Below are positions 1 through 64,000 of a stretch of DNA of 64,000 nt, one piece after another. The stretch comes from Rhodobacterales bacterium HKCCE3408 (GTDB taxonomy: Bacteria; Pseudomonadota; Alphaproteobacteria; Rhodobacterales; Rhodobacteraceae). A program made the translations under genes and the position numbers. Within the stretch, counting starts at the first letter, position 1; every line of letters begins with the position of its first letter. The DNA lies in the NCBI GenBank assembly GCA_015689705.1, contig WVSN01000001.1, positions 62,001 to 126,000 of the forward strand, written 5' to 3'. The notes under the pieces are model-generated. The model was not told the DNA's origin and searched no databases. It saw only the letters and a list, made by a program, of their open reading frames with translations.

Positions 1-257
1 TAGTTGATCTCTTGCGTGCGGCCCGGCGTGTTCGATGTGCGGGCCAGCGCCTTGCGACCGGTCAGGGCGTTGATGAGGCTCGACTTCCCGACATTCGACC
101 GGCCGGCGAAGCAGACTTCGAGCCGGTCCGCCGGGGGCAGGCCGTCCATGGCGACGACGCCCTTCAGGAATTCCGCGCCGGCGGCGAAGAGCTTGCGCCC
201 GGCCTCGCGGTCCGCATCGTCCGGCTCCTCGGCCCGTGGAAAGGGCAGGGTCGTCAT
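1..257 (-). CDS. engB: Ribosome biogenesis GTP-binding protein EngB/YihA (3' end beyond window)
   Basis: This is the N-terminal 85 or so residues of a TrmE-Era-EngA-like small GTPase needed for 50S subunit assembly in the cytoplasm. The translation shows the G1/P-loop [16 protein letters not shown] (about residues 52-67) followed by the TPGRTQ switch region typical of EngB. The rest of the G domain lies off the left edge. The ATG overlaps the TGA of the upstream MOSC gene (ATGA), which itself overlaps yidC, so the three genes read as one translationally coupled unit. yidC-MOSC-engB is a common rhodobacterial order. The family assignment is firm. Confidence 0.93.
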
Positions 258-1033
258 TGCACCGTGACGGTGTCGCCGGCAGCGATCCGGCCGCCTTCCG
301 TCACCCGGGCGTAGACGCCGAAATCGGTATGGCCCCACCCGTCCTCGAGCGTGTCGAGCACGGCCGCGTCGCGATGTCCGGTTTCCGGGTTCGCGTCGGT
401 CGCGCGGCAGCGGGTGATGCGTTCGACCACCTCGAGCGCGGCGCCGCCGATCCGGAGCGTCCGGCCGACGAGATCGAATTCATCCCACGGCGCCAGCCCA
501 TCGAGCCAGAGATTGCCGCGGAACCGCCGCGGGTCCATCTCCTGCCCGATCTTCTGGCCAAGCGCGCGGAGCGAGGCGAGGTTCAGGATCGCGACACTCG
601 GGAATTCCATGTCGGCCATGCCGGTCAGCGGGGCGCGGATCAGGTCCGCCGGGGCCGGGCGGTTTTCGGGATAGATTGGTTTCAGCCAGTCGACGAGTTG
701 CGCGCCATCCCGCGCGGGGTCGATCACGATCTCGGGCCGGTCGGGATGGGAGAGCCGGATGCGCGTCGCCGGGATGGTCGCATCATCGGGGCCGAGCGGT
801 TCGCTCACCGTCTCGACCTTCGCCGTCACGGCCATCAGTGAAGGACCCTTGGCCCCGCGCACGAAGTTCCGGCTGTGCCGCCATCCGGCACCGGCCTCGC
901 CGCCCTCCTGCAGGACGGCCCAGGCCCGGTCGAGCGGCAGCGGGCGGTCCTTTGTCAGGTCGACGCGGTCGAGCGGTTCCGCACCCACGCCCTTGATCGG
1001 GTGGCGCCAGATCTGCGCCAGCGTGGCGCTCAT
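254..1033 (-). CDS. MOSC domain-containing protein
   Basis: The 259-residue protein has an N-terminal MOSC_N beta-barrel segment ([10 protein letters not shown] near residue 8) and a C-terminal MOSC domain with the conserved cysteine in [12 protein letters not shown] (about residues 217-228). MOSC proteins handle molybdenum cofactor or sulfur-transfer chemistry; the substrate of this stand-alone form cannot be told from sequence. I chose the ATG at 1033 because it overlaps the yidC stop codon by ATGA. A longer reading frame continues upstream only as an antisense-like extension inside yidC. The stop overlaps the engB start, so expression is probably coupled to yidC. Confidence 0.88.
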
Positions 1034-2859
1034 TTCTTCTCGGGCGCCTTGCGGCGGAAGCTCGACCTGATGTTGCCGAACAGGTCGGGCGTGTGCCCGT
1101 GCGTCCGCATGATCGTGTACTGCTGGATGAAGGTCAGCGTGTTGTTCGTGATCCAGTACACCAGCAGGCCGCTGGCGAAATGGCCGAGCATGAACATGAA
1201 GATCCAGGGCAGCCACGCGAAGATCGCAGCCTGCGTCGGGTCGGGCGGCGCGGGGTTCAGCTTCTGCTGCAGCCACATCGTGATGCCGAGAAGGATCGGC
1301 AGGACGCCGATGAAGATCAGCGCGAGGACCGTTCCGGCTTCGGGTGCAGGCCACGGCAGCAGACCGAACAGGTTGTAGAGCGACGAGGAATCCGGCGCCG
1401 AGAGGTCGTTCAGCCAGCCGAAGAACGGCGCCTGCCGCAGTTCCAGCGTGACGAAGATCACCTTGTAGAGCGAGAAGAAGATCGGGATCTGCAGAAGGAT
1501 CGGCAGACAGCCCGAGGCCGGGTTCACGTTGTTCTTCTTGTACAGCTCCATCATGCCTTCCTGGAGCTTCTGGCGGTCGTCGCCGGCCCGTTCCTTCAGC
1601 TTCTCCATCTCGGGCTGAAGCTCGCGCATGCGGGCCATCGAGACGTAGGAGCGGAAGGCGAGCGGGAAGAGAAGGACCTTCAGGAACAGCGTGAGCCCGA
1701 TGATGGCCAGGCCCATGTTGCCGATCAGCCCGTGCAGGTTGTGCAGGAGCCAGAAGATCGGCTTCGTCAGGAAATAGAACCAGCCCCAGTCGATGGCGTC
1801 GATGAACCGGTCGATCCCGCCCTCGTTCTGGTACTCGCGGATCGTCTCCCATTCCTTCGCGCCCGAGAACAGCCTTGTGGTGATCTCGGTGACCTGCCCG
1901 GGCTCGGCGGTCATGGTCGGCAGACGGGTTTCGGTGCGGTAAATGTCGGTCGCGGCGTCGTAGCGCACGACCGAGGTGTAGGGCTGGCCGGGATCGGGGA
2001 TCAGCGCGGTCAGCCAGTACTTGTCCGCGAACCCGATCCAGCCCTGCTCGGCCACGTCGAGGACCTCGGCGTTCGCGCCCTCGCGTTCGACGAAGTCGAG
2101 GTCGGGAATGTCGTCGTAGCCGAAATGTTGCAGCGTGCCGTCGGAGACGCGGGTCACGCCTTCGAAGCTGACGAAGAAGTTCTGCAGGTCAGCGGGCTCT
2201 CCGTGGCGGGCCACGATGCCGTAGGGGGCGACGCGCACGGCCGCTTCGGTGGTGTTTTCGACCGATTGCGTGACCGAGAACATGTAGTCCTCGTCGACCG
2301 TGATCGTTCGGCGGAAGACCAGGCCCGAGCCGTTTTCCCAGACGAGGGTCACGGGGCTGTCGGGTGTCAGTGTCTCGCCGCTTTCGACGCTCCATGGCGT
2401 GTTGACGTTCGGTACCGCGTCGAAATCGAGATCGCCGCCAGGCGCCCAACCGTAAAGGGCATAATAGGCGCCGGCCGCGCCGGCCGGGGACAGCAGGGTG
2501 ACATTGTCCGAGGATGGGTCGGTGGTGACGTGGTAGCCGAGGAGCGAGAGGTCATCGATCCGTCCGCCGATCAGCGAGATCGAGCCCGACAGGCGCGGTG
2601 TTTCGATGGCGACCCGTTCGGTGCTTCCGAGAGCGACTTCACGGGTTTCCGCGCTGTCGGCCATGGCCGGCGTTTCGGGCGCCGGCGGGGCGAGAGCGGG
2701 ATCGCCGCCAGATTCCGCGCCGGGCGCGGCTGCCTGAGAGGTTTCGGTCGCCGGCTGTTGGTCGGGCGGAAGCTCGGGTGGGAACAGGACGAACCAGACC
2801 ATGATGAGAAGAAAACTCAGCGCGGTCGCGAGGATGAGGTTTCTGCTCTGGTCGTCCAT
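1030..2859 (-). CDS. yidC: Membrane protein insertase YidC
   Basis: The 609-residue inner-membrane insertase folds and inserts membrane proteins alone or with SecYEG. It has an N-terminal membrane anchor (about residues 8-25), a Pro/Ala/Glu-rich linker, a large periplasmic beta domain (about 75-350), then the conserved 60KD_IMP core of five membrane helices with a cytoplasmic helical hairpin (LQPEMEKLKERAGDD), and a basic C-terminal tail. The length is normal for Gram-negative YidC. rnpA, yidD and rpmH lie upstream on the same strand but are separated by ttcA and an EAL gene, a looser arrangement than the usual rpmH-rnpA-yidD-yidC block. Confidence 0.97.
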   Translation of the reverse strand: MDDQSRNLILATALSFLLIMVWFVLFPPELPPDQQPATETSQAAAPGAESGGDPALAPPAPETPAMADSAETREVALGSTERVAIETPRLSGSISLIGGRIDDLSLLGYHVTTDPSSDNVTLLSPAGAAGAYYALYGWAPGGDLDFDAVPNVNTPWSVESGETLTPDSPVTLVWENGSGLVFRRTITVDEDYMFSVTQSVENTTEAAVRVAPYGIVARHGEPADLQNFFVSFEGVTRVSDGTLQHFGYDDIPDLDFVEREGANAEVLDVAEQGWIGFADKYWLTALIPDPGQPYTSVVRYDAATDIYRTETRLPTMTAEPGQVTEITTRLFSGAKEWETIREYQNEGGIDRFIDAIDWGWFYFLTKPIFWLLHNLHGLIGNMGLAIIGLTLFLKVLLFPLAFRSYVSMARMRELQPEMEKLKERAGDDRQKLQEGMMELYKKNNVNPASGCLPILLQIPIFFSLYKVIFVTLELRQAPFFGWLNDLSAPDSSSLYNLFGLLPWPAPEAGTVLALIFIGVLPILLGITMWLQQKLNPAPPDPTQAAIFAWLPWIFMFMLGHFASGLLVYWITNNTLTFIQQYTIMRTHGHTPDLFGNIRSSFRRKAPEKK

Positions 2860-2975
2860 GATCGCGGCGGCCCCCGGTAAGAATACCAGTGGCGGTTCAA
2901 CAGAAGGGCGCCGGGAAGGTCAAGGGTAAAAGGCCGGGACGAAAGGGCGCGGCAAGGGGTGCGGACATTATCGGC

Positions 2976-4520
2976 CTAGCCGGCGCGGCGGCCGATCCGG
3001 GGCGGGCTGACGGCGTGAGTGCGATGCCGGTCGATCCAGTGGACCGTCTCTTCGAACGGCATCGGCCGGGCGATCCCGAAGCCCTGCACGTGCCCGCAGC
3101 CAAGCTGCGCAAGGATCGAATGTTCGCCGCTGGTCTCCACCCCCTCGGCCAGTGTCTCGACCCCGAGATGCTCGGCCAGTGCGAGGATCGCGGCCACCAT
3201 CGATTGCTGCTCGGGGTCGGCGTCGATGCCGGAAACGAAGCTGCGGTCGATCTTGATACGCTGTGCGCGGAAGCGCCGGATATTCGAGATCGAGGCCTGC
3301 CCGGTGCCGAAATCGTCGAGATCGAGGTTGAAGCCATGGCTGGCCAGCTGATCGACATTGCGCAGGATCATGTCGTCATGTCCGAGCGCAGCGACGCTTT
3401 CCAAGATCTCCACCGTCAGTCGGCCGGGCCGCATGTCATGCCGGTCGACTTCCCACTTCACCCGGTCGGACAAGCCCGGGTCGCGCAGCTCCTCGGGCGA
3501 GAAATTGACCGCGACCGAGGGGACCCTCAGCCCCCTGCGGTCCCATGCGGCCAGAGCCGAGAGCGCCTGCGACATCATCGTCTCGCCGAGCCGGGCCATG
3601 CGCCCGGCATTGCGGATGGGTTGCAGGAACTGCCCCGGGGCAAGCAAGCCGAGGGCCGGGTGATGCCAGCGCGCAAGCGCCTCGAATCCGGAGATCTCCC
3701 CGGTATCCGTGCAGATCTGCGGCTGGAACCACGCCCGGATTTCACCTTCGGCAAAGGCCTGGTCCACCGACCGCGTCAGTTCAGCCGCCTGTTTCACCCG
3801 GTCGTGCAAATCGGACGAGAAATCCTGCACCGAGCCCGGCCCGCATCCCTGCGCCTCGGCGACAGCGGTCTCTGCCCCTTGGGCGAGATCGCGGACCTCC
3901 AGTGGATCCGGCGTGGCGATGCCAATCGAGGCGGTCACGTTTGCCGTGCCGCCACCGATATGGATGGGCTCCGCGATCGAGGATTGCAGGCGCGCCGCGA
4001 TGCGCCGGACTGTTTCTGAGCGGACGAGCGGCTGCGGATGCAGGACGATGGCGAAGGTTCCGTCTTCGACCCGGGCCATGGTGTCGTCACCGCGGAGCGT
4101 GACCCGGACGCGTTCGGCCGTGCGCCGCAGGATATCGTCTCGTCCGTCGGGGCCCCATTTGCGTGCCAGGTTTTCCTGTCCGTCGAGGCGGACGAAGAGG
4201 CAGGCGGTGGTCATCCTGTCCCTGGCCGCCACGGCAGCAAGCGCGGCCTCGGCGGCGCCGCGAAGGGGCAGGCCGGTAGTCGGGTCGCGCGAAAACCCGT
4301 CGGTCGGCGGCTCGGGTGCGCGTCGCAGCAAGCGCGTCAGCACGTCGATCATCAGCAGGGCCGGCAGCACGATCCCGGTGGCCTCAGCGACGCTTCGGTC
4401 CCAGAGGCTGGCGACGACGATAGCGAGAAGCGGGAAGAGGGCCAGAGTCTCGGCCCGTACAGGGCTGGCACAGGAGAAGCGACCGGCGTCGGACAGTCTC
4501 GCTTTTCCCAGGCTCGGCAT
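2976..4520 (-). CDS. Membrane-anchored EAL-domain protein with degenerate GGDEF domain
   Basis: Two hydrophobic segments (about residues 22-60) precede a GGDEF-like domain (about 85-230) and an EAL domain (about 250-500). The diguanylate cyclase signature is replaced by VEDGTF, so this half should not make c-di-GMP. The EAL half keeps FEALARW, EILES, LDDFGTG and KIDRSF, which supports an active c-di-GMP phosphodiesterase. The degenerate domain may be a GTP sensor or dimerisation module. I prefer the ATG at 4520 because GGAG lies 6 nt upstream; an ATG at 4559 would add 13 residues without a visible ribosome site. It lies between ttcA and yidC on the same strand. Confidence 0.88.
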   Translation of the reverse strand: MPSLGKARLSDAGRFSCASPVRAETLALFPLLAIVVASLWDRSVAEATGIVLPALLMIDVLTRLLRRAPEPPTDGFSRDPTTGLPLRGAAEAALAAVAARDRMTTACLFVRLDGQENLARKWGPDGRDDILRRTAERVRVTLRGDDTMARVEDGTFAIVLHPQPLVRSETVRRIAARLQSSIAEPIHIGGGTANVTASIGIATPDPLEVRDLAQGAETAVAEAQGCGPGSVQDFSSDLHDRVKQAAELTRSVDQAFAEGEIRAWFQPQICTDTGEISGFEALARWHHPALGLLAPGQFLQPIRNAGRMARLGETMMSQALSALAAWDRRGLRVPSVAVNFSPEELRDPGLSDRVKWEVDRHDMRPGRLTVEILESVAALGHDDMILRNVDQLASHGFNLDLDDFGTGQASISNIRRFRAQRIKIDRSFVSGIDADPEQQSMVAAILALAEHLGVETLAEGVETSGEHSILAQLGCGHVQGFGIARPMPFEETVHWIDRHRTHAVSPPRIGRRAG

Positions 4521-4610
4521 CAGTTTCTCCGCCCATCCGCCGGACGGGCCGGCTGGCACTGGCGTAGAGAGATAGGAGAAACAGACTGACGGCGATTTAA
4601 CGCTGTCGTC

Positions 4611-5462
4611 TCAATCGCTCGGATTTTCGACGAATCCGCCCGGTAGCGTCAGCGCCGCGAAATCGAACAGATCCGCGTCGAGAAGATGGGAGGGCCGGGC
4701 GGTGGTGAGCGCCGAGAAGATCTTCTGCCGCCGGCCGGGCGCGCGTGCTTCCCACTCGTCCAGCATCCGCTTGATGACCTGCCGCTGAAGCTCGTCCTGA
4801 CTGCCACACAGGTCGCAGGGGATGATCGGGTAGCCCATCGCGCGGGAGAAGGCGTCGCAATCCTCCTCGGCGACATGGGCGAGCGGCCGCAGGACCATCA
4901 GGTCGCCTTCGTCGTTCAGAAGCTTCGGCGGCATCGTGGCGAGCTTGCCGCCGTGAAAGAGGTTGAGGAAAAAGGTCTCGAGAATGTCGTCCCGGTGATG
5001 GCCGAGCACGACCGCGTGGCAGCCCTCCTCACGCGCGATGCGGTAGAGATTGCCGCGCCGGAGCCGCGAGCACAGAGCGCAATAGGTCCGGCCCTGCGGC
5101 ACCTTGTCGAGGACGATGGAGTAGGTGTCGGCATATTCGATGCGGTGCGGCACGCCCATCCGCGACAGGAATTCGGGCAGAACGGTCGCCGGAAAGCCCG
5201 GCTGTCCCTGGTCGAGGTTGCAGGCGAGGATCTCGACCGGCAGAAGCCCGCGCCATTGCAGCTCTGTCAGCGCGGCGAGCAGCGTGTAGCTGTCCTTCCC
5301 GCCCGACAGGCAGACGAGCCACTTCTGACCGCGCACGGCCATGCCGTACCGCTCGATTGCCTCTCGCGTCTCGCGGATGATCCGCTTGCGGAGCTTCTTG
5401 AACTCCGTCGTCTTGGGCGCGCCGTGGAACAGCGGGTGGATATCGTCGGCTTCGTCGAGCAT
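4611..5462 (-). CDS. ttcA: tRNA 2-thiocytidine(32) synthetase TtcA
   Basis: This ATP- and iron-sulfur-dependent enzyme thiolates C32 of tRNA. The 283-residue product has the PP-loop SGGKDS (about residue 52), the CALC pair and the CDLC pair that ligate the [4Fe-4S] cluster, and the TtcA-type segment [13 protein letters not shown] at 5498 would extend the frame by 12 residues, but the ATG at 5462 matches the family N-terminus better; neither has a clear ribosome site. The gene diverges from the DUF900 hydrolase, with about 100 bp between them. Confidence 0.95.
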
Positions 5463-5562
5463 GGCAGCGGTCTTAAGCGCCGCCCCCGGGACACGCAACG
5501 GATTTGGTTGGACAGGGCGGGGCTGGTATCATGCGGGGCATTTCAACCGCACGAGTCTTTCG

Positions 5563-6453
5563 ATGAATTTCTTCTTCACCCGCCGGCGCTATGTCGCCGC
5601 GACTGACACCTTCTCGCGCGATCTCGCGCCGGATACGAGCTATGTCGTCCTGCCGAAGGACAACGTGAACGCAGGCTTCCGCACCACTCGCGACGACTGG
5701 CTGACGAACATGCGGACAAAAATGGGCTCGAACGAGGTCCTGATCTACGTCCATGGCTTCAACACCTCGCAGGCTACGATGCTGCGCAATCTGCGCAAGG
5801 TGAAGGCCGGCGTCCGGCAGGCGGGGTTCGGCGGCGCTGTGATCGCGTTCTCCTGGCCCAACCGCGAAAGCGGCTCGCCCTCGGGATATCTCTCCGACCG
5901 CAACGCCGCGCCGGGATTCGCACCGTCGCTCTACCTCGACGGGATCCGCCCGATCCAGGGGATGGCCGGCGATCCGAAGGTGCACGTCCTGTGCCATTCG
6001 CTCGGGTCTTACGTCTTCCTGATCGGCCTGTCGGGGCAGAACGTCAGCCCGAAGATCGACCAGCTTGCCTTCGTGGCCGCCGATCTCGACCAGCCTTGGT
6101 TTCATCCCGGCGGGCAGGGCACAAGGGCGGTCGAGGCGTGGTGCCGCCAGCTGACGAACTACTACAGCCTGAAGGATCGCATCCTCGATCTGTCCGAGAA
6201 TTACATCCACGGCGACCCCCGGATCGGCGGGGACGGGCTGCCGCATCCGACGGCGGTCAACCAGAAGGACGTCGCCTGCGCCGACCGCTATCTCTCGCCG
6301 GATTACGAAGGAAAGCGCACACCGTCCTATTCGCACAGCTTCTATTTCGACGATGCGCCGTGGCTGCGGGATCTGGGGCTGACCCTGCGCGGCCTTACAC
6401 CCGACACACGGGGTCCGGCGCCGAACCCGCCCGACCACGTCCTGGTGCCCTAG
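5563..6453 (+). CDS. DUF900-type alpha/beta hydrolase
   Basis: The 296-residue protein has the core features of the DUF900 alpha/beta hydrolase family: LIYVHGFN (oxyanion strand-turn), AFSWPNRE, and the nucleophile elbow [10 protein letters not shown], with Ser as the expected catalytic residue. No signal peptide is visible and the N-terminus starts with MNFFFTRR. The substrate is unknown; the family is usually annotated as esterase or lipase-like. The gene sits alone on the plus strand within the otherwise minus-strand rpmH-to-engB region, and its stop overlaps the 3' end of yidD in a convergent arrangement. Confidence 0.82.
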
Positions 6454-6671
6454 TCCGGGACGTTGTCGATGCCCGAACCGCCCCACGGGTGGCAGCGTGC
6501 GATGCGGCGAAGCGTCAGCCAGCCCCCCTTCAGTCCGCCATGCCGTTCGAGGGCCTCGAGCGCGTAGGCCGAGCACGTCGGCTGATAGCGGCAATTGTGC
6601 CCGACGAGCGGTGAGAAGGTCGCGCGGTAGGCGCGGACGGGCAGGGCGAAGAACCAGGCCAGCGGTGTCAC
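6450..6671 (-). CDS. yidD: Membrane protein insertion efficiency factor YidD
   Basis: This small (73-residue) membrane-associated protein assists YidC-dependent insertion. It shows the YidD signature: an amphipathic N-terminus ([15 protein letters not shown]), the cysteine block [15 protein letters not shown], and the C-terminal [13 protein letters not shown] start it at the GTG at 6671, which overlaps the rnpA TGA (GTGA) as in many genomes. An upstream in-frame start would run into rnpA. Its order after rpmH and rnpA is the standard bacterial one. Confidence 0.93.
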
Positions 6672-7045
6672 TTGTGCACCTTGTCGAGCGCGCGGATGAG
6701 GTCTGATCGCATCGCGTCGAACGGGTGAGAGACGGTGGCGTCGGCGCGCCCGATCAGCACGTAATCCCACCCGGGGCGGCCATGCTGCGGCATCACTTCG
6801 CGGGCCAGTGCGCGAAGCCGGCGCTTGGCCCGGTTGCGGGTCACGGCGTTACCGACCTTCTTCGAACAGGTGAACCCGACCCGTACCCCGCCGCCATCGG
6901 CGCGGTCGCGGCCTTGCAGCAGGAAGCCGGGCATCGGCGCGCGGCGGGCACGGGCGGCGGCGAGGAAATCAGCGCGCTTTTTCAGCGTCTCAACGCAAAC
7001 CGCCCCCGGCGACGCGTCGGTCGGCAGGGGCAGCGACGGGGTCAT
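6668..7045 (-). CDS. rnpA: Ribonuclease P protein component
   Basis: This is the protein subunit of RNase P, which binds the catalytic RNA and helps remove the 5' leader of pre-tRNA. The 125-residue basic protein contains the hallmark RNRAKRRLR motif after [14 protein letters not shown], and LKKRADF near the N-terminus. It lies 16 bp downstream of rpmH and overlaps yidD, so the three are transcribed together from the promoter ahead of rpmH. The RNase P RNA gene is not in this window. Confidence 0.95.
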
Positions 7046-7061
7046 GACCCTTGAATGCGCC

Positions 7062-7199
7062 TCAGGCGCTCAGCGACTTCCGGCCGCGGGCGCGGCGGGC
7101 GTTCAGGACCTTGCGGCCGCCCTTGGTCGCCATGCGCGCGCGGAATCCGTGGCGGCGCTTCCGCACGAGGTTCGACGGCTGATAGGTGCGTTTCGACAT
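7062..7199 (-). CDS. rpmH: 50S ribosomal protein L34
   Basis: This 45-residue ribosomal protein is very basic and begins [10 protein letters not shown], followed by [18 protein letters not shown], the invariant L34 signature. It is the first gene of the rpmH-rnpA-yidD unit. The reading frame is complete, with ATG at 7199 and TGA at 7062. A strong sigma-70-like promoter lies about 75 bp upstream. Confidence 0.97.
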
Positions 7200-7273
7200 C
7201 TGTCTCGCTCCGAAGTCTCGCGCGAGGCCATCTCGGCCACGGCGCGGGGAATCCCTCCTTGGGTGAAGCCCGG

Positions 7274-7302
7274 TCGATAGTCCGGTGCTGACGGCATGTC
7301 AA
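7274..7302 (-). promoter_or_regulatory. Sigma-70-type promoter of rpmH-rnpA-yidD
   Basis: On the minus strand TTGACA (7302-7297) and TATCGA (7279-7274) are separated by 17 bp. The -35 box matches consensus perfectly, and the spacing and position 75 bp before rpmH suit a strong ribosomal-protein promoter. The start site has not been mapped. Confidence 0.7.
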
Positions 7303-7484
7303 CAAAGCCCGAAGGGATTTCCGCGGCCATGATGAAACATATCGGCGGCGATGTTACCGAAATCGCGCTGCGGCGGCCGATCCGGCCCCTGATCCGTAAC
7401 GCCGCATCAAGGCGTCGTGATGCCTGATGGCGAGGCCTTCCTTCGCCCACACCTGTCTGCCAAGCCGTTGCAGGAGATGCGCCG

Positions 7485-8219
7485 ATGTCTGACACCATGA
7501 CCGAAAGGTCCGCTTCGCCCGTCACCCGGGCCCTTCCGCTCGTCCTGATCGCCGTCGGGGCGGGGCTCGGCTGGTATTTCCTCGGCGATACGCTGAGCTT
7601 CGCGACTCTGGCCGAGCACCGCGAGGCGCTGATCGCCTTCCGCGATGCCCACTACGTCGCCACGGTCGCGGTGTTCATTGCCGCCTACGTCGTCATTGTC
7701 GCCTTCTCGCTGCCCGGCGCCACGATCGCCACGCTGACCGGCGGCTTCCTCTTCGCGACTTTCCCCGGTGCGCTCTTCAACGTGGTGGCCGCCACGATCG
7801 GCGCGACCGCGATCTTCCTCGCCGCCCGGTGGGGCCTGGGCGAACGGCTGAGCGCGAAGTTCGATGCGTCGGAAGGTACGGTCAAACGCATCAAGGAAGG
7901 GATCGACCGGAACCAGTGGTCCATGCTGTTCCTGATCCGGCTTGTCCCCGCTGTGCCGTTCTTCGTCGCGAACCTGCTCCCGTCGCTTTTCGGCGTGCCG
8001 CTCTACCGCTACGTGGTCTCGACCTTCTTCGGCATCATCCCGGGCGCGGTCGTCTACACCTCGGTCGGCGCGGGTCTCGGCGAGATCTTCGAGCGCGGGG
8101 AGACGCCGGACCTGGGCATCATCTTCGAGCCGCAGATCCTGCTGCCGATCCTCGGGCTGTGCGCGCTCGCCGCGTTGCCCATCGCGCTGAACTTCATCCG
8201 CGGACGCAGGGGCCTCTGA
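7485..8219 (+). CDS. TVP38/TMEM64 family (VTT domain) membrane protein
   Basis: The 244-residue protein has about five to six hydrophobic segments and the VTT (SNARE-associated/DedA-like) core: FSLPGATIATLTGGFLF, a charged loop, and FLIRLVPAVPFFVANLLPSLFGV. VTT proteins include transporters and scramblases of lipid carriers; this one has no assigned substrate. The stop lies only 3 bp before the next gene, a flavin disulfide oxidoreductase, a pairing seen repeatedly in bacteria that hints at a shared redox or envelope role. GGAGA precedes the ATG by 8 nt. Confidence 0.85.
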   Translation: MSDTMTERSASPVTRALPLVLIAVGAGLGWYFLGDTLSFATLAEHREALIAFRDAHYVATVAVFIAAYVVIVAFSLPGATIATLTGGFLFATFPGALFNVVAATIGATAIFLAARWGLGERLSAKFDASEGTVKRIKEGIDRNQWSMLFLIRLVPAVPFFVANLLPSLFGVPLYRYVVSTFFGIIPGAVVYTSVGAGLGEIFERGETPDLGIIFEPQILLPILGLCALAALPIALNFIRGRRGL

Positions 8220-8222
8220 GAC

Positions 8223-9638
8223 ATGAAGACGATCGAGACTGATATCTGCGTCATCGGTGCCGGCTCCGGCGGTCTGAGCGTGGCGGCAGGTGCCGTGCAG
8301 ATGGGCGCGCGGGTGGTGCTCCTCGAGGGGCACAAGATGGGCGGCGACTGCCTGAACTTCGGTTGCGTCCCGTCGAAGGCGCTGCTGGCGGCGGGGCACA
8401 AGGCGCATGACACCGCGACGGCCGCCTTCGGAATTTCGGGCTACGCGCCCGAGCCGGACTTCCCGGCCGCAAAGGCGCATGTGCGTCGCACGATCGAGAC
8501 CATCGCGCCGGTCGACAGCCAGGAGCGGTTCGAAGGTCTCGGGGTGAAGGTCATCCGCGACTTCGGCCGCTTCGTCTCGCCCGACGAGATCGAGGCCGGC
8601 GACACCCGGATCCGCGCCCGACGGTTCGTCGTCGCCACCGGGTCGCGCCCCTTCGTGCCGCCGATCCCGGGTCTCGACGGCGTGGCTTACCACACCAACG
8701 AAACGATCTTCGATCTCGAGGAGCGGCCGGATCATCTGATCATCGTCGGCGGCGGGCCCATCGGTCTGGAGATGGCGCAGGCCCACCGCCGGCTCGGCTC
8801 TGCCGTCACTGTCCTCGAGGGCCAGAAGGCGCTCGGAAAGGACGATCCCGAGGCGGCGGCGGTCGTGCTGGAGACGCTGCGTGGCGAAGGCATCGAGATC
8901 GTCGAGGGCGCTCAGGTCAGCGCCGTGTCGGGCAGCGACTCTGGCATCACCGTCGAGACGGAAGACGGCCGGAGCTTCACCGGCTCGCACCTGCTTGTCG
9001 CCGTGGGGCGCGCGGTGAACGTGGACAGCCTCGATCTCGACAATGGCAATGTCTCGCATGACCGCCGGGGCGTGAAGGTCGACGCTGGCCTGCGTTCGGT
9101 CAGCAACAAGCGTGTCTACGCCGTCGGCGACGCGGCCGGGGGCCTGCAGTTCACCCATGTCGCGGGATACCATGCTGGTGTCATCATCCGCCCGATGCTG
9201 TTCGGTCTGCCGTCCAAGGCGCGCACCGATCATATCCCCTGGGCGACCTACACGGATCCGGAGCTCGCGCAGGTCGGGATGACCGAGGCCCAGGCGGTCA
9301 AGGCGCACGGCAAGTCGGCCGTCACGGTGGCCCGCTTCGACTACGACGAGAACGATCGCGCCATCGCCACCGGCCAGACGACGGGCTTTATCAAGGTGAT
9401 GGTCGTGAAGGGACGGCCGGTCGGCGCCACTATCGTCGGTGCGCAGGCGGGTGAACTGATCCAGACATGGGCGCTGGCGATCTCCGCAAAACTCAAGATG
9501 TCGGCGATCGCGGGCATGGTCGCGCCTTATCCAACTCTCGGAGAGATTAACAAACGCGCCGCAGGGGTCTATTTCTCTCCCAGGCTGTTTGACAGCCCGC
9601 TGGTGAAGCGCATCGTCCGCTTCGTGCAGCGGTTCTGA
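8223..9638 (+). CDS. FAD-dependent pyridine nucleotide-disulfide oxidoreductase (mercuric reductase/dihydrolipoamide dehydrogenase-like)
   Basis: The 471-residue protein starts with the FAD Rossmann motif GAGSGG and carries the redox-active disulfide in GGDCLNFGCVPSK (about residues 40-52). A second dinucleotide site, VGGGPIGLEMA (about 176-186), follows, then the FAD-contacting VGDAAGG and a C-terminal dimerisation domain. The C-terminus has PYPTLGE where dihydrolipoamide dehydrogenases have the HxHPTxxE catalytic histidine. It is therefore probably not a lipoamide dehydrogenase and lies closer to the mercuric-reductase-like or general thiol oxidoreductase group. No mer genes are nearby. It overlaps functionally with, and is likely co-transcribed with, the TVP38 gene. 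Confidence 0.85.
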   Translation: MKTIETDICVIGAGSGGLSVAAGAVQMGARVVLLEGHKMGGDCLNFGCVPSKALLAAGHKAHDTATAAFGISGYAPEPDFPAAKAHVRRTIETIAPVDSQERFEGLGVKVIRDFGRFVSPDEIEAGDTRIRARRFVVATGSRPFVPPIPGLDGVAYHTNETIFDLEERPDHLIIVGGGPIGLEMAQAHRRLGSAVTVLEGQKALGKDDPEAAAVVLETLRGEGIEIVEGAQVSAVSGSDSGITVETEDGRSFTGSHLLVAVGRAVNVDSLDLDNGNVSHDRRGVKVDAGLRSVSNKRVYAVGDAAGGLQFTHVAGYHAGVIIRPMLFGLPSKARTDHIPWATYTDPELAQVGMTEAQAVKAHGKSAVTVARFDYDENDRAIATGQTTGFIKVMVVKGRPVGATIVGAQAGELIQTWALAISAKLKMSAIAGMVAPYPTLGEINKRAAGVYFSPRLFDSPLVKRIVRFVQRF

Positions 9639-9660
9639 CGCGGGACGCGGGAGGTCCTTG

Positions 9661-11046
9661 GTGAATACCCTTTCGGGGCGGTTCCTGGTCTTGACGATCA
9701 TCTTCGTGATGATCGCCGAGATTTTGATCTTCGTTCCCTCCATCGCGCGGTTCCGCGAAGACTATCTGCTGGACCGGCTGGAGCGGGCCCAGATCGCGTC
9801 GCTCGCCGTTCTCGCGGGCGATGGCATGGTCGACGAAGATCTCGAGGCCGAGCTCCTGGAAAATGCCGGTGTGCTCAACGTCGTGCTGCTGCGCGACGAG
9901 GTCCGGCAACTCATGCTGTCGGAGGCGGGGATCGCCCCGGTCTCCCATTCCTTCGATCTGCGCAATCCCTCGGCAATGCAACTGATGGCCGACGCGATCA
10001 TGCGGCTCTTTCGCCGCGATGATGGCGAAACGATCCGGGTCATCGGCAACCCGACGCGCGATGCCGGCCTGCTGATCGAGGTGACGATGCACGCCGCGCC
10101 GCTGCGCGAGGCGATGATCGACTACGGCCTGCGCATCCTCGCCCTGTCGGCGGTGATCTCCATCGTGACGGCGGCGCTTCTCTTCCTCGCGGTCCGACGC
10201 CTCATGGTCCTGCCGATCATGCGCGTTGTCGGTGCCATGATGAACTATTCCCAGGCCCCCGAGGACGGGCGCCGGATCATCGACGTCCGCGCGAATGTCC
10301 GCGAACTGCGCGAGGCAGAGACCGCGCTACAGGCGATGCAGACGCAGCTGACCTCGGCCCTGAAGCAGCGCGAACGGCTGGCCAAGCTCGGCGAGGCCGT
10401 GGCGAAGATCAGCCACGACCTGCGCAACATCCTCAACGTCGCGACATTGATGGCCGACCGCATCGAGACGTCGGAGGATCCGGCCGTGCGGCGCACCACG
10501 CCGCGTCTGCTCAGTTCGCTCTCGCGCGCGGTCAGCCTGTGCGAAAGCGCTCTGGCCTTCGGCCGCGCCGAGGAACCGCCGCCGCGCCTGACGCATGTCG
10601 ATCTGGGTGATCTTGTCTGTGACGTCGTCGAAAACGAGCGCATCGCGGCGGATGGCGCGGATGTCGACTATATCTCGGACGTGGAGCCGGGCCTCGTCGC
10701 GCGTGCCGATCCCGAACAGCTGTACCGCGTCCTCGCCAACCTCATCCGCAACGCGCGCCAGGCGATCGCGACGACGGGCCAGGCCGGGAAGGTGACCGTG
10801 ACGGCCAGCTCGGGCGAGGATTGCTGGCTGATCCGCGTCTCCGACGACGGCCCGGGGCTGCCCAAGAAGGCGATGGATCACCTGTTTCAGCCGTTTCAGG
10901 GCGGCACCCGCAAGGGCGGGTCCGGCCTCGGTCTCGTGATCGCGGCCGAGCTGGTTCGGGGCCATGGCGGAACGCTCGATCTCGAGAAATCGGGTCCGGA
11001 GGGGACGGTCTTCACGATCCGCCTGCCCGCCGGCGCGGCCGCCTGA
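9661..11046 (+). CDS. Orphan sensor histidine kinase
   Basis: The 461-residue inner-membrane kinase has TM1 (about residues 5-28), a short periplasmic domain (about 30-155), TM2 (about 158-178) and a linker. A HisKA domain with ISHDLRNIL (phospho-acceptor His252) follows, then a HATPase domain with NLIRNARQA, DDGPGLP and GGSGLGL. I chose GTG at 9661 because GGGAGGT ends 6 nt upstream; the TTG at 9658 is too close to it. It lies directly after the oxidoreductase gene, with no response regulator adjacent, so its partner is elsewhere. The signal may relate to the redox/envelope pair upstream, but this is inference. Confidence 0.87.
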   Translation: MNTLSGRFLVLTIIFVMIAEILIFVPSIARFREDYLLDRLERAQIASLAVLAGDGMVDEDLEAELLENAGVLNVVLLRDEVRQLMLSEAGIAPVSHSFDLRNPSAMQLMADAIMRLFRRDDGETIRVIGNPTRDAGLLIEVTMHAAPLREAMIDYGLRILALSAVISIVTAALLFLAVRRLMVLPIMRVVGAMMNYSQAPEDGRRIIDVRANVRELREAETALQAMQTQLTSALKQRERLAKLGEAVAKISHDLRNILNVATLMADRIETSEDPAVRRTTPRLLSSLSRAVSLCESALAFGRAEEPPPRLTHVDLGDLVCDVVENERIAADGADVDYISDVEPGLVARADPEQLYRVLANLIRNARQAIATTGQAGKVTVTASSGEDCWLIRVSDDGPGLPKKAMDHLFQPFQGGTRKGGSGLGLVIAAELVRGHGGTLDLEKSGPEGTVFTIRLPAGAAA

Positions 11047-11053
11047 TTAGCGC

Positions 11054-11082
11054 TTGCAGTGCGCCGCCGCCGGCGCTAAACG
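11054..11082 (+). promoter_or_regulatory. Promoter of tRNA-Arg
   Basis: TTGCAG (11054-11059) and TAAACG (11077-11082) are spaced by 17 bp. The expected start falls 3-5 nt before the mature tRNA 5' end, the usual placement for a tRNA promoter. Confidence 0.5.
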
Positions 11083-11092
11083 ACCCCCTCGT

Positions 11093-11169
11093 GCGCTGGT
11101 AGCTCAGTTGGATAGAGTACTTGACTACGAATCAAGGGGTCGGGGGTTCGAATCCTCCCCAGCGCGCCA
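11093..11169 (+). tRNA. tRNA-Arg (anticodon ACG)
   Basis: The 77-nt cloverleaf has a 7-bp acceptor stem (GCGCTGG/CCAGCGC), D-loop AGCTCAGTTGGATAGAGT, anticodon stem CTTGA/TCAAG around CTACGAA with anticodon ACG, T-arm GGTTCGAATCC and an encoded CCA tail. ACG is normally edited to ICG to read CGU, CGC and CGA. It stands alone between a histidine kinase and a GntR regulator. tRNA 3' ends are frequent integration sites, but no integrase or repeated tRNA end is seen downstream. Confidence 0.97.
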
Positions 11170-11276
11170 CTTACCTTTTCCAGACAAACCGCTCCGACTG
11201 AACCGGGTCCCTTGATCTGGTCATTCAGGCCTTCTGAACCCGGTCCGGGCCAGGCCGTCGGTGCCGGTGTGCGTCT

Positions 11277-11957
11277 CTAGTCCGAAGCCTTGGGCCAGCC
11301 TGCATCAACCCGTTCCGCGATGATCCGGAAGCTGCGCTCGATGTCCGTCTCCAGCGCCCGGCGGGCGGAGGCACGGTCACCGGCCCGGAATGCCGCGATC
11401 ATTTCGTGATGCAGCTTGTGTTCGTCGATCTCGCGCGCCTGCTTCTGTGAGACAATGACGTTCAGGTAGGCGCCGTATTGCAGCCAGAGCGCCTCGATCA
11501 GCGGCATCAGCACTTCGGATGCCGACAGGGCATAGATCCGGAAGTGGAACCGGTAGTTGAGATCGAGGTCCACGCCGTCCTGCTGTTGCCGGTCGGCCGA
11601 GGCGATCATCTCGTCGAGCATGTCGATATCGGCGGCGGTCATGCGGTCCATGGCCTGGTCGAGCACGAGGGTCTCGAGCGCCAGGCGGGCCGCTTTCAGG
11701 TCCGACATGCGCCGGGCGTCGAAGGTCGGAACCTTCAGCGTGCGGCTGGGCGTGTCCATCAGCGCACCCTCGGCTACGAGACGGCGGACGGCCTCACGCA
11801 CCGGCGTCATCGAGGTTCCCAGCATGTCGGCCAGCTGGCGCAGGCTGACGGAATCACCCGGCGCGAACTTGCCCCGGACAAAGGCGTCGCGGAGGGCGCC
11901 GTAGACGCTCTCGCGCAGCTTTGTCTGGTCGATCGGCGCGATTTCGGGCGCTGGCAT
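11277..11957 (-). CDS. GntR family transcriptional regulator (FCD domain)
   Basis: The 226-residue protein has an N-terminal winged helix (LRESVYGALRDAFVRGKFAPG, then TSMTPVREAVRRLVAEGAL) and an all-helical FCD ligand domain with metal-binding histidines (FHFRIYALS, HHEMIAAF). FCD regulators typically respond to organic or amino acids of the operon they control. It diverges from the ABC transporter/aldo-keto reductase operon beginning at 12081, so it is the likely local repressor. I prefer the ATG at 11957, with GGGAA 8 nt upstream. An ATG at 11996 would add 13 residues and start inside the AT-rich promoter region. Confidence 0.88.
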   Translation of the reverse strand: MPAPEIAPIDQTKLRESVYGALRDAFVRGKFAPGDSVSLRQLADMLGTSMTPVREAVRRLVAEGALMDTPSRTLKVPTFDARRMSDLKAARLALETLVLDQAMDRMTAADIDMLDEMIASADRQQQDGVDLDLNYRFHFRIYALSASEVLMPLIEALWLQYGAYLNVIVSQKQAREIDEHKLHHEMIAAFRAGDRASARRALETDIERSFRIIAERVDAGWPKASD

Positions 11958-12080
11958 GGTCCGTGTTCCCGGCAAGATCAGGCACTTATGGTGCATATAC
12001 GAAAAAAATTTGACAGGGCAAGATAATCCATCAAATATAAAATATCACAGATAACAGACGTTGCCCGAGAGGACACGCCG
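11958..12080. promoter_or_regulatory. AT-rich divergent control region of the GntR gene and the transporter operon
   Basis: This 123-bp spacer is markedly AT-rich compared with the rest of the window. On the plus strand TTGACA (12010-12015) is followed 18-20 bp later by overlapping TATA-like hexamers (12033-12041). On the minus strand TTGCCC and TATATG with 16-bp spacing face the GntR gene. The promoters face apart, so a bound regulator could control both. No clean palindromic GntR operator stands out; the segment around 11989-12002 is the only weak candidate. Confidence 0.5.
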
Positions 12081-12461
12081 ATGCAGGGAAAGGACGGAGA
12101 ACGCGGTTTCTGGCTGCACGATCTCCGCGTGGAGACGGTGCTGGAGGGGCGCGTCCCGGTCTGCCGCCATGTCGAGGGCGAGAGCTTCCGCGTCGTCGGT
12201 GAGAACCTGATCTTCGACGACGGCCAGGCGATGTCGATGTATGCCCTGGCTGCGATCCTGCCGCTCCTGCCGGCCAAGCAGCGCCCGCTGGACGAAGATG
12301 ACTGGATGTCCACGGATGCCGACATCGCGTGTCCCGATCCCCATTGCGGCGCGCGCTTCCGCATCCATCGCGAGGGAAAACGCTGGTTCTCGCACTCCGA
12401 GACGACCGGCCTGCCCGATCAGCGCACCACCCCCTACTGGCAGAAGGAGACCGGCGAATGA
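12081..12461 (+). CDS. TIGR04076-like protein of unknown function
   Basis: The 126-residue soluble protein resembles TIGR04076: a CRHVEGESFRVVG segment, a central run of small hydrophobics (ALAAILPLLPAKQR) and a cysteine segment ADIACPDPHCGARFRI, followed by an extra 25-residue tail. The family has no known function. It opens the operon and its TGA overlaps the ATG of the aldo/keto reductase (ATGA), so the two are translated together. Cysteines at CRHV and CPDPHC could bind a metal, but this is speculative. The family call is moderate. Confidence 0.6.
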   Translation: MQGKDGERGFWLHDLRVETVLEGRVPVCRHVEGESFRVVGENLIFDDGQAMSMYALAAILPLLPAKQRPLDEDDWMSTDADIACPDPHCGARFRIHREGKRWFSHSETTGLPDQRTTPYWQKETGE

Positions 12462-13543
12462 GTCGCGTCGAAACCGCCCGGCTGCGCCCGGGTCATGAGA
12501 TTTCCCGCGTCATCAAGGGCGGCTGGCAGCTTGCCGGGGATCACGGCGCAGTCGATCGCAGCGCCGCCATCGCAGACATGGAGGCGTTTCTCGACGCGGG
12601 GATCACCACTTTCGACTGCGCCGACATCTACACCGGCGTCGAGGAGATGATCGGCGAGTTCATCGCGGACGTCCGGCGCCGCCGGGGTGCAGCGATCGCC
12701 GATCGAGCGATCGTCCATACCAAGCTCGTCCCCGACCTGTCGCGCCTCACCGATCTTAGGCCGGAGGAAGTCGAGGCAATCGTCGACCGGTCGCTCAAGC
12801 GCCTGCAGATCGACCGTCTTCACCTCGTCCAGTTCTTCTGGTGGGATCTTAGCCTTGGCGACGCGGTCGCCGCATTGGACGTGCTTAAGGCGTGCCAGAA
12901 GAAGGGGAAGATCGCCAATCTCGGAACGACGAACTGGGACGCGGCCGAGATGGCGCGTTTCACCGATGCGGGCTTCGACGTCGTATCGGCTCAGATCCAG
13001 TATTCGGTGCTCGACCGCCGCCCGGCGGGCGACCTGACGCCCTGGGCCCGGGCGCGGGATATCCAGTTCCTCTGCTACGGCACGCTCGCCGGCGGCTTCC
13101 TGACCGAGTCCTGGCTCAGCAAGCCGGATCCGGGTTTTGCCTTCGAGAACCGCTCGCTGGTGAAATACCGTCTGATCATCGACGAGTTCGGCCCGTGGGA
13201 GCGGTTCCAGAAGCTTCTGACCACGCTGAAGGCGGTCGGGGACCGGCAAGGTGTGACCCTGTCTTCGGTCGCGACGCGGTGGGTGCTGGACCAGCCCCAG
13301 GTTGCCGCCGCCATCGTCGGCGCGCGCTATGCCCGGCATCTGCCGAAAACACTGCAGGTCTTCGATGTGACTCTGGACGACGAGGACAGGGCCGCGATCC
13401 AGGCCGTCATCGACGAGGCAGAAGGCCCGGCAGGACCGGTCTACGGGCTGGAGCGGGACCGCAGTTCGCGACACGGCCGGATCATGAAATACAACCTCAA
13501 CACCAAGCCCGACGACCAGATCGCAGGCGCCGCCAATGGCTGA
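12458..13543 (+). CDS. Aldo/keto reductase family protein lacking the catalytic histidine
   Basis: The 361-residue protein is a TIM-barrel aldo/keto reductase. Three members of the catalytic tetrad are recognisable: Asp53 and Tyr58 in TFDCADIYTG, and Lys89 in VHTKLVP. The histidine expected after the fourth strand is replaced by Phe127 in the run VQFFWWD, where homologues normally read QFHWW. NADPH-binding residues at the C-terminus (IVGAR) are kept. It may have changed chemistry or substrate range. It overlaps the genes on both sides (ATGA upstream, 8 bp downstream), so it is an integral part of the transporter operon. Confidence 0.85.
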   Translation: MSRVETARLRPGHEISRVIKGGWQLAGDHGAVDRSAAIADMEAFLDAGITTFDCADIYTGVEEMIGEFIADVRRRRGAAIADRAIVHTKLVPDLSRLTDLRPEEVEAIVDRSLKRLQIDRLHLVQFFWWDLSLGDAVAALDVLKACQKKGKIANLGTTNWDAAEMARFTDAGFDVVSAQIQYSVLDRRPAGDLTPWARARDIQFLCYGTLAGGFLTESWLSKPDPGFAFENRSLVKYRLIIDEFGPWERFQKLLTTLKAVGDRQGVTLSSVATRWVLDQPQVAAAIVGARYARHLPKTLQVFDVTLDDEDRAAIQAVIDEAEGPAGPVYGLERDRSSRHGRIMKYNLNTKPDDQIAGAANG

Positions 13544-14309
13544 GACCGTCCTGGAGACGCGCGGCCTGACACGCGACTTCGGCCCGTTCCGGGCAGTCGA
13601 CGGCGTGTCGCTCTCGGTCCGTCGCGGTACGATCACCGGACTCATCGGGCCGAACGGCGCAGGCAAGTCGACGCTGTTCAACATGCTGACCGGTGAGCTT
13701 CGGCCCTCGGCCGGCAGCGTCCACCTGAACGGGCGTGACGTCACCGGCCTGTCGCCCGACGCCATGTTCGCCGCCGGGATGGGCCGCAGCTTCCAGATCC
13801 CGCGACCCTTCGCGCGGATGAGCGTGCTGGAGAACGTGATGCTCGCGCCGCTTGCGCAGATCGGAGAGAGCCTTCTGGGCCCCTTCCTGTCCCGCAAGGC
13901 GATGCGCGCGCAGGAAGACGCGATCCGTGCGAAGGCATTGTCCGTGCTCGAGTTCGTCACGCTCGGACATCTGGCCGACCACCCGGCCGGCAAGATCTCG
14001 GGCGGGCAGATGAAGCTGCTGGAACTCGCGCGCGTCCTGATGGGCGATCCCGAACTGATCCTCCTGGACGAACCCGCCGCCGGCGTGAACCCGACCCTGA
14101 CCGGCATCCTGATCGAGCGGATCGAAGAGCTGAACCGGCAGGGAAAGACCTTCGTCATCATCGAGCACGACATGGATTTCGTCATGGCCCATTGCGACCC
14201 GGTGATCGCGCTGGCCGAGGGCCGCGTCGTGTTCGAGGGCACGGCGGCCGAGTCGCAGTCGAACCCGATCCTGCTCGACGCCTATCTGGGGGCGATGAGC
14301 GATGACTGA
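13536..14309 (+). CDS. Branched-chain amino acid-type ABC transporter, ATP-binding protein (LivG-like)
   Basis: The 257-residue ATPase carries Walker A GPNGAGKST (about residue 37), a Q-loop near SFQIPRPF, the ABC signature ISGGQMKLLELAR and Walker B LILLDEPAAGVNP. The LivG-type C-terminal extension (VIALAEGRVVFEGT) is present. It pairs with the LivF-like ATPase immediately downstream, overlapping it by 8 bp. The two would power the LivH/LivM-like permease. Liv-type importers carry amino acids, amides, urea or aromatic acids, so the family alone does not set the substrate. Confidence 0.93.
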   Translation: MAETVLETRGLTRDFGPFRAVDGVSLSVRRGTITGLIGPNGAGKSTLFNMLTGELRPSAGSVHLNGRDVTGLSPDAMFAAGMGRSFQIPRPFARMSVLENVMLAPLAQIGESLLGPFLSRKAMRAQEDAIRAKALSVLEFVTLGHLADHPAGKISGGQMKLLELARVLMGDPELILLDEPAAGVNPTLTGILIERIEELNRQGKTFVIIEHDMDFVMAHCDPVIALAEGRVVFEGTAAESQSNPILLDAYLGAMSDD

Positions 14310-15036
14310 CGCCATCCTGTCCGCACGCGGTGTCACGGCCGGCTATGTGCCCGATCTGCCGATCCTCAAGGAAATCGACATCACCGTCCCGCACGCGAAG
14401 GTCACCGTGATCATCGGGCCGAACGGCGCCGGCAAGTCGACCCTGATCAAGGCGATCGCCGGGCTTGTCCCGGTCTCGTCCGGAACGATCACCCACGAAG
14501 GGGTCGACATCACCAACCTACCGCCCGACCGAATGGCCGAGCACGGCATCGCCTACGTGCCCCAGACCGACAACATCTTCCGCAGCCTGACGATCCTCGA
14601 GAACCTGCAGCTCGCGCTGCGCCGGGCCGGGGCGGACGGTCCCTCGCGGCTGGCCGAGCTTTTCACGCAGTTTCCCGTCCTGAAGGACAAGCAGGCCGAC
14701 AAGGCCGGTGCCCTGTCGGGCGGTCAGCGTCAGTTCCTCGCCGTGGCCATGGCTCTGGCAGTGAAGCCGAGGCTCGTCCTGATGGACGAACCTTCGGCCG
14801 GGCTGTCCCCAAAGGCCGCGCAGGAGGTGCTGGAACGTGCACGCGCACTGACCGAGACCGGCGTGTCGATCCTGCTTGTGGAGCAGAACGTCAGCCAGGC
14901 GCTCCGGCTGGCCGACTATTGCTACATCCTCGCCGAAGGCCGGAACCAGGTCGAAGGCAAGGCGGCCGAGTTGCTCGGCGACCGCGTGGTGGCGGACATC
15001 TATCTTGGCGGCCGGAGAGTGAGGGCGACGCGATGA
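14302..15036 (+). CDS. Branched-chain amino acid-type ABC transporter, ATP-binding protein (LivF-like)
   Basis: The 244-residue second ATPase of the importer has Walker A GPNGAGKST, the signature LSGGQRQFLAVAMAL and Walker B LVLMDEPSAGLSP, with the H-loop replaced by the LivF-typical VEQN. It overlaps the LivG-like gene by 8 bp and the permease gene by 4 bp (ATGA), consistent with balanced synthesis of the heterodimer. Confidence 0.93.
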   Translation: MTDAILSARGVTAGYVPDLPILKEIDITVPHAKVTVIIGPNGAGKSTLIKAIAGLVPVSSGTITHEGVDITNLPPDRMAEHGIAYVPQTDNIFRSLTILENLQLALRRAGADGPSRLAELFTQFPVLKDKQADKAGALSGGQRQFLAVAMALAVKPRLVLMDEPSAGLSPKAAQEVLERARALTETGVSILLVEQNVSQALRLADYCYILAEGRNQVEGKAAELLGDRVVADIYLGGRRVRATR

Positions 15037-15947
15037 TCCAGCATCTGCTCGACGGAATTCTCGTTGGCGCGATCTACTCGCTCGGCGCGATCGGCCTGAC
15101 GATGGTCATGCACATCCTGCGCTTCGCCAATTTCAGCCATGCAGAGTTGCTGTCGGTCGGTGCCTACTCGGCGCTGGTCTTCGACCGTCTGTTCGCGGCG
15201 ATCCTGCCTCCGCTGACCGAGGCGATTGGACCGCTGACCCTGACCGGCGCGCTGGCGCTGGCGATCCTCGTGTCGATGTTGATCACGGGCGTGACCGCCC
15301 TGATCATCGACCGGCTGGTGTTCCAGAGAGTCCGCGCGAAGGGCAGCGAGCTGTCCATGGTCTTCGCCTCATTCGGCGTGGCGTTGATCCTTCGCAACCT
15401 GATCGGGCTGATCTTCGGCCTCAGCCCGGCGCTCTACAGCCACGACATCGCCTTTGCCGCAGTGCTCAGCCGTGACCCGCTGATCCTCGTGAAGCCCGAC
15501 CAGGTCTTCGTGCTGGCCGCGGCCCTGGTCTTCATGGCCGTACTGCACGTGATCCTGTCCCGCACGACCTTCGGCTTCGCCCTGCGCGCAGTGGCTGAGA
15601 ACCCGTCGCTGGCGCAGGTCAACGGCATCAACCTGAAACTGATGATCCGCGCCGTCTGGCTGATCGGCGGGGCCCTCGCCGCGGCGGCGGGTGTGTTCTA
15701 CGGCCTGACCAACCAGCTGTCGCCGCTGATCGGGCAGAACCTCCTTCTGCCGGTCTTCGCCGCGACGATCGTCGGAGGCATCGGCTCGGTCTACGGCGCG
15801 GTGGCCGGCGGCTTCATCGTCGGTCTGGCCGCGAACCTCGCGCTGATCGCGCTGCCCTCGGGTTACAGCCCGTCGGTTCCGTTCCTCATCATCCTCGCGG
15901 TCCTCATCCTGAAACCCAATGGCCTGTTCGGAGTGGCGCGCGCATGA
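15033..15947 (+). CDS. Branched-chain amino acid-type ABC transporter permease (LivH-like)
   Basis: The 304-residue integral membrane protein has about eight hydrophobic segments and the LivH features GAIYSLGAIGLTMVMHILRFANFSHAE at the N-terminus and ATIVGGIGSVYGAVAGGFIVGL near the C-terminus. The ATG at 15033 overlaps the stop of the preceding ATPase; a longer frame upstream lies inside that gene. Its stop overlaps the LivM-like gene. Confidence 0.92.
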   Translation: MIQHLLDGILVGAIYSLGAIGLTMVMHILRFANFSHAELLSVGAYSALVFDRLFAAILPPLTEAIGPLTLTGALALAILVSMLITGVTALIIDRLVFQRVRAKGSELSMVFASFGVALILRNLIGLIFGLSPALYSHDIAFAAVLSRDPLILVKPDQVFVLAAALVFMAVLHVILSRTTFGFALRAVAENPSLAQVNGINLKLMIRAVWLIGGALAAAAGVFYGLTNQLSPLIGQNLLLPVFAATIVGGIGSVYGAVAGGFIVGLAANLALIALPSGYSPSVPFLIILAVLILKPNGLFGVARA

Positions 15948-16924
15948 TCGGTGTTCTCTCCTATCTCGTTTTCTTCAGCACGGTCGCGGCGATCCTGTCG
16001 ATCGCCGTCTTGGGCCTGAACCTGCAATGGGGCAATACCGGGCTCTTCAACGGCGGGGTCGCGGCGTTCTTCGGCGCCGGCGCCTACGGCACCCTGATCC
16101 TCGCCCGTCCGGCACAGGAGGCGCAGTTCGGCGGCTTCGACATACCGTATCTCGTGGCTCTTGCCGGCGGGATGGCGGTCGCCGCAGCGCTTGCCTGGGT
16201 CGTCGGACGGCTGACCCTGAGGCTGCGTCATGACTACCTTGCCATTGCCACCTTCGGCGTCGCCGTCGCATTCGAGAACGTCATGCGCACGACGGAGTGG
16301 CTGTCGGGCGGCGCGCGCGGTGTGCGCGGCTTCCAGCGTCCGCTGCAGGATGTCATCGGGGCGGGTCTCACCTACAACCTTGCGCTGCTGGCCTTCGTCT
16401 TGGTGCTGCTTGCGCTGACCTACCTCTTTCTCGAACGTCTCGTCGCTTCGCCCTTCGGCCGGCTCCTGCGGGCGATCCGCGAAGACGAGACTGCGGCGCG
16501 GTCGCTCGGCAAGAGCCCGGCACGCATCCGGCTGACCGCCTTCGTCGCCGGGTCAGCCATCATGGGACTGGCCGGCGGACTCTATGCCACCACCTATGCC
16601 TTCATCAGCCCGCAGGACATCCTGCCGATCCTGACCTTCCAGATCTGGGCGATGCTTATCGTCGGCGGGGCGGGCAACAATCGGGGCGCGATCCTCGGGG
16701 CGTTCACCATCTGGGCGGCGTGGACGTCCTCGGGCTGGCTGCTGTCCCGCTTCGCGCCGTCCGAGGCGCAACTGTATACCGGCACAATCCAGTATATTCT
16801 GATCGGACTGGTCATCGTCGGCATGCTGCTCTGGCGGCCACAGGGGCTGTTCCCGGAGAAGCTGGTGGTGTCTCAATCGGGTCGTACAAACAAACCAACC
16901 AAAGCAGGGAGTGTACCTTCATGA
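15944..16924 (+). CDS. Branched-chain amino acid-type ABC transporter permease (LivM-like)
   Basis: The 326-residue membrane protein has about nine hydrophobic segments and LivM signatures: LGLNLQWGNTGLFNGGVAAFFGAGAY, the EAA-like cytoplasmic loop RAIREDETAARSLGKS, and MLIVGGAGNNRGAILGAF. A hydrophilic tail (residues 300-326) follows the last helix. It overlaps both flanking genes by 4 bp and forms the permease with the LivH-like protein. Confidence 0.92.
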   Translation: MIGVLSYLVFFSTVAAILSIAVLGLNLQWGNTGLFNGGVAAFFGAGAYGTLILARPAQEAQFGGFDIPYLVALAGGMAVAAALAWVVGRLTLRLRHDYLAIATFGVAVAFENVMRTTEWLSGGARGVRGFQRPLQDVIGAGLTYNLALLAFVLVLLALTYLFLERLVASPFGRLLRAIREDETAARSLGKSPARIRLTAFVAGSAIMGLAGGLYATTYAFISPQDILPILTFQIWAMLIVGGAGNNRGAILGAFTIWAAWTSSGWLLSRFAPSEAQLYTGTIQYILIGLVIVGMLLWRPQGLFPEKLVVSQSGRTNKPTKAGSVPS

Positions 16925-18189
16925 AAATCGGACGAATCAACCGGCTCGCGGGGGTAGTCCTTGCCTTCGCCCTCGGCGCTGCCGGGCTTGCCGGCGGTGC
17001 GGCGGCGCAGGACTGTTCCGTCAAGGTGGGCGCGGTTCTGCCCATCTCGGTCGACTGGGGCCAGCCCATCGCCGAAGTAGCGCAGTTCGCCGTCGACCAG
17101 GCCAACGAGGGCGGCGGCATCGGTGGTTGTGATATCGACCTCGTGCTGCGCGACAGCCAGGTGAACCCGAGTGTCGGCGTCGACGCGGCCCGCGCCCTCG
17201 TCGATCTCGACGGGGTCGAGCTGCTGATCGGGGCGGTGTCTTCGGGCGTGACCGTGCCGATCCTGACCTCGGTCACCGTCCCGGCGGGCGTGATGCAGAT
17301 CTCCTGCTGCTCGGCCTCGACGGCGCTGACCGACCTCGCCGCGAACGGCGAGACCAATGGCCTGTGGTTCCGCACGTTCGCAACCGCCGACGTGCAGGCC
17401 GCTGTCACGGCGCAGATCGCCGCCGAGCAGGGCCTCGAGAGCGCTGTCGTCTTCTACAAGAACGACGACTGGGGCCAGGATTACGGGGCCCGCGTTGCCG
17501 GCTACCTCGAGTCCATGGGTATCGCGGTAACCGACTCGATTGCGCTGAACGACGCGCAGCCGTCCTACCGCGCCGAGATCACGCAGGGCCTTCAGGGCAA
17601 TCCCGGTGGCGCCGTCCTCGTCCTGTACCCGACCGAGGGTGCCGTGGCAGTGCGTGAATGGCTGTCGCTTGGCGGGTCGCAGACCTTCGTCATGTCCAAC
17701 TCGCTAAGGTCCGACGAATTCAGTGAGGCGGTCGGCCTCGAATACCTCGGCAACGCGCTCGGCATGGACAACGCCGCGCCCCGTGTGCCCAGTGCCGACG
17801 CCTTCGTCGCGGCCTATGTCGAACGCTTCGGATCGCAGCCCAACGGGCCCGGGATTCCCAACAGCTACGACGCCACGATGATCGGCCTACTGGCCTATGC
17901 GGCCGCCGGACCGGAGGCCTCGGGCTCCGAGATCGCGGCTGCCGTCGCCCGGGTGACCGACCCCGCGGGAACGCCGATCACCGCCGATGCGGCCGGCTTC
18001 GCACAGGCGTCCGAGATCCTCGCCGGTGGCGGGTCGGTGATGTACCAGGGCGCCACGGGCAACGTGACGTTCGACGAAAACGGCGACGTGTCCGCCCCGG
18101 CGGTGGTCTGGCGCTTCACCGAGGATGGGACCGAAGAAGTCCGCTACCTCTCGCTCGACGACGTGAACGGCATCGTCGCCGGGAACTGA
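16921..18189 (+). CDS. ABC transporter substrate-binding protein (Liv-type periplasmic)
   Basis: The 422-residue secreted binding protein starts MKIGRINR, then a hydrophobic signal segment ending near GAAAQ (cleavage around residue 31). The mature part has the type I periplasmic-binding fold: VKVGAVLPISVDWGQ, ELLIGAVSSGVTVPI, an ISCCSAST ligand-pocket loop with paired cysteines, and VVFYKNDDWGQDYG. Liv-type receptors of this class bind amino acids or small carboxylates; pocket residues alone do not let me name the ligand. In most importers the receptor gene is first; here it follows the permeases. The ATG overlaps the LivM-like stop. Confidence 0.92.
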   Translation: MKIGRINRLAGVVLAFALGAAGLAGGAAAQDCSVKVGAVLPISVDWGQPIAEVAQFAVDQANEGGGIGGCDIDLVLRDSQVNPSVGVDAARALVDLDGVELLIGAVSSGVTVPILTSVTVPAGVMQISCCSASTALTDLAANGETNGLWFRTFATADVQAAVTAQIAAEQGLESAVVFYKNDDWGQDYGARVAGYLESMGIAVTDSIALNDAQPSYRAEITQGLQGNPGGAVLVLYPTEGAVAVREWLSLGGSQTFVMSNSLRSDEFSEAVGLEYLGNALGMDNAAPRVPSADAFVAAYVERFGSQPNGPGIPNSYDATMIGLLAYAAAGPEASGSEIAAAVARVTDPAGTPITADAAGFAQASEILAGGGSVMYQGATGNVTFDENGDVSAPAVVWRFTEDGTEEVRYLSLDDVNGIVAGN

Positions 18190-18191
18190 CG

Positions 18192-18902
18192 GTGCGCCGG
18201 CCGTCCGCAACCGGCCCTGGCCGGGCACCGATCACGGTCAGCGTCATCGGTGCGGGACGGATCGGATCGGACGTCATCGACTACCTGCGCAGCGCGCCCG
18301 GGCTTCGGCTCGGGCGCGTTCTCACGCGGACGGGCCCGCCTGACAACAACGACCCTGAGACGTTCCTGTCCGGGTCCGCGAGGCTGATCATCGATGCTGC
18401 GGGGCCCGGAGCGCTGCGCGTGCTTGGCCCGCGCTGTCTCGGTGCCGCCGATCTATGGACGGTCGGCGCCGCTGCCCTCGCGGATCAGCGGCTGCTGGAT
18501 CAGGCAATGGCGGCGGCGGAGGCGGCGGGAACGCAGCTTCGCCTGTTCGCCCCATGGGCGCTCGGGCCACAGGTGGCGCCGCGGGCATCGATCCGATCAC
18601 TCTCGCTGACCGTCTCCCGGCCCGGTCTGACTGCATGGCGCGGCAGCGTGCGCGAGGCCGCCAGCCTGTTCCCCGACGAAGTGAATTTCGCCGTCGCGGC
18701 GGCATTGAACGGGCCGGGGCTGGATCGCACCGAGGTCGAGTTCGAGGACTCCGCGCCCGGTACGACACACAGGATCATCTCGGTCAGCGAGACCGAAGCC
18801 GGAACCTGCACGTCCTCGATCGAATTCGTGCCGGAGGGCCGGCACCCGACCGCGCTCAGCCTGATCGCGGCGCTCGAGAAGCTGGCTGCAGCGGTCGCCT
18901 GA
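18192..18902 (+). CDS. Aspartate dehydrogenase-like protein (divergent)
   Basis: The 236-residue protein has an N-terminal Rossmann motif (VIGAGRIG, about residues 18-25), IIDAAGP, a VGAAALADQRLLD segment and the C-terminal FPDEVNFAVAAALNGPGLDRTEVEF. These match the layout of the NadX/DUF108 L-aspartate dehydrogenase family. The conserved GA(I/L)GGLDA loop is not recognisable (APWALGPQ instead), so the substrate may differ. A GTG start 2 bp after the receptor gene stop makes it the last gene of the operon. An amine-forming or amine-removing NAD(P) enzyme fits import of an amino acid-like compound. Confidence 0.7.
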   Translation: MRRPSATGPGRAPITVSVIGAGRIGSDVIDYLRSAPGLRLGRVLTRTGPPDNNDPETFLSGSARLIIDAAGPGALRVLGPRCLGAADLWTVGAAALADQRLLDQAMAAAEAAGTQLRLFAPWALGPQVAPRASIRSLSLTVSRPGLTAWRGSVREAASLFPDEVNFAVAAALNGPGLDRTEVEFEDSAPGTTHRIISVSETEAGTCTSSIEFVPEGRHPTALSLIAALEKLAAAVA

Positions 18903-18916
18903 CCGGCAAACCGGCC

Positions 18917-19948
18917 TTACGCCACCTTCACGACCATCTTGCCGAAGTTCCGGCCGAGCAGGAGGTCGTTGAGCGCGGACGGCGCGGCCTCCAGCCCGTC
19001 GACAACCTGTTCACGGTACTGCACCTGCCCATCGGCGAGCCACTGCGTCATGTCCTTCGAGAACTCGGCATAGGTGCTGATCGGGAAGCTGTCGAAGATG
19101 ATGAAACCCTGCATCTTCACTTTCATCCGCAGAACCGTGCTCATGATCGCCGGGCCGTGGTCAGGTCCGTCCGGCAGTCCGGCCAGATTGTACCACGAGA
19201 CGACGCCGCAGACCGGCATCCGCGCGAATGGGTTCAGCAGTGGCAGGACGGCGTACAGAACCTTGCCGCCCACGTTTTCGAAGTAGACGTCGATCCCGTC
19301 CGGGCAGGCTGCCGCCAGATCGGCCGCGAAGCTGTCGGACTTGTGGTCGATGCAGGCATCGAAGCCGAGCGTCTCCGTGACGTGCGCGCATTTCTCGGGT
19401 CCGCCGGCGATACCCACCACGCGGCATCCCTTGATCTTCGCGATCTGGCCCACGGTCGCGCCGACGGGGCCCGACGCGGCCGCGACGACGACGGTTTCGC
19501 CCGGTTTCGGCTCGCCGATCTTCAGAAGGCCCGCATAGGCGGTGTAGCCGGGCATCCCGAGAATGCCGAGTGACCAGGACGGGTTGTCGGGCGAAGCACC
19601 GAGATTGAGGACGCCCGCGCCGTCGGACAGCGCGTAATCCTGCCACCCGCTGCCTGCCAGCACCTTGTCGCCCGCGGCAAAGCCGTCGAGCCGCGATTCC
19701 ACGACCTCCGCCACGACCTGGCCGGTCATTACCTCGCCGATCGCGACCGGAGTGGCGTAGGATTTCGCGTCGTTCATCCGGCCCCGCATATAGGGGTCGA
19801 GCGACAGATACAGAGTTCGCAGCAGCATCTGTCCGTCACCCGGCGCGGGCACTTCCGCGGTTTCGAGGCGCAGCGTGTTCTCGTCGGGCAGGCCCTTCGG
19901 CCGTTGGGCGAGGACGATACGTCGATTGGTTTCGGCTGATTGCGGCAT
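18917..19948 (-). CDS. NADP-dependent oxidoreductase, CurA/2-alkenal reductase-like (MDR family)
   Basis: The 343-residue zinc-free medium-chain dehydrogenase/reductase has an N-terminal GroES-like domain ([12 protein letters not shown]), the [23 protein letters not shown] cofactor motif and FENVGGKVL, which are diagnostic of the CurA/leukotriene B4 12-hydroxydehydrogenase group. These reduce alpha,beta-unsaturated aldehydes and ketones with NADPH. The ATG is preceded by GGAGAAGGTG. It converges with the operon ending at 18902; 14 bp separate the two stops, with a short GC-rich inverted repeat between them. No regulator is adjacent. Confidence 0.9.
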
Positions 19949-20059
19949 TCTTCACCTTCTCCGTCAGGGACGTCGGGCCGCCCTTATAGGCCGCCACAGG
20001 GTCCGCAGTAAGTGCGGCGCGCGGATTTCCGCCCGCCGCACGGGATCGCGTTCCGGGTG

Positions 20060-20085
20060 GGAACCGGGGTGCGACGTAGCGCGTT
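20060..20085 (+). promoter_or_regulatory. EcfG-type promoter of the DUF1328 gene
   Basis: GGAACC (20060-20065), a 16-bp spacer and CGTT (20082-20085) match the alphaproteobacterial general stress sigma factor consensus exactly. The expected start is about 30 nt before the ATG at 20124. The ecfG gene lies less than 1.3 kb away. Confidence 0.8.
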
Positions 20086-20123
20086 TGCTCCCCGAGACGG
20101 ACCTGAAAAGGAAAGGAAACACC

Positions 20124-20294
20124 ATGCTTGGATGGGCCATCGCATTTCTGGTGATCGCACTGATCGCCGCGCTGTTCGGTTTTGGCGGCATAGCGACCGC
20201 CTCGGCAGGCATCGCACAGATTCTGTTCTTCATCTTTATCGCGTTGTTTGTCGTGGCGCTGATCGTCCGGGCCGCACGAGGCGCCGGACGCTGA
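20124..20294 (+). CDS. DUF1328 small membrane protein
   Basis: The 56-residue protein is almost all membrane: two hydrophobic helices ([21 protein letters not shown] and [19 protein letters not shown]) and a basic tail RAARGAGR. The pattern LGWA...FGFGGIA.A.AGIA is the DUF1328 (YtjA-like) signature. The function is unknown; the family is often stress-induced. The upstream consensus EcfG promoter and downstream terminator make it a one-gene transcription unit. AAAGGAAA precedes the start by 5 nt. Confidence 0.88.
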
Positions 20295-20328
20295 GGATCC
20301 CCCGACACCTCAGACACGGCAAACGCTT

Positions 20329-20365
20329 GCCCCGCGGACAGGTCCCTCGTCCGCGGGGCTTTTTC
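20329..20365 (+). terminator. Rho-independent terminator after the DUF1328 gene
   Basis: An 11-bp perfect stem GCCCCGCGGAC/GTCCGCGGGGC with a 9-nt loop is followed by TTTTTC. It lies about 35 bp past the stop codon. Confidence 0.88.
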
Positions 20366-20401
20366 GTTCCGCGGCGGCCGCTTTTTGCAGGCTGTCGGGG
20401 C

Positions 20402-20427
20402 GGAACCGGGGTCAGGCCATGTGCGTT
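20402..20427 (+). promoter_or_regulatory. EcfG-type promoter of the CsbD-family gene
   Basis: GGAACC (20402-20407), 16 bp and CGTT (20424-20427) reproduce the EcfG consensus. The predicted start lies about 30 nt before the CsbD-family ATG, leaving room for the AGGAG ribosome site. Confidence 0.8.
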
Positions 20428-20461
20428 GACCGGCGATGACAACGGAAACAGGAGCATTGCG

Positions 20462-20650
20462 ATGAACTGGGACCAGATCAAAGGCAACTGGATGCAATTC
20501 AAAGGTAAGATGCGCGAGAAGTACGGCGAGCTTACCGACGATGAAATCGAACAGGCAGGCGGCAGCGAAGAGCAGCTCGTCGGCCTGATCCAAGAGAAGT
20601 ACGGCAAGACCCGCGAAGAAGCTCATCAGGAGCTCGATCGCCTGATGTAA
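20462..20650 (+). CDS. CsbD family stress protein
   Basis: The 62-residue hydrophilic protein has the CsbD signature MNWDQIKGNWMQFKGKMREKYGELTDDE, then two more charged helices. CsbD proteins are abundant under general stress in many bacteria, but their biochemical role is not known. AGGAG lies 7 nt before the ATG. Promoter and terminator bracket it as a single-gene unit, and the consensus EcfG site places it in the general stress regulon. Confidence 0.93.
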   Translation: MNWDQIKGNWMQFKGKMREKYGELTDDEIEQAGGSEEQLVGLIQEKYGKTREEAHQELDRLM

Positions 20651-20679
20651 CTGTCTTCACCGACCATGTTGAACGAAAG

Positions 20680-20707
20680 CGCCCGCCGGATCCGGCGGGC
20701 GTTTTTT
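20680..20707 (+). terminator. Rho-independent terminator after the CsbD-family gene
   Basis: An 11-bp stem (CGCCCGCCGGA/TCCGGCGGGCG) with essentially no spare loop bases is followed by six T residues. It may also insulate the convergent ecfG gene, although the T-tract favours plus-strand transcripts. Confidence 0.85.
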
Positions 20708-20735
20708 CATTTCGAAGTCACTGTCCGGCGGGCGG

Positions 20736-21293
20736 CTAGCTGATGGCGCGGATGCCGCGGCTGACCACGGCCGCCGTGCGCCCGTCATTGATCTCGATCG
20801 GCGCATCCTCGTTCAGATGCAAGAGCTCCGCCAGCTTGCGACGGGCGCGGTTTGCGCGGCTCTTGATCGTGCCGACGGCGCAGCCGCACATCTCGGCCGC
20901 CTCTTCGCAGGAAAAGCCGCCCGCGCCGATCAGGATTAGCGCCTCGCGCTGTTCGTCCGACAGCTTCGTGAAAGCCTGCCGGAACTCCTGCAGCTGCAGG
21001 TGACCATCATGGGCCGGCTTCTCCGACAACTGAGCCGCGAACACGCCGTCAGGGTCCGCGACCTCGCGCTTCGTCTTGCGACGGTTCGAATAGTAGGTGT
21101 TGCGCAGAATCGTAAAGAGCCAGGCCCGCATTTTGGTGCCGGGCTGGAACTTGTCGAAGTTCACCCATGCCTTCTCGATCGCGTCCTGGACGAGGTCGTC
21201 CGCGCTGGCCGAGTTCCTGCACAGGCTCATGGCGAAGGCCCTGAGCGCCGGCAAGTGTTCCACGAGCTCATCTCTGGGATCATGAGCTGTCAT
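20736..21293 (-). CDS. ecfG: General stress response sigma factor EcfG
   Basis: The 185-residue ECF-type sigma factor has region 2 (LCRNSASADDLVQDAIEKAW, MRAWLFTILRNTYYSNRRK) and region 4 (LSDEQREALILIGAGGFSCEEAAEMCGCAVGTIKSRANRARRKL). The FSCEEAAE-CGCAVGTIKSR form is typical of EcfG (ECF15). It drives the alphaproteobacterial general stress response and is held inactive by NepR until phosphorylated PhyR binds NepR. It lies 7 bp downstream of nepR in one unit, which has its own EcfG-type promoter, implying positive autoregulation. Confidence 0.93.
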   Translation of the reverse strand: MTAHDPRDELVEHLPALRAFAMSLCRNSASADDLVQDAIEKAWVNFDKFQPGTKMRAWLFTILRNTYYSNRRKTKREVADPDGVFAAQLSEKPAHDGHLQLQEFRQAFTKLSDEQREALILIGAGGFSCEEAAEMCGCAVGTIKSRANRARRKLAELLHLNEDAPIEINDGRTAAVVSRGIRAIS

Positions 21294-21300
21294 TCGGGTG

Positions 21301-21513
21301 TCAGTCCCTTTCCTTGGCCGTCCGCTCGGACGGCCGTTCCCCGATCCCGCGATCCGCTTCCTGGGTATCGCGACCGGTATCCTGCTCGCGCAGCCGCGCG
21401 ATGAGGTCCCGGAATCTGTCGGGCACGTCTTCCTCCAGCGCGTCGCGGTAGATGCGCTTCAAGGCCGCTTCGATCATGGTCCGCGACGTTCTGCCTTGGT
21501 CGCCGTCGTTCAT
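21301..21513 (-). CDS. nepR: Anti-sigma factor NepR
   Basis: The 70-residue protein matches NepR in its core helix region ALKRIYRDALEEDVPDRFRDLIARLRE (about residues 17-43). Flexible, charged ends flank it. NepR binds EcfG and blocks RNA polymerase association; phospho-PhyR acts as the partner switch that removes it. It is first in the nepR-ecfG unit and divergent from phyR, the classical gene arrangement. It lies within a much longer open frame that starts near 22515, but only this part is conserved and has an ATG at 21513. A second NepR-like gene lies at 23827. Confidence 0.9.
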   Translation of the reverse strand: MNDGDQGRTSRTMIEAALKRIYRDALEEDVPDRFRDLIARLREQDTGRDTQEADRGIGERPSERTAKERD

Positions 21514-21551
21514 TCTGGGCCGCCGTTCCGCTACACTTTCCAGCAAGTGAA

Positions 21552-21577
21552 GGAACCCAACCCATCTGGCCCGCGTT
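21552..21577 (+). promoter_or_regulatory. EcfG-type promoter of phyR
   Basis: GGAACC (21552-21557), 16 bp, CGTT (21574-21577): an exact consensus match. The start would lie about 22 nt before the phyR ATG. Confidence 0.82.
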
Positions 21578-21584
21578 CGGTTCC
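21559..21584 (-). promoter_or_regulatory. EcfG-type promoter of nepR-ecfG, overlapping the phyR promoter
   Basis: On the minus strand GGAACC (21584-21579), 16 bp and GGTT (21562-21559) form a near-consensus site with one mismatch in the -10 element. It is interleaved with the divergent phyR promoter, so the two cannot be occupied at once. Confidence 0.6.
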
Positions 21585-21606
21585 AAACTTTTGCCGGAGC
21601 AATTTC

Positions 21607-22419
21607 ATGCCGACTGCCGACCCCAACGCATCCTTCGCGGACGCCGTCAGCGCCGAGCTGCCGTATCTGCGCCGCTATGCCCGTGCCCTTGCCGGAAGCC
21701 AGCCGAGTGGGGATGCCTACGCGGCGGCCACGCTCGAAGCGATCCTCGCAGATCCCGACGGCATCGACCGGTCGTTGCCGGTCCGCGTCGCGCTCTTCCG
21801 CGTGTTCCATGCCATCTGGCAATCCAGCGGGGCGCCGTCTGACGGCAAGGAAACCGGGCTGCGGGCGGCGGCGCAGAAACACCTCGCCAAGTTGACCCCG
21901 AACAGCCGAGAGGTCCTGCTCCTGTCGACTATCGAGGATTTCACATCCGCCGAGATTGCGCAAATCGTCGGCGTCGACCCGTCCGAAGCCACCGCGCTTC
22001 TCTCCACCGCCTACACGGAAATGGAGGACGCCATCTCGGGCAAGGTGATGATCATCGAGGACGAGGCGATCATCGCCATGGACCTCGAGTCGCTGGTTGC
22101 CGATGCCGGGCACAAGGTCGTCGGCGTCGCCCGAACGCGGCAGGCCGCGGTCGAACTCGGCGCGCGCGAGCGGCCCGATCTCATCCTCGCCGACATCCAG
22201 CTCGCCGACAATTCCTCGGGCATCGACGCGGCCAGCGACCTTCTCGACGCCCTTGGCGACCGGCCCGTGATCTTCATCACGGCCTTCCCCGAACGCCTGC
22301 TGACCGGCGAGCGGGCGGAGCCGACCTTCCTGATCACCAAGCCCTATTCCGAGGCCCAGGTCCGTGCCGCCGTCAGCCAGGCGATGTTCTTCGCCTCGAC
22401 CACGCCGCTCAAGGTCTGA
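21607..22419 (+). CDS. phyR: General stress response regulator PhyR
   Basis: The 270-residue protein has an N-terminal sigma-like domain (residues 1-140, resembling EcfG regions 2 and 4 but lacking DNA-binding residues) and a C-terminal receiver. The acidic pocket is E151-D152, the phospho-acceptor is D196 (LILADIQL), and T225 and K245 (FLITKPYS) complete the site. On phosphorylation the sigma-like domain sequesters NepR and frees EcfG. The ATG at 21607 gives the standard family length; the upstream frame has no conserved sequence. The HisKA_2 kinase at 24792 is the closest candidate phosphodonor. Confidence 0.95.
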   Translation: MPTADPNASFADAVSAELPYLRRYARALAGSQPSGDAYAAATLEAILADPDGIDRSLPVRVALFRVFHAIWQSSGAPSDGKETGLRAAAQKHLAKLTPNSREVLLLSTIEDFTSAEIAQIVGVDPSEATALLSTAYTEMEDAISGKVMIIEDEAIIAMDLESLVADAGHKVVGVARTRQAAVELGARERPDLILADIQLADNSSGIDAASDLLDALGDRPVIFITAFPERLLTGERAEPTFLITKPYSEAQVRAAVSQAMFFASTTPLKV

Positions 22420-22518
22420 GCCGCGGTCGTCACACGCGAGCGGCGCGTCATCCGGAGAGAGAGCGGCGGCGCAGTCTGAGTGATGCGCGTCCGATATGTG
22501 CGGGGCAGCGGTCATCGG

Positions 22519-22953
22519 CTACGTCCCGGGACCGTCTTGCGCCTTCCGCAGCGCGGACAGAAGCGCGGTGGTCGAGAAGGGGGGCGGCAGGAAGATCCAG
22601 TCCGCACCCGTGGCCGACGCCTGAGGCTCGGCAATCGCGATCACGCGCGCCCGCCGCGTTCCGAGAAGTTCGGCCAGTGCCGCGTCCCGCAATTCGGCCG
22701 ATCCGGCATCGACGATAGCTACGGCCTGCCCGAGCGGCGCCTCACGGAGCGCGTCACGGAACTGGTCCAGTGCGCTGGAAACGCAGATCCGGGCGCCCGG
22801 CAGGAACTCGTGCGCCGTCTCGGCGATGTCCTGGGCCACGATCACGTCGTGCTCCAGGATAAATACATGTGTCAGCACCTGAGTTGCGGCCGCCCCCACC
22901 CCTTGCGGAGGGAGCGTTGTCGTCACGGTGCAGTCGCGATCCGGACTAGGCAT
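22519..22953 (-). CDS. Degenerate receiver-domain protein
   Basis: The 144-residue protein has a receiver-like pattern: HVFILEHDVIVAQDIAETA (pocket E34, D36), VAIVDAGS with D82 at the phospho-site position, and FLPPPFS at the end. The invariant lysine of a receiver (normally KPF) is replaced by Pro124 and the switch Thr/Ser by Ala, so normal phosphorylation signalling is unlikely. It could be a decoy or a protein-interaction domain for the nearby kinases. It stands alone on the minus strand, between phyR and a Crp/Fnr gene that diverges from it. Confidence 0.6.
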   Translation of the reverse strand: MPSPDRDCTVTTTLPPQGVGAAATQVLTHVFILEHDVIVAQDIAETAHEFLPGARICVSSALDQFRDALREAPLGQAVAIVDAGSAELRDAALAELLGTRRARVIAIAEPQASATGADWIFLPPPFSTTALLSALRKAQDGPGT

Positions 22954-23069
22954 GCGCGCGTCCCACCCCTATTGTTGTCTCGAGGCCCTCATGGACCACC
23001 CACCGTACCTGAAACTTTTCCCGCAAGGCCGCATTAACCTATGATCCGACACCTGGATGACGGAGCGTA

Positions 23070-23798
23070 ATGCCAACCGCCTGCACATCATGCCCGCTTC
23101 GGAAAATGGATGCGTTCCAGCCGTTTAGCGATGACGAGCTGGACTTCATGCTTCGCTTTAAAGTTGGCGAACTGGTGGTCGATCCGGGCACGCCGATCCT
23201 CATGGAAGGCTCGAACGCGCCTCAGCTCTACACCGTGCTGGAAGGTCTCGGCCTGCGCTACAAGCTGCTCCCGAGCGGTGAGCGGCAGGTCCTGAATCTC
23301 ATCTTTCCGGGTGCGTTCCTCGGCCTCCAGGCCGGTGTGATGCAGCAGATGGGCCACTCGGTCGAGGCGACGACGAAGATGAAGCTCTGCGTCTTCGACC
23401 GGAAGACGTTATGGACCCTGTTCAAGAACCATCCGGAGCGCGCCTTCGATCTCACCTGGCTTGCCGCGATGCAGGAGCATTTCCTCGGAGAGTCGCTTCT
23501 GACGGTCGGCCAGCGGGACGCGCTGGCCTCCGTCGCGTGGATGTTCGTCCTCGTCGCGCAACGCGGCGAGTCGCTCGGCCTGCTCGCGGGCGGGAAGATG
23601 GACTTTCCCTACGCGCAGCAGGACCTGGCCGACGCACTTGGCTATTCGCTCGTGCATCTCAACCGTACGCTGCGTCGTCTGCGTGAACTGCAACTCGTGA
23701 CCTGGGCCGACGGGGTGGTTCATTTCCACGACATGGCGGAGCTGGCCCGCCTGGCCGACGTCCCGCTCGAGCCGATGGCGCCGCGCCCGCTGATCTAG
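23070..23798 (+). CDS. Crp/Fnr family transcriptional regulator
   Basis: The 242-residue protein has an N-terminal cyclic-nucleotide-binding-like beta roll (PILMEGSNAPQLYTVLEG, GERQVLNLIFPGAFLGL) and a C-terminal HTH_Crp domain (PYAQQDLADALGYSLVHLNRTLRRLRELQLV). A CTSC pair begins the protein, but the additional cysteines needed for an FNR-type [4Fe-4S] cluster are missing, so it is not a standard oxygen sensor. GGAG precedes the ATG by 5 nt. The short NepR-like gene follows 28 bp after its stop, so the two are probably one transcript. Confidence 0.9.
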   Translation: MPTACTSCPLRKMDAFQPFSDDELDFMLRFKVGELVVDPGTPILMEGSNAPQLYTVLEGLGLRYKLLPSGERQVLNLIFPGAFLGLQAGVMQQMGHSVEATTKMKLCVFDRKTLWTLFKNHPERAFDLTWLAAMQEHFLGESLLTVGQRDALASVAWMFVLVAQRGESLGLLAGGKMDFPYAQQDLADALGYSLVHLNRTLRRLRELQLVTWADGVVHFHDMAELARLADVPLEPMAPRPLI

Positions 23799-23826
23799 CC
23801 GCGGCCCGGGGGGAGGCTCATCGCCA

Positions 23827-24003
23827 ATGGCTTCGAGGCGTCGGACACGCGCGAGGGAAGAGATCGACCGGACACTCCGTCGCCTCTACGACGACGTCGT
23901 CGCGGAACCTGTCCCGGAGCATCTGCAACGGCTGATCGACGATCTGCGGAAGGCCGGCGCCCGACCGGCCGATCCGGCGCCGGACGAAGATACCGGGGAT
24001 TAG
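23827..24003 (+). CDS. Second NepR-family anti-sigma factor
   Basis: This 58-residue open frame encodes RRTRAREEIDRTLRRLYDDV and VAEPVPEHLQRLIDDLRKA, then an acidic tail. The core is closer to the general NepR consensus (LYDDVVxEPVPxxxxxLL) than the nepR at 21301. It should bind an EcfG-type sigma factor or PhyR. GGGGGGAGG lies about 11 nt upstream of the ATG. It follows the Crp/Fnr gene and converges with the YqaA-like gene, 16 bp apart. Its size makes it easy to miss in annotation. The family assignment rests on the conserved helix only. Confidence 0.8.
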   Translation: MASRRRTRAREEIDRTLRRLYDDVVAEPVPEHLQRLIDDLRKAGARPADPAPDEDTGD

Positions 24004-24019
24004 GCGGCACATTCCCGCG

Positions 24020-24613
24020 TCAGGCGAACTGCCAGACCGCCCAGGCCAGGAGCAGGCTCACCATGACGGCCGGCAGGACGATGTGCTTCGGTACGTCCAG
24101 ATGGGCGATCCGGTCACCGATGAACTGGGCAAGGATCGCCAGCCCGAAATAGCGCAGGCCACGGGACAGGGCGATGGCAGCAAGAAACATCGGGTAGCTG
24201 CCCTTGACCGCACCGGCGCCAAGCGTCGCGATATGCAGCGGGGCCGGCGAGATGGAGATGACGAAAACGCTCCAGAACAGGCTGCTGCCCTCGAGATCCG
24301 CGACCGCCTCGCGGTATTCGGTGGTCAGGTCGAGCGCGCGGAGAACCGGCAACACGACAGGCTCGTGCGCGACGACCCCGACGAAATAGAAGGCAGACGC
24401 ACCGACAAGGCAGCCAAGCCAGATCACCGCCGCGATCGACAATGCCCGGGGCGGATGGCCAATCATCAATGGCGCGACCAGCACCTCCAGCGGGATCGGC
24501 AGGAACGTGCTCTCGGCGAAGGAGATGGCGCCGAGACCGGTCCAGTACCGGGACAGCCGGTTCAGCCAGTCGCCGGGCTTGCCGGCGCCGGATCTCGGTG
24601 CATCTTCTGCCAT
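24020..24613 (-). CDS. YqaA/DedA-like VTT domain membrane protein
   Basis: The 197-residue protein has about five hydrophobic segments with the VTT/YqaA pattern: AESTFLPIPLEVLVAPLM (residues 34-51), an FYFVG segment and SPAPLHIATLGAGAVKG. The motif FLPIPxExLxxP is that of YqaA-like proteins of unknown function. A consensus EcfG promoter lies directly upstream, so it should be stress-induced. The predicted start is only 1-2 nt before the ATG, so either the transcript is leaderless or translation begins further in. Confidence 0.82.
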   Translation of the reverse strand: MAEDAPRSGAGKPGDWLNRLSRYWTGLGAISFAESTFLPIPLEVLVAPLMIGHPPRALSIAAVIWLGCLVGASAFYFVGVVAHEPVVLPVLRALDLTTEYREAVADLEGSSLFWSVFVISISPAPLHIATLGAGAVKGSYPMFLAAIALSRGLRYFGLAILAQFIGDRIAHLDVPKHIVLPAVMVSLLLAWAVWQFA

Positions 24614-24621
24614 GCGCTCGA

Positions 24622-24647
24622 AACGTGGCCCGGTGAGAAGCGGTTCC
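24622..24647 (-). promoter_or_regulatory. EcfG-type promoter of the YqaA-like gene
   Basis: On the minus strand GGAACC (24647-24642), 16 bp and CGTT (24625-24622) match consensus exactly. The -10 element ends 8 bp before the ATG at 24613, leaving almost no 5' untranslated region. Confidence 0.75.
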
Positions 24648-24744
24648 CCGCTGGCATGGTCGCCATGGAACCCGAGCCGGTCCGGCGCGGTTAAGTCATG
24701 CAGGAGCCGGGACCGATGCGCGGCCCGGACGCGACCTGCCGGAT

Positions 24745-24773
24745 TTGGGTCCTGACGGACGATTGGCTATGCT
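24745..24773 (+). promoter_or_regulatory. Possible sigma-70 promoter of the HisKA_2 kinase
   Basis: TTGGGT (24745-24750) and TATGCT (24768-24773) are separated by 17 bp, about 18 bp before the ATG. It contains no EcfG elements, so the kinase would be expressed constitutively. Confidence 0.4.
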
Positions 24774-24791
24774 GCGGCTCCGGCCCCGGAC

Positions 24792-26624
24792 ATGCATTTG
24801 ACCGACCGGCGGCCCGTTGACCTGAAAGGAACCTTTCACATCCAACGGCACCCGCGCGAGACTGCCGCCAATCCGGAGGCGGAACGGCCGGCCCGGCGCC
24901 GCGGAGCGGCAGCCTGGCCGCGGATGACGCTGTCTTTCCAGATCGCCCTGATGCTGACCGTGGCGCTCCTGCCGCCGGGGCTTTTCGCCATCTTCGAAAC
25001 GCTGCGGATCATCGAAGACGCCCGCGCCGCCCACAACGACAACCTCGCCGCGCAGACGGTCCGGGCGGCGAGCCCCGAAAGCGACGCGATCATCAACGCG
25101 CTCGGCATCGCCTATGGTCTCGCCGAAGCCGTCCCCGCTGTCGCCGATGCGCCGGAGCTCTGCACTGCGACAATGGAGCGGCTCGTCGCCGATCATCCCA
25201 TCGTCACGGTCGCCGCCTTCATCGACACGACGCGCACGTCGAGCTGCAACAGTACCGGCGGGCCACTCGACCTGACCGGAGATCGCGACGTCGTCCGCGC
25301 CTTCTCCGAGCCGGGTCCTGCGGTGATCTTCAGCCCGGCCAACGACGAGTCCGGCACCACCGTCAACGTGATGGAGCCCGTCCGCGCTGCTGACGGTGCG
25401 ACCATGGGCTTCGTATCGCTGTCTTTCGCGCCGACCCCGGTCGAGGAAGTGCGTGCGTTCGCGGGCGTCGACGATGCCGTTACGCTGATCACCTTCAACG
25501 CCCATGGCGAGATCCTGACCGCGGACATGCCACGGAACGAGGCCCGCGCCCTCTTGCCCGCCGGTATCCCGCTGTCGCAGCTCGCCACCAGTACTGTCCG
25601 CCAGTTCACCGCCCGCGACAACGAGGGCCGGGAACGCGATTTCACGCTCGTGCCGATCGTTGCCGACAACGCCTATGCGCTTGGCAGTTGGGAGACCTTC
25701 CGTCCGCTCCGGTCCGGTGAGTGGCCCGCGCTCGGCGCGCTGATCTTTCCCGGCGTCATGTGGATCGCGAGCCTCCTCGTCGCCATGATCGCGCTCCGGC
25801 AGCTTGTCGTGCATCCGGTCCACATGCTCGGCACGCGGATGCGGAACTTCGCCGCCAATCGCAGCATTCCGGGGCCGGGGCCGACCGAAATCGCCTCGCG
25901 CGAGATCGTCGAGATCGTCGAGACCTTCGACATGGTCGCGACGGAGGTGATCGAGTCCGAGGCCAAGCTCGAGGACCAGTTGCGTGAACGCGACGTGCTG
26001 CTGCGCGAACTGCATCACAGGGTGAAGAACAACCTTCAGCTCATGTCCTCGATCATCAACATGCAGATGCGCCAGCGGCCCGGCGACCGTGCGATGGAGG
26101 AGCTGCGACGCGTCCAGATGCGTCTTGCCACGCTGGCGCGGTTCTACACCGACTTCCTGTCCTCGTCCTCGATGTCGCGCCTGCGCGCCGACCACCTGAT
26201 GGAAGAGATCGCGCGCCACGTCCTGACCATGAGCGCCCAACCGGAAACCCCGGTCGATCTCGACCTCGACCTCGACCCGGTCGACCTCGTTCCCGAACAG
26301 GCCAGTCCGCTCGCAATGCTGGCGACCGAGGCGATGACCAATGCCGTGTCCTACGCCGACGCGCCGCCGGGTGAACGCGTCGCGGTCGGGATGACGCTGC
26401 GATCCGAGACCGGGCCGGACGGCGAGACGGTGGTGCTCACGATCGAGAACACCGTTCACGGCGAACCGCCCACGACGGCCGAGGTCGGGCTCGGCCAGCG
26501 CCTGATCGCGGCGTTCGCGGCGCAATTGTCGGCCGAGATGTCGAGCCACCTCGACAAGGACCGCTACGTGGTCGACATCCGGTTCGCGCGGATGACCGAG
26601 GTTGCGACGGAAGGCGGAACCTGA
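24792..26624 (+). CDS. Sensor histidine kinase, HisKA_2 type (candidate PhyR kinase)
   Basis: The 610-residue inner-membrane kinase has TM1 (about residues 49-68), a periplasmic sensor domain (about 70-315), TM2 (about 316-337), a HAMP-like/coiled linker and a HisKA_2 domain with LRELHHRVKNNLQLM (phospho-acceptor about His409), followed by an HATPase_c domain. Kinases with this HRVKNNLQ box commonly feed PhyR in alphaproteobacteria. An ATG at 24924 (MTLSFQIAL) would drop 44 basic residues and start just before TM1. Its location beside the phyR-nepR-ecfG locus supports a role as stress sensor. Confidence 0.88.
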   Translation: MHLTDRRPVDLKGTFHIQRHPRETAANPEAERPARRRGAAAWPRMTLSFQIALMLTVALLPPGLFAIFETLRIIEDARAAHNDNLAAQTVRAASPESDAIINALGIAYGLAEAVPAVADAPELCTATMERLVADHPIVTVAAFIDTTRTSSCNSTGGPLDLTGDRDVVRAFSEPGPAVIFSPANDESGTTVNVMEPVRAADGATMGFVSLSFAPTPVEEVRAFAGVDDAVTLITFNAHGEILTADMPRNEARALLPAGIPLSQLATSTVRQFTARDNEGRERDFTLVPIVADNAYALGSWETFRPLRSGEWPALGALIFPGVMWIASLLVAMIALRQLVVHPVHMLGTRMRNFAANRSIPGPGPTEIASREIVEIVETFDMVATEVIESEAKLEDQLRERDVLLRELHHRVKNNLQLMSSIINMQMRQRPGDRAMEELRRVQMRLATLARFYTDFLSSSSMSRLRADHLMEEIARHVLTMSAQPETPVDLDLDLDPVDLVPEQASPLAMLATEAMTNAVSYADAPPGERVAVGMTLRSETGPDGETVVLTIENTVHGEPPTTAEVGLGQRLIAAFAAQLSAEMSSHLDKDRYVVDIRFARMTEVATEGGT

Positions 26625-26641
26625 TCGGCCCGACGGATGTT
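26616..26641 (+). promoter_or_regulatory. EcfG-like promoter ahead of the phospholipase D gene
   Basis: GGAACC (26616-26621), 16 bp and TGTT (26638-26641): one mismatch from the EcfG -10. The -35 lies in the last codons of the upstream kinase, and the start would fall about 15-24 nt before the phospholipase start codon. Confidence 0.5.
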
Positions 26642-26662
26642 TGGTCGTTTTCCCGACCCTGC

Positions 26663-28237
26663 GTGGCCGACATGACCGACGAAACGGACGACACAGACCT
26701 CTCCACCGGACCAGCCGGCCTGCGTGTGCTCATCACCGCCGGCGAGGCCTATCCCGAGATGGAACGCGCGTTCCTCGCCGCCGAGCGTGAGATCTGGGCG
26801 AGCTTTCGTGTCTTCGATCTCTCGACACGGCTGAGAAGCCAGGAGGGGCGCGAGATCGGCGAGACATGGTTCGATCTCGTGGTGCACCTCCTCGAGCGCG
26901 GCATCGCGCTGCACGTCGCGCTCTCCGATTTCGACCCGATCATGGTGCCGAACCTGCACTGCATGTCCTGGCAGGCGCGGCGAGCCTTCATCGCGGCGGG
27001 CGAGATCGCCGGGCCGGGCGCGAAGCTCGATCTGGCCAATGCGGTCCATTCGGTGCGCGTCGGCTATCTCCCGCGCCTCCTGCTCTGGCCGATGATCGTG
27101 AAACGCATCGCGGGCAGGGCGCGGCATCTGAATGCGCAGACCGCTTCGGAACGGGCGCTGACGCTTCGGTGCAGCCCGGGGCTGAGACCATGGCTCAAGG
27201 AGAAACCGGGGGGCACTCTGGTCGCCCGCAAATGGCCCCCGCCGCCGCTATTGCCGGGGACGCACCACCAGAAGATCGCGGTGGTCGACCGGGACCTCCT
27301 GCTGATCGGCGGTCTCGACCTGAACGAAAGGCGCTACGACGACAAGACGCACCGCCGCCCCGCCAGCGAGACATGGAGTGACGTTCAGCTTGTCTGCCGG
27401 GGCGCGATCGCGCTCGACGCGCAGCGCCATCTCGAATCCTTCCTGCCCGCCGTCGCCGGCCGGATCGATCCGCCCGATACAGGCCGCATCCTGCGCACCC
27501 TGTCGCGCCGCCGGCGATTCCAGGTACCGTTCATAGGGCCACGCCCGCTGCGCGACGAACTGGCCGAGGCGCATCTGCGGCTGCTGGGCGAGGTAAGGCA
27601 TCACATCTACCTCGAAACGCAGTTCTTCCGCGACCGGAGGCTTGCCGATGCGCTGGCAAAGGCCGCCGAAACGCAACCCGGTCTCGGCCTGACGATGGTG
27701 CTGCCCGGCGCGCCTGAGGACGTTGCCTTCGACGGCGCGCAGTCGTCTGACGCCCGGTTCGGCGAATACCTGCAGGCCGAATGCCTCGACCGGGTATGCG
27801 CCGCCTTTGGCGACCGCGCGGTGATCTCCTCCCCGGTGGTTCCGGAACGGGCGCCCGGGACGGGGCGCGACACGCTCTGCGGCTCGCCCATCATCTACGT
27901 CCATTCGAAGGTCTCGATCTTCGACGACCGGCGGGCGATCGTCTCCTCGGCCAATCTCAACGCGCGCAGCCTGCGATGGGACACCGAAGCCGGGATTGTC
28001 CTGGGTGAGGAAGACGTGCCCGGCCTGCGCCGTCGCGTCTTCGGGCACTGGTTCGGCAAAGATGGTGTCGGCGCTGTGGGCGAGCCCGAAAACGCGGTCG
28101 ATGCTTGGCGCAGGATCGTCGAAGAAAATGGCACAGCGGCCCCGGAAGATCGGACCGGATATCTCGTTCCGCATGACCGGCGCCCGGCCCGCGCCTTCGG
28201 CCGTCCGATGCCATTCCTGCCGGATGCGATGGTCTGA
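26663..28237 (+). CDS. Phospholipase D family protein
   Basis: The protein (524 residues from GTG 26663; 521 if ATG 26672 is used) carries the two HKD motifs that form one active site: HHQKIAVVDRDLLLIGGLDLN (about residues 201-221) and HSKVSIFDDRRAIVSSANLN (about 414-433). It would cleave or transfer phosphodiester head groups, for instance as a phospholipase D or cardiolipin-synthase-like enzyme. No signal peptide is visible; cytoplasmic membrane association is possible. It follows the kinase with a possible EcfG promoter, suggesting stress-linked membrane remodelling. Confidence 0.87.
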   Translation: MADMTDETDDTDLSTGPAGLRVLITAGEAYPEMERAFLAAEREIWASFRVFDLSTRLRSQEGREIGETWFDLVVHLLERGIALHVALSDFDPIMVPNLHCMSWQARRAFIAAGEIAGPGAKLDLANAVHSVRVGYLPRLLLWPMIVKRIAGRARHLNAQTASERALTLRCSPGLRPWLKEKPGGTLVARKWPPPPLLPGTHHQKIAVVDRDLLLIGGLDLNERRYDDKTHRRPASETWSDVQLVCRGAIALDAQRHLESFLPAVAGRIDPPDTGRILRTLSRRRRFQVPFIGPRPLRDELAEAHLRLLGEVRHHIYLETQFFRDRRLADALAKAAETQPGLGLTMVLPGAPEDVAFDGAQSSDARFGEYLQAECLDRVCAAFGDRAVISSPVVPERAPGTGRDTLCGSPIIYVHSKVSIFDDRRAIVSSANLNARSLRWDTEAGIVLGEEDVPGLRRRVFGHWFGKDGVGAVGEPENAVDAWRRIVEENGTAAPEDRTGYLVPHDRRPARAFGRPMPFLPDAMV

Positions 28238-28389
28238 CCGAATGCCGGGCCGACGGCGGACCATCGCCGGGGAAAAATCCGTGAACATTGAACTGACGTA
28301 CCGGGCTGGTCTAGCCTTGCCTGCGGTGTGATGGGCGGACCTCAGGGCCATTCGCCACTATGTGACCTGTTGCGGGGCGGGTCTTCGGC

Positions 28390-31300
28390 GTGGTCGCGAG
28401 GTCCTCTGCGAAGGGGTGGTATGAGCCGGTGAGCGAGGACGGAACGGGCGAGGTGGGGCTGCTCGGCATCGTGGGGATCGGTGCCTCGGCCGGCGGGCTG
28501 GAAGCGCTCTCCGACTTTGTCGAGGCGATCCCGGCCCGCTCGGGTCTCTGCTTCGTTATCGTCCAGCACCTCGCGCCCGACCACCCGTCGATCATGGATC
28601 GGCTCCTGTCCGAACGGACCGACCTGCCCGTGGTCCGGATCGAGGAGGGGATGGCCGCGCAGCCGGACTGCATCTTCGTCATTCCGCCCGGCCCGTCACT
28701 GACGGTTTCGGACGGCGTGTTCCACCTCGAGCCGCGCGACACGCGGCCCGGCATCCGGACGCCGATCGACCGGTTCTTCACCTCGCTGGCCGAGGATATG
28801 GGCGAAGAGGCGGCCTGCGTGGTGCTGTCCGGGACGGGCAGCGACGGCACCAACGGTCTCCGGGCGATCAAGGCGCGCGGCGGTCTCGCCATCGTCCAGG
28901 ACAGCGACTCGGCGCGCTTCGCCGGCATGCCTGAAAGCGCCTTCGCCACCGGCGTCGTCGATTTCGTCCTGAAGCCATCGCGGATCGCGCCGTGTCTCGT
29001 CGAGGTCATCCGCCACCGCCATCATCTCGAAGTCGTGGATGGCGGCCAGAACCTCCGCTCGAACGTCTCCGAGCGGCTGCCGGAGATCATCGGCATTCTC
29101 GCCGCCGAGACCGGCCACGATTTCGGCGCCTACAAGGAGGGCACGCTTCTGCGCCGGCTGGAACGGCGGATGATCATCCTGCGCATGTCCGACGTGGAAG
29201 AACTGGTCGAGAAGCTGCGGACCGACGAGACCGAGCGGACGCGGCTTCTGCAGGACTTCCTGATCGGAGTGACCCAGTTCTTCCGTGACGAGGCCGTCTT
29301 CGACACGATCGCCGACGAGATCATCCCGGAACTGCTCGACCGGTCCCAGAGCGGCTTCCGGATCTGGGTGCCCGGCTGTTCGACCGGCGAGGAGGCCTAT
29401 TCCCTTGCCATCCTGTTCCAGGAGCGGATGCGGGCCGAGAACGATCATCGCCCGCTTCAGGTCTTCGGAACCGATGTCGATCTCGCTGCGCTCCGTCTCG
29501 CCCGGGCCGGCCGCTACGCTCCGAGCGCACTGGCCGGGATGCCGTCCGACCTGATCGAGCGGCATTTCCTGGCCGAGGAAGGCCATTACACGGTCAAGCC
29601 GAGCCTGCGGGAATCGGTGATCTTCGCACCGCACAACCTGCTGAGCGATCCGCCGTTTTCGCGCATCGACCTCGTGTCCTGCCGGAACCTTCTGATCTAT
29701 CTGACGCAGGACGGGCAGCGTAACGTGGTCTCCCGTTTCCACTATTCGCTGAGAAACTCCGGCGTGCTGCTGCTCGGCCCGTCCGAAACCATCGGGGCGC
29801 ACGAGGACTATTTCAGCGTCATCTCCCGCCAGCACCGCCTGTTCCGGCGCGACAACAGCAAGTCGATGGGCTACTCGGCGCTCACGGCCCAGACCAGAGG
29901 ATCGTCCGGTTTCGGCACCCGCGACCCGGGTGCGCCCGCCATGCCCATTGCGAAGCCGCGCCCGGATGCAAATGGCCCTTCGGTCGAGGAAGCGGCGGAC
30001 CAGTTCTACCTTTCCCGCTTCTCGCCCCCCTATCTGGTGATCGATGCGAACAACCGGGTGCTCTACGTGTCCGCCAATGCGGGCGGTCTGATCTCCCCCG
30101 GCAAGGGCGAACTGAGCGCCGATATCGAGTCGATCCTCGCCCGTGACCTTCGCGCGCCGGCGCGGCGCCTCTTGTCGACCCTGCGCGACGGGGCCGGCTC
30201 GGCCTCCGAGACCGGGATCGTGGTTGGCGGCGAGGACAAGCCGCGCATCGTCGATCTGTCCGCCGCGCAGCTGCCGGGCGAAACCGGGCAGATCATGCTG
30301 GCGATCCAGCCCGTCCGGCTGGAAAGCGGGCAGGAGCCCGCGCTGCCGCTGCCTTCTACCGACACCGACACCAATGCCACCGCGGCACGCGAACTGGAGC
30401 TGACCCGCCGCACCCTGGCCACGACCCAGGCCGATTTCGATCTTGCCGAACAGGAACTGCGCAGCGCCAACGAAGAGCTCTGGTCGATGAACGAGGAACT
30501 GCAGAGTTCGAACGAGGAACTGGAGACCTCGCGCGAGGAGCTGCAGTCCATCAACGAGGAATTGGAGACCATCAATTCCGAGCTGAAGGAGAACAACCGG
30601 CAACTCAACGTCGCCAATGCCGACCTGCGGAACTTCCTCGAAAGCACCGACATTCCGACGATCATCCTCGGCGACGGGCTGAAGCTCAGGCGGTACACCC
30701 GCGCGGCCCGCAAGCTGTTCAGCGTCGACGAGCGCGACATCGGCCGCCCGATCACCGACCTGTCCTGGAAGGTCGACTATCCCGAGATCGCCGACGACGT
30801 CGCCTCGGTGCAGGAGTCGCTGCAGGTGATCGAGCGCGTGGTCCAGAACCCCGAGACAGGGGCGCGGTTCGTGACCCGCGTGCGCCCCTATCGCGGCGTC
30901 GACGACCGGCTTCAGGGCAGCGTCATTACCTTCGTCGACGATACCGAGCGCCTTGCGGCATCGCTCCGTCTCGAGCTGAGCGAACGGCGTCTCGCGGCCG
31001 CCGTCACCGCAGGCGAACTCGGCATTTACGAATACGATCCGACCACCGGCAGGCTCGACCTCGATCCGAGGTGCCGGCAGATCTGGGGGATCGCGGATGA
31101 GGGCCCGGTCGGCCTCGAGACGCTCGAGGACGCGTTCGAGCGCGAGGAGGACTGGATCCGCTTTCGTGACAAGCTCGACCCTGCCGGGACCGCGAGTGTC
31201 GGCAATCGCATGCACGACGAGTACCGGATCGCGCATGTCGGGTCCGGAGCGCCGGTCTGGATCCGCGACGACAGCGACATCTGGGTTCAGGACGACGGAT

Positions 31301-32340
31301 CGCGTCGCGTGATCGGGACGATGCGCGACGTCACCGCGCAGAAGACCATGACCGAGGAGATCCGCGCCACCGCCGCCCGGCTGGAGCTGACCTACGAGGC
31401 GACCGGGATCGCGGCCTACGAATGGGATGCCACCCGCGACGAGTCGAAATGGACGCCGAACATGTATGCGCTGCTTGGCTGCGCGACCGACCGGCCCCCG
31501 TCGCTGGCGCTCATGACCGAGTTCATCCTGCCCGAGGATCGCGAGAAGGTGCAGCAGATCGTGGATGCGGCGCTGTCCTCGAACGAGCTGATCGAGACAG
31601 AGTTCCGCATCCGACGCGGCACGGACGGCGCGATCCGCACCCTCGCAGGCAAGGGGCGCGGCATCTACGACGAGCGCGGCCGCCCGGTCGGCATGATCGG
31701 CATCAACTTCGACCGGACCGAGGAGGTCGCCGAAGAAGAATACCGCCGCCTGCTCACCAACGAGCTGAACCACCGGGTCAAGAACTCGCTGGCCACGATC
31801 CAGTCGATCGCGCAGCAATCGCTACGCACGGCCGGCAGCCTCGACCAGTTCCGCGAGAAATTCATGGGCCGTCTCCAGGCCATCTCGCGCGCCCACGACA
31901 TCCTGGTCAACGGCGCGCGCGAAGAGGCGACGATTCAGGAACTCGTCATTGCGCAGGTCGCGCCCTATGCCGGCGAAGGCGCGCAACGGCTCTCGACCTC
32001 CGGCCCGGCGATCACGCTTGGCGCAGCATCGGCACACGCGATCGGCCTCGTGCTGCACGAACTGGCCACCAACGCCGCCAAGTACGGCGCGCTCGGCAGC
32101 GAGGGCGGGCGGGTATCCATCTCCTGGTCCGAGACCAATCTCGACGGGCAGGCGGGCCTGCGCCTCGTCTGGACGGAATCAGGCGGCCCGCCGGTCTCTG
32201 AGCCGGAGGACACCGGCTTCGGCACCCGTCTGATCAAGACTTCGCTGTCCCTGTCCCTTGGCGGTGAGGCGCAGATACGCTACGACCCGTCCGGTCTGAT
32301 CGCGGAAATCACCTGCTACCAGAGGACGGAAGATGACTGA
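28390..32340 (+). CDS. CheB-CheR-PAS-HWE hybrid chemotaxis methyl-transfer/histidine kinase
   Basis: The 1316-residue cytoplasmic protein joins four parts. A CheB methylesterase domain (residues 22-210) has catalytic S33 (GASAGG), H60 (QHL) and D151 (GTGSDG). A CheR methyltransferase domain (about 225-490) has CSTGEEAYSLAIL and SRIDLVSCRNLLIYL. A long coiled coil (about 670-740) rich in NEELQS repeats leads to PAS domains (about 745-1110). An HWE kinase with ELNHRVKNSLATIQS (His1128) and VWTESGG ends the protein. The receiver gene overlaps its stop by 8 bp. The start is uncertain: GTG 28390 is the longest, and a GTG at 28430 is also possible. Confidence 0.9.
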   Translation: MVARSSAKGWYEPVSEDGTGEVGLLGIVGIGASAGGLEALSDFVEAIPARSGLCFVIVQHLAPDHPSIMDRLLSERTDLPVVRIEEGMAAQPDCIFVIPPGPSLTVSDGVFHLEPRDTRPGIRTPIDRFFTSLAEDMGEEAACVVLSGTGSDGTNGLRAIKARGGLAIVQDSDSARFAGMPESAFATGVVDFVLKPSRIAPCLVEVIRHRHHLEVVDGGQNLRSNVSERLPEIIGILAAETGHDFGAYKEGTLLRRLERRMIILRMSDVEELVEKLRTDETERTRLLQDFLIGVTQFFRDEAVFDTIADEIIPELLDRSQSGFRIWVPGCSTGEEAYSLAILFQERMRAENDHRPLQVFGTDVDLAALRLARAGRYAPSALAGMPSDLIERHFLAEEGHYTVKPSLRESVIFAPHNLLSDPPFSRIDLVSCRNLLIYLTQDGQRNVVSRFHYSLRNSGVLLLGPSETIGAHEDYFSVISRQHRLFRRDNSKSMGYSALTAQTRGSSGFGTRDPGAPAMPIAKPRPDANGPSVEEAADQFYLSRFSPPYLVIDANNRVLYVSANAGGLISPGKGELSADIESILARDLRAPARRLLSTLRDGAGSASETGIVVGGEDKPRIVDLSAAQLPGETGQIMLAIQPVRLESGQEPALPLPSTDTDTNATAARELELTRRTLATTQADFDLAEQELRSANEELWSMNEELQSSNEELETSREELQSINEELETINSELKENNRQLNVANADLRNFLESTDIPTIILGDGLKLRRYTRAARKLFSVDERDIGRPITDLSWKVDYPEIADDVASVQESLQVIERVVQNPETGARFVTRVRPYRGVDDRLQGSVITFVDDTERLAASLRLELSERRLAAAVTAGELGIYEYDPTTGRLDLDPRCRQIWGIADEGPVGLETLEDAFEREEDWIRFRDKLDPAGTASVGNRMHDEYRIAHVGSGAPVWIRDDSDIWVQDDGSRRVIGTMRDVTAQKTMTEEIRATAARLELTYEATGIAAYEWDATRDESKWTPNMYALLGCATDRPPSLALMTEFILPEDREKVQQIVDAALSSNELIETEFRIRRGTDGAIRTLAGKGRGIYDERGRPVGMIGINFDRTEEVAEEEYRRLLTNELNHRVKNSLATIQSIAQQSLRTAGSLDQFREKFMGRLQAISRAHDILVNGAREEATIQELVIAQVAPYAGEGAQRLSTSGPAITLGAASAHAIGLVLHELATNAAKYGALGSEGGRVSISWSETNLDGQAGLRLVWTESGGPPVSEPEDTGFGTRLIKTSLSLSLGGEAQIRYDPSGLIAEITCYQRTEDD

Positions 32341-32689
32341 CGATCGGCGCCTTGTCCTGGTCGTTGAGGACGAACCGATCATCGCACTGGACATCGCCGA
32401 CGCGCTGTCCGGTGCGGGATGGACGGTCGTGGGCCCGGTCGGCACGCTCGAGACCGCCGAGCGCGCCGTCGCCGCGCGGCTGCCGGACGCAGCGATTCTC
32501 GACGTCAACCTGCGCGGCAAGACGACGGTCGAGCTGGCCCGGTGGCTGCGCGACCGCGATGTCCCGGTGATCCTGCTGACCGGTGGGTCCCGGTCGTCGC
32601 TGCCCGAGGCACTGCAGGATCTCACGCTGCTGTCGAAGCCCGCCACCGTTGCCGACCTGCTGGCGCAGCTTCCCGACGCCGGAACCTGA
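32333..32689 (+). CDS. Single-domain response regulator
   Basis: The 118-residue protein is a receiver alone: acidic pocket E12-D13 (VVEDEPIIALD), phospho-acceptor D57 (AILDVNLRG), T83 (ILLTGG) and K102 (LLSKPA). It overlaps the 3' end of the HWE kinase gene by 8 bp and is its probable cognate partner. The VVEDEPIIALDIADAL type is common for receivers paired with HWE kinases in alphaproteobacteria. With no output domain, it probably acts by binding another protein or as a phosphate sink. Confidence 0.92.
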   Translation: MTDDRRLVLVVEDEPIIALDIADALSGAGWTVVGPVGTLETAERAVAARLPDAAILDVNLRGKTTVELARWLRDRDVPVILLTGGSRSSLPEALQDLTLLSKPATVADLLAQLPDAGT

Positions 32690-32785
32690 CCCGGCACCCA
32701 CGTTCCGACCGAGCGGGATTGCCGTTGCGTTCCGGCTCGGGCATGTCTCTGCGCGATGGCACCGGCAGCGAGGGAGAGGGAACCG

Positions 32786-33565
32786 ATGCAACGCAACAGG
32801 CTGAGAGAGCTGTGGGAGGCCGACAAGCCGGCGCTCAACGGATGGTGCGCCATCGCGAGCCCGTTCGCGACCGAGCTGATGGCCAGGGGTGGCTTTGACA
32901 GCCTGACGGTCGACATCCAGCATGGCGCGCTGGACTACTCCTCCGCCCTGCCGATGATCCAGGCGATGGCGGGATCGCCGGTGGTGCCGCTCGCCCGGGT
33001 GCCGTGGCTCGACGCCGGGTATATCATGAAGGCGCTCGACGCCGGCGTGTTGGGCGTGATCTGCCCGATGATCAACAACCGCGCCGAGGCCGAGGAATTC
33101 GTAAGCTACATGCGCTACCCGCCGCTCGGCCAGCGCAGCTACGGCCCGATCCGCGCCGCTGTCTCCATGCCCGGCTACACCACCGATAGGGCGAATGCAG
33201 AGGTTCTCGCCTTCGCGATGATCGAGACGAAATCCGGCGTCGAGAACCTCGAGGACATCGCCGCCACGCCGGGCCTCGACGGCCTCTATGTCGGCCCGTC
33301 CGACCTCACGCTCGGTACGCAGGAAGGGCGCCTGCCGCCCGGCTTCGACCGCGAAGAGCCCGAGATGACCGAGATCATCCGCCGCATCGCCGATGTCTGC
33401 GCGAAGAACGGGCTTGTCGCCGGCATCCATTGCGGCGGTCCCGAATACGCCGCGAAGGCGATTTCGTGGGGCTACCGGCTGACCACCGTGTCGGGCGACA
33501 ACCGCTACATTTCGGAAGGGGCGATGGCCACGGTCGCCGACTGGAAGAAGGCCAACGGGCTCTGA
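32786..33565 (+). CDS. HpcH/HpaI family aldolase
   Basis: The 259-residue TIM-barrel class II aldolase cleaves 4-hydroxy-2-oxo acids to pyruvate (or oxaloacetate) plus an aldehyde. It has VDIQHG (residues 47-52, the catalytic base region), LARVPWLDAGYIMKALDAG, and the metal-binding MIETKSGVENL and YVGPSDLTLG. GGGAGAGGG lies about 5 nt upstream of the ATG at 32786, which beats an upstream ATG at 32756. It is monocistronic; a GC-rich hairpin follows. No pathway partners lie nearby, so the physiological substrate is unclear. Confidence 0.92.
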   Translation: MQRNRLRELWEADKPALNGWCAIASPFATELMARGGFDSLTVDIQHGALDYSSALPMIQAMAGSPVVPLARVPWLDAGYIMKALDAGVLGVICPMINNRAEAEEFVSYMRYPPLGQRSYGPIRAAVSMPGYTTDRANAEVLAFAMIETKSGVENLEDIAATPGLDGLYVGPSDLTLGTQEGRLPPGFDREEPEMTEIIRRIADVCAKNGLVAGIHCGGPEYAAKAISWGYRLTTVSGDNRYISEGAMATVADWKKANGL

Positions 33566-33572
33566 CGGAAAT

Positions 33573-33598
33573 GTCCCGCCCGGGGGACCGGGCGGGAC
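33573..33598 (+). terminator. GC-rich hairpin after the HpaI aldolase gene
   Basis: A perfect 10-bp stem GTCCCGCCCG/CGGGCGGGAC with a 6-nt loop starts 8 bp past the stop codon. There is no T-run, so it may be a weak or Rho-assisted terminator, or a 3'-end stabiliser. Confidence 0.5.
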
Positions 33599-33869
33599 TG
33601 TCGTCATCGAAAATCACAGACCAGCTTGCGTAGCTGCAAGGCACTCGTGACCACTATCCGGCCCCGCCGGACGTGTGACGGCGGACCGGACCCCAGACAG
33701 GAAGAGGGCGACCCGACGGGAACCGGCAGGAACGACCGGCCCCGGACCCGGGAGGACATGCACGCGATCCGGACACGGGATTGCGCCCCCTTCCAGCGGG
33801 TGCCGAAGCACCCGTGAAACTGGGTCGCGCGGGGCGGGGCGGAGGTTCAGAAAAAGATGCAGGCCGGCG
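33599..33869. other. Gene-free spacer with a UUCG-loop inverted repeat
   Basis: Together with the preceding hairpin this is the longest stretch without a supported gene (about 300 bp). The frames present show no recognisable protein. The one distinct element is a 7-bp inverted repeat at 33797-33814 that, on the minus strand, forms CGGGTGC-TTCG-GCACCCG, a very stable tetraloop hairpin about 55 bp past the WYL regulator stop. It may terminate or protect that transcript, although it lacks a T-tract. I see no promoter or conserved RNA motif here. Confidence 0.4.
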
Positions 33870-34565
33870 TCAGGTGTCGGCGCAGCGGCGCGCGAGCTCG
33901 GCGGCGTAGAAGTCGGTCAGTGTCTGGCCGGGTTCGGGGTCGAACCGGCCTGCAGCCTCGGCCCGCCGGATCCGGTCGAGGCGGAACATCCGGAAGGCCC
34001 GGCGCAGTTCGCACCATGCGACCAGCGTCCAGACCTGCCCCCAGTACCAGAGCCCGAGCGGCCGCACCGCCCGCGTCGTCCGGTGGCCGGCCTCGTCGGT
34101 GTAGTCCATCTCGATGCGCAGGCTGTCGTTCACCGCCGCTTCGAGCCGGTCGATCACCGCGCGCACCTCGTCGGTCATGTCGGGCTTGGCGATGGCGTGG
34201 ACGGACACGCCCTCGGCCCGGTCGCGCAGCGCGTCGGGCAGGACCGAGGTGATCTTTTCCAGCGCACTTTCCGCCCCGCGCGCCATCCCCGCGCCGCCCC
34301 AGGCGCGCACCATGCGTGCGCCGGTCGTCAGCGCGACGATCTCCTCGGCGGTGAACATCAGCGGCGGCAGGTCGTAGCCCGCCCGCATGACGTAGCCGAC
34401 CCCGGCCTCGCCATCGATCGGCAGGCCGGACTTCATCAGGTCGGCGACATCGCGATAGATCGTCCGCTCCGACACTTCGAGCCGTTCGGCGAGGTCCCGG
34501 GCCCGCGTCAGCCGGCCGGTGCGCAGGGTCTGGACGATCTGGAAGAGGCGGTCGGCGCGGCGCAT
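33870..34565 (-). CDS. WYL-domain (YafY-type) transcriptional regulator
   Basis: The 231-residue protein has an N-terminal HTH_11 domain (MRRADRLFQIVQTLRTGRLTRARDLAERLEVSERTIYRDVADL) and a WYL ligand-binding domain (RAVRPLGLWYWGQVWTLVAWCELRRAFRMFRLDRI, about residues 165-199). YafY-type regulators usually control adjacent small enzymes, often as repressors, and respond to unknown ligands. It lies about 45 bp downstream of the VOC gene on the same strand, so the two likely form one unit whose control region holds tandem palindromes. Confidence 0.92.
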   Translation of the reverse strand: MRRADRLFQIVQTLRTGRLTRARDLAERLEVSERTIYRDVADLMKSGLPIDGEAGVGYVMRAGYDLPPLMFTAEEIVALTTGARMVRAWGGAGMARGAESALEKITSVLPDALRDRAEGVSVHAIAKPDMTDEVRAVIDRLEAAVNDSLRIEMDYTDEAGHRTTRAVRPLGLWYWGQVWTLVAWCELRRAFRMFRLDRIRRAEAAGRFDPEPGQTLTDFYAAELARRCADT

Positions 34566-34610
34566 GGCAGGAGGATAGGCCGGCCCCGCGTGAGGAGCCA
34601 GCCGGTCGGC

Positions 34611-34982
34611 TCAGGCCGACATGCGGAAGAAGCCGATGGAATTCCCGTCCGGGTCGCGCCCGTAGAAGAACGCCCCCATCGGCAGCGGGATGTCCGGGCT
34701 CTCGGCCTTGCCGCCCGCGGCCTCGACGCGCTTGCGCGTCTCCTCGAGGCTGACCGAGGCGGCAAGGTGGATCGTCGGCCCGTTTTCAGACGGCTTGCCC
34801 GGATAGAGATGTCCTGCGACGCCGTTCTCGGGCTGAGTCTTGAACACCGCCATAGGGTTCGGACCGGAGGTGTCGACGGTAAGATCCTGGTCGAGCACGG
34901 TATTGTAGAAGGCAATCGCGCGGTCGAGGTCGGTCACCGGGATCTCGAACCAGACGATCGCGTTTTCGGGAAGATTTGCCAT
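34611..34982 (-). CDS. VOC family (glyoxalase/dioxygenase superfamily) protein
   Basis: The 123-residue protein has paired beta-alpha-beta-beta-beta modules: IVWFEIPVTDLDRAIAFYNTVL at the N-terminus and FFYGRDPDGNSIGFF at the C-terminus. These are typical of the YafY-associated VOC proteins related to PhnB and bleomycin-resistance proteins. It could bind metal and act on a small electrophile, or bind a ligand; the reaction is unknown. AGGAGAG lies 4 nt before the ATG at 34982. It is the first gene of the VOC-WYL unit. Confidence 0.9.
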   Translation of the reverse strand: MANLPENAIVWFEIPVTDLDRAIAFYNTVLDQDLTVDTSGPNPMAVFKTQPENGVAGHLYPGKPSENGPTIHLAASVSLEETRKRVEAAGGKAESPDIPLPMGAFFYGRDPDGNSIGFFRMSA

Positions 34983-35030
34983 GAGTCTCTCCTGGGCAGT
35001 CAGTTGCGGTGAGAGCATCATCGCACGGGC

Positions 35031-35054
35031 CTGCTGACAGCATTGTGTCAGCAG
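35031..35054. promoter_or_regulatory. Palindromic operator candidate 1 (upstream of the VOC-WYL unit)
   Basis: Perfect 9-bp inverted repeat CTGCTGACA-N6-TGTCAGCAG, about 50 bp upstream of the VOC start. A second CTGACA-N6-TGTCAG copy lies 34 bp away (centre to centre). It is probably bound by the WYL regulator encoded two genes downstream; this is inferred from position and repetition. Confidence 0.6.
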
Positions 35055-35067
35055 ATGGCAGTAGTTC

Positions 35068-35085
35068 CTGACAGCCTTTTGTCAG
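35068..35085. promoter_or_regulatory. Palindromic operator candidate 2
   Basis: CTGACA-N6-TGTCAG, with the same arms and spacing as the core of the first palindrome. The last bases include the stop codon of the upstream SDR gene. Two phased copies suggest cooperative binding. Confidence 0.6.
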
Positions 35086-35777
35086 TAGCGTTCGACCCAC
35101 GGGCGAAGCGTCAGTTCGTCCGTCCAGGCGGACCGGTGCTGGTCGATCAGCCTCAGGTATTCGCCTGCGATCGCGTCGGGATCGAGCATCTTGTCGGTCC
35201 CGTCATCCTCGCGCCCGGAGCGTTCTGGATTGGCGATCCCGCCATCGATGTTGATCCAGGCGACATGGATGCCCTGCGGCGCCAGTTCCCGCGCCATCGA
35301 CTGGGCAAGACCCCGTTGCGCGAACTTGCCCATGGCGAACGGCGCCGAGTGGGGGAAGCCCTTCACGCCGGCAGAGGCGCCGGTGAACAGGATCGTGCCG
35401 CGCCGTCCGTTCTCGGGCTCGACCGTCAGCATCCTGCGTGCCGCCTCGCGTCCCAGGAGAAAGGCGCCGAAGGCGGTAACCTCGACCGCGCGCCGGACCT
35501 CTTCGGGGTCGAGTTCGGCCACCGGTCCGCGCAGACGCGCCGAGGGGTTGTAGACCGCGACGCGGGGCGCCTCGGGCAGGCCATCGACGAGCGCTGCCAT
35601 GGCGGCCGGGTCGGTCGCGTCCATCGACACGCGCGCGGCGCCCGTCTCGGCCGCGAGGCCGTCGAGCTTGCCGGTATCCCGCGCTGCCAGCGTGACGTGA
35701 TACCCCGCTTTCGACAGCGCGCGCGCGAGCGAGGCGGACAGCCCCGAGCCCGCTCCGACGACGACGGCTTCGCTCAT
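35082..35777 (-). CDS. SDR family protein with Phe in place of the catalytic Tyr (SDR_c10-like)
   Basis: The 231-residue short-chain dehydrogenase/reductase-like protein has an atypical glycine motif GAGSGLS (residues 8-14), the NPSA segment replacing NNAG, Ser135 in FTGASAG, and FAMGK (Phe147, Lys151) where classical SDRs have YxxxK. Loss of the Tyr while keeping the Lys is a described feature of the SDR_c10 subgroup, so it may not be a normal oxidoreductase. The ATG at 35777 overlaps the stop of the DUF1285 gene (ATGA), so the two are co-translated. Confidence 0.85.
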   Translation of the reverse strand: MSEAVVVGAGSGLSASLARALSKAGYHVTLAARDTGKLDGLAAETGAARVSMDATDPAAMAALVDGLPEAPRVAVYNPSARLRGPVAELDPEEVRRAVEVTAFGAFLLGREAARRMLTVEPENGRRGTILFTGASAGVKGFPHSAPFAMGKFAQRGLAQSMARELAPQGIHVAWINIDGGIANPERSGREDDGTDKMLDPDAIAGEYLRLIDQHRSAWTDELTLRPWVERY

Positions 35778-36385
35778 GACCTGCACTCCATCAGTTCGGA
35801 AACGGGGATGAAGGGGAAGAACGCTCCGCCGGCCCAGACCCCGAACCAGTCGCGGCCTTCGTGCCGGTGCGCTTCACCGAGATCGACAAGGCGGTAGAAG
35901 CTCTTGCGGTCGATCAGCGCCTCCATGCCGGCGCGGACATGGACGTAGGGCGAAGGTTCGCCGGTTGCGTCGCGGACGACCCGAATCGGGTTGTCCGGTC
36001 CGGCGATCACGGTGTCGCCGACATTGGTCGTGAAGGTGATGACCTGTGCCTCGCCTTCGCCGGCTGCCTCGAAATCCTGCGCCACGAACGGGGCGTCCTC
36101 GACCCGGATCCCGACCTTTTCCACCGGCGTGACAAGGAAATATTTACCATCTTCCTTCTTCAATATGGTTGAGAACAGTCGAACCAGGGGCGCGCGGCCG
36201 ATGGGTGTGCCGTTGTAGAACCAGGTCCCGTCCCGGCGGATCTCCATGTCGAGATCGCCGCAGAACGGCGGGTCCCACAGGTGCACGGGTGGCAGTTTTC
36301 CGGCCTTGCCGGCCTGTTTCGCAGCCGCCAGCAGGGACTCCGGGGTCGGTGTCACAACGTTGTGTCCGGTTTCGCCTTTTCTCAT
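35774..36385 (-). CDS. DUF1285 domain-containing protein
   Basis: The 203-residue protein has the DUF1285 signature: a CGDLDMEIRRDGTWFYNGTPIGRAPLVRLFSTIL stretch (about residues 42-75), then YFLVTPVEKVGIRVEDAPF. The function is unknown; the fold consists of PH-like domains. DUF1285 genes are regularly found divergent from or beside MoxR/DUF58/DUF4159 operons in alphaproteobacteria, as here (62 bp from the moxR-like ATG). This suggests a shared envelope-related role. Confidence 0.92.
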   Translation of the reverse strand: MRKGETGHNVVTPTPESLLAAAKQAGKAGKLPPVHLWDPPFCGDLDMEIRRDGTWFYNGTPIGRAPLVRLFSTILKKEDGKYFLVTPVEKVGIRVEDAPFVAQDFEAAGEGEAQVITFTTNVGDTVIAGPDNPIRVVRDATGEPSPYVHVRAGMEALIDRKSFYRLVDLGEAHRHEGRDWFGVWAGGAFFPFIPVSELMECRS

Positions 36386-36447
36386 TTGTGGTCGCGTTCT
36401 TTGTCCGGTTTACTTCGTCCAACATAGTCACTCCTTGGAGCATCGCC

Positions 36448-37451
<1,004 letters not shown>

Positions 37452-37455
<4 letters not shown>

Positions 37456-38354
37456 GCGATACCTCCCTTCACACGCCGGAAACGCTTCGGTCCCGTTCCG
37501 AAGCGGTCGCCGGCACGCTGCCCGCGCTCCTCGCCGACGCGCAGCACCTCGCCCAGGTCGTTCTCTTGGGCGAGCATGGCCGCAAGCGATCCGGCACGGG
37601 TGACGAGTTCTGGCAGTACCGCCCGGCGGAACAGGGCGATAGCTACCGCTCGGTCGACTGGCGCCGGTCGGCCCGCGCCGACAGCCACTTCGTGCGCCAG
37701 ACCGAATGGCAGGCCGCGCAGACGGTGATGATCGGCGTCGATGACGCGAATTCCATGACCTATACCGGCGCCGCGAAGGGCCGTGCCGCGCGGCCGTCGA
37801 AGCTGCGTCGCGCCCAGACGCTCGCCATGGCGACCGCGATCCTTGCCGTCCGCGGCGGTGAGCGGGTCGGGCTGATGAACCTGAACGAGCCGCCGCGCGG
37901 CGGTCAGGCGCAGCTCATGCGGCTCGCGCAGGCTCTGATGGATCACGAAGACCGCCCCGAATACGGTGAACCAAAGCCGAAATTCATGCCCGAGGGCGCG
38001 CGTGCCGTCCTGATCTCCGACTTTCTCGGCTCGCCCGAAGCGGTCGAGACGATGATGGGCCAGGCCGCCGATCGCGGTGTCCGCGGTGCAATCCTTCATA
38101 TCCTCGACCCGGATGAAGAGGCGTTTCCGTTCGACGGCCGCACCGTGTTCGAGAGCATGGGCGGCGCGATGCGGTTCGAGACGCTGAAGGCCGGCGGCCT
38201 TAAACAGGCCTATCTCGACCGGCTCCGCTGGCGGAAAGACCGGCTCAAGCAGGCCGCACGCCGCACCGGGTGGCGCTACAGCCTGCATCATACCAACGGC
38301 CCGGCCGAGCCGGTGCTGCTCTGGCTCTACAAGTCGCTCGAGCGGGTGCGCTGA
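37452..38354 (+). CDS. DUF58 domain-containing protein
   Basis: The 300-residue protein has the DUF58 core GRKRSGTGDEFWQYRPAEQGDSYRSVDWRRSARADS (about residues 43-78), then a VWA-like fold (MIGVDDANSMTY) with a degenerate MIDAS. DUF58 proteins work with MoxR ATPases. It appears to start at a TTG that overlaps the MoxR stop (TTGA), a rare start codon implying low, coupled translation. Its stop overlaps the next ATG by one base. Confidence 0.92.
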
Positions 38355-41119
38355 TGTTCGCGAACCTCGCCTTCACGACGCCCGCGCTCCTGATCGCGCT
38401 GATCGCCCTGCCGGTGCTCTGGTGGCTTCTGCGTGCGGTCCCGCCAGCGCCGATCCGCCGTCGCTTTCCCGGCATCGCGCTGCTTCTGGGCCTGAAGGAT
38501 GAGGACAGCGAAAGCGACAAGACACCGTGGTGGCTGCTGCTTCTGCGGATGCTCGCCGTCGCGGCGGCCATCATCGGCTTTGCCGGCCCGATCCTGAACC
38601 CGCAGGACCGGCGCGAGGGCGACGGACCGCTCCTGATCGTGATGGACGCCTCATGGGCCTCGGCCCGGGACTGGCAACAGCGGACCGAACGGGCGGAGCT
38701 TCTGCTGCGCGAGGCCGACCGCCGCGGCCGCACTGTGGCGCTCGTCGAACTGACCGACCTGCCGGGGGGTGAGCTGGCCTTCCGCACCGCCGCGGGCGAT
38801 CTCGCGCGGCTGCCGAACCTCGAACCCGCGCCTTACGCGCCGGACATGGACGCGGCCCGGGAATGGGCGCGCAGTCTGCCGGACGGCATCGAGGTCTTCT
38901 GGTTCTCCGACGGCCTCGACCGGCCGGGCCGCGACGATCTTCTCGAGGCTTTCGCCGATTTGGGGCCGGTCGCCGTGTTCGAAGGCGCGCGCGACATCCT
39001 CGCGCTTTACCCGCCCCGCTTCGAGGACGGCGCGGTGACGGTCGCGGCAGAACGGCTCGGCGGCACCGCACCGCGCGAAATCACGGTCATCGCGCACGGG
39101 CTCGACCCGGCTGGCATCCCGCGCGACCTGGCCGAGGAAATCCTGACCTTCGAGGCCGGTTCGAACCGCGCCGAGGCCGCGCTCGACCTCCCGCCCGAAA
39201 TCCGCAACCGCGTGACCCGGTTCGAGATCGCGGGAGAACGCAGCGCGGGGGCCGTCTCGCTCGCCGATGACGGTCTGCAACGGCGCGAAGTCGCGCTGAT
39301 CTCCGGCCAGGCCGAGCGCGAAGGCCAGCAGCTGCTGTCGCCGCTGCACTACCTGCGCCAGGCGCTCGAGCCGACCGCCGACCTGATCGAAGGACAGCTC
39401 TCGGACATCCTGCTCGCCGCACCCGATGTCATCATCCTCGCCGATGTCGCGCAGCTCGCGCCCGAGGAGCAGGAGGAGATGGTCGCCTGGGTCGAGAACG
39501 GCGGGCTTCTGGTGCGCTTCGCCGGCCCGCGGCTCGCCGCGTCGGACGTCGCCCGCGCCGATCACGGCCCGCTCATGCCGGTGCGGCTGCGCGAAGGCGG
39601 CCGGTCGGTCGGCGGGGCCATGTCCTGGGGTGAACCCAAGGCGCTGAGCCCGTTCCCCGAGACCTCACCCTTCTACGGCCTGACGATTCCCGATGATGTC
39701 CGGGTCGAAAGCCAGGTCCTGGCGCAGCCCGATCCGGAACTGGCCGACCGCACGATCGCCAGCCTCGCCGACGGCACGCCGCTCGTGACCCGCGCGTCCG
39801 TCGGGCAGGGCTCGGTCGTGCTGTTCCACGTCACCGCGAATGCCGAATGGTCGACGCTGCCGCTCTCGGGCCTCTTCGTCCAGATGCTCGAACGTCTTGC
39901 GATCTCGGCCCGGCCGGTTGTCCAGACCGCCGCCGATCTCGCCGGCACGACCTGGGAGGCGGAGGAGGTGCTCGACGGCTTCGGAACCCTCCGCGAAGCC
40001 GGCGAAATGGCCGGCGTTTCCGGCGAGGATCTGGCCGAAGCACCGCTCTCGGCCGACCTGCCGCCGGGGCTCTATGCCGGGCAGGACCGCCGCATCGCGC
40101 GCAATGTCATCGACGCCGAAACCTCACTAGTCGCCACGAACTGGCCCGCCGACCTGCCGGTCGAAGGGATGCGGGCGATCACGCCGACCGACCTGATGCC
40201 GCCGTTCCTGACCGCGGCGATCCTGCTGATGATGCTCGACATTCTCGCCGCTCTCTGGATCTCGGGCCGGCTGGCGCGGCCCGGTCCATCGGCCGCAATC
40301 ATCGCCATTGCCCTCATGACCGCGCCGCAGGCCCATGCGCAGGACAGCGGCCTGTCGCCTGCCGATGAACTGGCGCTCATCGCGACATCCGAAGTGACGC
40401 TCGCCTATGTCGTCACGGGCGATAACCGCGTCGACGATGTCAGCCGCGCGGGGCTCGCCGGGCTGACGCAGACGCTCTGGCAACGCACCTCGGTCGAGCC
40501 CGCGCCGCCCATTGGCGTCGACCTCGAAACCGACGAACTCGCGTTCTTCCCGATGCTCTACTGGCCGATCACGCCGGACCAGCCGACGCCCTCGGCCGCC
40601 GCCTACACCCGGCTCAACGCCTATCTTCGGTCGGGCGGGATGATCGTCTTCGACACCCGCGACGCCGATATCGGCGGCTTCGGATCGGCCACGCCCGCCG
40701 GCCGCCGCCTGCGGGAGATCGCCCGCCCTCTGGATATTCCGCCGCTCGAACCGGTGCCGTCGGACCACGTGCTGACCCGGACCTTCTATCTTCTGCAGGA
40801 TTTCCCGGGCCGCTACACCAGCCGCGACGTCTGGGTCGAGGCCGCGCCGCCGGACGCCGAGGTCGTCGAGGGGATGCCCTTCCGTAACCTCAACGACGGC
40901 GTGACGCCGGTGGTCATCGGCGGCAACGACTGGGCCGCGGCCTGGGCGATCGACAGCTCCGGACGCCCGCTCTTTCCTGTCGGCACGGGGCTGACCGGCG
41001 AACGCCAGCGCGAAATCGCGATGCGCTTCGGCGTGAACCTCATGATGCACGTGCTCACCGGCAACTACAAATCCGACCAGGTCCATGTTCCGGCCCTGCT
41101 CGACCGCCTGGGGCAGTAA
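38354..41119 (+). CDS. DUF4159 membrane protein with BatA-type N-terminus
   Basis: The 921-residue protein begins with the aerotolerance-regulator N-terminal (BatA) domain: LAFTTPALLIALIALPVLWWLLRAVPP, a second helix near residues 57-77 and a VWA-like region (LLIVMDASWASARDW). Further hydrophobic helices near residues 620-660 lead to the C-terminal DUF4159 domain (about 690-910; YVVTGDNRVDDVSRAGLAGL, FPMLYWPI). The N-terminal part and DUF4159 flank the membrane. It is the large structural member of the MoxR operon. The biochemical role is unknown; an envelope or macromolecular-complex assembly role is assumed. Confidence 0.9.
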   Translation: MFANLAFTTPALLIALIALPVLWWLLRAVPPAPIRRRFPGIALLLGLKDEDSESDKTPWWLLLLRMLAVAAAIIGFAGPILNPQDRREGDGPLLIVMDASWASARDWQQRTERAELLLREADRRGRTVALVELTDLPGGELAFRTAAGDLARLPNLEPAPYAPDMDAAREWARSLPDGIEVFWFSDGLDRPGRDDLLEAFADLGPVAVFEGARDILALYPPRFEDGAVTVAAERLGGTAPREITVIAHGLDPAGIPRDLAEEILTFEAGSNRAEAALDLPPEIRNRVTRFEIAGERSAGAVSLADDGLQRREVALISGQAEREGQQLLSPLHYLRQALEPTADLIEGQLSDILLAAPDVIILADVAQLAPEEQEEMVAWVENGGLLVRFAGPRLAASDVARADHGPLMPVRLREGGRSVGGAMSWGEPKALSPFPETSPFYGLTIPDDVRVESQVLAQPDPELADRTIASLADGTPLVTRASVGQGSVVLFHVTANAEWSTLPLSGLFVQMLERLAISARPVVQTAADLAGTTWEAEEVLDGFGTLREAGEMAGVSGEDLAEAPLSADLPPGLYAGQDRRIARNVIDAETSLVATNWPADLPVEGMRAITPTDLMPPFLTAAILLMMLDILAALWISGRLARPGPSAAIIAIALMTAPQAHAQDSGLSPADELALIATSEVTLAYVVTGDNRVDDVSRAGLAGLTQTLWQRTSVEPAPPIGVDLETDELAFFPMLYWPITPDQPTPSAAAYTRLNAYLRSGGMIVFDTRDADIGGFGSATPAGRRLREIARPLDIPPLEPVPSDHVLTRTFYLLQDFPGRYTSRDVWVEAAPPDAEVVEGMPFRNLNDGVTPVVIGGNDWAAAWAIDSSGRPLFPVGTGLTGERQREIAMRFGVNLMMHVLTGNYKSDQVHVPALLDRLGQ

Positions 41120-43192
41120 ATGGATTTCGCGCAGGCCATCCTCTTCGACCCGCTTCTGCCCTGGCCGGTCGTGGCCTCGATCGCCGCGCTCGCCACGGCG
41201 ATGGTCGCGCTGGCCTTCTGGCGCGGGCTGACGGGCTGGTGGCTACGGTTCCTGGGCTTCGCCGCGCTTCTCATCGCGCTCGCCAATCCCGCGCTTCAGC
41301 AGGAGGAGCGGGAGCCGCTGACCGATATCGTGCTGATGGTCGTCGACGACAGTTCGAGCCAGCGCATCGCCGGCCGCCCCGACCAGACGGACGCCGCCGT
41401 GGCCGAGGTCGAGACCGAGGTCTCGCGCCTCGGCATGGAGCTTCGCACCACCCGCGTGGGCGACGGCGAGGACAATACCGGCACGCTCCTGATGCGGGCC
41501 CTGTCCGAAATGCTGGCCGAGGCGCCGCGCGCCCGGATCGCCGGCGCCATTCTCGTGACGGACGGCCAGCTTCACGACGCCGGGCTCGCGCCCGATCTGC
41601 CCGCGCCGCTCCACGCCCTGCTGACCGGAGAACCCGACGACTGGGACCGACGGCTGCTGGTCCAGAACGCACCGGCCTTCGCCATCCTCGACGAGGAGTT
41701 CCGCCTCACGCTGAGGATCGAGAACCAGGGCGCCGTGCCCGAGGCCGAAACCGGCTCGGCCGAACTGCGCGTCGCCATCGATGGCGGCGATCCCTTCTCG
41801 GTCCGCGTGCCGGTCGGCGAGGAGGTGACCGTTCCGCTGACACTCCGCCATGCCGGTCGCAACATCATCCAGTTCTCGGTTCCCGAGGCCGAGGGCGAGC
41901 TGACGGGCCGCAACAACGAGGCCGTGGTTTCGATCAATGGCGTGCGCGACCGCCTGTCGGTCCTGCTGGTCTCGGGCGAGCCGCATCCGGGCCAGCGCAC
42001 CTGGCGCAACCTGCTGAAATCCGACCCTTCGGTCGACCTCGTGCATTTCACGATCCTGCGCCCGCCCGACAAACAGGACGGCGTGCCGGTCACGGAGCTT
42101 TCGCTCATCGCCTTCCCGACGCGCGAGCTGTTCATGGAGGCGATCGACGATTTCGACCTGATCATCTTCGACCGCTACCGCCGCCGCGGCATCCTGCCGA
42201 TGATCTACCTCGACAACGTCCGCCGCTATGTCGAGGAGGGCGGGGCGCTGCTCGTCGCGGCCGGGCCCGACTATGCCAGCGCCGACTCGCTCTACCGCAC
42301 GCCGCTCTCGACCATCCTGCCGGGCGAGCCGACCGCCCGCGTGATCGAGACGCCTTTCCTGCCGATGATCTCCGATCTCGGTGAGCGTCACCCGGTGACT
42401 ACCGGGCTCGAAGCCGCGCATCCCCCGCTCGAAGGCTCCGACCAGCCCTGGGGCCGCTGGTTCCGGCTGATCGAGGTGAACGACCGCGGAGGCCAGACGG
42501 TGATGACGGGCGCGAACGGCGCGCCTCTCCTGACGCTTGACCGCGTCGGGCAGGGACGCGTCGCGCTTCTCGCCTCCGACCATGCGTGGCTGTGGGATCG
42601 TGGTTACGAGGGCGGCGGTCCGCAGCTCGAGATGCTGCGGCGGCTGGCGCACTGGATGATGGGCGAGCCGGATCTCGAGGAAGAGGCGCTGGTCGCCGAA
42701 AGCGACGGCCAGACCATCACCGTGACCCGGCGCACTCTGTCCGAAGAGGTCGGTCCGGTCACGGCCACCGCGCCCGACGGGACCGAGCGCGAACTGATCC
42801 TCGAAGAGCGCGCGCCGGGCCGCTTCGTCGCCGATATCGAGGCCGCCGAACAGGGGCTCTGGCGCTTCGCCGAGGACGACCGCGAGACGGTGATCGCACT
42901 CGGCCCCGCGTCGCCGCGGGAATTCGAACAGACCATCGCCTCGGGCGAGCGGCTGGAGCCGCTGACCGATCTCCGCCGCGGCGGACTGATCCCGATCTCC
43001 GACGGTCTGCCCGACATTCGCCGTGTGGGCGAGGGGCGGAACGCCTCGGGCTCGGGCTGGATCGGCCTGACCCCGCGAAACGCCTACCTGACGGTCGATG
43101 TGACCGTGACGCCGCTGATCCGGCCGTGGCTGTTCCTGCTGCTCGCCGCCGGCCTGATGCTCGGCGCCTGGCTGCGCGAGGGGCAGCGCTAG
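41120..43192 (+). CDS. Large membrane protein of the MoxR/DUF4159 operon (VWA and glutamine-amidotransferase-like)
   Basis: The 690-residue protein has two N-terminal membrane helices (about residues 15-60), a VWA-like domain whose MIDAS motif reads VVDDSSSQR (a normal MIDAS is DxSxS), a beta-rich domain (about 190-275) and a class I glutamine amidotransferase-like region (LSVLLVSGEPHPGQRTWRNLLKS; GGALLVAAGPDY; VALLASDHAWLWDRG). A C-terminal helix (about 668-685) follows. The expected Cys nucleophile of active amidotransferases is not apparent. The ATG directly follows the previous stop, and the stop overlaps the convergent TPR gene. Confidence 0.8.
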   Translation: MDFAQAILFDPLLPWPVVASIAALATAMVALAFWRGLTGWWLRFLGFAALLIALANPALQQEEREPLTDIVLMVVDDSSSQRIAGRPDQTDAAVAEVETEVSRLGMELRTTRVGDGEDNTGTLLMRALSEMLAEAPRARIAGAILVTDGQLHDAGLAPDLPAPLHALLTGEPDDWDRRLLVQNAPAFAILDEEFRLTLRIENQGAVPEAETGSAELRVAIDGGDPFSVRVPVGEEVTVPLTLRHAGRNIIQFSVPEAEGELTGRNNEAVVSINGVRDRLSVLLVSGEPHPGQRTWRNLLKSDPSVDLVHFTILRPPDKQDGVPVTELSLIAFPTRELFMEAIDDFDLIIFDRYRRRGILPMIYLDNVRRYVEEGGALLVAAGPDYASADSLYRTPLSTILPGEPTARVIETPFLPMISDLGERHPVTTGLEAAHPPLEGSDQPWGRWFRLIEVNDRGGQTVMTGANGAPLLTLDRVGQGRVALLASDHAWLWDRGYEGGGPQLEMLRRLAHWMMGEPDLEEEALVAESDGQTITVTRRTLSEEVGPVTATAPDGTERELILEERAPGRFVADIEAAEQGLWRFAEDDRETVIALGPASPREFEQTIASGERLEPLTDLRRGGLIPISDGLPDIRRVGEGRNASGSGWIGLTPRNAYLTVDVTVTPLIRPWLFLLLAAGLMLGAWLREGQR

Positions 43193-44853
43193 GCGGACAT
43201 CGCTGCCTGCGCGCAACCGCAGGCCGCCTTCACCGGCTGGTCCGCCCGCGCCTCGGCGATGGCGAGCGTCTGAGCGACGAACCGGCGCTCGGTCGTCTCG
43301 CCCCGCGCCGCGAGGCAGTCGTGCAGACCGCGCAGCGCCCAGACGTTGTCCGGATGCACCTGTGCCCGCGGGATCGGGTCGCCGAGCCCGAGATCGGCGC
43401 GGAACACGGCTTCGGCCTCCGCGATGCGTCCCTGTTCGAACAGCAGCGCGCCGAGCGCGTGGCGCACCGGCTGCATCCAGCCCCACGGCTCGTCATAGGC
43501 CAGCGCGTCCTCCAGAGCGACGGCGCGCGTCAGTTCCGCGAAGGCCGCGTCGTGCTTGCCCTCGCGATACAGGATCTCCCCCTCGAGCATCGCCCTGGCG
43601 ATCCCGTTGAGATCCCGGACCGGATTGTTGTGCAGAAGCCGCCCCTCCGGCACCGCGTCGCAGGCCGCGAGAAACTCCGCCTGCATCGCGCGCGCCTCGG
43701 CGACCCGGCCGAGCGCGGCCAGCGCGACGCCCTTGGCGTAGAGTACGTTCGCAGTGAGTGTCGCGAAAAGCGCCCGATCCTCCGGCAGTTCAAGCGCGAG
43801 ACACTCCTGCCAGAGCCCGAACCGCACGAGGACATGCGGCTCGAAGGCGAGATAGGCTTCGAAGTAATCCGCCATCGGCGGGCTTTCGATGCGAAGGAGA
43901 TCGTCCGGTGTCGTCGCGCGAAGACCGGCCAGCGCCTCGCGCGCCGGGGCCAGCCGGCCCATCATCATCGCGCCGTAAATGACGAAATGGTAATCGTGCT
44001 GCCGGTAGCCGGTGTAGATGTTGAAGGCGCCGTTGGCCTCGTAGCTCTTCAGGTCGGCCTCGATCGCGCGCTGGTTCCAGAACACGACGTCCTGGTAGGC
44101 GCCGCACAGCATGTCGATATGCGTCGGCATGTGCACGAGGTGACCCGCATCGGGCACGAGCCTCCGCAGCACGTCGCCCTGCCGCAGCGCCAGTTCCGGC
44201 ACCGGGGACATTTCCATGAGGTGGACGTAGAGGTGCAGCAGCCCCGGATGCCGCCACGCCTCGGGGTCGGTGTCGAACGCCTGTTCCAGAAGCCGGCGGC
44301 ATTCCTCGGTATCGGCGCCATCGGCGACGGACCCGCTGGCCAGATCCCACATCGCCCAGGGTGTCCGCTGCATCATCGCCTCGACCGCAACGGCGCGGAT
44401 CTCGCGGCTGTCCGGGAAGGCGGCCTGGGCGGTTCGCATCGCGGTCGCGAAGGCCGCGTCCCATCCGGCCATCTCCTCGAGCGGGGCAAGCTCGGCCTGC
44501 GGGAAGCGGGCGGGCAGGGCGGCGATCAGGGCGCGTTCCTCGGCGCCCGCGCCGTCGGCCAGTTCCAGCGCGGCGAGCGTCGCGGCGCGCGCGGTGGCCA
44601 GAGCCTCGGCTCGGCCGGCTTCGTCGAACAGCTCCCACGGCATGTTGTAATTCGGCCCGGCGGCATAGGCGATGCCCCACTGCGCCATGGCGCAGGACGG
44701 GTCCGCCTCGGCGGCGCGAGCGTAGCAGCGCAGCGCCTCTTCGTGGTGAAAGCCGTAGGTCCAGAGCAGCCCGCGGTCGAACCAGACTTGCGCGGCCTCA
44801 TTGGCGGTGACCGGAAAGCTCAACCCGCCGAGATCGTAGGGGTAATCGCCCAT
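43189..44853 (-). CDS. Tetratricopeptide-repeat protein
   Basis: The 554-residue soluble protein starts MGDYPYDLGG and has helical pairs of TPR type (LLWTYGFHHEEALRCYARAAEADPSCAMAQWGIAYA; ILYREGKHDAAFAELTRAVALED; ARALG-like repeats to about residue 525). A C-terminal cysteine pair is present (ACGCAQ). The family is widespread but uncharacterised; such proteins usually mediate protein contacts. The 3' end overlaps the stop of the MoxR operon by 4 bp in a convergent arrangement. The secreted-protein gene upstream on the same strand is 27 bp away. Confidence 0.8.
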   Translation of the reverse strand: MGDYPYDLGGLSFPVTANEAAQVWFDRGLLWTYGFHHEEALRCYARAAEADPSCAMAQWGIAYAAGPNYNMPWELFDEAGRAEALATARAATLAALELADGAGAEERALIAALPARFPQAELAPLEEMAGWDAAFATAMRTAQAAFPDSREIRAVAVEAMMQRTPWAMWDLASGSVADGADTEECRRLLEQAFDTDPEAWRHPGLLHLYVHLMEMSPVPELALRQGDVLRRLVPDAGHLVHMPTHIDMLCGAYQDVVFWNQRAIEADLKSYEANGAFNIYTGYRQHDYHFVIYGAMMMGRLAPAREALAGLRATTPDDLLRIESPPMADYFEAYLAFEPHVLVRFGLWQECLALELPEDRALFATLTANVLYAKGVALAALGRVAEARAMQAEFLAACDAVPEGRLLHNNPVRDLNGIARAMLEGEILYREGKHDAAFAELTRAVALEDALAYDEPWGWMQPVRHALGALLFEQGRIAEAEAVFRADLGLGDPIPRAQVHPDNVWALRGLHDCLAARGETTERRFVAQTLAIAEARADQPVKAACGCAQAAMSA

Positions 44854-44880
44854 GGCCGATCGTACCGCGCCGCCGGGCTG

Positions 44881-45216
44881 TCAGTCGAGCGTGAACTCCA
44901 ATGGCTCCGACCACGCGCCAAGGTTGTCGCGGGCGCGGATCCGGACGGTCCAGGGCGCATCGCCGGGACGCGTCACGCGCAGGGATCGCGTGAATGGCTG
45001 CTCCTCGACATGCGGGTGCGTCAGGTCCCGCACCCCGAGGCTTTCGCCTCCGGCATCCAGCACTTCCCACGCGTCGGCATAATGGTCCCACCCGGTATCG
45101 GGATGGGTCAGAGTGACCGACAGGCTCCCGCCGGAATACGCTGCGCCGACGACCTCGGGCGGGTCGGCCAGCGCCGGGGCGGCGCATAGCATCAGGACAG
45201 GGGCGATCCGGATCAT
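44881..45216 (-). CDS. Small secreted protein of unknown function
   Basis: The 111-residue protein has a signal peptide (MIRIAPVLMLCAAPALA, cleavage near residue 17) and a compact beta-rich mature part (VVGAAYSGGSLSVTLTHPDTGWDHY, WTVRIRARDNLGAWSEPLEF) resembling a single immunoglobulin or fibronectin-like fold. I do not recognise the family. I chose the ATG at 45216 because it gives an immediate signal peptide; the upstream extension is not conserved-looking. It lies just before the TPR gene and diverges from glcD. Confidence 0.65.
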   Translation of the reverse strand: MIRIAPVLMLCAAPALADPPEVVGAAYSGGSLSVTLTHPDTGWDHYADAWEVLDAGGESLGVRDLTHPHVEEQPFTRSLRVTRPGDAPWTVRIRARDNLGAWSEPLEFTLD

Positions 45217-45259
45217 GGCTCCGGGATGGGGCACCGGGCCGCATCGGGCAAGGTCGATG

Positions 45260-45287
45260 TTGCGCGGCCCCCGCATCCGGCTATCCT
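45260..45287 (+). promoter_or_regulatory. Candidate promoter of the glc operon
   Basis: TTGCGC (45260-45265) and TATCCT (45282-45287) are 16 bp apart, about 24 bp before the GAGGAGG ribosome site and ATG of glcD. Confidence 0.45.
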
Positions 45288-45311
45288 TTGCCGAAGCGAG
45301 GAGGTTGCCCC

Positions 45312-46748
45312 ATGCAGATGCCCGAGCCGAGCGCCGCGGTGCTGGCGCGCAAGGCCGAGATCGTGGCCGGACTGCGCCGCATTCTGCCCGAGGGCGCGGT
45401 GATCGACGACCCGGCCGAGACGCGCGCATACGAATGCGACGCGCTGACCGCCTATCGCTGCCCCCCGCTCGCCGCCGTCCTGCCGTCCTCGACCGCGGAG
45501 GTCGCCGCGGTCCTGAAGCATTGCAATGCTCATGGCGTTCCCGTCGTTCCGCGCGGCGCCGGCACGTCGCTTGCAGGCGGCGCGCTGCCGACCTCGGACG
45601 CCGTGATCCTCGGACTCGCCAAGATGAACCGCGTGCTTGAAACCGACCTGGAGAACCGCTTCATCCGGGTCGAGACCGGGCGGACGAACCTGTCCGTCTC
45701 GGGCGCGGTCGAGGCCGAGGGCTTCTTCTACGCTCCCGACCCGTCCAGCCAGCTCGCCTGCGCCATCGGCGGCAATATCGCGATGAACTCGGGCGGCGCG
45801 CATTGCCTGAAATACGGGGTGACCACGAACAATCTGCTCGGTGTCACGCTCGTCACCATGGCGGGCGAGGTGCTGGAGATCGGCGGGGCGCATCTCGATG
45901 CGCCGGGGCTCGACCTGCTCGGCGTCATCTGCGGGTCGGAGGGTCAGCTCGGCATCGTGACCGAGGCGACGCTGCGCATCCTGCCGAAGCCCGAAGGCGC
46001 GCGGCCCGTCCTGATCGGTTTCTCCTCGAACGAGGTCGCCGGGGCCTGCGTGTCGGACATCATCAAGGCCGGCGTCCTGCCCGTCGCGATCGAGTTCATG
46101 GACCGCCCCTGCATCCGCGCGACCGACGCCTTTTCCGGCGCGGGCTATCCCGACTGCGAGGCGATGCTGATCGTCGAGGTTGAGGGGTCCGAGGCCGAGA
46201 TCGCCGAACAGCTCGGCCTGATCCTCCAGATCGCCCGCCGGCACGATCCGGTTGAGCTGCGCGAGGCGCGCGATGCCGACGACGCCGCGCGCATCTGGCT
46301 CGGCCGGAAATCGGCCTTCGGCGCGATGGGCCAGCTCAACGATTACATCTGCCTCGACGGCACGATCCCGGTCTCGGCCCTGCCGCAGGTTCTGAAACGG
46401 ATCGGCGAGCTGTCAAAGGAATTCGGGCTCGACGTCGCCAATGTCTTTCATGCCGGCGACGGCAACATGCACCCGCTGATCCTGTTCGACGCCAACAAGC
46501 CCGGCGACCTGGAAACCTGCGAGGCGATGGGCGCGGAAATCCTGAAGCTCTGCGTCGAGGTCGGCGGCTGCCTGACCGGCGAACACGGCGTCGGCGTGGA
46601 AAAGCGCGATCTGATGAACGTGCAGTTCGACCCGGCCGATCTCGAAGCGCAGATGCGGGTCAAGGATGTCTTCGATCCGGCCTGGCTTCTGAACGCGGCG
46701 AAGGTATTCCCGCTGGCCGCGTCCGACGCGCGGCGGCGCGTGGCCTGA
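45312..46748 (+). CDS. glcD: Glycolate oxidase subunit GlcD (FAD-linked oxidase)
   Basis: The 478-residue catalytic subunit is a member of the FAD_binding_4/FAD-oxidase_C family and oxidises glycolate (and probably D-lactate) to glyoxylate. It has VPVVPRGAGTSLAGGALP (FAD pyrophosphate loop), IGGNIAMNSGGAH, GSEGQLGIVTEATLRI, FHAGDGNMHP and GCLTGEHGVGVEK. GAGGAGG lies 7 nt before the ATG at 45312, the start I chose over an upstream ATG. It is first of a glcD-x-glcE-y-glcF series. Confidence 0.93.
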   Translation: MQMPEPSAAVLARKAEIVAGLRRILPEGAVIDDPAETRAYECDALTAYRCPPLAAVLPSSTAEVAAVLKHCNAHGVPVVPRGAGTSLAGGALPTSDAVILGLAKMNRVLETDLENRFIRVETGRTNLSVSGAVEAEGFFYAPDPSSQLACAIGGNIAMNSGGAHCLKYGVTTNNLLGVTLVTMAGEVLEIGGAHLDAPGLDLLGVICGSEGQLGIVTEATLRILPKPEGARPVLIGFSSNEVAGACVSDIIKAGVLPVAIEFMDRPCIRATDAFSGAGYPDCEAMLIVEVEGSEAEIAEQLGLILQIARRHDPVELREARDADDAARIWLGRKSAFGAMGQLNDYICLDGTIPVSALPQVLKRIGELSKEFGLDVANVFHAGDGNMHPLILFDANKPGDLETCEAMGAEILKLCVEVGGCLTGEHGVGVEKRDLMNVQFDPADLEAQMRVKDVFDPAWLLNAAKVFPLAASDARRRVA

Positions 46749-46798
46749 TCCGGCTCGTGGCGGCGAAATTGAACCATCGCGTGCGCTCGGCGCACCAA

Positions 46799-46845
46799 CC
46801 TTTCGGAACCGCGGGGGTTCTCCCCACGGCCACGCAACCGAAAGG
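46799..46845 (+). promoter_or_regulatory. Structured leader whose 3' arm overlaps the ribosome binding site of the next gene
   Basis: CCTTTCGG (46799-46806) pairs perfectly with CCGAAAGG (46838-46845). Between them CCG-C-GGGG and CCCC-A-CGG form an inner stem. The right arm contains the AAAGG of the ribosome site for the gene at 46854, 8 nt before its ATG, so folding would block translation. This is unusually structured for a simple intergenic spacer. Confidence 0.5.
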
Positions 46846-46853
46846 ACATTCCC

Positions 46854-47237
46854 ATGAAGAAGACCATTCTCGCTGCCGCGGCAGCTGCCGCCGTTCTCGC
46901 CTCGGGCCTTGCCGCCACCGCCGATATCCGTGTCGCGCCCTCGGCCCAGATCCGCTCCGAAGTGGCCGCCTCGGCCAACGTGGTCCAGACGCTCGGCTCG
47001 ATCGTCTTCAACTGCGTCGTCTCCGGCACCCCGGTCGAATTCCCGAGCGACATCTACCTGAGCCGTGCGATCGGCGCGACGCCGGCCGGTACGCAGGTGA
47101 GCTACACGATCCCCGGCGGCGTCACGGGCGTCGCGGTCCTGCCGGCGCTGGCGCCGGGCCAGGGCTATCGCGTGCACGACGTGATCCCGGGCGGTCTGCC
47201 CGCCGGCACCGCCTGCTCGGCTGTTCTGAACAACTGA
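46854..47237 (+). CDS. Small secreted protein of unknown function within the glc operon
   Basis: The 127-residue protein has a clear signal peptide (MKKTILAAAAAAAVLASGLA, cleavage near residue 23), a Gly/Val/Ala-rich beta-type mature region with two cysteines (Cys55 and Cys122, possibly a disulfide) and no membrane helix. I do not recognise the family and see no active-site motif. It lies between glcD and glcE, transcribed with them or from its own structured leader. It looks like an insertion into the standard operon and has no evident link to glycolate metabolism. Confidence 0.7.
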   Translation: MKKTILAAAAAAAVLASGLAATADIRVAPSAQIRSEVAASANVVQTLGSIVFNCVVSGTPVEFPSDIYLSRAIGATPAGTQVSYTIPGGVTGVAVLPALAPGQGYRVHDVIPGGLPAGTACSAVLNN

Positions 47238-47307
47238 TCGGCACGATCCCCGTTCAACCGCCCGTGGCCCGGTCGGCCGCGGGCGGTTCGTCGTTGCGGG
47301 GTGGCCG

Positions 47308-48423
47308 ATGACGCTCCATCCCGGGACCGAGACGGAACTGGCCCACATGATCCGCGAGGCCGGCGGCCCGCTCGCCGTTCGCGGCGGCGGAACCCGCAGC
47401 CCCGGCGCATCGGGCGAGGCGCTGTCGACCGCCGGCCTGCGCGGCGTCACCCTCTACGAGCCCGGCGCGCTGACCATCGTCGCCCGTGCCGGCACGCCAC
47501 TGTCCGAGATCCGGGATACGCTCGCCGCCCATGGCCAGCACCTGCCATTCGAGCCGCCCGAGATGGGCGGGCTTCTCGGCGGATCGGGCACCAGCACCAT
47601 CGGCGGCGTCGTCGCCACCAACGCCTCCGGCCCGCGCCGCATCCAGGCCGGCGCCTGTCGTGACAGCCTGATCGGCGTGCGCTTCGTCGATGGCACGGGC
47701 GCCGTCGTGAAGAACGGCGGCCGGGTGATGAAGAACGTCACCGGGTACGACCTCGCCAAGCTCATGGCCGGCAGCCACGGCACGCTCGGCGTTCTGACCG
47801 AGGTTTCGTTCAAGGTTCTGCCCGCGCCCGCGGTCGAAGCCGGACTCGTGATCGAAGGGCTGGACGACGCGAGCGCGCAGAAGGCCATGGCCGCCGCCCT
47901 CGGCTCACCCTTCGAGGTGACGGGGGCCGCCCATCTGCCCGGGGACACACCCCGCACGCTTCTCCGGATCGGCGGGCTGGCGGACAGCGTTGCCTATCGC
48001 TCGGGCCGGCTGAAGGACCTGATGGCGCCGTTCGGCCCGGTCACCATCGTCACCGATGCCGACGCGGTGGCGGATGACTGGCGCCGCATCCGCGACGTCG
48101 CGCCCTTTGCCGGGCGCACGGGGGATGTCTGGCGCATATCGGTCCGGCCGTCGGACGGGCCGCAGGTCGCCGGGCGCAGCGGTGGCGATGTGTTCTACGA
48201 CTGGGGCGGCGGGCTGATCTGGGCGCTGGTGCCCGAGGGCACCGACCTTCGCGCCGCGATCGGAGACATCAGGGGCCATGCGACACTGATCCGCGCGTCG
48301 GCGGACACGCGGGACCGGCTCGGCACGTTCCATCCCGAACCCGCAGGAGTGGCCACGCTGACCGCCGGGCTGCGGGCGAAGTTCGATCCGCGCGGCATCC
48401 TCAATGCGGGGGTGATGGCATGA
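47308..48423 (+). CDS. glcE: Glycolate oxidase subunit GlcE
   Basis: The 371-residue FAD-binding subunit of glycolate oxidase is related to GlcD but shorter. It has LAVRGGGTRSPGA (FAD loop), GGLLGGSGTSTIGGVVATNASGPRR, RFVDGTGAVVKNGGRVMKNVTGYDLAKLMAGSHGTLG and a degenerate C-terminal half. GlcD, GlcE and GlcF form one complex at the membrane. Its TGA overlaps the ATG of the membrane protein gene at 48420 (ATGA). Confidence 0.92.
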   Translation: MTLHPGTETELAHMIREAGGPLAVRGGGTRSPGASGEALSTAGLRGVTLYEPGALTIVARAGTPLSEIRDTLAAHGQHLPFEPPEMGGLLGGSGTSTIGGVVATNASGPRRIQAGACRDSLIGVRFVDGTGAVVKNGGRVMKNVTGYDLAKLMAGSHGTLGVLTEVSFKVLPAPAVEAGLVIEGLDDASAQKAMAAALGSPFEVTGAAHLPGDTPRTLLRIGGLADSVAYRSGRLKDLMAPFGPVTIVTDADAVADDWRRIRDVAPFAGRTGDVWRISVRPSDGPQVAGRSGGDVFYDWGGGLIWALVPEGTDLRAAIGDIRGHATLIRASADTRDRLGTFHPEPAGVATLTAGLRAKFDPRGILNAGVMA

Positions 48424-48800
48424 TCGGGCTGATCGCGATCGTCGTCATGCTCGGTGTCGCGCCGGCCCTGTCGGCCATGGCGGTGCACCGGCAGGTCCGG
48501 ACCAGGACCCATGCCGTGCGCATCGCCGCCGCCGGCGTCGTGGTGACCGCGACGCTCCTGATCCTGCGGCGCGTTTTGTTCTGGGACGCGGATATGGGCT
48601 TCCGGGGCAACTCGCCCGTCGGCGTTTTCGCCATCTCGCTTCTGGCCGCCTTCGCGACGGGCATGGCGGTGTCGGGCCTTCTGATCGCGATGTTCGGGCC
48701 CGAGAGCCACCTGGAAGAGCGTCCGCTCTATCCGGTCGTGATCGTCGCCGCGTCGGTCGTGGTGTCGATGCTGATCCTCATGGGCCTGCTTCGGGGGTAG
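48420..48800 (+). CDS. Small four-helix membrane protein inserted between glcE and glcF
   Basis: The 126-residue protein has about four hydrophobic helices (residues 3-22, 36-55, 69-91, 104-123) with short charged loops (VHRQVRTRTHAVR; GPESHLEERPLYP). No conserved motif identifies it. It overlaps glcE by 4 bp and glcF starts 1 bp after its stop, so it belongs to the transcript. It may anchor the glycolate oxidase complex or be an unrelated insertion. Confidence 0.7.
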   Translation: MIGLIAIVVMLGVAPALSAMAVHRQVRTRTHAVRIAAAGVVVTATLLILRRVLFWDADMGFRGNSPVGVFAISLLAAFATGMAVSGLLIAMFGPESHLEERPLYPVVIVAASVVVSMLILMGLLRG

Positions 48801-48801
48801 G

Positions 48802-50091
48802 ATGCAGACGAACTTTACCGCAAGACAGCTGGAAGACCCGGGCATCGCGCGCGCCAACGAGATCCTGCGCGCCTGCGTCCATTGCGGTTTCTGCACGGCG
48901 ACCTGCCCGACCTACCAGGTGCTCGGAGACGAACTCGACAGCCCGCGCGGCCGCATCTACCTGATCAAGGACATGCTGGAGAACGACCGGCCGGCCGACG
49001 AAAAGACGGTCAAGCATATCGACCGCTGCCTGTCCTGCCTCGCCTGCATGACGACCTGCCCCTCGGGCGTGCACTACATGCACCTCGTCGACCATGCGCG
49101 GGAGCATATCGAGAAGACCTATGACCGGCCGCTGATGGACCGCGTGCTGCGCTGGACGCTGGCGCGGATCCTTCCCTATCCCGGCCGCTTCCGCATGGCG
49201 CTTCTGGCCGCGAAGGTCGGGCGGCCGTTCCGGCGGCTGATGCCAGATGCGCGGCTGCGCGCGATGCTGGACATGGCGCCGAAACGCATTCCGCCAGTCA
49301 GTCCCAACGACGACCCGCAGGTTTTCCCGGCCAGGGGCGAGCGGAAGATGCGGGTCGCGCTGATGACCGGCTGCGCGCAGCGGGCGCTCAACACCGACAT
49401 CAACGACGCCACGATCCGGCTTCTGACCCGGCTTGGCTGCGAAGTCGTGGTCGCCGAAGGCGCCGGCTGCTGCGGCGCGCTGACCCATCACATGGGCAAG
49501 GCGGACGAAAGCCACGCGACGGCAGCGAAGAACATCCGCGCCTGGACGCGCGAGGCAGAGCGGAACGGTCTCGACGCCATCGTCATCAACACCTCCGGAT
49601 GCGGCACAACCGTCAAGGATTACGGCCACATCTTCCGGCAAAGCGACCTGGCCGGCGACGCGGCCAGGGTGTCCTCCCTCGCGCTCGACGTGACCGAACT
49701 TCTGACGAAGATCGGCCTGCCCGAAGGTGCCGCGAAGGGCCTGACCGTCGCCTACCACGCCGCCTGTTCGCTCCAGCACGGGCAGAAGGTGAAATTCGCG
49801 CCCAAGGACCTGCTGAAGCGCGCCGGCTTCAAGGTCGTCGAACCCGCCGACAGCCACCTGTGCTGCGGCAGCGCCGGCACCTACAACCTGATGCAGCCCG
49901 AGATCAGCGCCGAGCTGAAGTCCCGCAAGGTCGCCACGCTCGAAGCGACCCGGCCCGACGTCATCGCTGCCGGAAATATCGGCTGCATGATGCAGATCGG
50001 CGGCGCCACGGAAACGCCCGTGGTCCATACGGTCGAGCTGCTCGACTGGGCCACGGGCGGGCCGAGGCCGCGCGCGCTCGGACACGTCTGA
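48802..50091 (+). CDS. glcF: Glycolate oxidase iron-sulfur subunit GlcF
   Basis: The 429-residue iron-sulfur subunit has two [4Fe-4S] ferredoxin-type motifs (ACVHCGFCTATCPTYQVLGDE and RCLSCLACMTTCPSGVHYM, residues 30-75). Two cysteine-rich CCG domains follow: GCCGALTHH and CCGSAGTYNL. It passes electrons from the flavin subunits to the membrane quinone pool. It is the last gene of the glc operon; only a weak 6-bp hairpin lies past the stop. Confidence 0.94.
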   Translation: MQTNFTARQLEDPGIARANEILRACVHCGFCTATCPTYQVLGDELDSPRGRIYLIKDMLENDRPADEKTVKHIDRCLSCLACMTTCPSGVHYMHLVDHAREHIEKTYDRPLMDRVLRWTLARILPYPGRFRMALLAAKVGRPFRRLMPDARLRAMLDMAPKRIPPVSPNDDPQVFPARGERKMRVALMTGCAQRALNTDINDATIRLLTRLGCEVVVAEGAGCCGALTHHMGKADESHATAAKNIRAWTREAERNGLDAIVINTSGCGTTVKDYGHIFRQSDLAGDAARVSSLALDVTELLTKIGLPEGAAKGLTVAYHAACSLQHGQKVKFAPKDLLKRAGFKVVEPADSHLCCGSAGTYNLMQPEISAELKSRKVATLEATRPDVIAAGNIGCMMQIGGATETPVVHTVELLDWATGGPRPRALGHV

Positions 50092-50178
50092 CGGGGCATT
50101 TCCCCGTCCGCGCCGCATTTTCGCCAACAGCTGCGCCTAGCCCTTGTCCGGTCCGCATTATCGGAAAAAGGGCCGGCC

Positions 50179-51027
50179 ATGCTGCGAATCGTCCTGCTGC
50201 TCTCGATTGCCCTCGGCACTGCACCGGCCATGGCCGACGGGCTGCGCCTGCCGACCATCGCCCCCGCGCAGGACGGCCCGCTCCGCGCGCTTCAGACCAC
50301 CGACGAAGTGCGGCCCTACACCGCGATCGGGCGGCTCGATACCGGCGGCGGGTTCTGCACCGCCACGCTGGTCGCCGCCGATCTCGTCCTGACTGCCGCC
50401 CATTGCCTGTTCGAATCTGACGGCACCCCGCTCGAGCCCGAGCGGACCTTCACCTTCAACGCCGGGCTGCGGAACGGCCATATCGACGCCGGCCGGCGCA
50501 TCTCGGGCCACTACATCCACCCCGATTACGATTACGGCAGCCCCGATGATCTTGACCGGGTGCGCACCGATCTCGCGATCCTCCGGCTCGACCGGCCGAT
50601 CGTCACCAGCGCCATCCGTCCGATGGAAATCGCAGGGCAGGCCCGGCGCGGCGATGCGGTGGAAATCGTGTCCTACGGCCGCGAGCGCGAGGAATTCGCC
50701 TCGCGCGAAGCCGGGTGCGAGGTGCTGGAATCCGATCCCGGCGTCCATGTCCTGAGCTGTTCGGTCGTGCCCGGCTCGTCCGGATCGCCCGTGATGGTCC
50801 GTGATCCCGACGGGCTGCGGATCGTTTCGGTCGTGTCGGCCTCGGCTCACTGGCGCGACCAGCAGGTGGCGCTGGCTGCCGCGACGGCGCCCGAAATCGC
50901 GCGCGTCATGGCGCTCAGCCGTGCGACTCCGCCGGCCTTCACCGCCTCCGGCCTGCCCGGGTCGCGGCTTCCCGGCAATGGCGGCGGCGGCCGGGACGGG
51001 TCGACCGCGCGCTTCATCCGGCCCTGA
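50179..51027 (+). CDS. Secreted trypsin-like serine protease (S1 family)
   Basis: The 282-residue precursor has a signal peptide (MLRIVLLLSIALGTAPAMA, cleavage after about residue 19). The mature chymotrypsin-fold domain shows all three catalytic positions: His in LTAAHCLFE (about residue 75), Asp in TDLAILRLD (about 133) and Ser in VVPGSSGSPVM (about 195). A low-complexity Gly-rich tail follows (GNGGGGRDG). No PDZ or membrane anchor is visible, so it acts in the periplasm or outside the cell. Glutamyl endopeptidase-like members are the closest by eye. Confidence 0.88.
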   Translation: MLRIVLLLSIALGTAPAMADGLRLPTIAPAQDGPLRALQTTDEVRPYTAIGRLDTGGGFCTATLVAADLVLTAAHCLFESDGTPLEPERTFTFNAGLRNGHIDAGRRISGHYIHPDYDYGSPDDLDRVRTDLAILRLDRPIVTSAIRPMEIAGQARRGDAVEIVSYGREREEFASREAGCEVLESDPGVHVLSCSVVPGSSGSPVMVRDPDGLRIVSVVSASAHWRDQQVALAAATAPEIARVMALSRATPPAFTASGLPGSRLPGNGGGGRDGSTARFIRP

Positions 51028-51036
51028 TCCGGCCCT

Positions 51037-51064
51037 CTTGAACCCCTCCAATCGCTGACCATAT
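51037..51064 (+). promoter_or_regulatory. RpoH (sigma-32)-type promoter of the small heat-shock gene
   Basis: CTTGAA (51037-51042) and CCATAT (51059-51064, in GACCATAT) are separated by 16 bp and resemble the sigma-32 consensus CTTGAAA/CCCCATNT. The expected start lies about 100 nt before the ATG. Confidence 0.6.
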
Positions 51065-51168
51065 CGGAAGTGTTCCGGTGCCCCGTGCGGGGCCGGGACG
51101 GAACCGGCGGGTCCCCTCGCGGACCGCCACCCACAGACGTTGTCGCTCACTCTAGGAGGATGACAGAC

Positions 51169-51621
51169 ATGCGTACGTTTGATCTTGCGCCGCTTTACCG
51201 CGCAACCGTCGGCTTCGACCGGATGGCCGACCTGCTGGACCGTGTTATGACCCAGGACATGGGCGCCAGCACCTACCCGCCCTATAATATCGAGAAGACC
51301 GGCGACGATGCCTATCGCATCACGCTGGCCGTGGCGGGCTTCACCGACCAGGAGCTGAACGTGGAACAGCGCGAAACCGAACTCGTTGTCGCCGCCCGCA
51401 AGGGCGAGACCGACGGTGAGGACCGCCGCTATCTCCATCGCGGGATTGCGACGCGCGCCTTCGAGAAGCGCTTCCAGCTCGCCGACCATGTCCGCGTGAC
51501 CGGCGCGGTGCATGAGAACGGCCTTCTCCATGTCGACCTCGTGCGCGAAGTGCCCGAGTCGCTGAAGCCGCGCCGCATCGAAATCGCCTCGAACTCTGGA
51601 CGGACCGCCATCGAGGCGTAA
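51169..51621 (+). CDS. Hsp20/IbpA-type small heat-shock protein
   Basis: The 150-residue alpha-crystallin family holdase has the sequence TFDLAPLYRATVGFDRM typical of IbpA in alphaproteobacteria, the PPYNIEKTGDDAYRITLAVAGF alpha-crystallin start, RKGETDGEDRRYLHRGIATRAFEKRFQLADHV and a C-terminal IEIAS-type motif. I chose the ATG at 51169 because AGGAGG ends 9 nt before it; the ATG at 51160 lies directly against that sequence. The RpoH-like promoter and terminator define a single-gene heat-inducible unit. Confidence 0.92.
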   Translation: MRTFDLAPLYRATVGFDRMADLLDRVMTQDMGASTYPPYNIEKTGDDAYRITLAVAGFTDQELNVEQRETELVVAARKGETDGEDRRYLHRGIATRAFEKRFQLADHVRVTGAVHENGLLHVDLVREVPESLKPRRIEIASNSGRTAIEA

Positions 51622-51643
51622 GACCGATACCTGTGTGAAGATG

Positions 51644-51673
51644 GCGCCGCCCCCCACCGGGGGCGGCGCTTTT
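51644..51673 (+). terminator. Rho-independent terminator after the Hsp20 gene
   Basis: An 11-bp perfect stem GCGCCGCCCCC/GGGGGCGGCGC with a 4-nt loop ends in TTTT. The T-run reaches the stop codon of the convergent MFS gene. Confidence 0.85.
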
Positions 51674-52836
51674 CACGTCCGGGGCAGCAGCATGAGGCAA
51701 ACCGCGCCAAGGAGGGGTGCGGCCATCGCCAGCGCGATGACCGGCCCGTAGCCCGCCGCGTCCGCGATGACGGCGCCAAGGATTGGCGCGAAGGCGAAGG
51801 CCAGGAGCGAGGGCAGGGACACCGCGCCCGCGATAGCACCATAGTTCCGCTGGCCGAGAACCTCGCGCGTCACCACGGCGCGCAGGATTCCGACAACGCC
51901 GTAGCCTGCGCCCTGTGCCACGGCAAAGCCGAAAGCCAGCGCGGCCAGCGCCGCCGCGCCGCCCATCAGCACCGCGCCGAGCGCCAGCATCGCCATCCCG
52001 ACCTGCGCCATCCGCACCGCGGCGACAGACCGCCCCGCCGCCATCATCACGATCCGGCCCACCACCTGCGCCGGCCCGATACAGGCCGCCGCCGTCAGCG
52101 CCATCGCATCCGGCACGCCCTGCGCGGCCATCAGCGGCAGAAGGTGACTGAGGACGATCCCGGTCGACAGGCTCGCCATGGCGAAGCCTGCCGCGACGGC
52201 CCAGTAGCGCCGGTCGGTCAGAAGCCGGACGGGCGGCGCCGTGTCCGCGGTTTCGGCTTCGATCCCGTCCACTTCCGCCTCGAGCCGCCGCGCGCCGAAG
52301 GCAAGGAGCGGCACGGTCACGACGACCAGCACCAGCGCCAGGACCCGCAGCGCCACAGGCCAGCCGCCATGATCGGCCAGCCACGCGACGGAGGGGTAGG
52401 CGATGCTTGACGCGAAGCCCGCGACCAGGGCGACCCCGGTGATGGCCGATCGCGCATCCGCGCCCCGCGCCCGGGTCAGGATCGCGAAACAGGCCTCGTA
52501 GAGCGTGAGCCCCATGCAGATCCCGATTGCCGCCCAGACAAGGTAGAAGGCGACGATCCCCTCGACGAAGGACAGCACGACCAGAAGGGCCGCGCCGACG
52601 AGCGCCCCGCCCGGCAGCGTCCAGGGCGCGAGGCCCCGGTCGATCAGCCGGCCGTAGATCGGCGCGCCGAGCGCGTAGATCGCGATGGCCAGCGTGTACG
52701 CGCCCATCACCTGGGAGGAACTCCAGCCGAATGCTGCCTGCCAGTCGAGCACGAGGGCCGGGAACGAATAGAACAGCCCCGCCCAGACAGTGACCTGCCC
52801 GCCCATCATCGCGATCACCGGCGCGTCGATCTTCAT
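51673..52836 (-). CDS. MFS transporter
   Basis: The 387-residue protein has about 12 hydrophobic segments; the N-terminal MMGGQVTVWAGLFYSFPALVLDWQAAFGWS and GAPIYGRLIDR after TM2 are typical of the major facilitator superfamily. The monocarboxylate/oxalate-formate type is plausible from the YSFPALVLDW region, but no substrate can be assigned. It has its own upstream region next to the glycosyltransferase-like gene (30 bp), on the same strand. Confidence 0.88.
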   Translation of the reverse strand: MKIDAPVIAMMGGQVTVWAGLFYSFPALVLDWQAAFGWSSSQVMGAYTLAIAIYALGAPIYGRLIDRGLAPWTLPGGALVGAALLVVLSFVEGIVAFYLVWAAIGICMGLTLYEACFAILTRARGADARSAITGVALVAGFASSIAYPSVAWLADHGGWPVALRVLALVLVVVTVPLLAFGARRLEAEVDGIEAETADTAPPVRLLTDRRYWAVAAGFAMASLSTGIVLSHLLPLMAAQGVPDAMALTAAACIGPAQVVGRIVMMAAGRSVAAVRMAQVGMAMLALGAVLMGGAAALAALAFGFAVAQGAGYGVVGILRAVVTREVLGQRNYGAIAGAVSLPSLLAFAFAPILGAVIADAAGYGPVIALAMAAPLLGAVCLMLLPRT

Positions 52837-52866
52837 TTCAGACCCATAGCGCCCGACCCGCGCATC

Positions 52867-53739
52867 TCAGAACCATTGCCCGGGCTCGATCAGGCCAAGC
52901 TCCATCAGCTGCTGCGAGGACCAGCGGAACCGCGTCGACCGGTGCCAGAGGAACCCCTGCACGTCGTGGCGCGATCCGGGATTGGTCCGCAGCGCCTTGG
53001 CCACCCGGAACGAGCAGATCGCCGCGGTCATCGAATGGTGCCACGGGCAGGCATAGGTGTTCATCTCCTCGTCCGACAGCGTGTGATCCTCGCGCAGCGT
53101 CAGCCCCGGTCGCGCCCTGAACAGGCCAACGCGGTCGATCTTGCGCTTGGGCGGCGCGACGTGCTCCTCGAACCGCCACCGCAAGCCACCGTAGAAGTTG
53201 AGCTGCCGCTCACGCGGATGTCCGTTCATGTCCGGCCGCGCCTCGGCGTAATAGCCCGACCGGTCCAGATACGCGGTGTCGAGCGCCACGGCGTTCGGAT
53301 GCGCATTCAGGTCCGCGGCATAGAGGTCGATCACGTAGGTCAGGATCGAATAGCGCCGCTCTTCCTCGACGAAGGCCGTCGCCTCGCCGATCGACCGGCT
53401 CTCGCAGAACGGGTAGAACAGGTATTCGCCGTTGAAGCAGTAATGCAGCCAGCGCCCCGGCGCCTGCGCGATCAGCGCGTTGACGGCCTTCATCGCCGTG
53501 CCCGGCGTCCGGGTGGCGTGGCGCACGAAGATCATCCGCTCCGCCGCCTCGCCGAACTGGCCCGGATCGGCCAGCCCGTCCGGCGCCACCAGAACGACCC
53601 GCGCGAAGCCGAGCCCGATCAGGTGCGCCACGGTCGATCCGATCTCGGTCGCGTCCTCGGCGATCACCAGCGCCACCGCACCGCGCCCGAGATCGAGGCC
53701 GCGCGCACGGGCGAAATCGTCGAGGGAGCCGTGGATCAT
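52867..53739 (-). CDS. Glycosyltransferase family 2-like protein
   Basis: The 290-residue soluble protein resembles the rhodobacterial GT2/GT92-type proteins: an N-terminal nucleotide-fold segment (VALVIAEDATEIGSTVAHLIGLGFARVVLVAPDG), GRWLHYCFNGEYLFYPF at the position where an acidic DxD metal motif is expected, RRYSILTYVIDLYAAD, and CPWHHSMTAAICSFRVAKALRTNP near the C-terminus. NGEY stands in for the acidic metal motif, so activity is uncertain. The ATG at 53739 is assumed; the frame is open further upstream without a clear start. It is divergent from miaB. Confidence 0.6.
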   Translation of the reverse strand: MIHGSLDDFARARGLDLGRGAVALVIAEDATEIGSTVAHLIGLGFARVVLVAPDGLADPGQFGEAAERMIFVRHATRTPGTAMKAVNALIAQAPGRWLHYCFNGEYLFYPFCESRSIGEATAFVEEERRYSILTYVIDLYAADLNAHPNAVALDTAYLDRSGYYAEARPDMNGHPRERQLNFYGGLRWRFEEHVAPPKRKIDRVGLFRARPGLTLREDHTLSDEEMNTYACPWHHSMTAAICSFRVAKALRTNPGSRHDVQGFLWHRSTRFRWSSQQLMELGLIEPGQWF

Positions 53740-53807
53740 CTGCTCATCGCTGCCGGTTTTGCGGTCAATCTGCCGCCGGCCCGCGGGATTTGCAAATTCC
53801 GGCAATG

Positions 53808-53836
53808 TTGATGCCTCCGCGCGGGTGCGATAGAGG
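53808..53836 (+). promoter_or_regulatory. Candidate promoter of miaB
   Basis: TTGATG (53808-53813) and TAGAGG (53831-53836) are separated by 17 bp, about 27 bp before the ATG. Confidence 0.4.
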
Positions 53837-53862
53837 GCGCAGGTCGATGACCGGAGGGCCCG

Positions 53863-55182
53863 ATGACCGCGCCGAAAAAGCTCTACGTCAAGACGTATGG
53901 CTGCCAGATGAACGTCTATGACAGCGAGCGCATGGCGGAGGCGCTCGGCCAGCAGGGCTATGTCGAGACGACGGACATGGCCGAAGCCGACATGATCCTC
54001 CTGAACACCTGCCATATCCGCGAGAAGGCGGCCGAAAAGGTCTATTCCGAGCTTGGCCGGCTGAAGCCGCTGCGCGAGGCGAAGCCCGACCTCAAGATCG
54101 GCGTCGCCGGCTGCGTCGCGCAGGCCGAGGGCGCCGAGATCATGGCGCGCCAGCCGATGGTCAATCTCGTCGTCGGCCCGCAGGCCTATCACCGCCTGCC
54201 CGCGATGATGGAAGCGGTGGATCGCGGCGAGACCGCGCTCGATACTGATTTCCCCGAGGAGGACAAGTTCCTCCACCTGCCCGCCGGCCGGAAGCCCGCG
54301 CGCGGGCCGACCGCCTTCCTCACCGTGCAGGAGGGCTGCGACAAGTTCTGCGCCTTCTGCGTCGTGCCCTACACGCGCGGCGCCGAGGTCTCGCGCCCGG
54401 TCGACCGGCTGATGCGCGAGGCGCGCGACCTTGTGGAGCGCGGCGTCCGCGAGATCACGCTCCTCGGCCAGAACGTGAACGCCTATCACGGGCAGGGGCC
54501 GGACGGCGAATGGGGCCTCGCACGGCTCATCCGCGAGATGGCCGGGATCGATGGGCTCGACCGTATCCGCTTCACCACCTCGCACCCGAACGACATGGAC
54601 GACGACCTGATCGCCGCCTTCGGCGATTGCGAGGCGCTCATGCCCTACCTGCACCTGCCGGTGCAGTCGGGATCTGACCGCATCCTGAAACGCATGAACC
54701 GCAGCCACACCGCCGAGAGCTATCTGACGCTGATCGAGCGCCTGCGCGCCGCCCGCCCCGATCTCCTGCTGTCCGGCGATTTCATCGTCGGCTTCCCCGA
54801 GGAGACGGATGAGGATTTCCAGGCCACGCTCGACCTGATCGAAGCCGCCCGCTACGGCGCCGCCTACACCTTCAAGTATTCGCCCCGGCCGGGAACGCCG
54901 GCGGCCGAGCGCCCGCAGGTCCCCGACGCCATCGCCGACGACCGCCTCCAGCGGCTCCAGGCGCTCATCACCCGCCAGCAGCGTGCGGCGCAGGAGGCGA
55001 TGGTGGGCAAGGAGACGACGGTCCTGTTCGAGAAACCCGGCCGGATGGCGGGCCAGATGGTCGGCAAGTCGGAACATCTGCACGCGGTGCACGTTGATGG
55101 ACCGGAGACGCTGAAGGGCCGGATCGCCCGCGTGCGGATCATCGAGGCCGGGCCGAATTCGCTCGGCGGCGTTCTGGCCTGA
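53863..55182 (+). CDS. miaB: tRNA-2-methylthio-N6-dimethylallyladenosine synthase MiaB
   Basis: The 439-residue radical SAM methylthiotransferase modifies A37 of tRNAs reading UNN codons. The N-terminal UPF0004 domain begins [14 protein letters not shown] with cysteines for the auxiliary cluster (also NTCHIREKA and GCVAQ). The radical SAM motif is [15 protein letters not shown] (about residues 157-171), and a C-terminal TRAM domain ends the protein. GGAGG precedes the ATG by 7 nt. It leads the miaB-phoH-ybeY-corC-lnt region. Confidence 0.96.
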
Positions 55183-55232
55183 CACGCTCCCGACATAAAT
55201 CTGCGCTTTACCTGTCGTCGCGACACTAGAGG

Positions 55233-55260
55233 TTGCGTTGCCGACGGACCGGCGTAGAGT
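55233..55260 (+). promoter_or_regulatory. Candidate promoter of the phoH operon
   Basis: TTGCGT (55233-55238) and TAGAGT (55255-55260) are 16 bp apart in the 110-bp spacer between miaB and phoH. Confidence 0.4.
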
Positions 55261-55293
55261 TGAATCAAGGCCCTCTCTGACCAGGAGTACCCT

Positions 55294-56304
55294 TTGGCGA
55301 TTCCCATGGCCGACGTGCCGCTGACCGAGACGCCACTCGAGCTCACGCTCGAATTCCCCGACAATCGACTCCTTGCCGAGCTCTGCGGCGAATTCGACCG
55401 CAACCTCGCCCAGGTCGAGCATCTGCTCTCCGTCCAGATCGCGCGGCGCGGCAATGTCGTCGCCGTCGTCGGCGAGGCGCGCGAGGAGGCCGCCGAGGTG
55501 CTCCGCGCGCTCTATGCCCGGGCCGAGGCCGGCCGCGGGATCGAGCCCGGCGACATCGACGCGGCGATCCGCCTCGGCAACGCGCAGGAGGACACCGGCG
55601 CCCGCGACGGCGACCAGATCGAGCTTTTCAAGGCTGACCGGCTCGAGATCGGGACGCGCAAGAAAACGGTCGAGCCGCGCACCCGCACGCAGCAGGAATA
55701 TGTCCGCGGCCTCTACGCCAACGAACTGGCCTTCGGCATCGGCCCGGCCGGCACCGGCAAGACCTATCTCGCGGTGGCCGTGGCCGTGAACCAGATGATC
55801 AACGGCCATGTCGACAAGATCATCCTGTCCCGCCCCGCCGTCGAGGCGGGCGAGCGGCTCGGCTTCCTGCCGGGGACCGAGAAGGACAAGATGGACCCCT
55901 ACATGCGGCCCCTCTACGACGCGCTGAACGACTTCCTTCCGGCCAAGCAGCTGCAGAAGCTGATGGAGGAGAACCGGATCGAGATCGCGCCGCTCGCCTA
56001 CATGCGCGGTCGCACGCTGTCGAACGCCTATGTCGTGCTGGACGAGGCGCAGAACGCGACCGCGATGCAGATGAAGATGTTCCTGACCCGGCTCGGGCAG
56101 GGCAGCCGCATGGTCATCACCGGCGACCGGTCCCAGGTCGACCTTCCGAGGGGCCAGGCAAGCGGGCTGACAGAGGCCGAACGCATCCTCAAGGGTGTCA
56201 ACGGCATCCATTTCACCTATTTCAGTTCCAAGGACGTCGTCCGCCACCCGATGGTCGCCAAGATCATCGAGGCCTACGACGCGGACGAGTCCGGCCAGAA
56301 CTGA
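55294..56304 (+). CDS. ybeZ: PhoH-like protein (YbeZ)
   Basis: The 336-residue P-loop ATPase has Walker A GPAGTGKTYLAVAVAVN (about residues 148-164), LILSRPAVEAGERLGFLPG-type text and the DEAQNAT Walker B. PhoH/YbeZ works with YbeY in ribosome maturation and RNA quality control. AGGAG lies 6 nt before a TTG at 55294, so I keep that start; ATG at 55306 is also possible but poorly spaced. The next gene is a metal transporter instead of ybeY itself. Confidence 0.93.
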   Translation: MAIPMADVPLTETPLELTLEFPDNRLLAELCGEFDRNLAQVEHLLSVQIARRGNVVAVVGEAREEAAEVLRALYARAEAGRGIEPGDIDAAIRLGNAQEDTGARDGDQIELFKADRLEIGTRKKTVEPRTRTQQEYVRGLYANELAFGIGPAGTGKTYLAVAVAVNQMINGHVDKIILSRPAVEAGERLGFLPGTEKDKMDPYMRPLYDALNDFLPAKQLQKLMEENRIEIAPLAYMRGRTLSNAYVVLDEAQNATAMQMKMFLTRLGQGSRMVITGDRSQVDLPRGQASGLTEAERILKGVNGIHFTYFSSKDVVRHPMVAKIIEAYDADESGQN

Positions 56305-56317
56305 AGCCGGAGGCCCC

Positions 56318-57223
56318 GTGCCCCACGACCACCATCACCACGCCGAAGCGGGCGACCGCCGGCTGTCGATCGCCATTGGCGTCAACCTGTTTCTGACGAT
56401 CGTGCAGATCGCGGGCGGCATCCTCGCCGGCTCGCTCGCGCTTGTCGCCGATGCCCTGCACAACCTGTCGGACGCGGCGAGTCTCGGGATCGCCGCCGCC
56501 GCGCGTCGCATCGCCCGCCGCCCGGCCGACGAAGACATGACCTTCGGCTACGGACGGGCCGAGGTGATTGCGGCGCTGGTGAACTACACCACGCTCATCG
56601 TCCTCGGCCTCTGGCTCGGCTTCGAGGCGATCCTGCGTATCCTCGACCCGCAGCCGGTCGATGGCTGGCTCGTCGTGATCGTGGCCGCCGTGGCGCTTGT
56701 CGTCGACGCGGTCACGGCGCTTCTGACCTACGCGATGTCGAAGGACAGCGTGAACATCCGCGCGGCCTTCCTGCACAACCTGGCTGATGCCGCCGGGTCC
56801 GTCGCGGTGATCGTCGCCGGTGTGGCGATCCTGCTCTACGACTGGCGGCTGGTCGATCCTGCGGTCACGCTCTTGATCTCGGGCTACATCCTGTGGATGG
56901 CCTTCTCCGAGATCGGCGGTGTCATCCGCATCCTGATGCAGGGTAGCCCCGAACGGCTCGACACCACCGAGGTGCTCGGGGCGCTCCATGGCATCGACGG
57001 GGTGCGGAACGTCCACCACGCCCATCTCTGGCAGCTCGAGGAGGACGCCCCCGCGCTCGAGGCGCATGTCGTCGTCGATCCCGGACGCTGGACCGAGGCC
57101 GACGCGATCAAGTCGCGCGCCAAGGCGATGCTGTCGGACCGCTTCGGCATCGGACATTCCACGCTCGAGCTTGAATGCGCGCGCCATGCCTGCACCGACA
57201 TGCCCGCGGTCGGCCATGGATGA
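56318..57223 (+). CDS. Cation diffusion facilitator (CDF) family metal transporter
   Basis: The 301-residue inner-membrane transporter has a His-rich N-terminus (HDHHHHAEAGD), six hydrophobic segments and the CDF signature ALVADALHNLSDAASLG with the HxxxD metal site; a second (FLHNLADAAGS) lies in TM5. The C-terminal cytoplasmic domain is also present (HHAHLWQLEEDAPALEAHVVVD). It would export Zn2+ or a related metal by proton antiport. The GTG at 56318 has GGAGG 4 nt upstream. Its position between phoH and ybeY, which are normally adjacent, is unusual. Confidence 0.93.
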   Translation: MPHDHHHHAEAGDRRLSIAIGVNLFLTIVQIAGGILAGSLALVADALHNLSDAASLGIAAAARRIARRPADEDMTFGYGRAEVIAALVNYTTLIVLGLWLGFEAILRILDPQPVDGWLVVIVAAVALVVDAVTALLTYAMSKDSVNIRAAFLHNLADAAGSVAVIVAGVAILLYDWRLVDPAVTLLISGYILWMAFSEIGGVIRILMQGSPERLDTTEVLGALHGIDGVRNVHHAHLWQLEEDAPALEAHVVVDPGRWTEADAIKSRAKAMLSDRFGIGHSTLELECARHACTDMPAVGHG

Positions 57224-57267
57224 GCGGCGGTATTGACGGCGGCGGGGACGCGTGCCACCGCGTGGCC

Positions 57268-57738
57268 ATGGACATCGACGTACTGATCGAGGACGAGGCC
57301 TGGACCGGGCTCGAGGCGCTGGCCGCCCGCGCCTGCCCGGAGACGCTCGCCGAACTGGGGCTCGACCCCGGTGATTACGCCGTCTCGATCCTCGGTTGCG
57401 ACGACGAGCGGATCGCCGCGCTGAACGCCGAATTCCGCGGCAAACCCACGCCAACCAACGTCCTGTCCTGGCCGGCCGCGGAGATCGCACTGCCCGAAGG
57501 CGGGAACCCGCCGATGCCCGCCCCCGGAGAGCTCGGCGACATCGCCATCGCGCACGGCGTCTGCGCACGTGAAGCGGCCGAACAATCCAAGGCGTTCGAC
57601 GATCACGTGACCCATCTTCTGGTCCACGCGACGCTGCATCTGGTCGGCTTCGACCACGAACACGACGCGGATGCCGCAATCATGGAAAATCTGGAACGTC
57701 TGATCCTTGCCAGACTGGGTGTTCCTGACCCATATTAG
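57268..57738 (+). CDS. ybeY: Endoribonuclease YbeY
   Basis: The 156-residue metalloenzyme is needed for 16S rRNA 3'-end maturation and ribosome quality control. It has SILGCDDERIAALNAEFRGKPTPTNVLSWP and the zinc motif HATLHLVGFDHEHD (His-X3-His-X5-His). I chose the ATG at 57268 by comparison with the family N-terminus. An ATG at 57220, overlapping the CDF stop by ATGA, would add 16 Gly-rich residues and cannot be excluded. Confidence 0.92.
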   Translation: MDIDVLIEDEAWTGLEALAARACPETLAELGLDPGDYAVSILGCDDERIAALNAEFRGKPTPTNVLSWPAAEIALPEGGNPPMPAPGELGDIAIAHGVCAREAAEQSKAFDDHVTHLLVHATLHLVGFDHEHDADAAIMENLERLILARLGVPDPY

Positions 57739-57742
57739 GATG

Positions 57743-57762
57743 GCGGGCCGCGATCGGCCCGC
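57743..57762 (+). terminator. GC-rich hairpin between ybeY and the corC-like gene
   Basis: A 7-bp stem GCGGGCC/GGCCCGC with a 6-nt loop is followed by TTCATTT. It may attenuate but not abolish read-through into the next gene, whose RBS (GGAG) lies 4 nt before its ATG. Confidence 0.45.
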
Positions 57763-57780
57763 TTCATTTGGAAAGGAGCC

Positions 57781-58680
57781 ATGAGCTCGACCCCCGACCC
57801 GTCGCCTGGCGCAGCGCAGGGCGCGCACCAGGACGACCCAGAGTCCGAACCGCAGAGGCCAGGATTATTCGGCTGGCTGTTCGGTACCGACAGCAGCGAA
57901 GACGAGAGCGACGACTCGAAGGACACGGACCGGCGCGAAAGCCGGTCGAACGGCGCGATCGCCGCCTTTGGCATGTCGAACCTTCGCCGGATGCGGGTCG
58001 AGGACGTGGCGATCCCGCGCGTCGAGATCACGGCCGTTCCCTGCGACATCTCGCTGGCCGACCTAGTGGCGGTGTTCCGCGAAAGCGGCAATACCCGCCT
58101 GCCGGTCTATGACGAGACGCTCGACAGCCCGATCGGCATGGTTCACCTCAAGGACGTGGCGCTGAAATTCGGCTTCAACGGCGGGGCGAAGGATTTCGAC
58201 CTGAAGAAGATGCTGCGCCCGCTTCTCTATGCGCCGCCGTCCATGCCCATCGGCGTGCTGCTGCAGAAGATGCAGACCGACCGGACGCACATGGCGCTGG
58301 TGATCGACGAATATGGCGGCGTAGACGGGCTCGTGACCATCGAGGACCTGATCGAACAGGTCATTGGCGAGATCGAGGACGAACACGACGTCGAGGAAGA
58401 CCAGCCCTGGATGCGTGAAACCTCCGGGTCCTATCTCGCGCTCGCCCGCGCCCCGCTCGAGGAATTCGAGGCCGAGACCGGCCTGAACCTCACCGAGGGG
58501 ATCGAGGACGAGGAGATCGATTCGCTCGGCGGCCTCGTGTTCCTGCTGTCGGGCCGCGTCCCGGCCAGGGGCGAGGTGATCCCGCATCCCTCCGGCGCCG
58601 AGATCGAGGTCGTGGACGCCGACCCGCGCCGGATCAAACGCCTGCGCGTGCGGCTGCCGCGCGAGCGGGCCGCCGAATAA
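57781..58680 (+). CDS. CorC/HlyC-type CBS domain protein
   Basis: The 299-residue protein has an acidic N-terminal region (about residues 1-60), two CBS domains ([37 protein letters not shown] and [39 protein letters not shown]) and a C-terminal transporter-associated CorC_HlyC domain (about 215-290). This form lacks membrane helices and matches the CorC (YbeX) protein found beside ybeY and lnt, linked to Mg2+/Co2+ efflux and ribosome maturation. It starts 42 bp past ybeY. Confidence 0.92.
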
Positions 58681-58684
58681 ACCC

Positions 58685-60151
58685 GTGACCCCCGTCCGCC
58701 GCGCGCCGCTCTGGGCGCTTCTCGCCGGCGCCGCAGCGGCGACCGGGCAGGCGCCCTTCGACCTGTGGTTCGTCGCCATCCCGGCCTTCGCCGCCGGGCT
58801 CTGGCTGATCGCGGGCGCGACGCGCCCGGGCCTCACGGCCTGGTGCTTCGGCCTCGGGCATTTCGCCCTCGCGCTGCACTGGATCGTGGAGCCGTTCCTG
58901 GTCGAGCCCGAAATCTTCGGCTGGCTCGCCCCCTTCGGCCTGATCGGCATGGCCGGCGGGATGGCGCTGTTCTGGCTGGCGGCCGGGCTGATCGCGAAGC
59001 GCGTCGCGGCGCTGCGCAACCCGGTCGGCATCGCGGTCCTGCTCGCACTGGCCGAACTCGTCCGCGCCTATGCGCTGTCGGGCTTTCCCTGGGCCGAGCC
59101 GGGTCACATCCTGATCGAAACGCCCGCGCTCGCCCTCGCGCCGTGGATCGGACCGCACGGGCTCACGCTTCTCGTGCTCCTCGCAGCGGCCGCTCTGGCC
59201 GAACTTGCGCCCCGTCGCCGCGTCGCCGCCGCTACCCTGGCCGCTGCGATCGCGCTGCCTCTCGCGCTCCTGCCGCAGCCCGTCGGTCCTTTGGCCGGCA
59301 GCGGCGCGCCGCTCGTCCGGCTGGTGCAGGCCAACGCGCCGCAACACCTGAAGTGGCGGCCCGACATGGTGCCGGTCTTCTTCCAGCGCGGGCTGGACCT
59401 GACGGCGGAGGGAGAGCCGGTCGACCTCGTCATCTGGCCGGAAACGAGCCTGCCCGCGCTGCTCGACGACAGCCGCCGCGCCCGCACCGCCATCGCCGGG
59501 GTGTCGGACGGCGCGCCCGCCATCGTCGGCGCGCAGCGCATCGGCCCGGACGGTCCGCGCAACACGCTGGCGCTGCTCGATCCGCAGGGCGACGTGATGG
59601 AGATCTACGACAAGCACCGTCTGGTCCCGTTCGGGGAATACATGCCGATGCGGGGTCTCGCGGCTGAGGCCGGGATCAACGGGCTCGCCGCGCAGCTGGC
59701 CGGCGGCTACTGGCCCGGCGACGGGCCGCACCTGCTCGATCTCGGCGACCGTCTCGGCCGCGCCTTCCCGATGATCTGCTACGAGGCGATCTTCCCGCAA
59801 TACCTGCGCCGGACCGAGCGGCCGGACTGGATGGTGCATATCACCAACGATGCCTGGTTCGGCACGCTGGCCGGACCCTACCAACACCTCGCCCTCGCGC
59901 GGCTGCGCGCGGCTGAGGCCGGGCTGCCGATCCTGCGCGCGGCCAATACCGGCGTCTCGGCGGTGATCGACGCGCGCGGGCATGTCGTCGCCTCGCTCCC
60001 GCTCGACACGGCGGGGGCGCTCGATGCCCGGATTCCGCCCGCCCTGCCGCCGACGCTGTATGCCCGGACGGGCGATGCGCCGGCCCTCGCGGCCGTCCTT
60101 CTGCTCATTGTCCTCGTTCCGCTCGCCTATCGTCGCCGCAATAGCCATTGA
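58685..60151 (+). CDS. lnt: Apolipoprotein N-acyltransferase Lnt
   Basis: The 488-residue inner-membrane enzyme adds the third acyl chain to lipoproteins. It has about six N-terminal helices and the nitrilase-fold domain. The catalytic residues are visible: Glu in VIWPETSLPAL, Lys in YDKHRLVPFGEY and Cys in MICYEAIFPQYLRR. A GTG at 58685 starts the gene 4 bp after the corC-like stop. It is the last gene of this group before metK; its TGA overlaps a possible metK promoter. Confidence 0.95.
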   Translation: MTPVRRAPLWALLAGAAAATGQAPFDLWFVAIPAFAAGLWLIAGATRPGLTAWCFGLGHFALALHWIVEPFLVEPEIFGWLAPFGLIGMAGGMALFWLAAGLIAKRVAALRNPVGIAVLLALAELVRAYALSGFPWAEPGHILIETPALALAPWIGPHGLTLLVLLAAAALAELAPRRRVAAATLAAAIALPLALLPQPVGPLAGSGAPLVRLVQANAPQHLKWRPDMVPVFFQRGLDLTAEGEPVDLVIWPETSLPALLDDSRRARTAIAGVSDGAPAIVGAQRIGPDGPRNTLALLDPQGDVMEIYDKHRLVPFGEYMPMRGLAAEAGINGLAAQLAGGYWPGDGPHLLDLGDRLGRAFPMICYEAIFPQYLRRTERPDWMVHITNDAWFGTLAGPYQHLALARLRAAEAGLPILRAANTGVSAVIDARGHVVASLPLDTAGALDARIPPALPPTLYARTGDAPALAAVLLLIVLVPLAYRRRNSH

Positions 60152-60176
60152 ACAAAGGCCGGTTCGCGCGTAAGTG
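60148..60176 (+). promoter_or_regulatory. Candidate promoter of metK
   Basis: TTGAAC (60148-60153) and TAAGTG (60171-60176) are separated by 17 bp and overlap the lnt stop codon. A start near 60182 would put the riboswitch at the very 5' end of the transcript. Confidence 0.45.
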
Positions 60177-60186
60177 AGCCGCCTGA

Positions 60187-60237
60187 AACGCTCCACAACG
60201 GCTTCCTGGCGTGGGGTGAGAACAATCAATGGAGCAC
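60187..60237 (+). promoter_or_regulatory. SAM/SAH-type riboswitch of metK
   Basis: The leader contains CTCCAC-AACGGCTTCCTGGC-GTGGGG (60191-60216) followed by CAATGGAGCA (60227-60236), which fits the SAM/SAH riboswitch of Rhodobacterales. A short stem closes the conserved ACAACGGCTTCCTGGCGTG loop, and the GGAGCA segment, which contains the ribosome site of metK, pairs back with the CTTCC of the loop as an H-type pseudoknot when ligand binds. High S-adenosylmethionine would then block metK translation. The metK ATG lies 6 nt past GGAGCA. This identification rests on memory of the motif. Confidence 0.85.
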
Positions 60238-60242
60238 TTCCC

Positions 60243-61409
<1,167 letters not shown>

Positions 61410-61412
61410 CGG

Positions 61413-61437
61413 GCGAGGGGGCTGTCTGCCCCCTCGC
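61413..61437 (+). terminator. Terminator-like hairpin after metK
   Basis: A perfect 10-bp stem GCGAGGGGGC/GCCCCCTCGC with a 5-nt loop lies 4 bp past the metK stop. No T-run follows, so efficiency is uncertain. Confidence 0.55.
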
Positions 61438-61472
61438 GCTCCCCCGAGAGTAGTTCCGAAGCAAAGACGGGC

Positions 61473-62312
61473 TCAGTCGTCCTCGACGAGGATGTTGAGC
61501 AGTTCGTGCGCCGCTGTCGGCCTGTGGTCGTGGCGGCGAATGAGCCAGGTGTCCGACTGGCCGAGCGGGCCGGGCAGGGGGGTGATGTCGAGCGCCTCGA
61601 GCCCCGGGTAACGCCCGACCGAGGCCGCCGGCGCGACCGCGAAGCCGAGCCCCGCCGCGACCAGCCCGAGGATGCCGTCGAGCGATCCCATGTCGCGGAT
61701 CGTCAGGTCGCCGCGCCCGAGGCTTCGGAAGTGGGTTTCCGCCGCGGCGCGGTAGATGCAGCCCGAGGGGAAGGCGAGAAGCCGGTCCGGCGCCTCGGTC
61801 GCGCGGCTGCGGACCATGACAAGCGTTTCGGTGAAGGCATGGATGGCGTGAAACCGGTCCCGGTCGACCGGCCCGCCGACGAAAGCCGCATCCAGCCGGC
61901 GGTCCTGCACCGCCGCGGTGAGATCGCCGTTCGCGCCGGTCTGAAGCGTGATGTCGGCGGCCGGGTAGGCGGCGACGAGTTCGGTCAGGATCGGCGGCAG
62001 CCGCGCGCCGGCCGTCGTGTCGAGCGCGCCGAGCCGGAACGGCGCCGCCCCGCCGGCGGCGTCCTTCAGGTCGGCCTCGGCCGCGGAGAGCCGGGCGAGG
62101 ATGTCGCGCGCATGGGGCAGCATCCGTTCGCCGAGGGGCGTCAGCCGCGCCCCGCCGCGCCCGCGTTCGAAGAGCGGCCCGCCGATGCCGTCCTCGAGCT
62201 TGCGGATGCGATGGGTGACGTTCGACTGCACGGAGTTGAGCCGGGCGGCGGCGTTCGAGAAACTGCCGGTTTCGGCCACGGCCAGGAAGGTGCGGAGCTG
62301 CGGGATATCCAT
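61473..62312 (-). CDS. LysR family transcriptional regulator
   Basis: The 279-residue regulator has an N-terminal HTH (MDIPQLRTFLAVAETGSFSNAAARLNSVQSNVTHRIRKLED) and a C-terminal two-lobe ligand-binding domain (APFRLGALDTTAGARLPPIL onward). It diverges from the flavin-binding pyridoxamine-oxidase-like gene at 62409, so that gene is its likely target. The AT-rich 96-bp spacer contains an inverted repeat of LysR type. The pair sits between metK and trmB. Confidence 0.92.
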   Translation of the reverse strand: MDIPQLRTFLAVAETGSFSNAAARLNSVQSNVTHRIRKLEDGIGGPLFERGRGGARLTPLGERMLPHARDILARLSAAEADLKDAAGGAAPFRLGALDTTAGARLPPILTELVAAYPAADITLQTGANGDLTAAVQDRRLDAAFVGGPVDRDRFHAIHAFTETLVMVRSRATEAPDRLLAFPSGCIYRAAAETHFRSLGRGDLTIRDMGSLDGILGLVAAGLGFAVAPAASVGRYPGLEALDITPLPGPLGQSDTWLIRRHDHRPTAAHELLNILVEDD

Positions 62313-62341
62313 TCCATCGAAATTACAGATATCAAATTTCG

Positions 62342-62363
62342 CATCAATTTATTTTTCTTGATG
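62342..62363. promoter_or_regulatory. Candidate LysR operator
   Basis: CATCAA-N10-TTGATG is a perfect 6-bp inverted repeat in the AT-rich divergent spacer, 30 bp upstream of the lysR start and about 46 bp upstream of the flavin-protein ATG. It fits the T-N11-A style of LysR boxes approximately. Confidence 0.5.
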
Positions 62364-62408
62364 GATGTCCTACGCCATATTGGCATCGAGCGCAGAGGAG
62401 ATGCCGCC

Positions 62409-62975
62409 ATGCTGGACGCCACCACGACCGATATCGCCTTCACACCCGCCGTGAAGGCCGTGCAGGAGGCGCTCGGCAGCCGGGCGCAGATGGAGGTAAT
62501 GAGCACGCGCCGCGGCTTCCGGACCGAAATCACGCCGGACCTGGCCGCCTTCCTCGCCGTGCAGCGGAGCTTTTTCCTGGCGTCGGCCAGTGCCGATGGC
62601 CGGCCCTATATCCAGCATCGCGGCGGTGAGCCGGGCTTCATCGAGATCCGGGACGGCGCGACCATCGCCATTCCGGATTACCCCGGAAACCGGCAATACA
62701 TCACCTTCGGCAACCTGAGCGAGAACGACCGCGTCGCACTGTTCTTCATCGATTACGAGGCGAAGCAGCGGATCAAGGTCTGGGGCCGGGCGCGGGTCGA
62801 GAACATCGACGACAAGGCGGCGCGGACGCTCGTCATCGCGATCGAGGCCTGGGACGTGAACTGCCCGCAGCATCTGCCCGATCTCTATACGCCGGCGACG
62901 GTGGCGCGCGTGACCGAGACGTTGCAGCAGCGGATCCGCGAGCTCGAGGCCGAGGTCGCGCGGCTGTCGGCCTGA
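62409..62975 (+). CDS. Pyridoxamine 5'-phosphate oxidase-like FMN-binding protein
   Basis: The 188-residue protein has the split-barrel flavin fold: FLAVQRSFFLASASADGRPYIQHRGGEPGFIEIRDG (about residues 47-82), GNRQYITFGNLSENDRVALFFIDYEAKQRIKVWGRARVE, and a C-terminal helix. It resembles general stress or flavin reductase members of the superfamily; true PdxH is longer and has the C-terminal Pdx domain. GAGGAG lies 9 nt before the ATG at 62409. It is probably controlled by the divergent LysR regulator. Confidence 0.87.
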   Translation: MLDATTTDIAFTPAVKAVQEALGSRAQMEVMSTRRGFRTEITPDLAAFLAVQRSFFLASASADGRPYIQHRGGEPGFIEIRDGATIAIPDYPGNRQYITFGNLSENDRVALFFIDYEAKQRIKVWGRARVENIDDKAARTLVIAIEAWDVNCPQHLPDLYTPATVARVTETLQQRIRELEAEVARLSA

Positions 62976-63020
62976 CCGGCCGGTTGACCGCCCCGGCCGG
63001 CGCGGGTAAGGCGCCGCGCC

Positions 63021-63719
63021 ATGACGCCCGTCCGCCCGCATCGCAATTTCTACGGCCGCCGCAAGGGCAAGCACCTGCGCCCGAGCCAGGAGGCGTATCT
63101 CGAGGAGGATCTCGCCGCCCTGTCACCGGGCGCGGTCGACTGGGACGCGAATCCGGACCGTGCCCCGCTGGACCTGCCGGCGCTCTTCGGCGGGCGCGAG
63201 GTCTGGCTGGAGATCGGGTTCGGCGGCGGCGAGCATATGGTCCACCAGGCCGTGCAGAACCCGGGCATCGGGATCATCGGCGCGGAGCCTTATATCAACG
63301 GCGTCGCCATGCTGCTCGGCAAGATCCGCACGGCTGGCACGGACAACATCCGCATCCATCCCGGCGATGCGCGCGACCTGTTCGACGTGCTCCCGGAGGC
63401 AAGCATAGCGAAGGCCTTCCTGCTCTATCCCGACCCGTGGCCCAAGGCGCGCCACCACCGCCGGCGCTTCGTCACGCCCGAACATCTGGAGCCGCTGCAC
63501 CGCGTGCTGCGGCCGGGGGCGGAATTCCGGGTCGCGACCGACATTCCCGACTACGTGCGGCAGACGCTGATCGAGGTGCCGCGCGCGGGCTTCGAGTGGC
63601 TGGCTGAAGGGCCGGAGGACTGGCGGCAGCCCTGGGCAGACTGGCCCGGCACCCGCTACGAGGCGAAGGCCCTGCGCGAGGGCCGCATGCCGCATTACCT
63701 CACCTTCCGGCGGCGTTAG
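63021..63719 (+). CDS. trmB: tRNA (guanine-N7-)-methyltransferase TrmB
   Basis: The 232-residue SAM-dependent enzyme methylates G46 of tRNA. It has EIGFGGGEHMVHQAVQNP (SAM site), GAEPYINGVAMLLGKI, DPWPKARHHRRRFVTPEHL (catalytic region) and WPGTRYEAKALREGR at the C-terminus. It lies 45 bp downstream of the flavin-protein gene. In many alphaproteobacteria trmB follows metK directly; here two genes intervene. Confidence 0.96.
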   Translation: MTPVRPHRNFYGRRKGKHLRPSQEAYLEEDLAALSPGAVDWDANPDRAPLDLPALFGGREVWLEIGFGGGEHMVHQAVQNPGIGIIGAEPYINGVAMLLGKIRTAGTDNIRIHPGDARDLFDVLPEASIAKAFLLYPDPWPKARHHRRRFVTPEHLEPLHRVLRPGAEFRVATDIPDYVRQTLIEVPRAGFEWLAEGPEDWRQPWADWPGTRYEAKALREGRMPHYLTFRRR

Positions 63720-63777
63720 TTCCGGCCCGGCCGTTCGTGGTACGATCGGGGTGAATTTCAGCACCGGTCGTCCGTTC

Positions 63778-64000
63778 ATGTCCGAGATCCAGATCACCAA
63801 CTGCCACACGCACACATTCACCAACGCGCACGTGCCGAAATATTACCCCAACCGGCTCGTGCGGCTGCTCGGCCAGATCCCGGGCTTCCTGCGGCTGGCG
63901 AGCTTCATTCTCCGGCTGTTCGGCCATACCGCGGCCGACACGGTCGACCGCCTGCTCCGGTTCAAGCAGGAGGGCGACGCGCCGCAGCAATCCGACATCC
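63778..64000 (+). CDS. Amidohydrolase-superfamily protein (5' part only)
   Basis: The first 74 residues begin MSEIQITNCHTHTFTNAHVP; the HTHTFT sequence is the HxH metal-binding motif at the first strand of an amidohydrolase TIM barrel. A hydrophobic helical stretch (GQIPGFLRLASFILRLFG) follows. The rest lies beyond the window, so no substrate can be suggested. The start at 63778 has no strong ribosome site. Confidence 0.7.
   Translation, partial: MSEIQITNCHTHTFTNAHVPKYYPNRLVRLLGQIPGFLRLASFILRLFGHTAADTVDRLLRFKQEGDAPQQSDI

Follow-up and report, generated by a model that had tools for sequence, protein, structure and literature searches.

A second NepR-family gene directly behind a Crp/Fnr regulator gene in a Rhodobacteraceae stress locus

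NepR is a small protein that holds the bacterial general stress response off. The role of extra NepR copies is a standing question in the alphaproteobacterial stress response, and it is raised here by a 64,000-nucleotide stretch of a Rhodobacteraceae genome (the window), in which a short second nepR-like gene, nepR2, follows a gene for a Crp/Fnr-family regulator. What might such a protein do, and does its position tie it to the regulator in front of it? Second NepRs are known from Sphingomonas, Methylobacterium and Sinorhizobium; the new part is the placement behind crp. The locus is arranged as follows, in map order along the forward strand:

20736-21293, minus strand: ecfG; no other convincing EcfG was found in the genome
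21301-21513, minus strand: cognate nepR, 70 aa from the ATG at 21513 or 58 aa from 21477; 41.3 bits on PF18557
21552-21584: overlapping divergent EcfG-type promoters, for phyR on the plus strand (21552-21577) and for nepR-ecfG on the minus strand (21559-21584)
21607-22419, plus strand: phyR, for an anti-sigma-factor antagonist of 270 aa, the likely partner of NepR2
22519-22953, minus strand: degenerate receiver-like protein, divergent from crp; named by eye, without a Pfam match
23011-23035, plus strand: candidate weak EcfG-type promoter upstream of crp, GAAAC-N16-CATT
23070-23798, plus strand: crp, Crp/Fnr-family regulator, 242 aa, with PF00027 and PF13545 above cut-off; upstream gene of the presumed crp-nepR2 operon
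23827-24003, plus strand: nepR2, 58 codons with an ATG start, a NepR-family protein of 58 aa with the NepR domain at residues 10-43
24020-24613, minus strand: VTT-domain-like protein, convergent with nepR2; 26.9 bits, below the cut-off of 33.9
24622-24647, minus strand: EcfG-type site of the VTT-like gene
24792-26624, plus strand: histidine kinase (HWE/HisKA_2), neighbour on the downstream side; EcfG-type site at 24667-24692
26663-28237, plus strand: ORF downstream of the kinase, presumably PLD, with a counterpart in the same place in a relative (G159)

A 1316-codon ORF near the stress locus (28390-32340, plus strand) resembles, by eye, a fusion of a CheB/CheR-type protein with a histidine kinase.

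The nepR2 frame and its product

The 58-codon frame described for nepR2 is present, and its translation includes the helix LRRLYDDVVAEPVPEHLQRLIDDL that had drawn attention to it. A GGAGG lies 10 nt ahead of the ATG, and the coding log-odds peak in this frame, by a modest margin (0.255 per codon versus at most 0.146 for the other five frames). As the preliminary description claimed, the gene adjoins the Crp/Fnr gene: it starts 28 bp after the crp stop codon on the same strand, with phyR 1.4 kb and ecfG 2.5 kb upstream. A terminator scan of 22400-24850 returned no site. Spacing and strand make co-transcription of crp and nepR2 likely.

On the Pfam NepR profile (PF18557, cut-off 25.7 bits), NepR2 scores 43.0 bits with an E value of 3.3e-11, in a match that spans profile positions 1-34 of 35. 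A six-frame search of the whole 3.9-Mb genome gives exactly two matches above the cut-off, nepR2 (42.6 bits) and the cognate nepR (41.7 bits), so the second NepR-family gene proposed from the letters alone is real. The further claim that it matches NepR better than the cognate does stands on the Pfam profile, by only 1-3 bits (43.0 versus 40.4 or 41.3, by the cognate start chosen), and fails on a profile built from 30 Rhodobacteraceae NepRs, where NepR2 reaches 31.9 bits and the cognate 50.3. NepR2 reads PEHL where 26 of these 30 NepRs read PDRF. From these sequence comparisons, NepR2 is a divergent NepR paralogue. Neither protein reaches the NCBIfam NepR equivalog NF051865 (NepR2, 24 bits against a cut-off of 100; the cognate, no match at E≤1), and the model is narrow, since even the cognate is without a match.

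A search of PDB sequences at E≤10 returned a single match for NepR2, the NepR chain 3t0y_B (E 0.018), from an entry that we take to be the complex of NepR with PhyR. The two sequences align as LRRLYDDVVAEPVPEHL (NepR2) and LRQMFDEVVNEPVPDEF (3t0y_B). Placed by eye on the LRxxY motif, L17, R18, Y21 and L33 of NepR2 correspond to L32, R33, Y36 and M48 of Sphingomonas melonis NepR; the key contact residues are kept, and the position of M48 is filled by the hydrophobic L33. In S. melonis, alanine changes of the L or Y of this motif weakened both NepR and NepR2, and changing the R (both proteins) or the M (NepR2) left activity undiminished, according to the part of PMC6599016 used here.

A NepR motif pattern, composed after the family had been seen, matches twice in the window (nepR2 and cognate nepR), 51 times in 87 related loci and not at all in the loci reversed. 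NepR2 is without a close relative: among the other 112 distinct NepR-like domains in the comparison, the best is that of locus L121, with 49% identity over the domain. This L121 protein reads PDHL and its gene directly precedes an ecfG. PEHL-type NepRs also directly precede ecfG in two loci (L078 and L146), and PEHL is therefore not a marker of a stand-alone or PhyR-only paralogue.

The genome encodes two NepRs above the Pfam cut-off, a single PhyR and one convincing EcfG. NepR2 is the NepR beyond the cognate, without an ecfG of its own. The observation that only one ecfG is seen is borne out genome-wide as far as searched: the nearest other sigma factor, an ECF factor on contig C33, is 38% identical to EcfG. 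Its region 2 scores 29.5 bits on PhyR_sigma2, weakly above the cut-off of 27; its neighbours are, by eye, EF-hand-like and Rieske-like ORFs, and contig C33 has no NepR or PhyR matches. The suggestion that nepR2 might serve another EcfG elsewhere is not supported, as the genome search found no convincing second EcfG that could be its target.

The Crp/Fnr gene and its upstream region

Homologues of the window's Crp protein at E≤1e-55 occur in 107 of 394 genomes of the family (393 genera, drawn from a larger group), and the flanks of crp were examined in all of these except G027. Named relatives, among them Roseobacter, Sulfitobacter, Roseovarius and Jannaschia, point to Rhodobacteraceae as the family of the window. 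In 81 loci the sequence extends for 3.5 kb or more to both sides of crp; phyR or ecfG lies within 3.5 kb in 53 of them, and neither does in 28. The crp homologue is a frequent member of the Rhodobacteraceae stress locus. The open-licence papers yielded one mention of such a gene, in Rhodobacter sphaeroides, where a Crp-Fnr gene was noted downstream of phyR (PMC5830050).

A sensitive profile places a divergent, degenerate receiver gene in front of crp in 45 of the 106 examined loci (E<1e-5; three are the profile's own members), and on the other strand in none of them. A specific link between this receiver gene and nepR2 was rejected on that frequency. The encoded protein may be a partner of crp or PhyR in signalling.

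C5, C8 and C107 of the Crp protein are kept in 55 of 57 aligned rows (the other two are empty, and some organisms appear twice). A three-cysteine redox or Fe-S site is possible, and the conservation of these residues makes a redox input conceivable. The homologue presumably has no counterpart of FNR's third N-terminal cysteine, and it falls far below the cut-off of the NCBIfam FnrL model (63.6 versus 300 bits).

The window contains 12 matches to GGAAC-N15-18-SGTT against 2.69 expected. Sites of this strict form precede nepR, phyR, the VTT-like gene and the kinase; crp and nepR2 have none upstream. The upstream region of crp has a sequence of its own. Of 95 such regions, 90 are distinct, and 81 of these 90 contain a motif resembling GCATTAAACTNTGACATAG (at least 12 of 18 positions), against 2 of 90 reversed regions; the window's copy, with exactly 12 of 18, is just at the threshold. 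The motif (window 23011-23050) exceeds an EcfG -10 box in length, with a further part downstream.

GGAAC precedes CATT by exactly 16 nt in 41 of 81 crp upstream regions and by 17 or 18 nt in four, and is absent in 36. The window's GAAAC-N16-CATT (23011-23035) has one mismatch to this family form. As reported in the part of PMC7083833 consulted, EcfG holoenzymes of Sphingopyxis are active in vitro on a promoter whose -10 box is CATT, and GCAAC is among the two most frequent -35 boxes there, with AAC nearly invariant. This precedent, together with the GGAAC-N16-CATT sites, makes crp a probable target of EcfG in many relatives. At the -35 position of crp, two relatives with a crp-linked NepR or NepR-like ORF read GCAAC (G277) and GCAGC (G159). 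The consensus -35 box is missing upstream of crp in these two and in the window, which is suggestive, although three cases prove nothing. The survey as a whole shows the Crp/Fnr gene to be a frequent component of the Rhodobacteraceae stress locus, in many cases accompanied by an EcfG-type promoter and the degenerate receiver gene.

Crp-linked NepRs in relatives

A NepR lies within 500 bp downstream of crp in three of the 103 loci that reach that far (the window, G277 and G038). The remaining three of the 106 crp loci reach less than 500 bp downstream; one is that of G136, and on another copy of the locus in that genome (L094) no NepR is present in 1.5 kb downstream. Extending the distance to 1 kb adds G159, giving four of 106 genomes, and a profile survey found no further NepRs within 1 kb downstream of crp.

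In G277, the second NepR is encoded on the same strand, 79 bp behind crp, on a contig other than that of the core locus. Its complement is like that of the window genome, and the question of what an extra NepR does is clean to test in both because each combines a single PhyR and a single convincing EcfG with two NepRs. In G038, the crp-linked NepR is on the opposite strand and convergent. The crp stretches of G277 and G038 gave no match to the PhyR, EcfG, kinase and PLD queries from the window.

The locus of G159 shares the window's gene order of ecfG, nepR, phyR, receiver gene and crp, followed by the kinase and PLD ORF, and is without the VTT-like gene. Its nepR2 slot holds a divergent NepR-like ORF with GGAAC-N16-CGTT upstream; this ORF is below the reach of Pfam, with no Pfam match, and the gap in which it sits includes a run of N.

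In the window's genus, the one further genome encodes just one NepR, and conservation of crp-nepR2 within the genus was not found. The second of the two genomes of G277's genus has one match to the G277 NepR2 query, versus two in G277, and among the five genomes of G038's genus only G038 has two matches, so neither genus offers a clear further instance. The crp-linked second NepR is rare, and its distribution suggests patchy gain and loss. A common origin of these NepRs is unsupported because the cognate NepR of G277 has as its nearest relative the crp-linked copy in the same genome (60%).

Extra or unusual NepRs were also seen elsewhere among the related loci. In L149 (G285:C19), a NepR is followed directly by an HWE kinase and a PLD ORF, with no ecfG in between; another contig of this genome (C14) has EcfG-like matches and another NepR. 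L082 (G136:C12) encodes a second NepR on the minus strand (9914-10081) with NepR2's PVPEHLQRLI stretch, at 24.7 bits just under the Pfam cut-off; a second EcfG-like gene is about 4 kb away. L080 (G135, 9909-10163) and L145 (G305) have NepR ORFs that contain a tandem pair of NepR-like motifs in the same frame.

A predicted brake on the stress response

The reading that we prefer, at a probability of about one half (0.52), is that nepR2 is transcribed together with crp and translated into a second NepR, which serves as an additional brake on the general stress response. NepR2 would occupy the NepR-binding groove of phosphorylated PhyR and may bind EcfG too. With the groove taken, the cognate NepR would be freed or backed up and would hold EcfG. 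A brake on PhyR is the simplest account since the genome has one PhyR and one convincing EcfG. The brake would probably be raised by the response itself, as negative feedback, because crp often has an EcfG-type promoter, present in the window in weakened form; its level may possibly be tuned by the signal that the Crp/Fnr protein senses. Family membership, genome content, gene spacing, the promoter-like element and the NepRs close to the 3' end of crp in three other genomes are observed; joint transcription with crp, binding to PhyR, the brake itself and its feedback control are the steps that we infer. In favour of this reading are the L and Y kept in the LRxxY motif, the 28-bp gap with a ribosome site and no terminator site, the G277 and G159 loci, and the precedents of S. 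melonis NepR2 and M. extorquens META2p0735, PhyR-binding proteins that damp the response. Against it are the one mismatch in the -35 box upstream of crp, the motif copy just at the threshold, the patchy distribution, the distance of NepR2 from its best relative, the missing Pfam match of the G159 ORF and the PEHL-type NepRs directly ahead of ecfG.

The preliminary description held that co-transcription with crp would link the stress response to a metabolic signal. This idea is supported in part. The Crp homologue is frequent in the stress locus (53 of 81) and has its own EcfG-type promoter in many relatives, so transcription with crp could equally place NepR2 under stress feedback.

NepR2 could instead be a genuine anti-sigma factor in its own right, binding EcfG directly and redundant with nepR, like RsiA1/RsiA2 of Sinorhizobium meliloti, an alternative we find somewhat unlikely but worth keeping in view. 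In its favour, the NepR pattern is kept over nearly the whole domain; the PEHL NepRs of L078 and L146 and the best relative, the PDHL protein of L121, directly precede ecfG, and there is one convincing EcfG in the genome for it to bind. In the section of PMC4814048 used here, both S. meliloti NepRs bind the sigma factor and both PhyRs. The prevalence of PDRF (26 of 30 profile NepRs) and the 18 bits by which NepR2 trails the cognate on that profile argue against it, as do paralogues in other genera. None of the three from Methylobacterium extorquens bound any EcfG in a two-hybrid assay, and two co-precipitated PhyR (PMC4814048); NepR2 of S. melonis bound PhyR and lowered the response, and its EcfG-binding assay was inconclusive (PMC6599016).

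Full nepR-ecfG-kinase cassettes downstream of crp in L212, L186 and L173 raise the other main alternative, that nepR2 is the functionless, decaying relic of such a second cassette from which ecfG was lost. The kinase and PLD ORF that come after nepR2 in the window, and the patchy occurrence of second NepRs, would agree with this. The intact ORF, with its ribosome site and the best coding frame, makes decay quite unlikely, as does the same-order locus of G159, where the NepR-like ORF has a consensus EcfG-type promoter of its own. Control of a different sigma factor, the C33 ECF factor for example, is very improbable: the weak PhyR_sigma2 score (29.5 versus 27 bits) is offset by the lack of NepR or PhyR matches on that contig, and G277 has a crp-linked NepR and no third PhyR_sigma2 match. 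Least credible is a chance ORF that resembles NepR. The frame is short and GC-rich, with an antisense frame at 0.146 against its 0.255, but chance was rejected on the Pfam E value of 3.3e-11, the count of just two matches above cut-off genome-wide and the absence of pattern matches in reversed loci.

Extending the PhyR brake to other lineages, crp-nepR2 could be an add-on module, gained in several Rhodobacteraceae lineages (four of 106 genomes), that connects PhyR to a Crp/Fnr protein responsive to redox or a metabolite, an idea we regard as doubtful and put forward tentatively. If true, EcfG feedback and metabolic state would jointly set the stress-response brake. In the open-licence literature, we found such wiring of a metabolic or redox Crp/Fnr brake onto PhyR described for no stress locus.

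Known paralogue systems offer several comparisons, each drawn from part of the source cited. NepR2 of S. melonis Fr1 is likewise a second NepR in the stress locus with an LRxx(Y/F) motif, and the negative feedback through PhyR proposed for it is what we propose here (PMC6599016). Its gene adjoins ecfG and belongs to the EcfG regulon, with a stress induction slightly under the authors' cut-off (PMC6599016), whereas nepR2 in the window follows a Crp/Fnr gene with a degenerate candidate promoter. We also liken NepR2 to MexAM1_META2p0735 and META1p1275 of M. extorquens AM1, the two paralogues that co-precipitated PhyR; META2p0735 is stress-induced via EcfG/PhyR, and its overexpression lowers stress resistance (PMC4814048). 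That strain has six EcfG paralogues, and the part of PMC4814048 used here mentions no Crp/Fnr link, whereas the window genome has one convincing EcfG.

S. meliloti, with RsiA1 and RsiA2, has two NepRs per genome, as here; there, both proteins bind the sigma factor and both PhyRs (PMC4814048). The R. sphaeroides locus RSP_1271-1274 is like the window in having a kinase, ecfG and a nepR-like gene opposite phyR, with Crp-Fnr downstream of phyR, but one NepR-like gene is described there, in the part of PMC5830050 consulted, versus two here. In Rubellimicrobium thermophilum (GSR/GSR'), stress-response components are duplicated, as in the window genome, but the two PhyRs, two EcfGs and one NepR reported in PMC12148442 are the reverse of the imbalance seen here.
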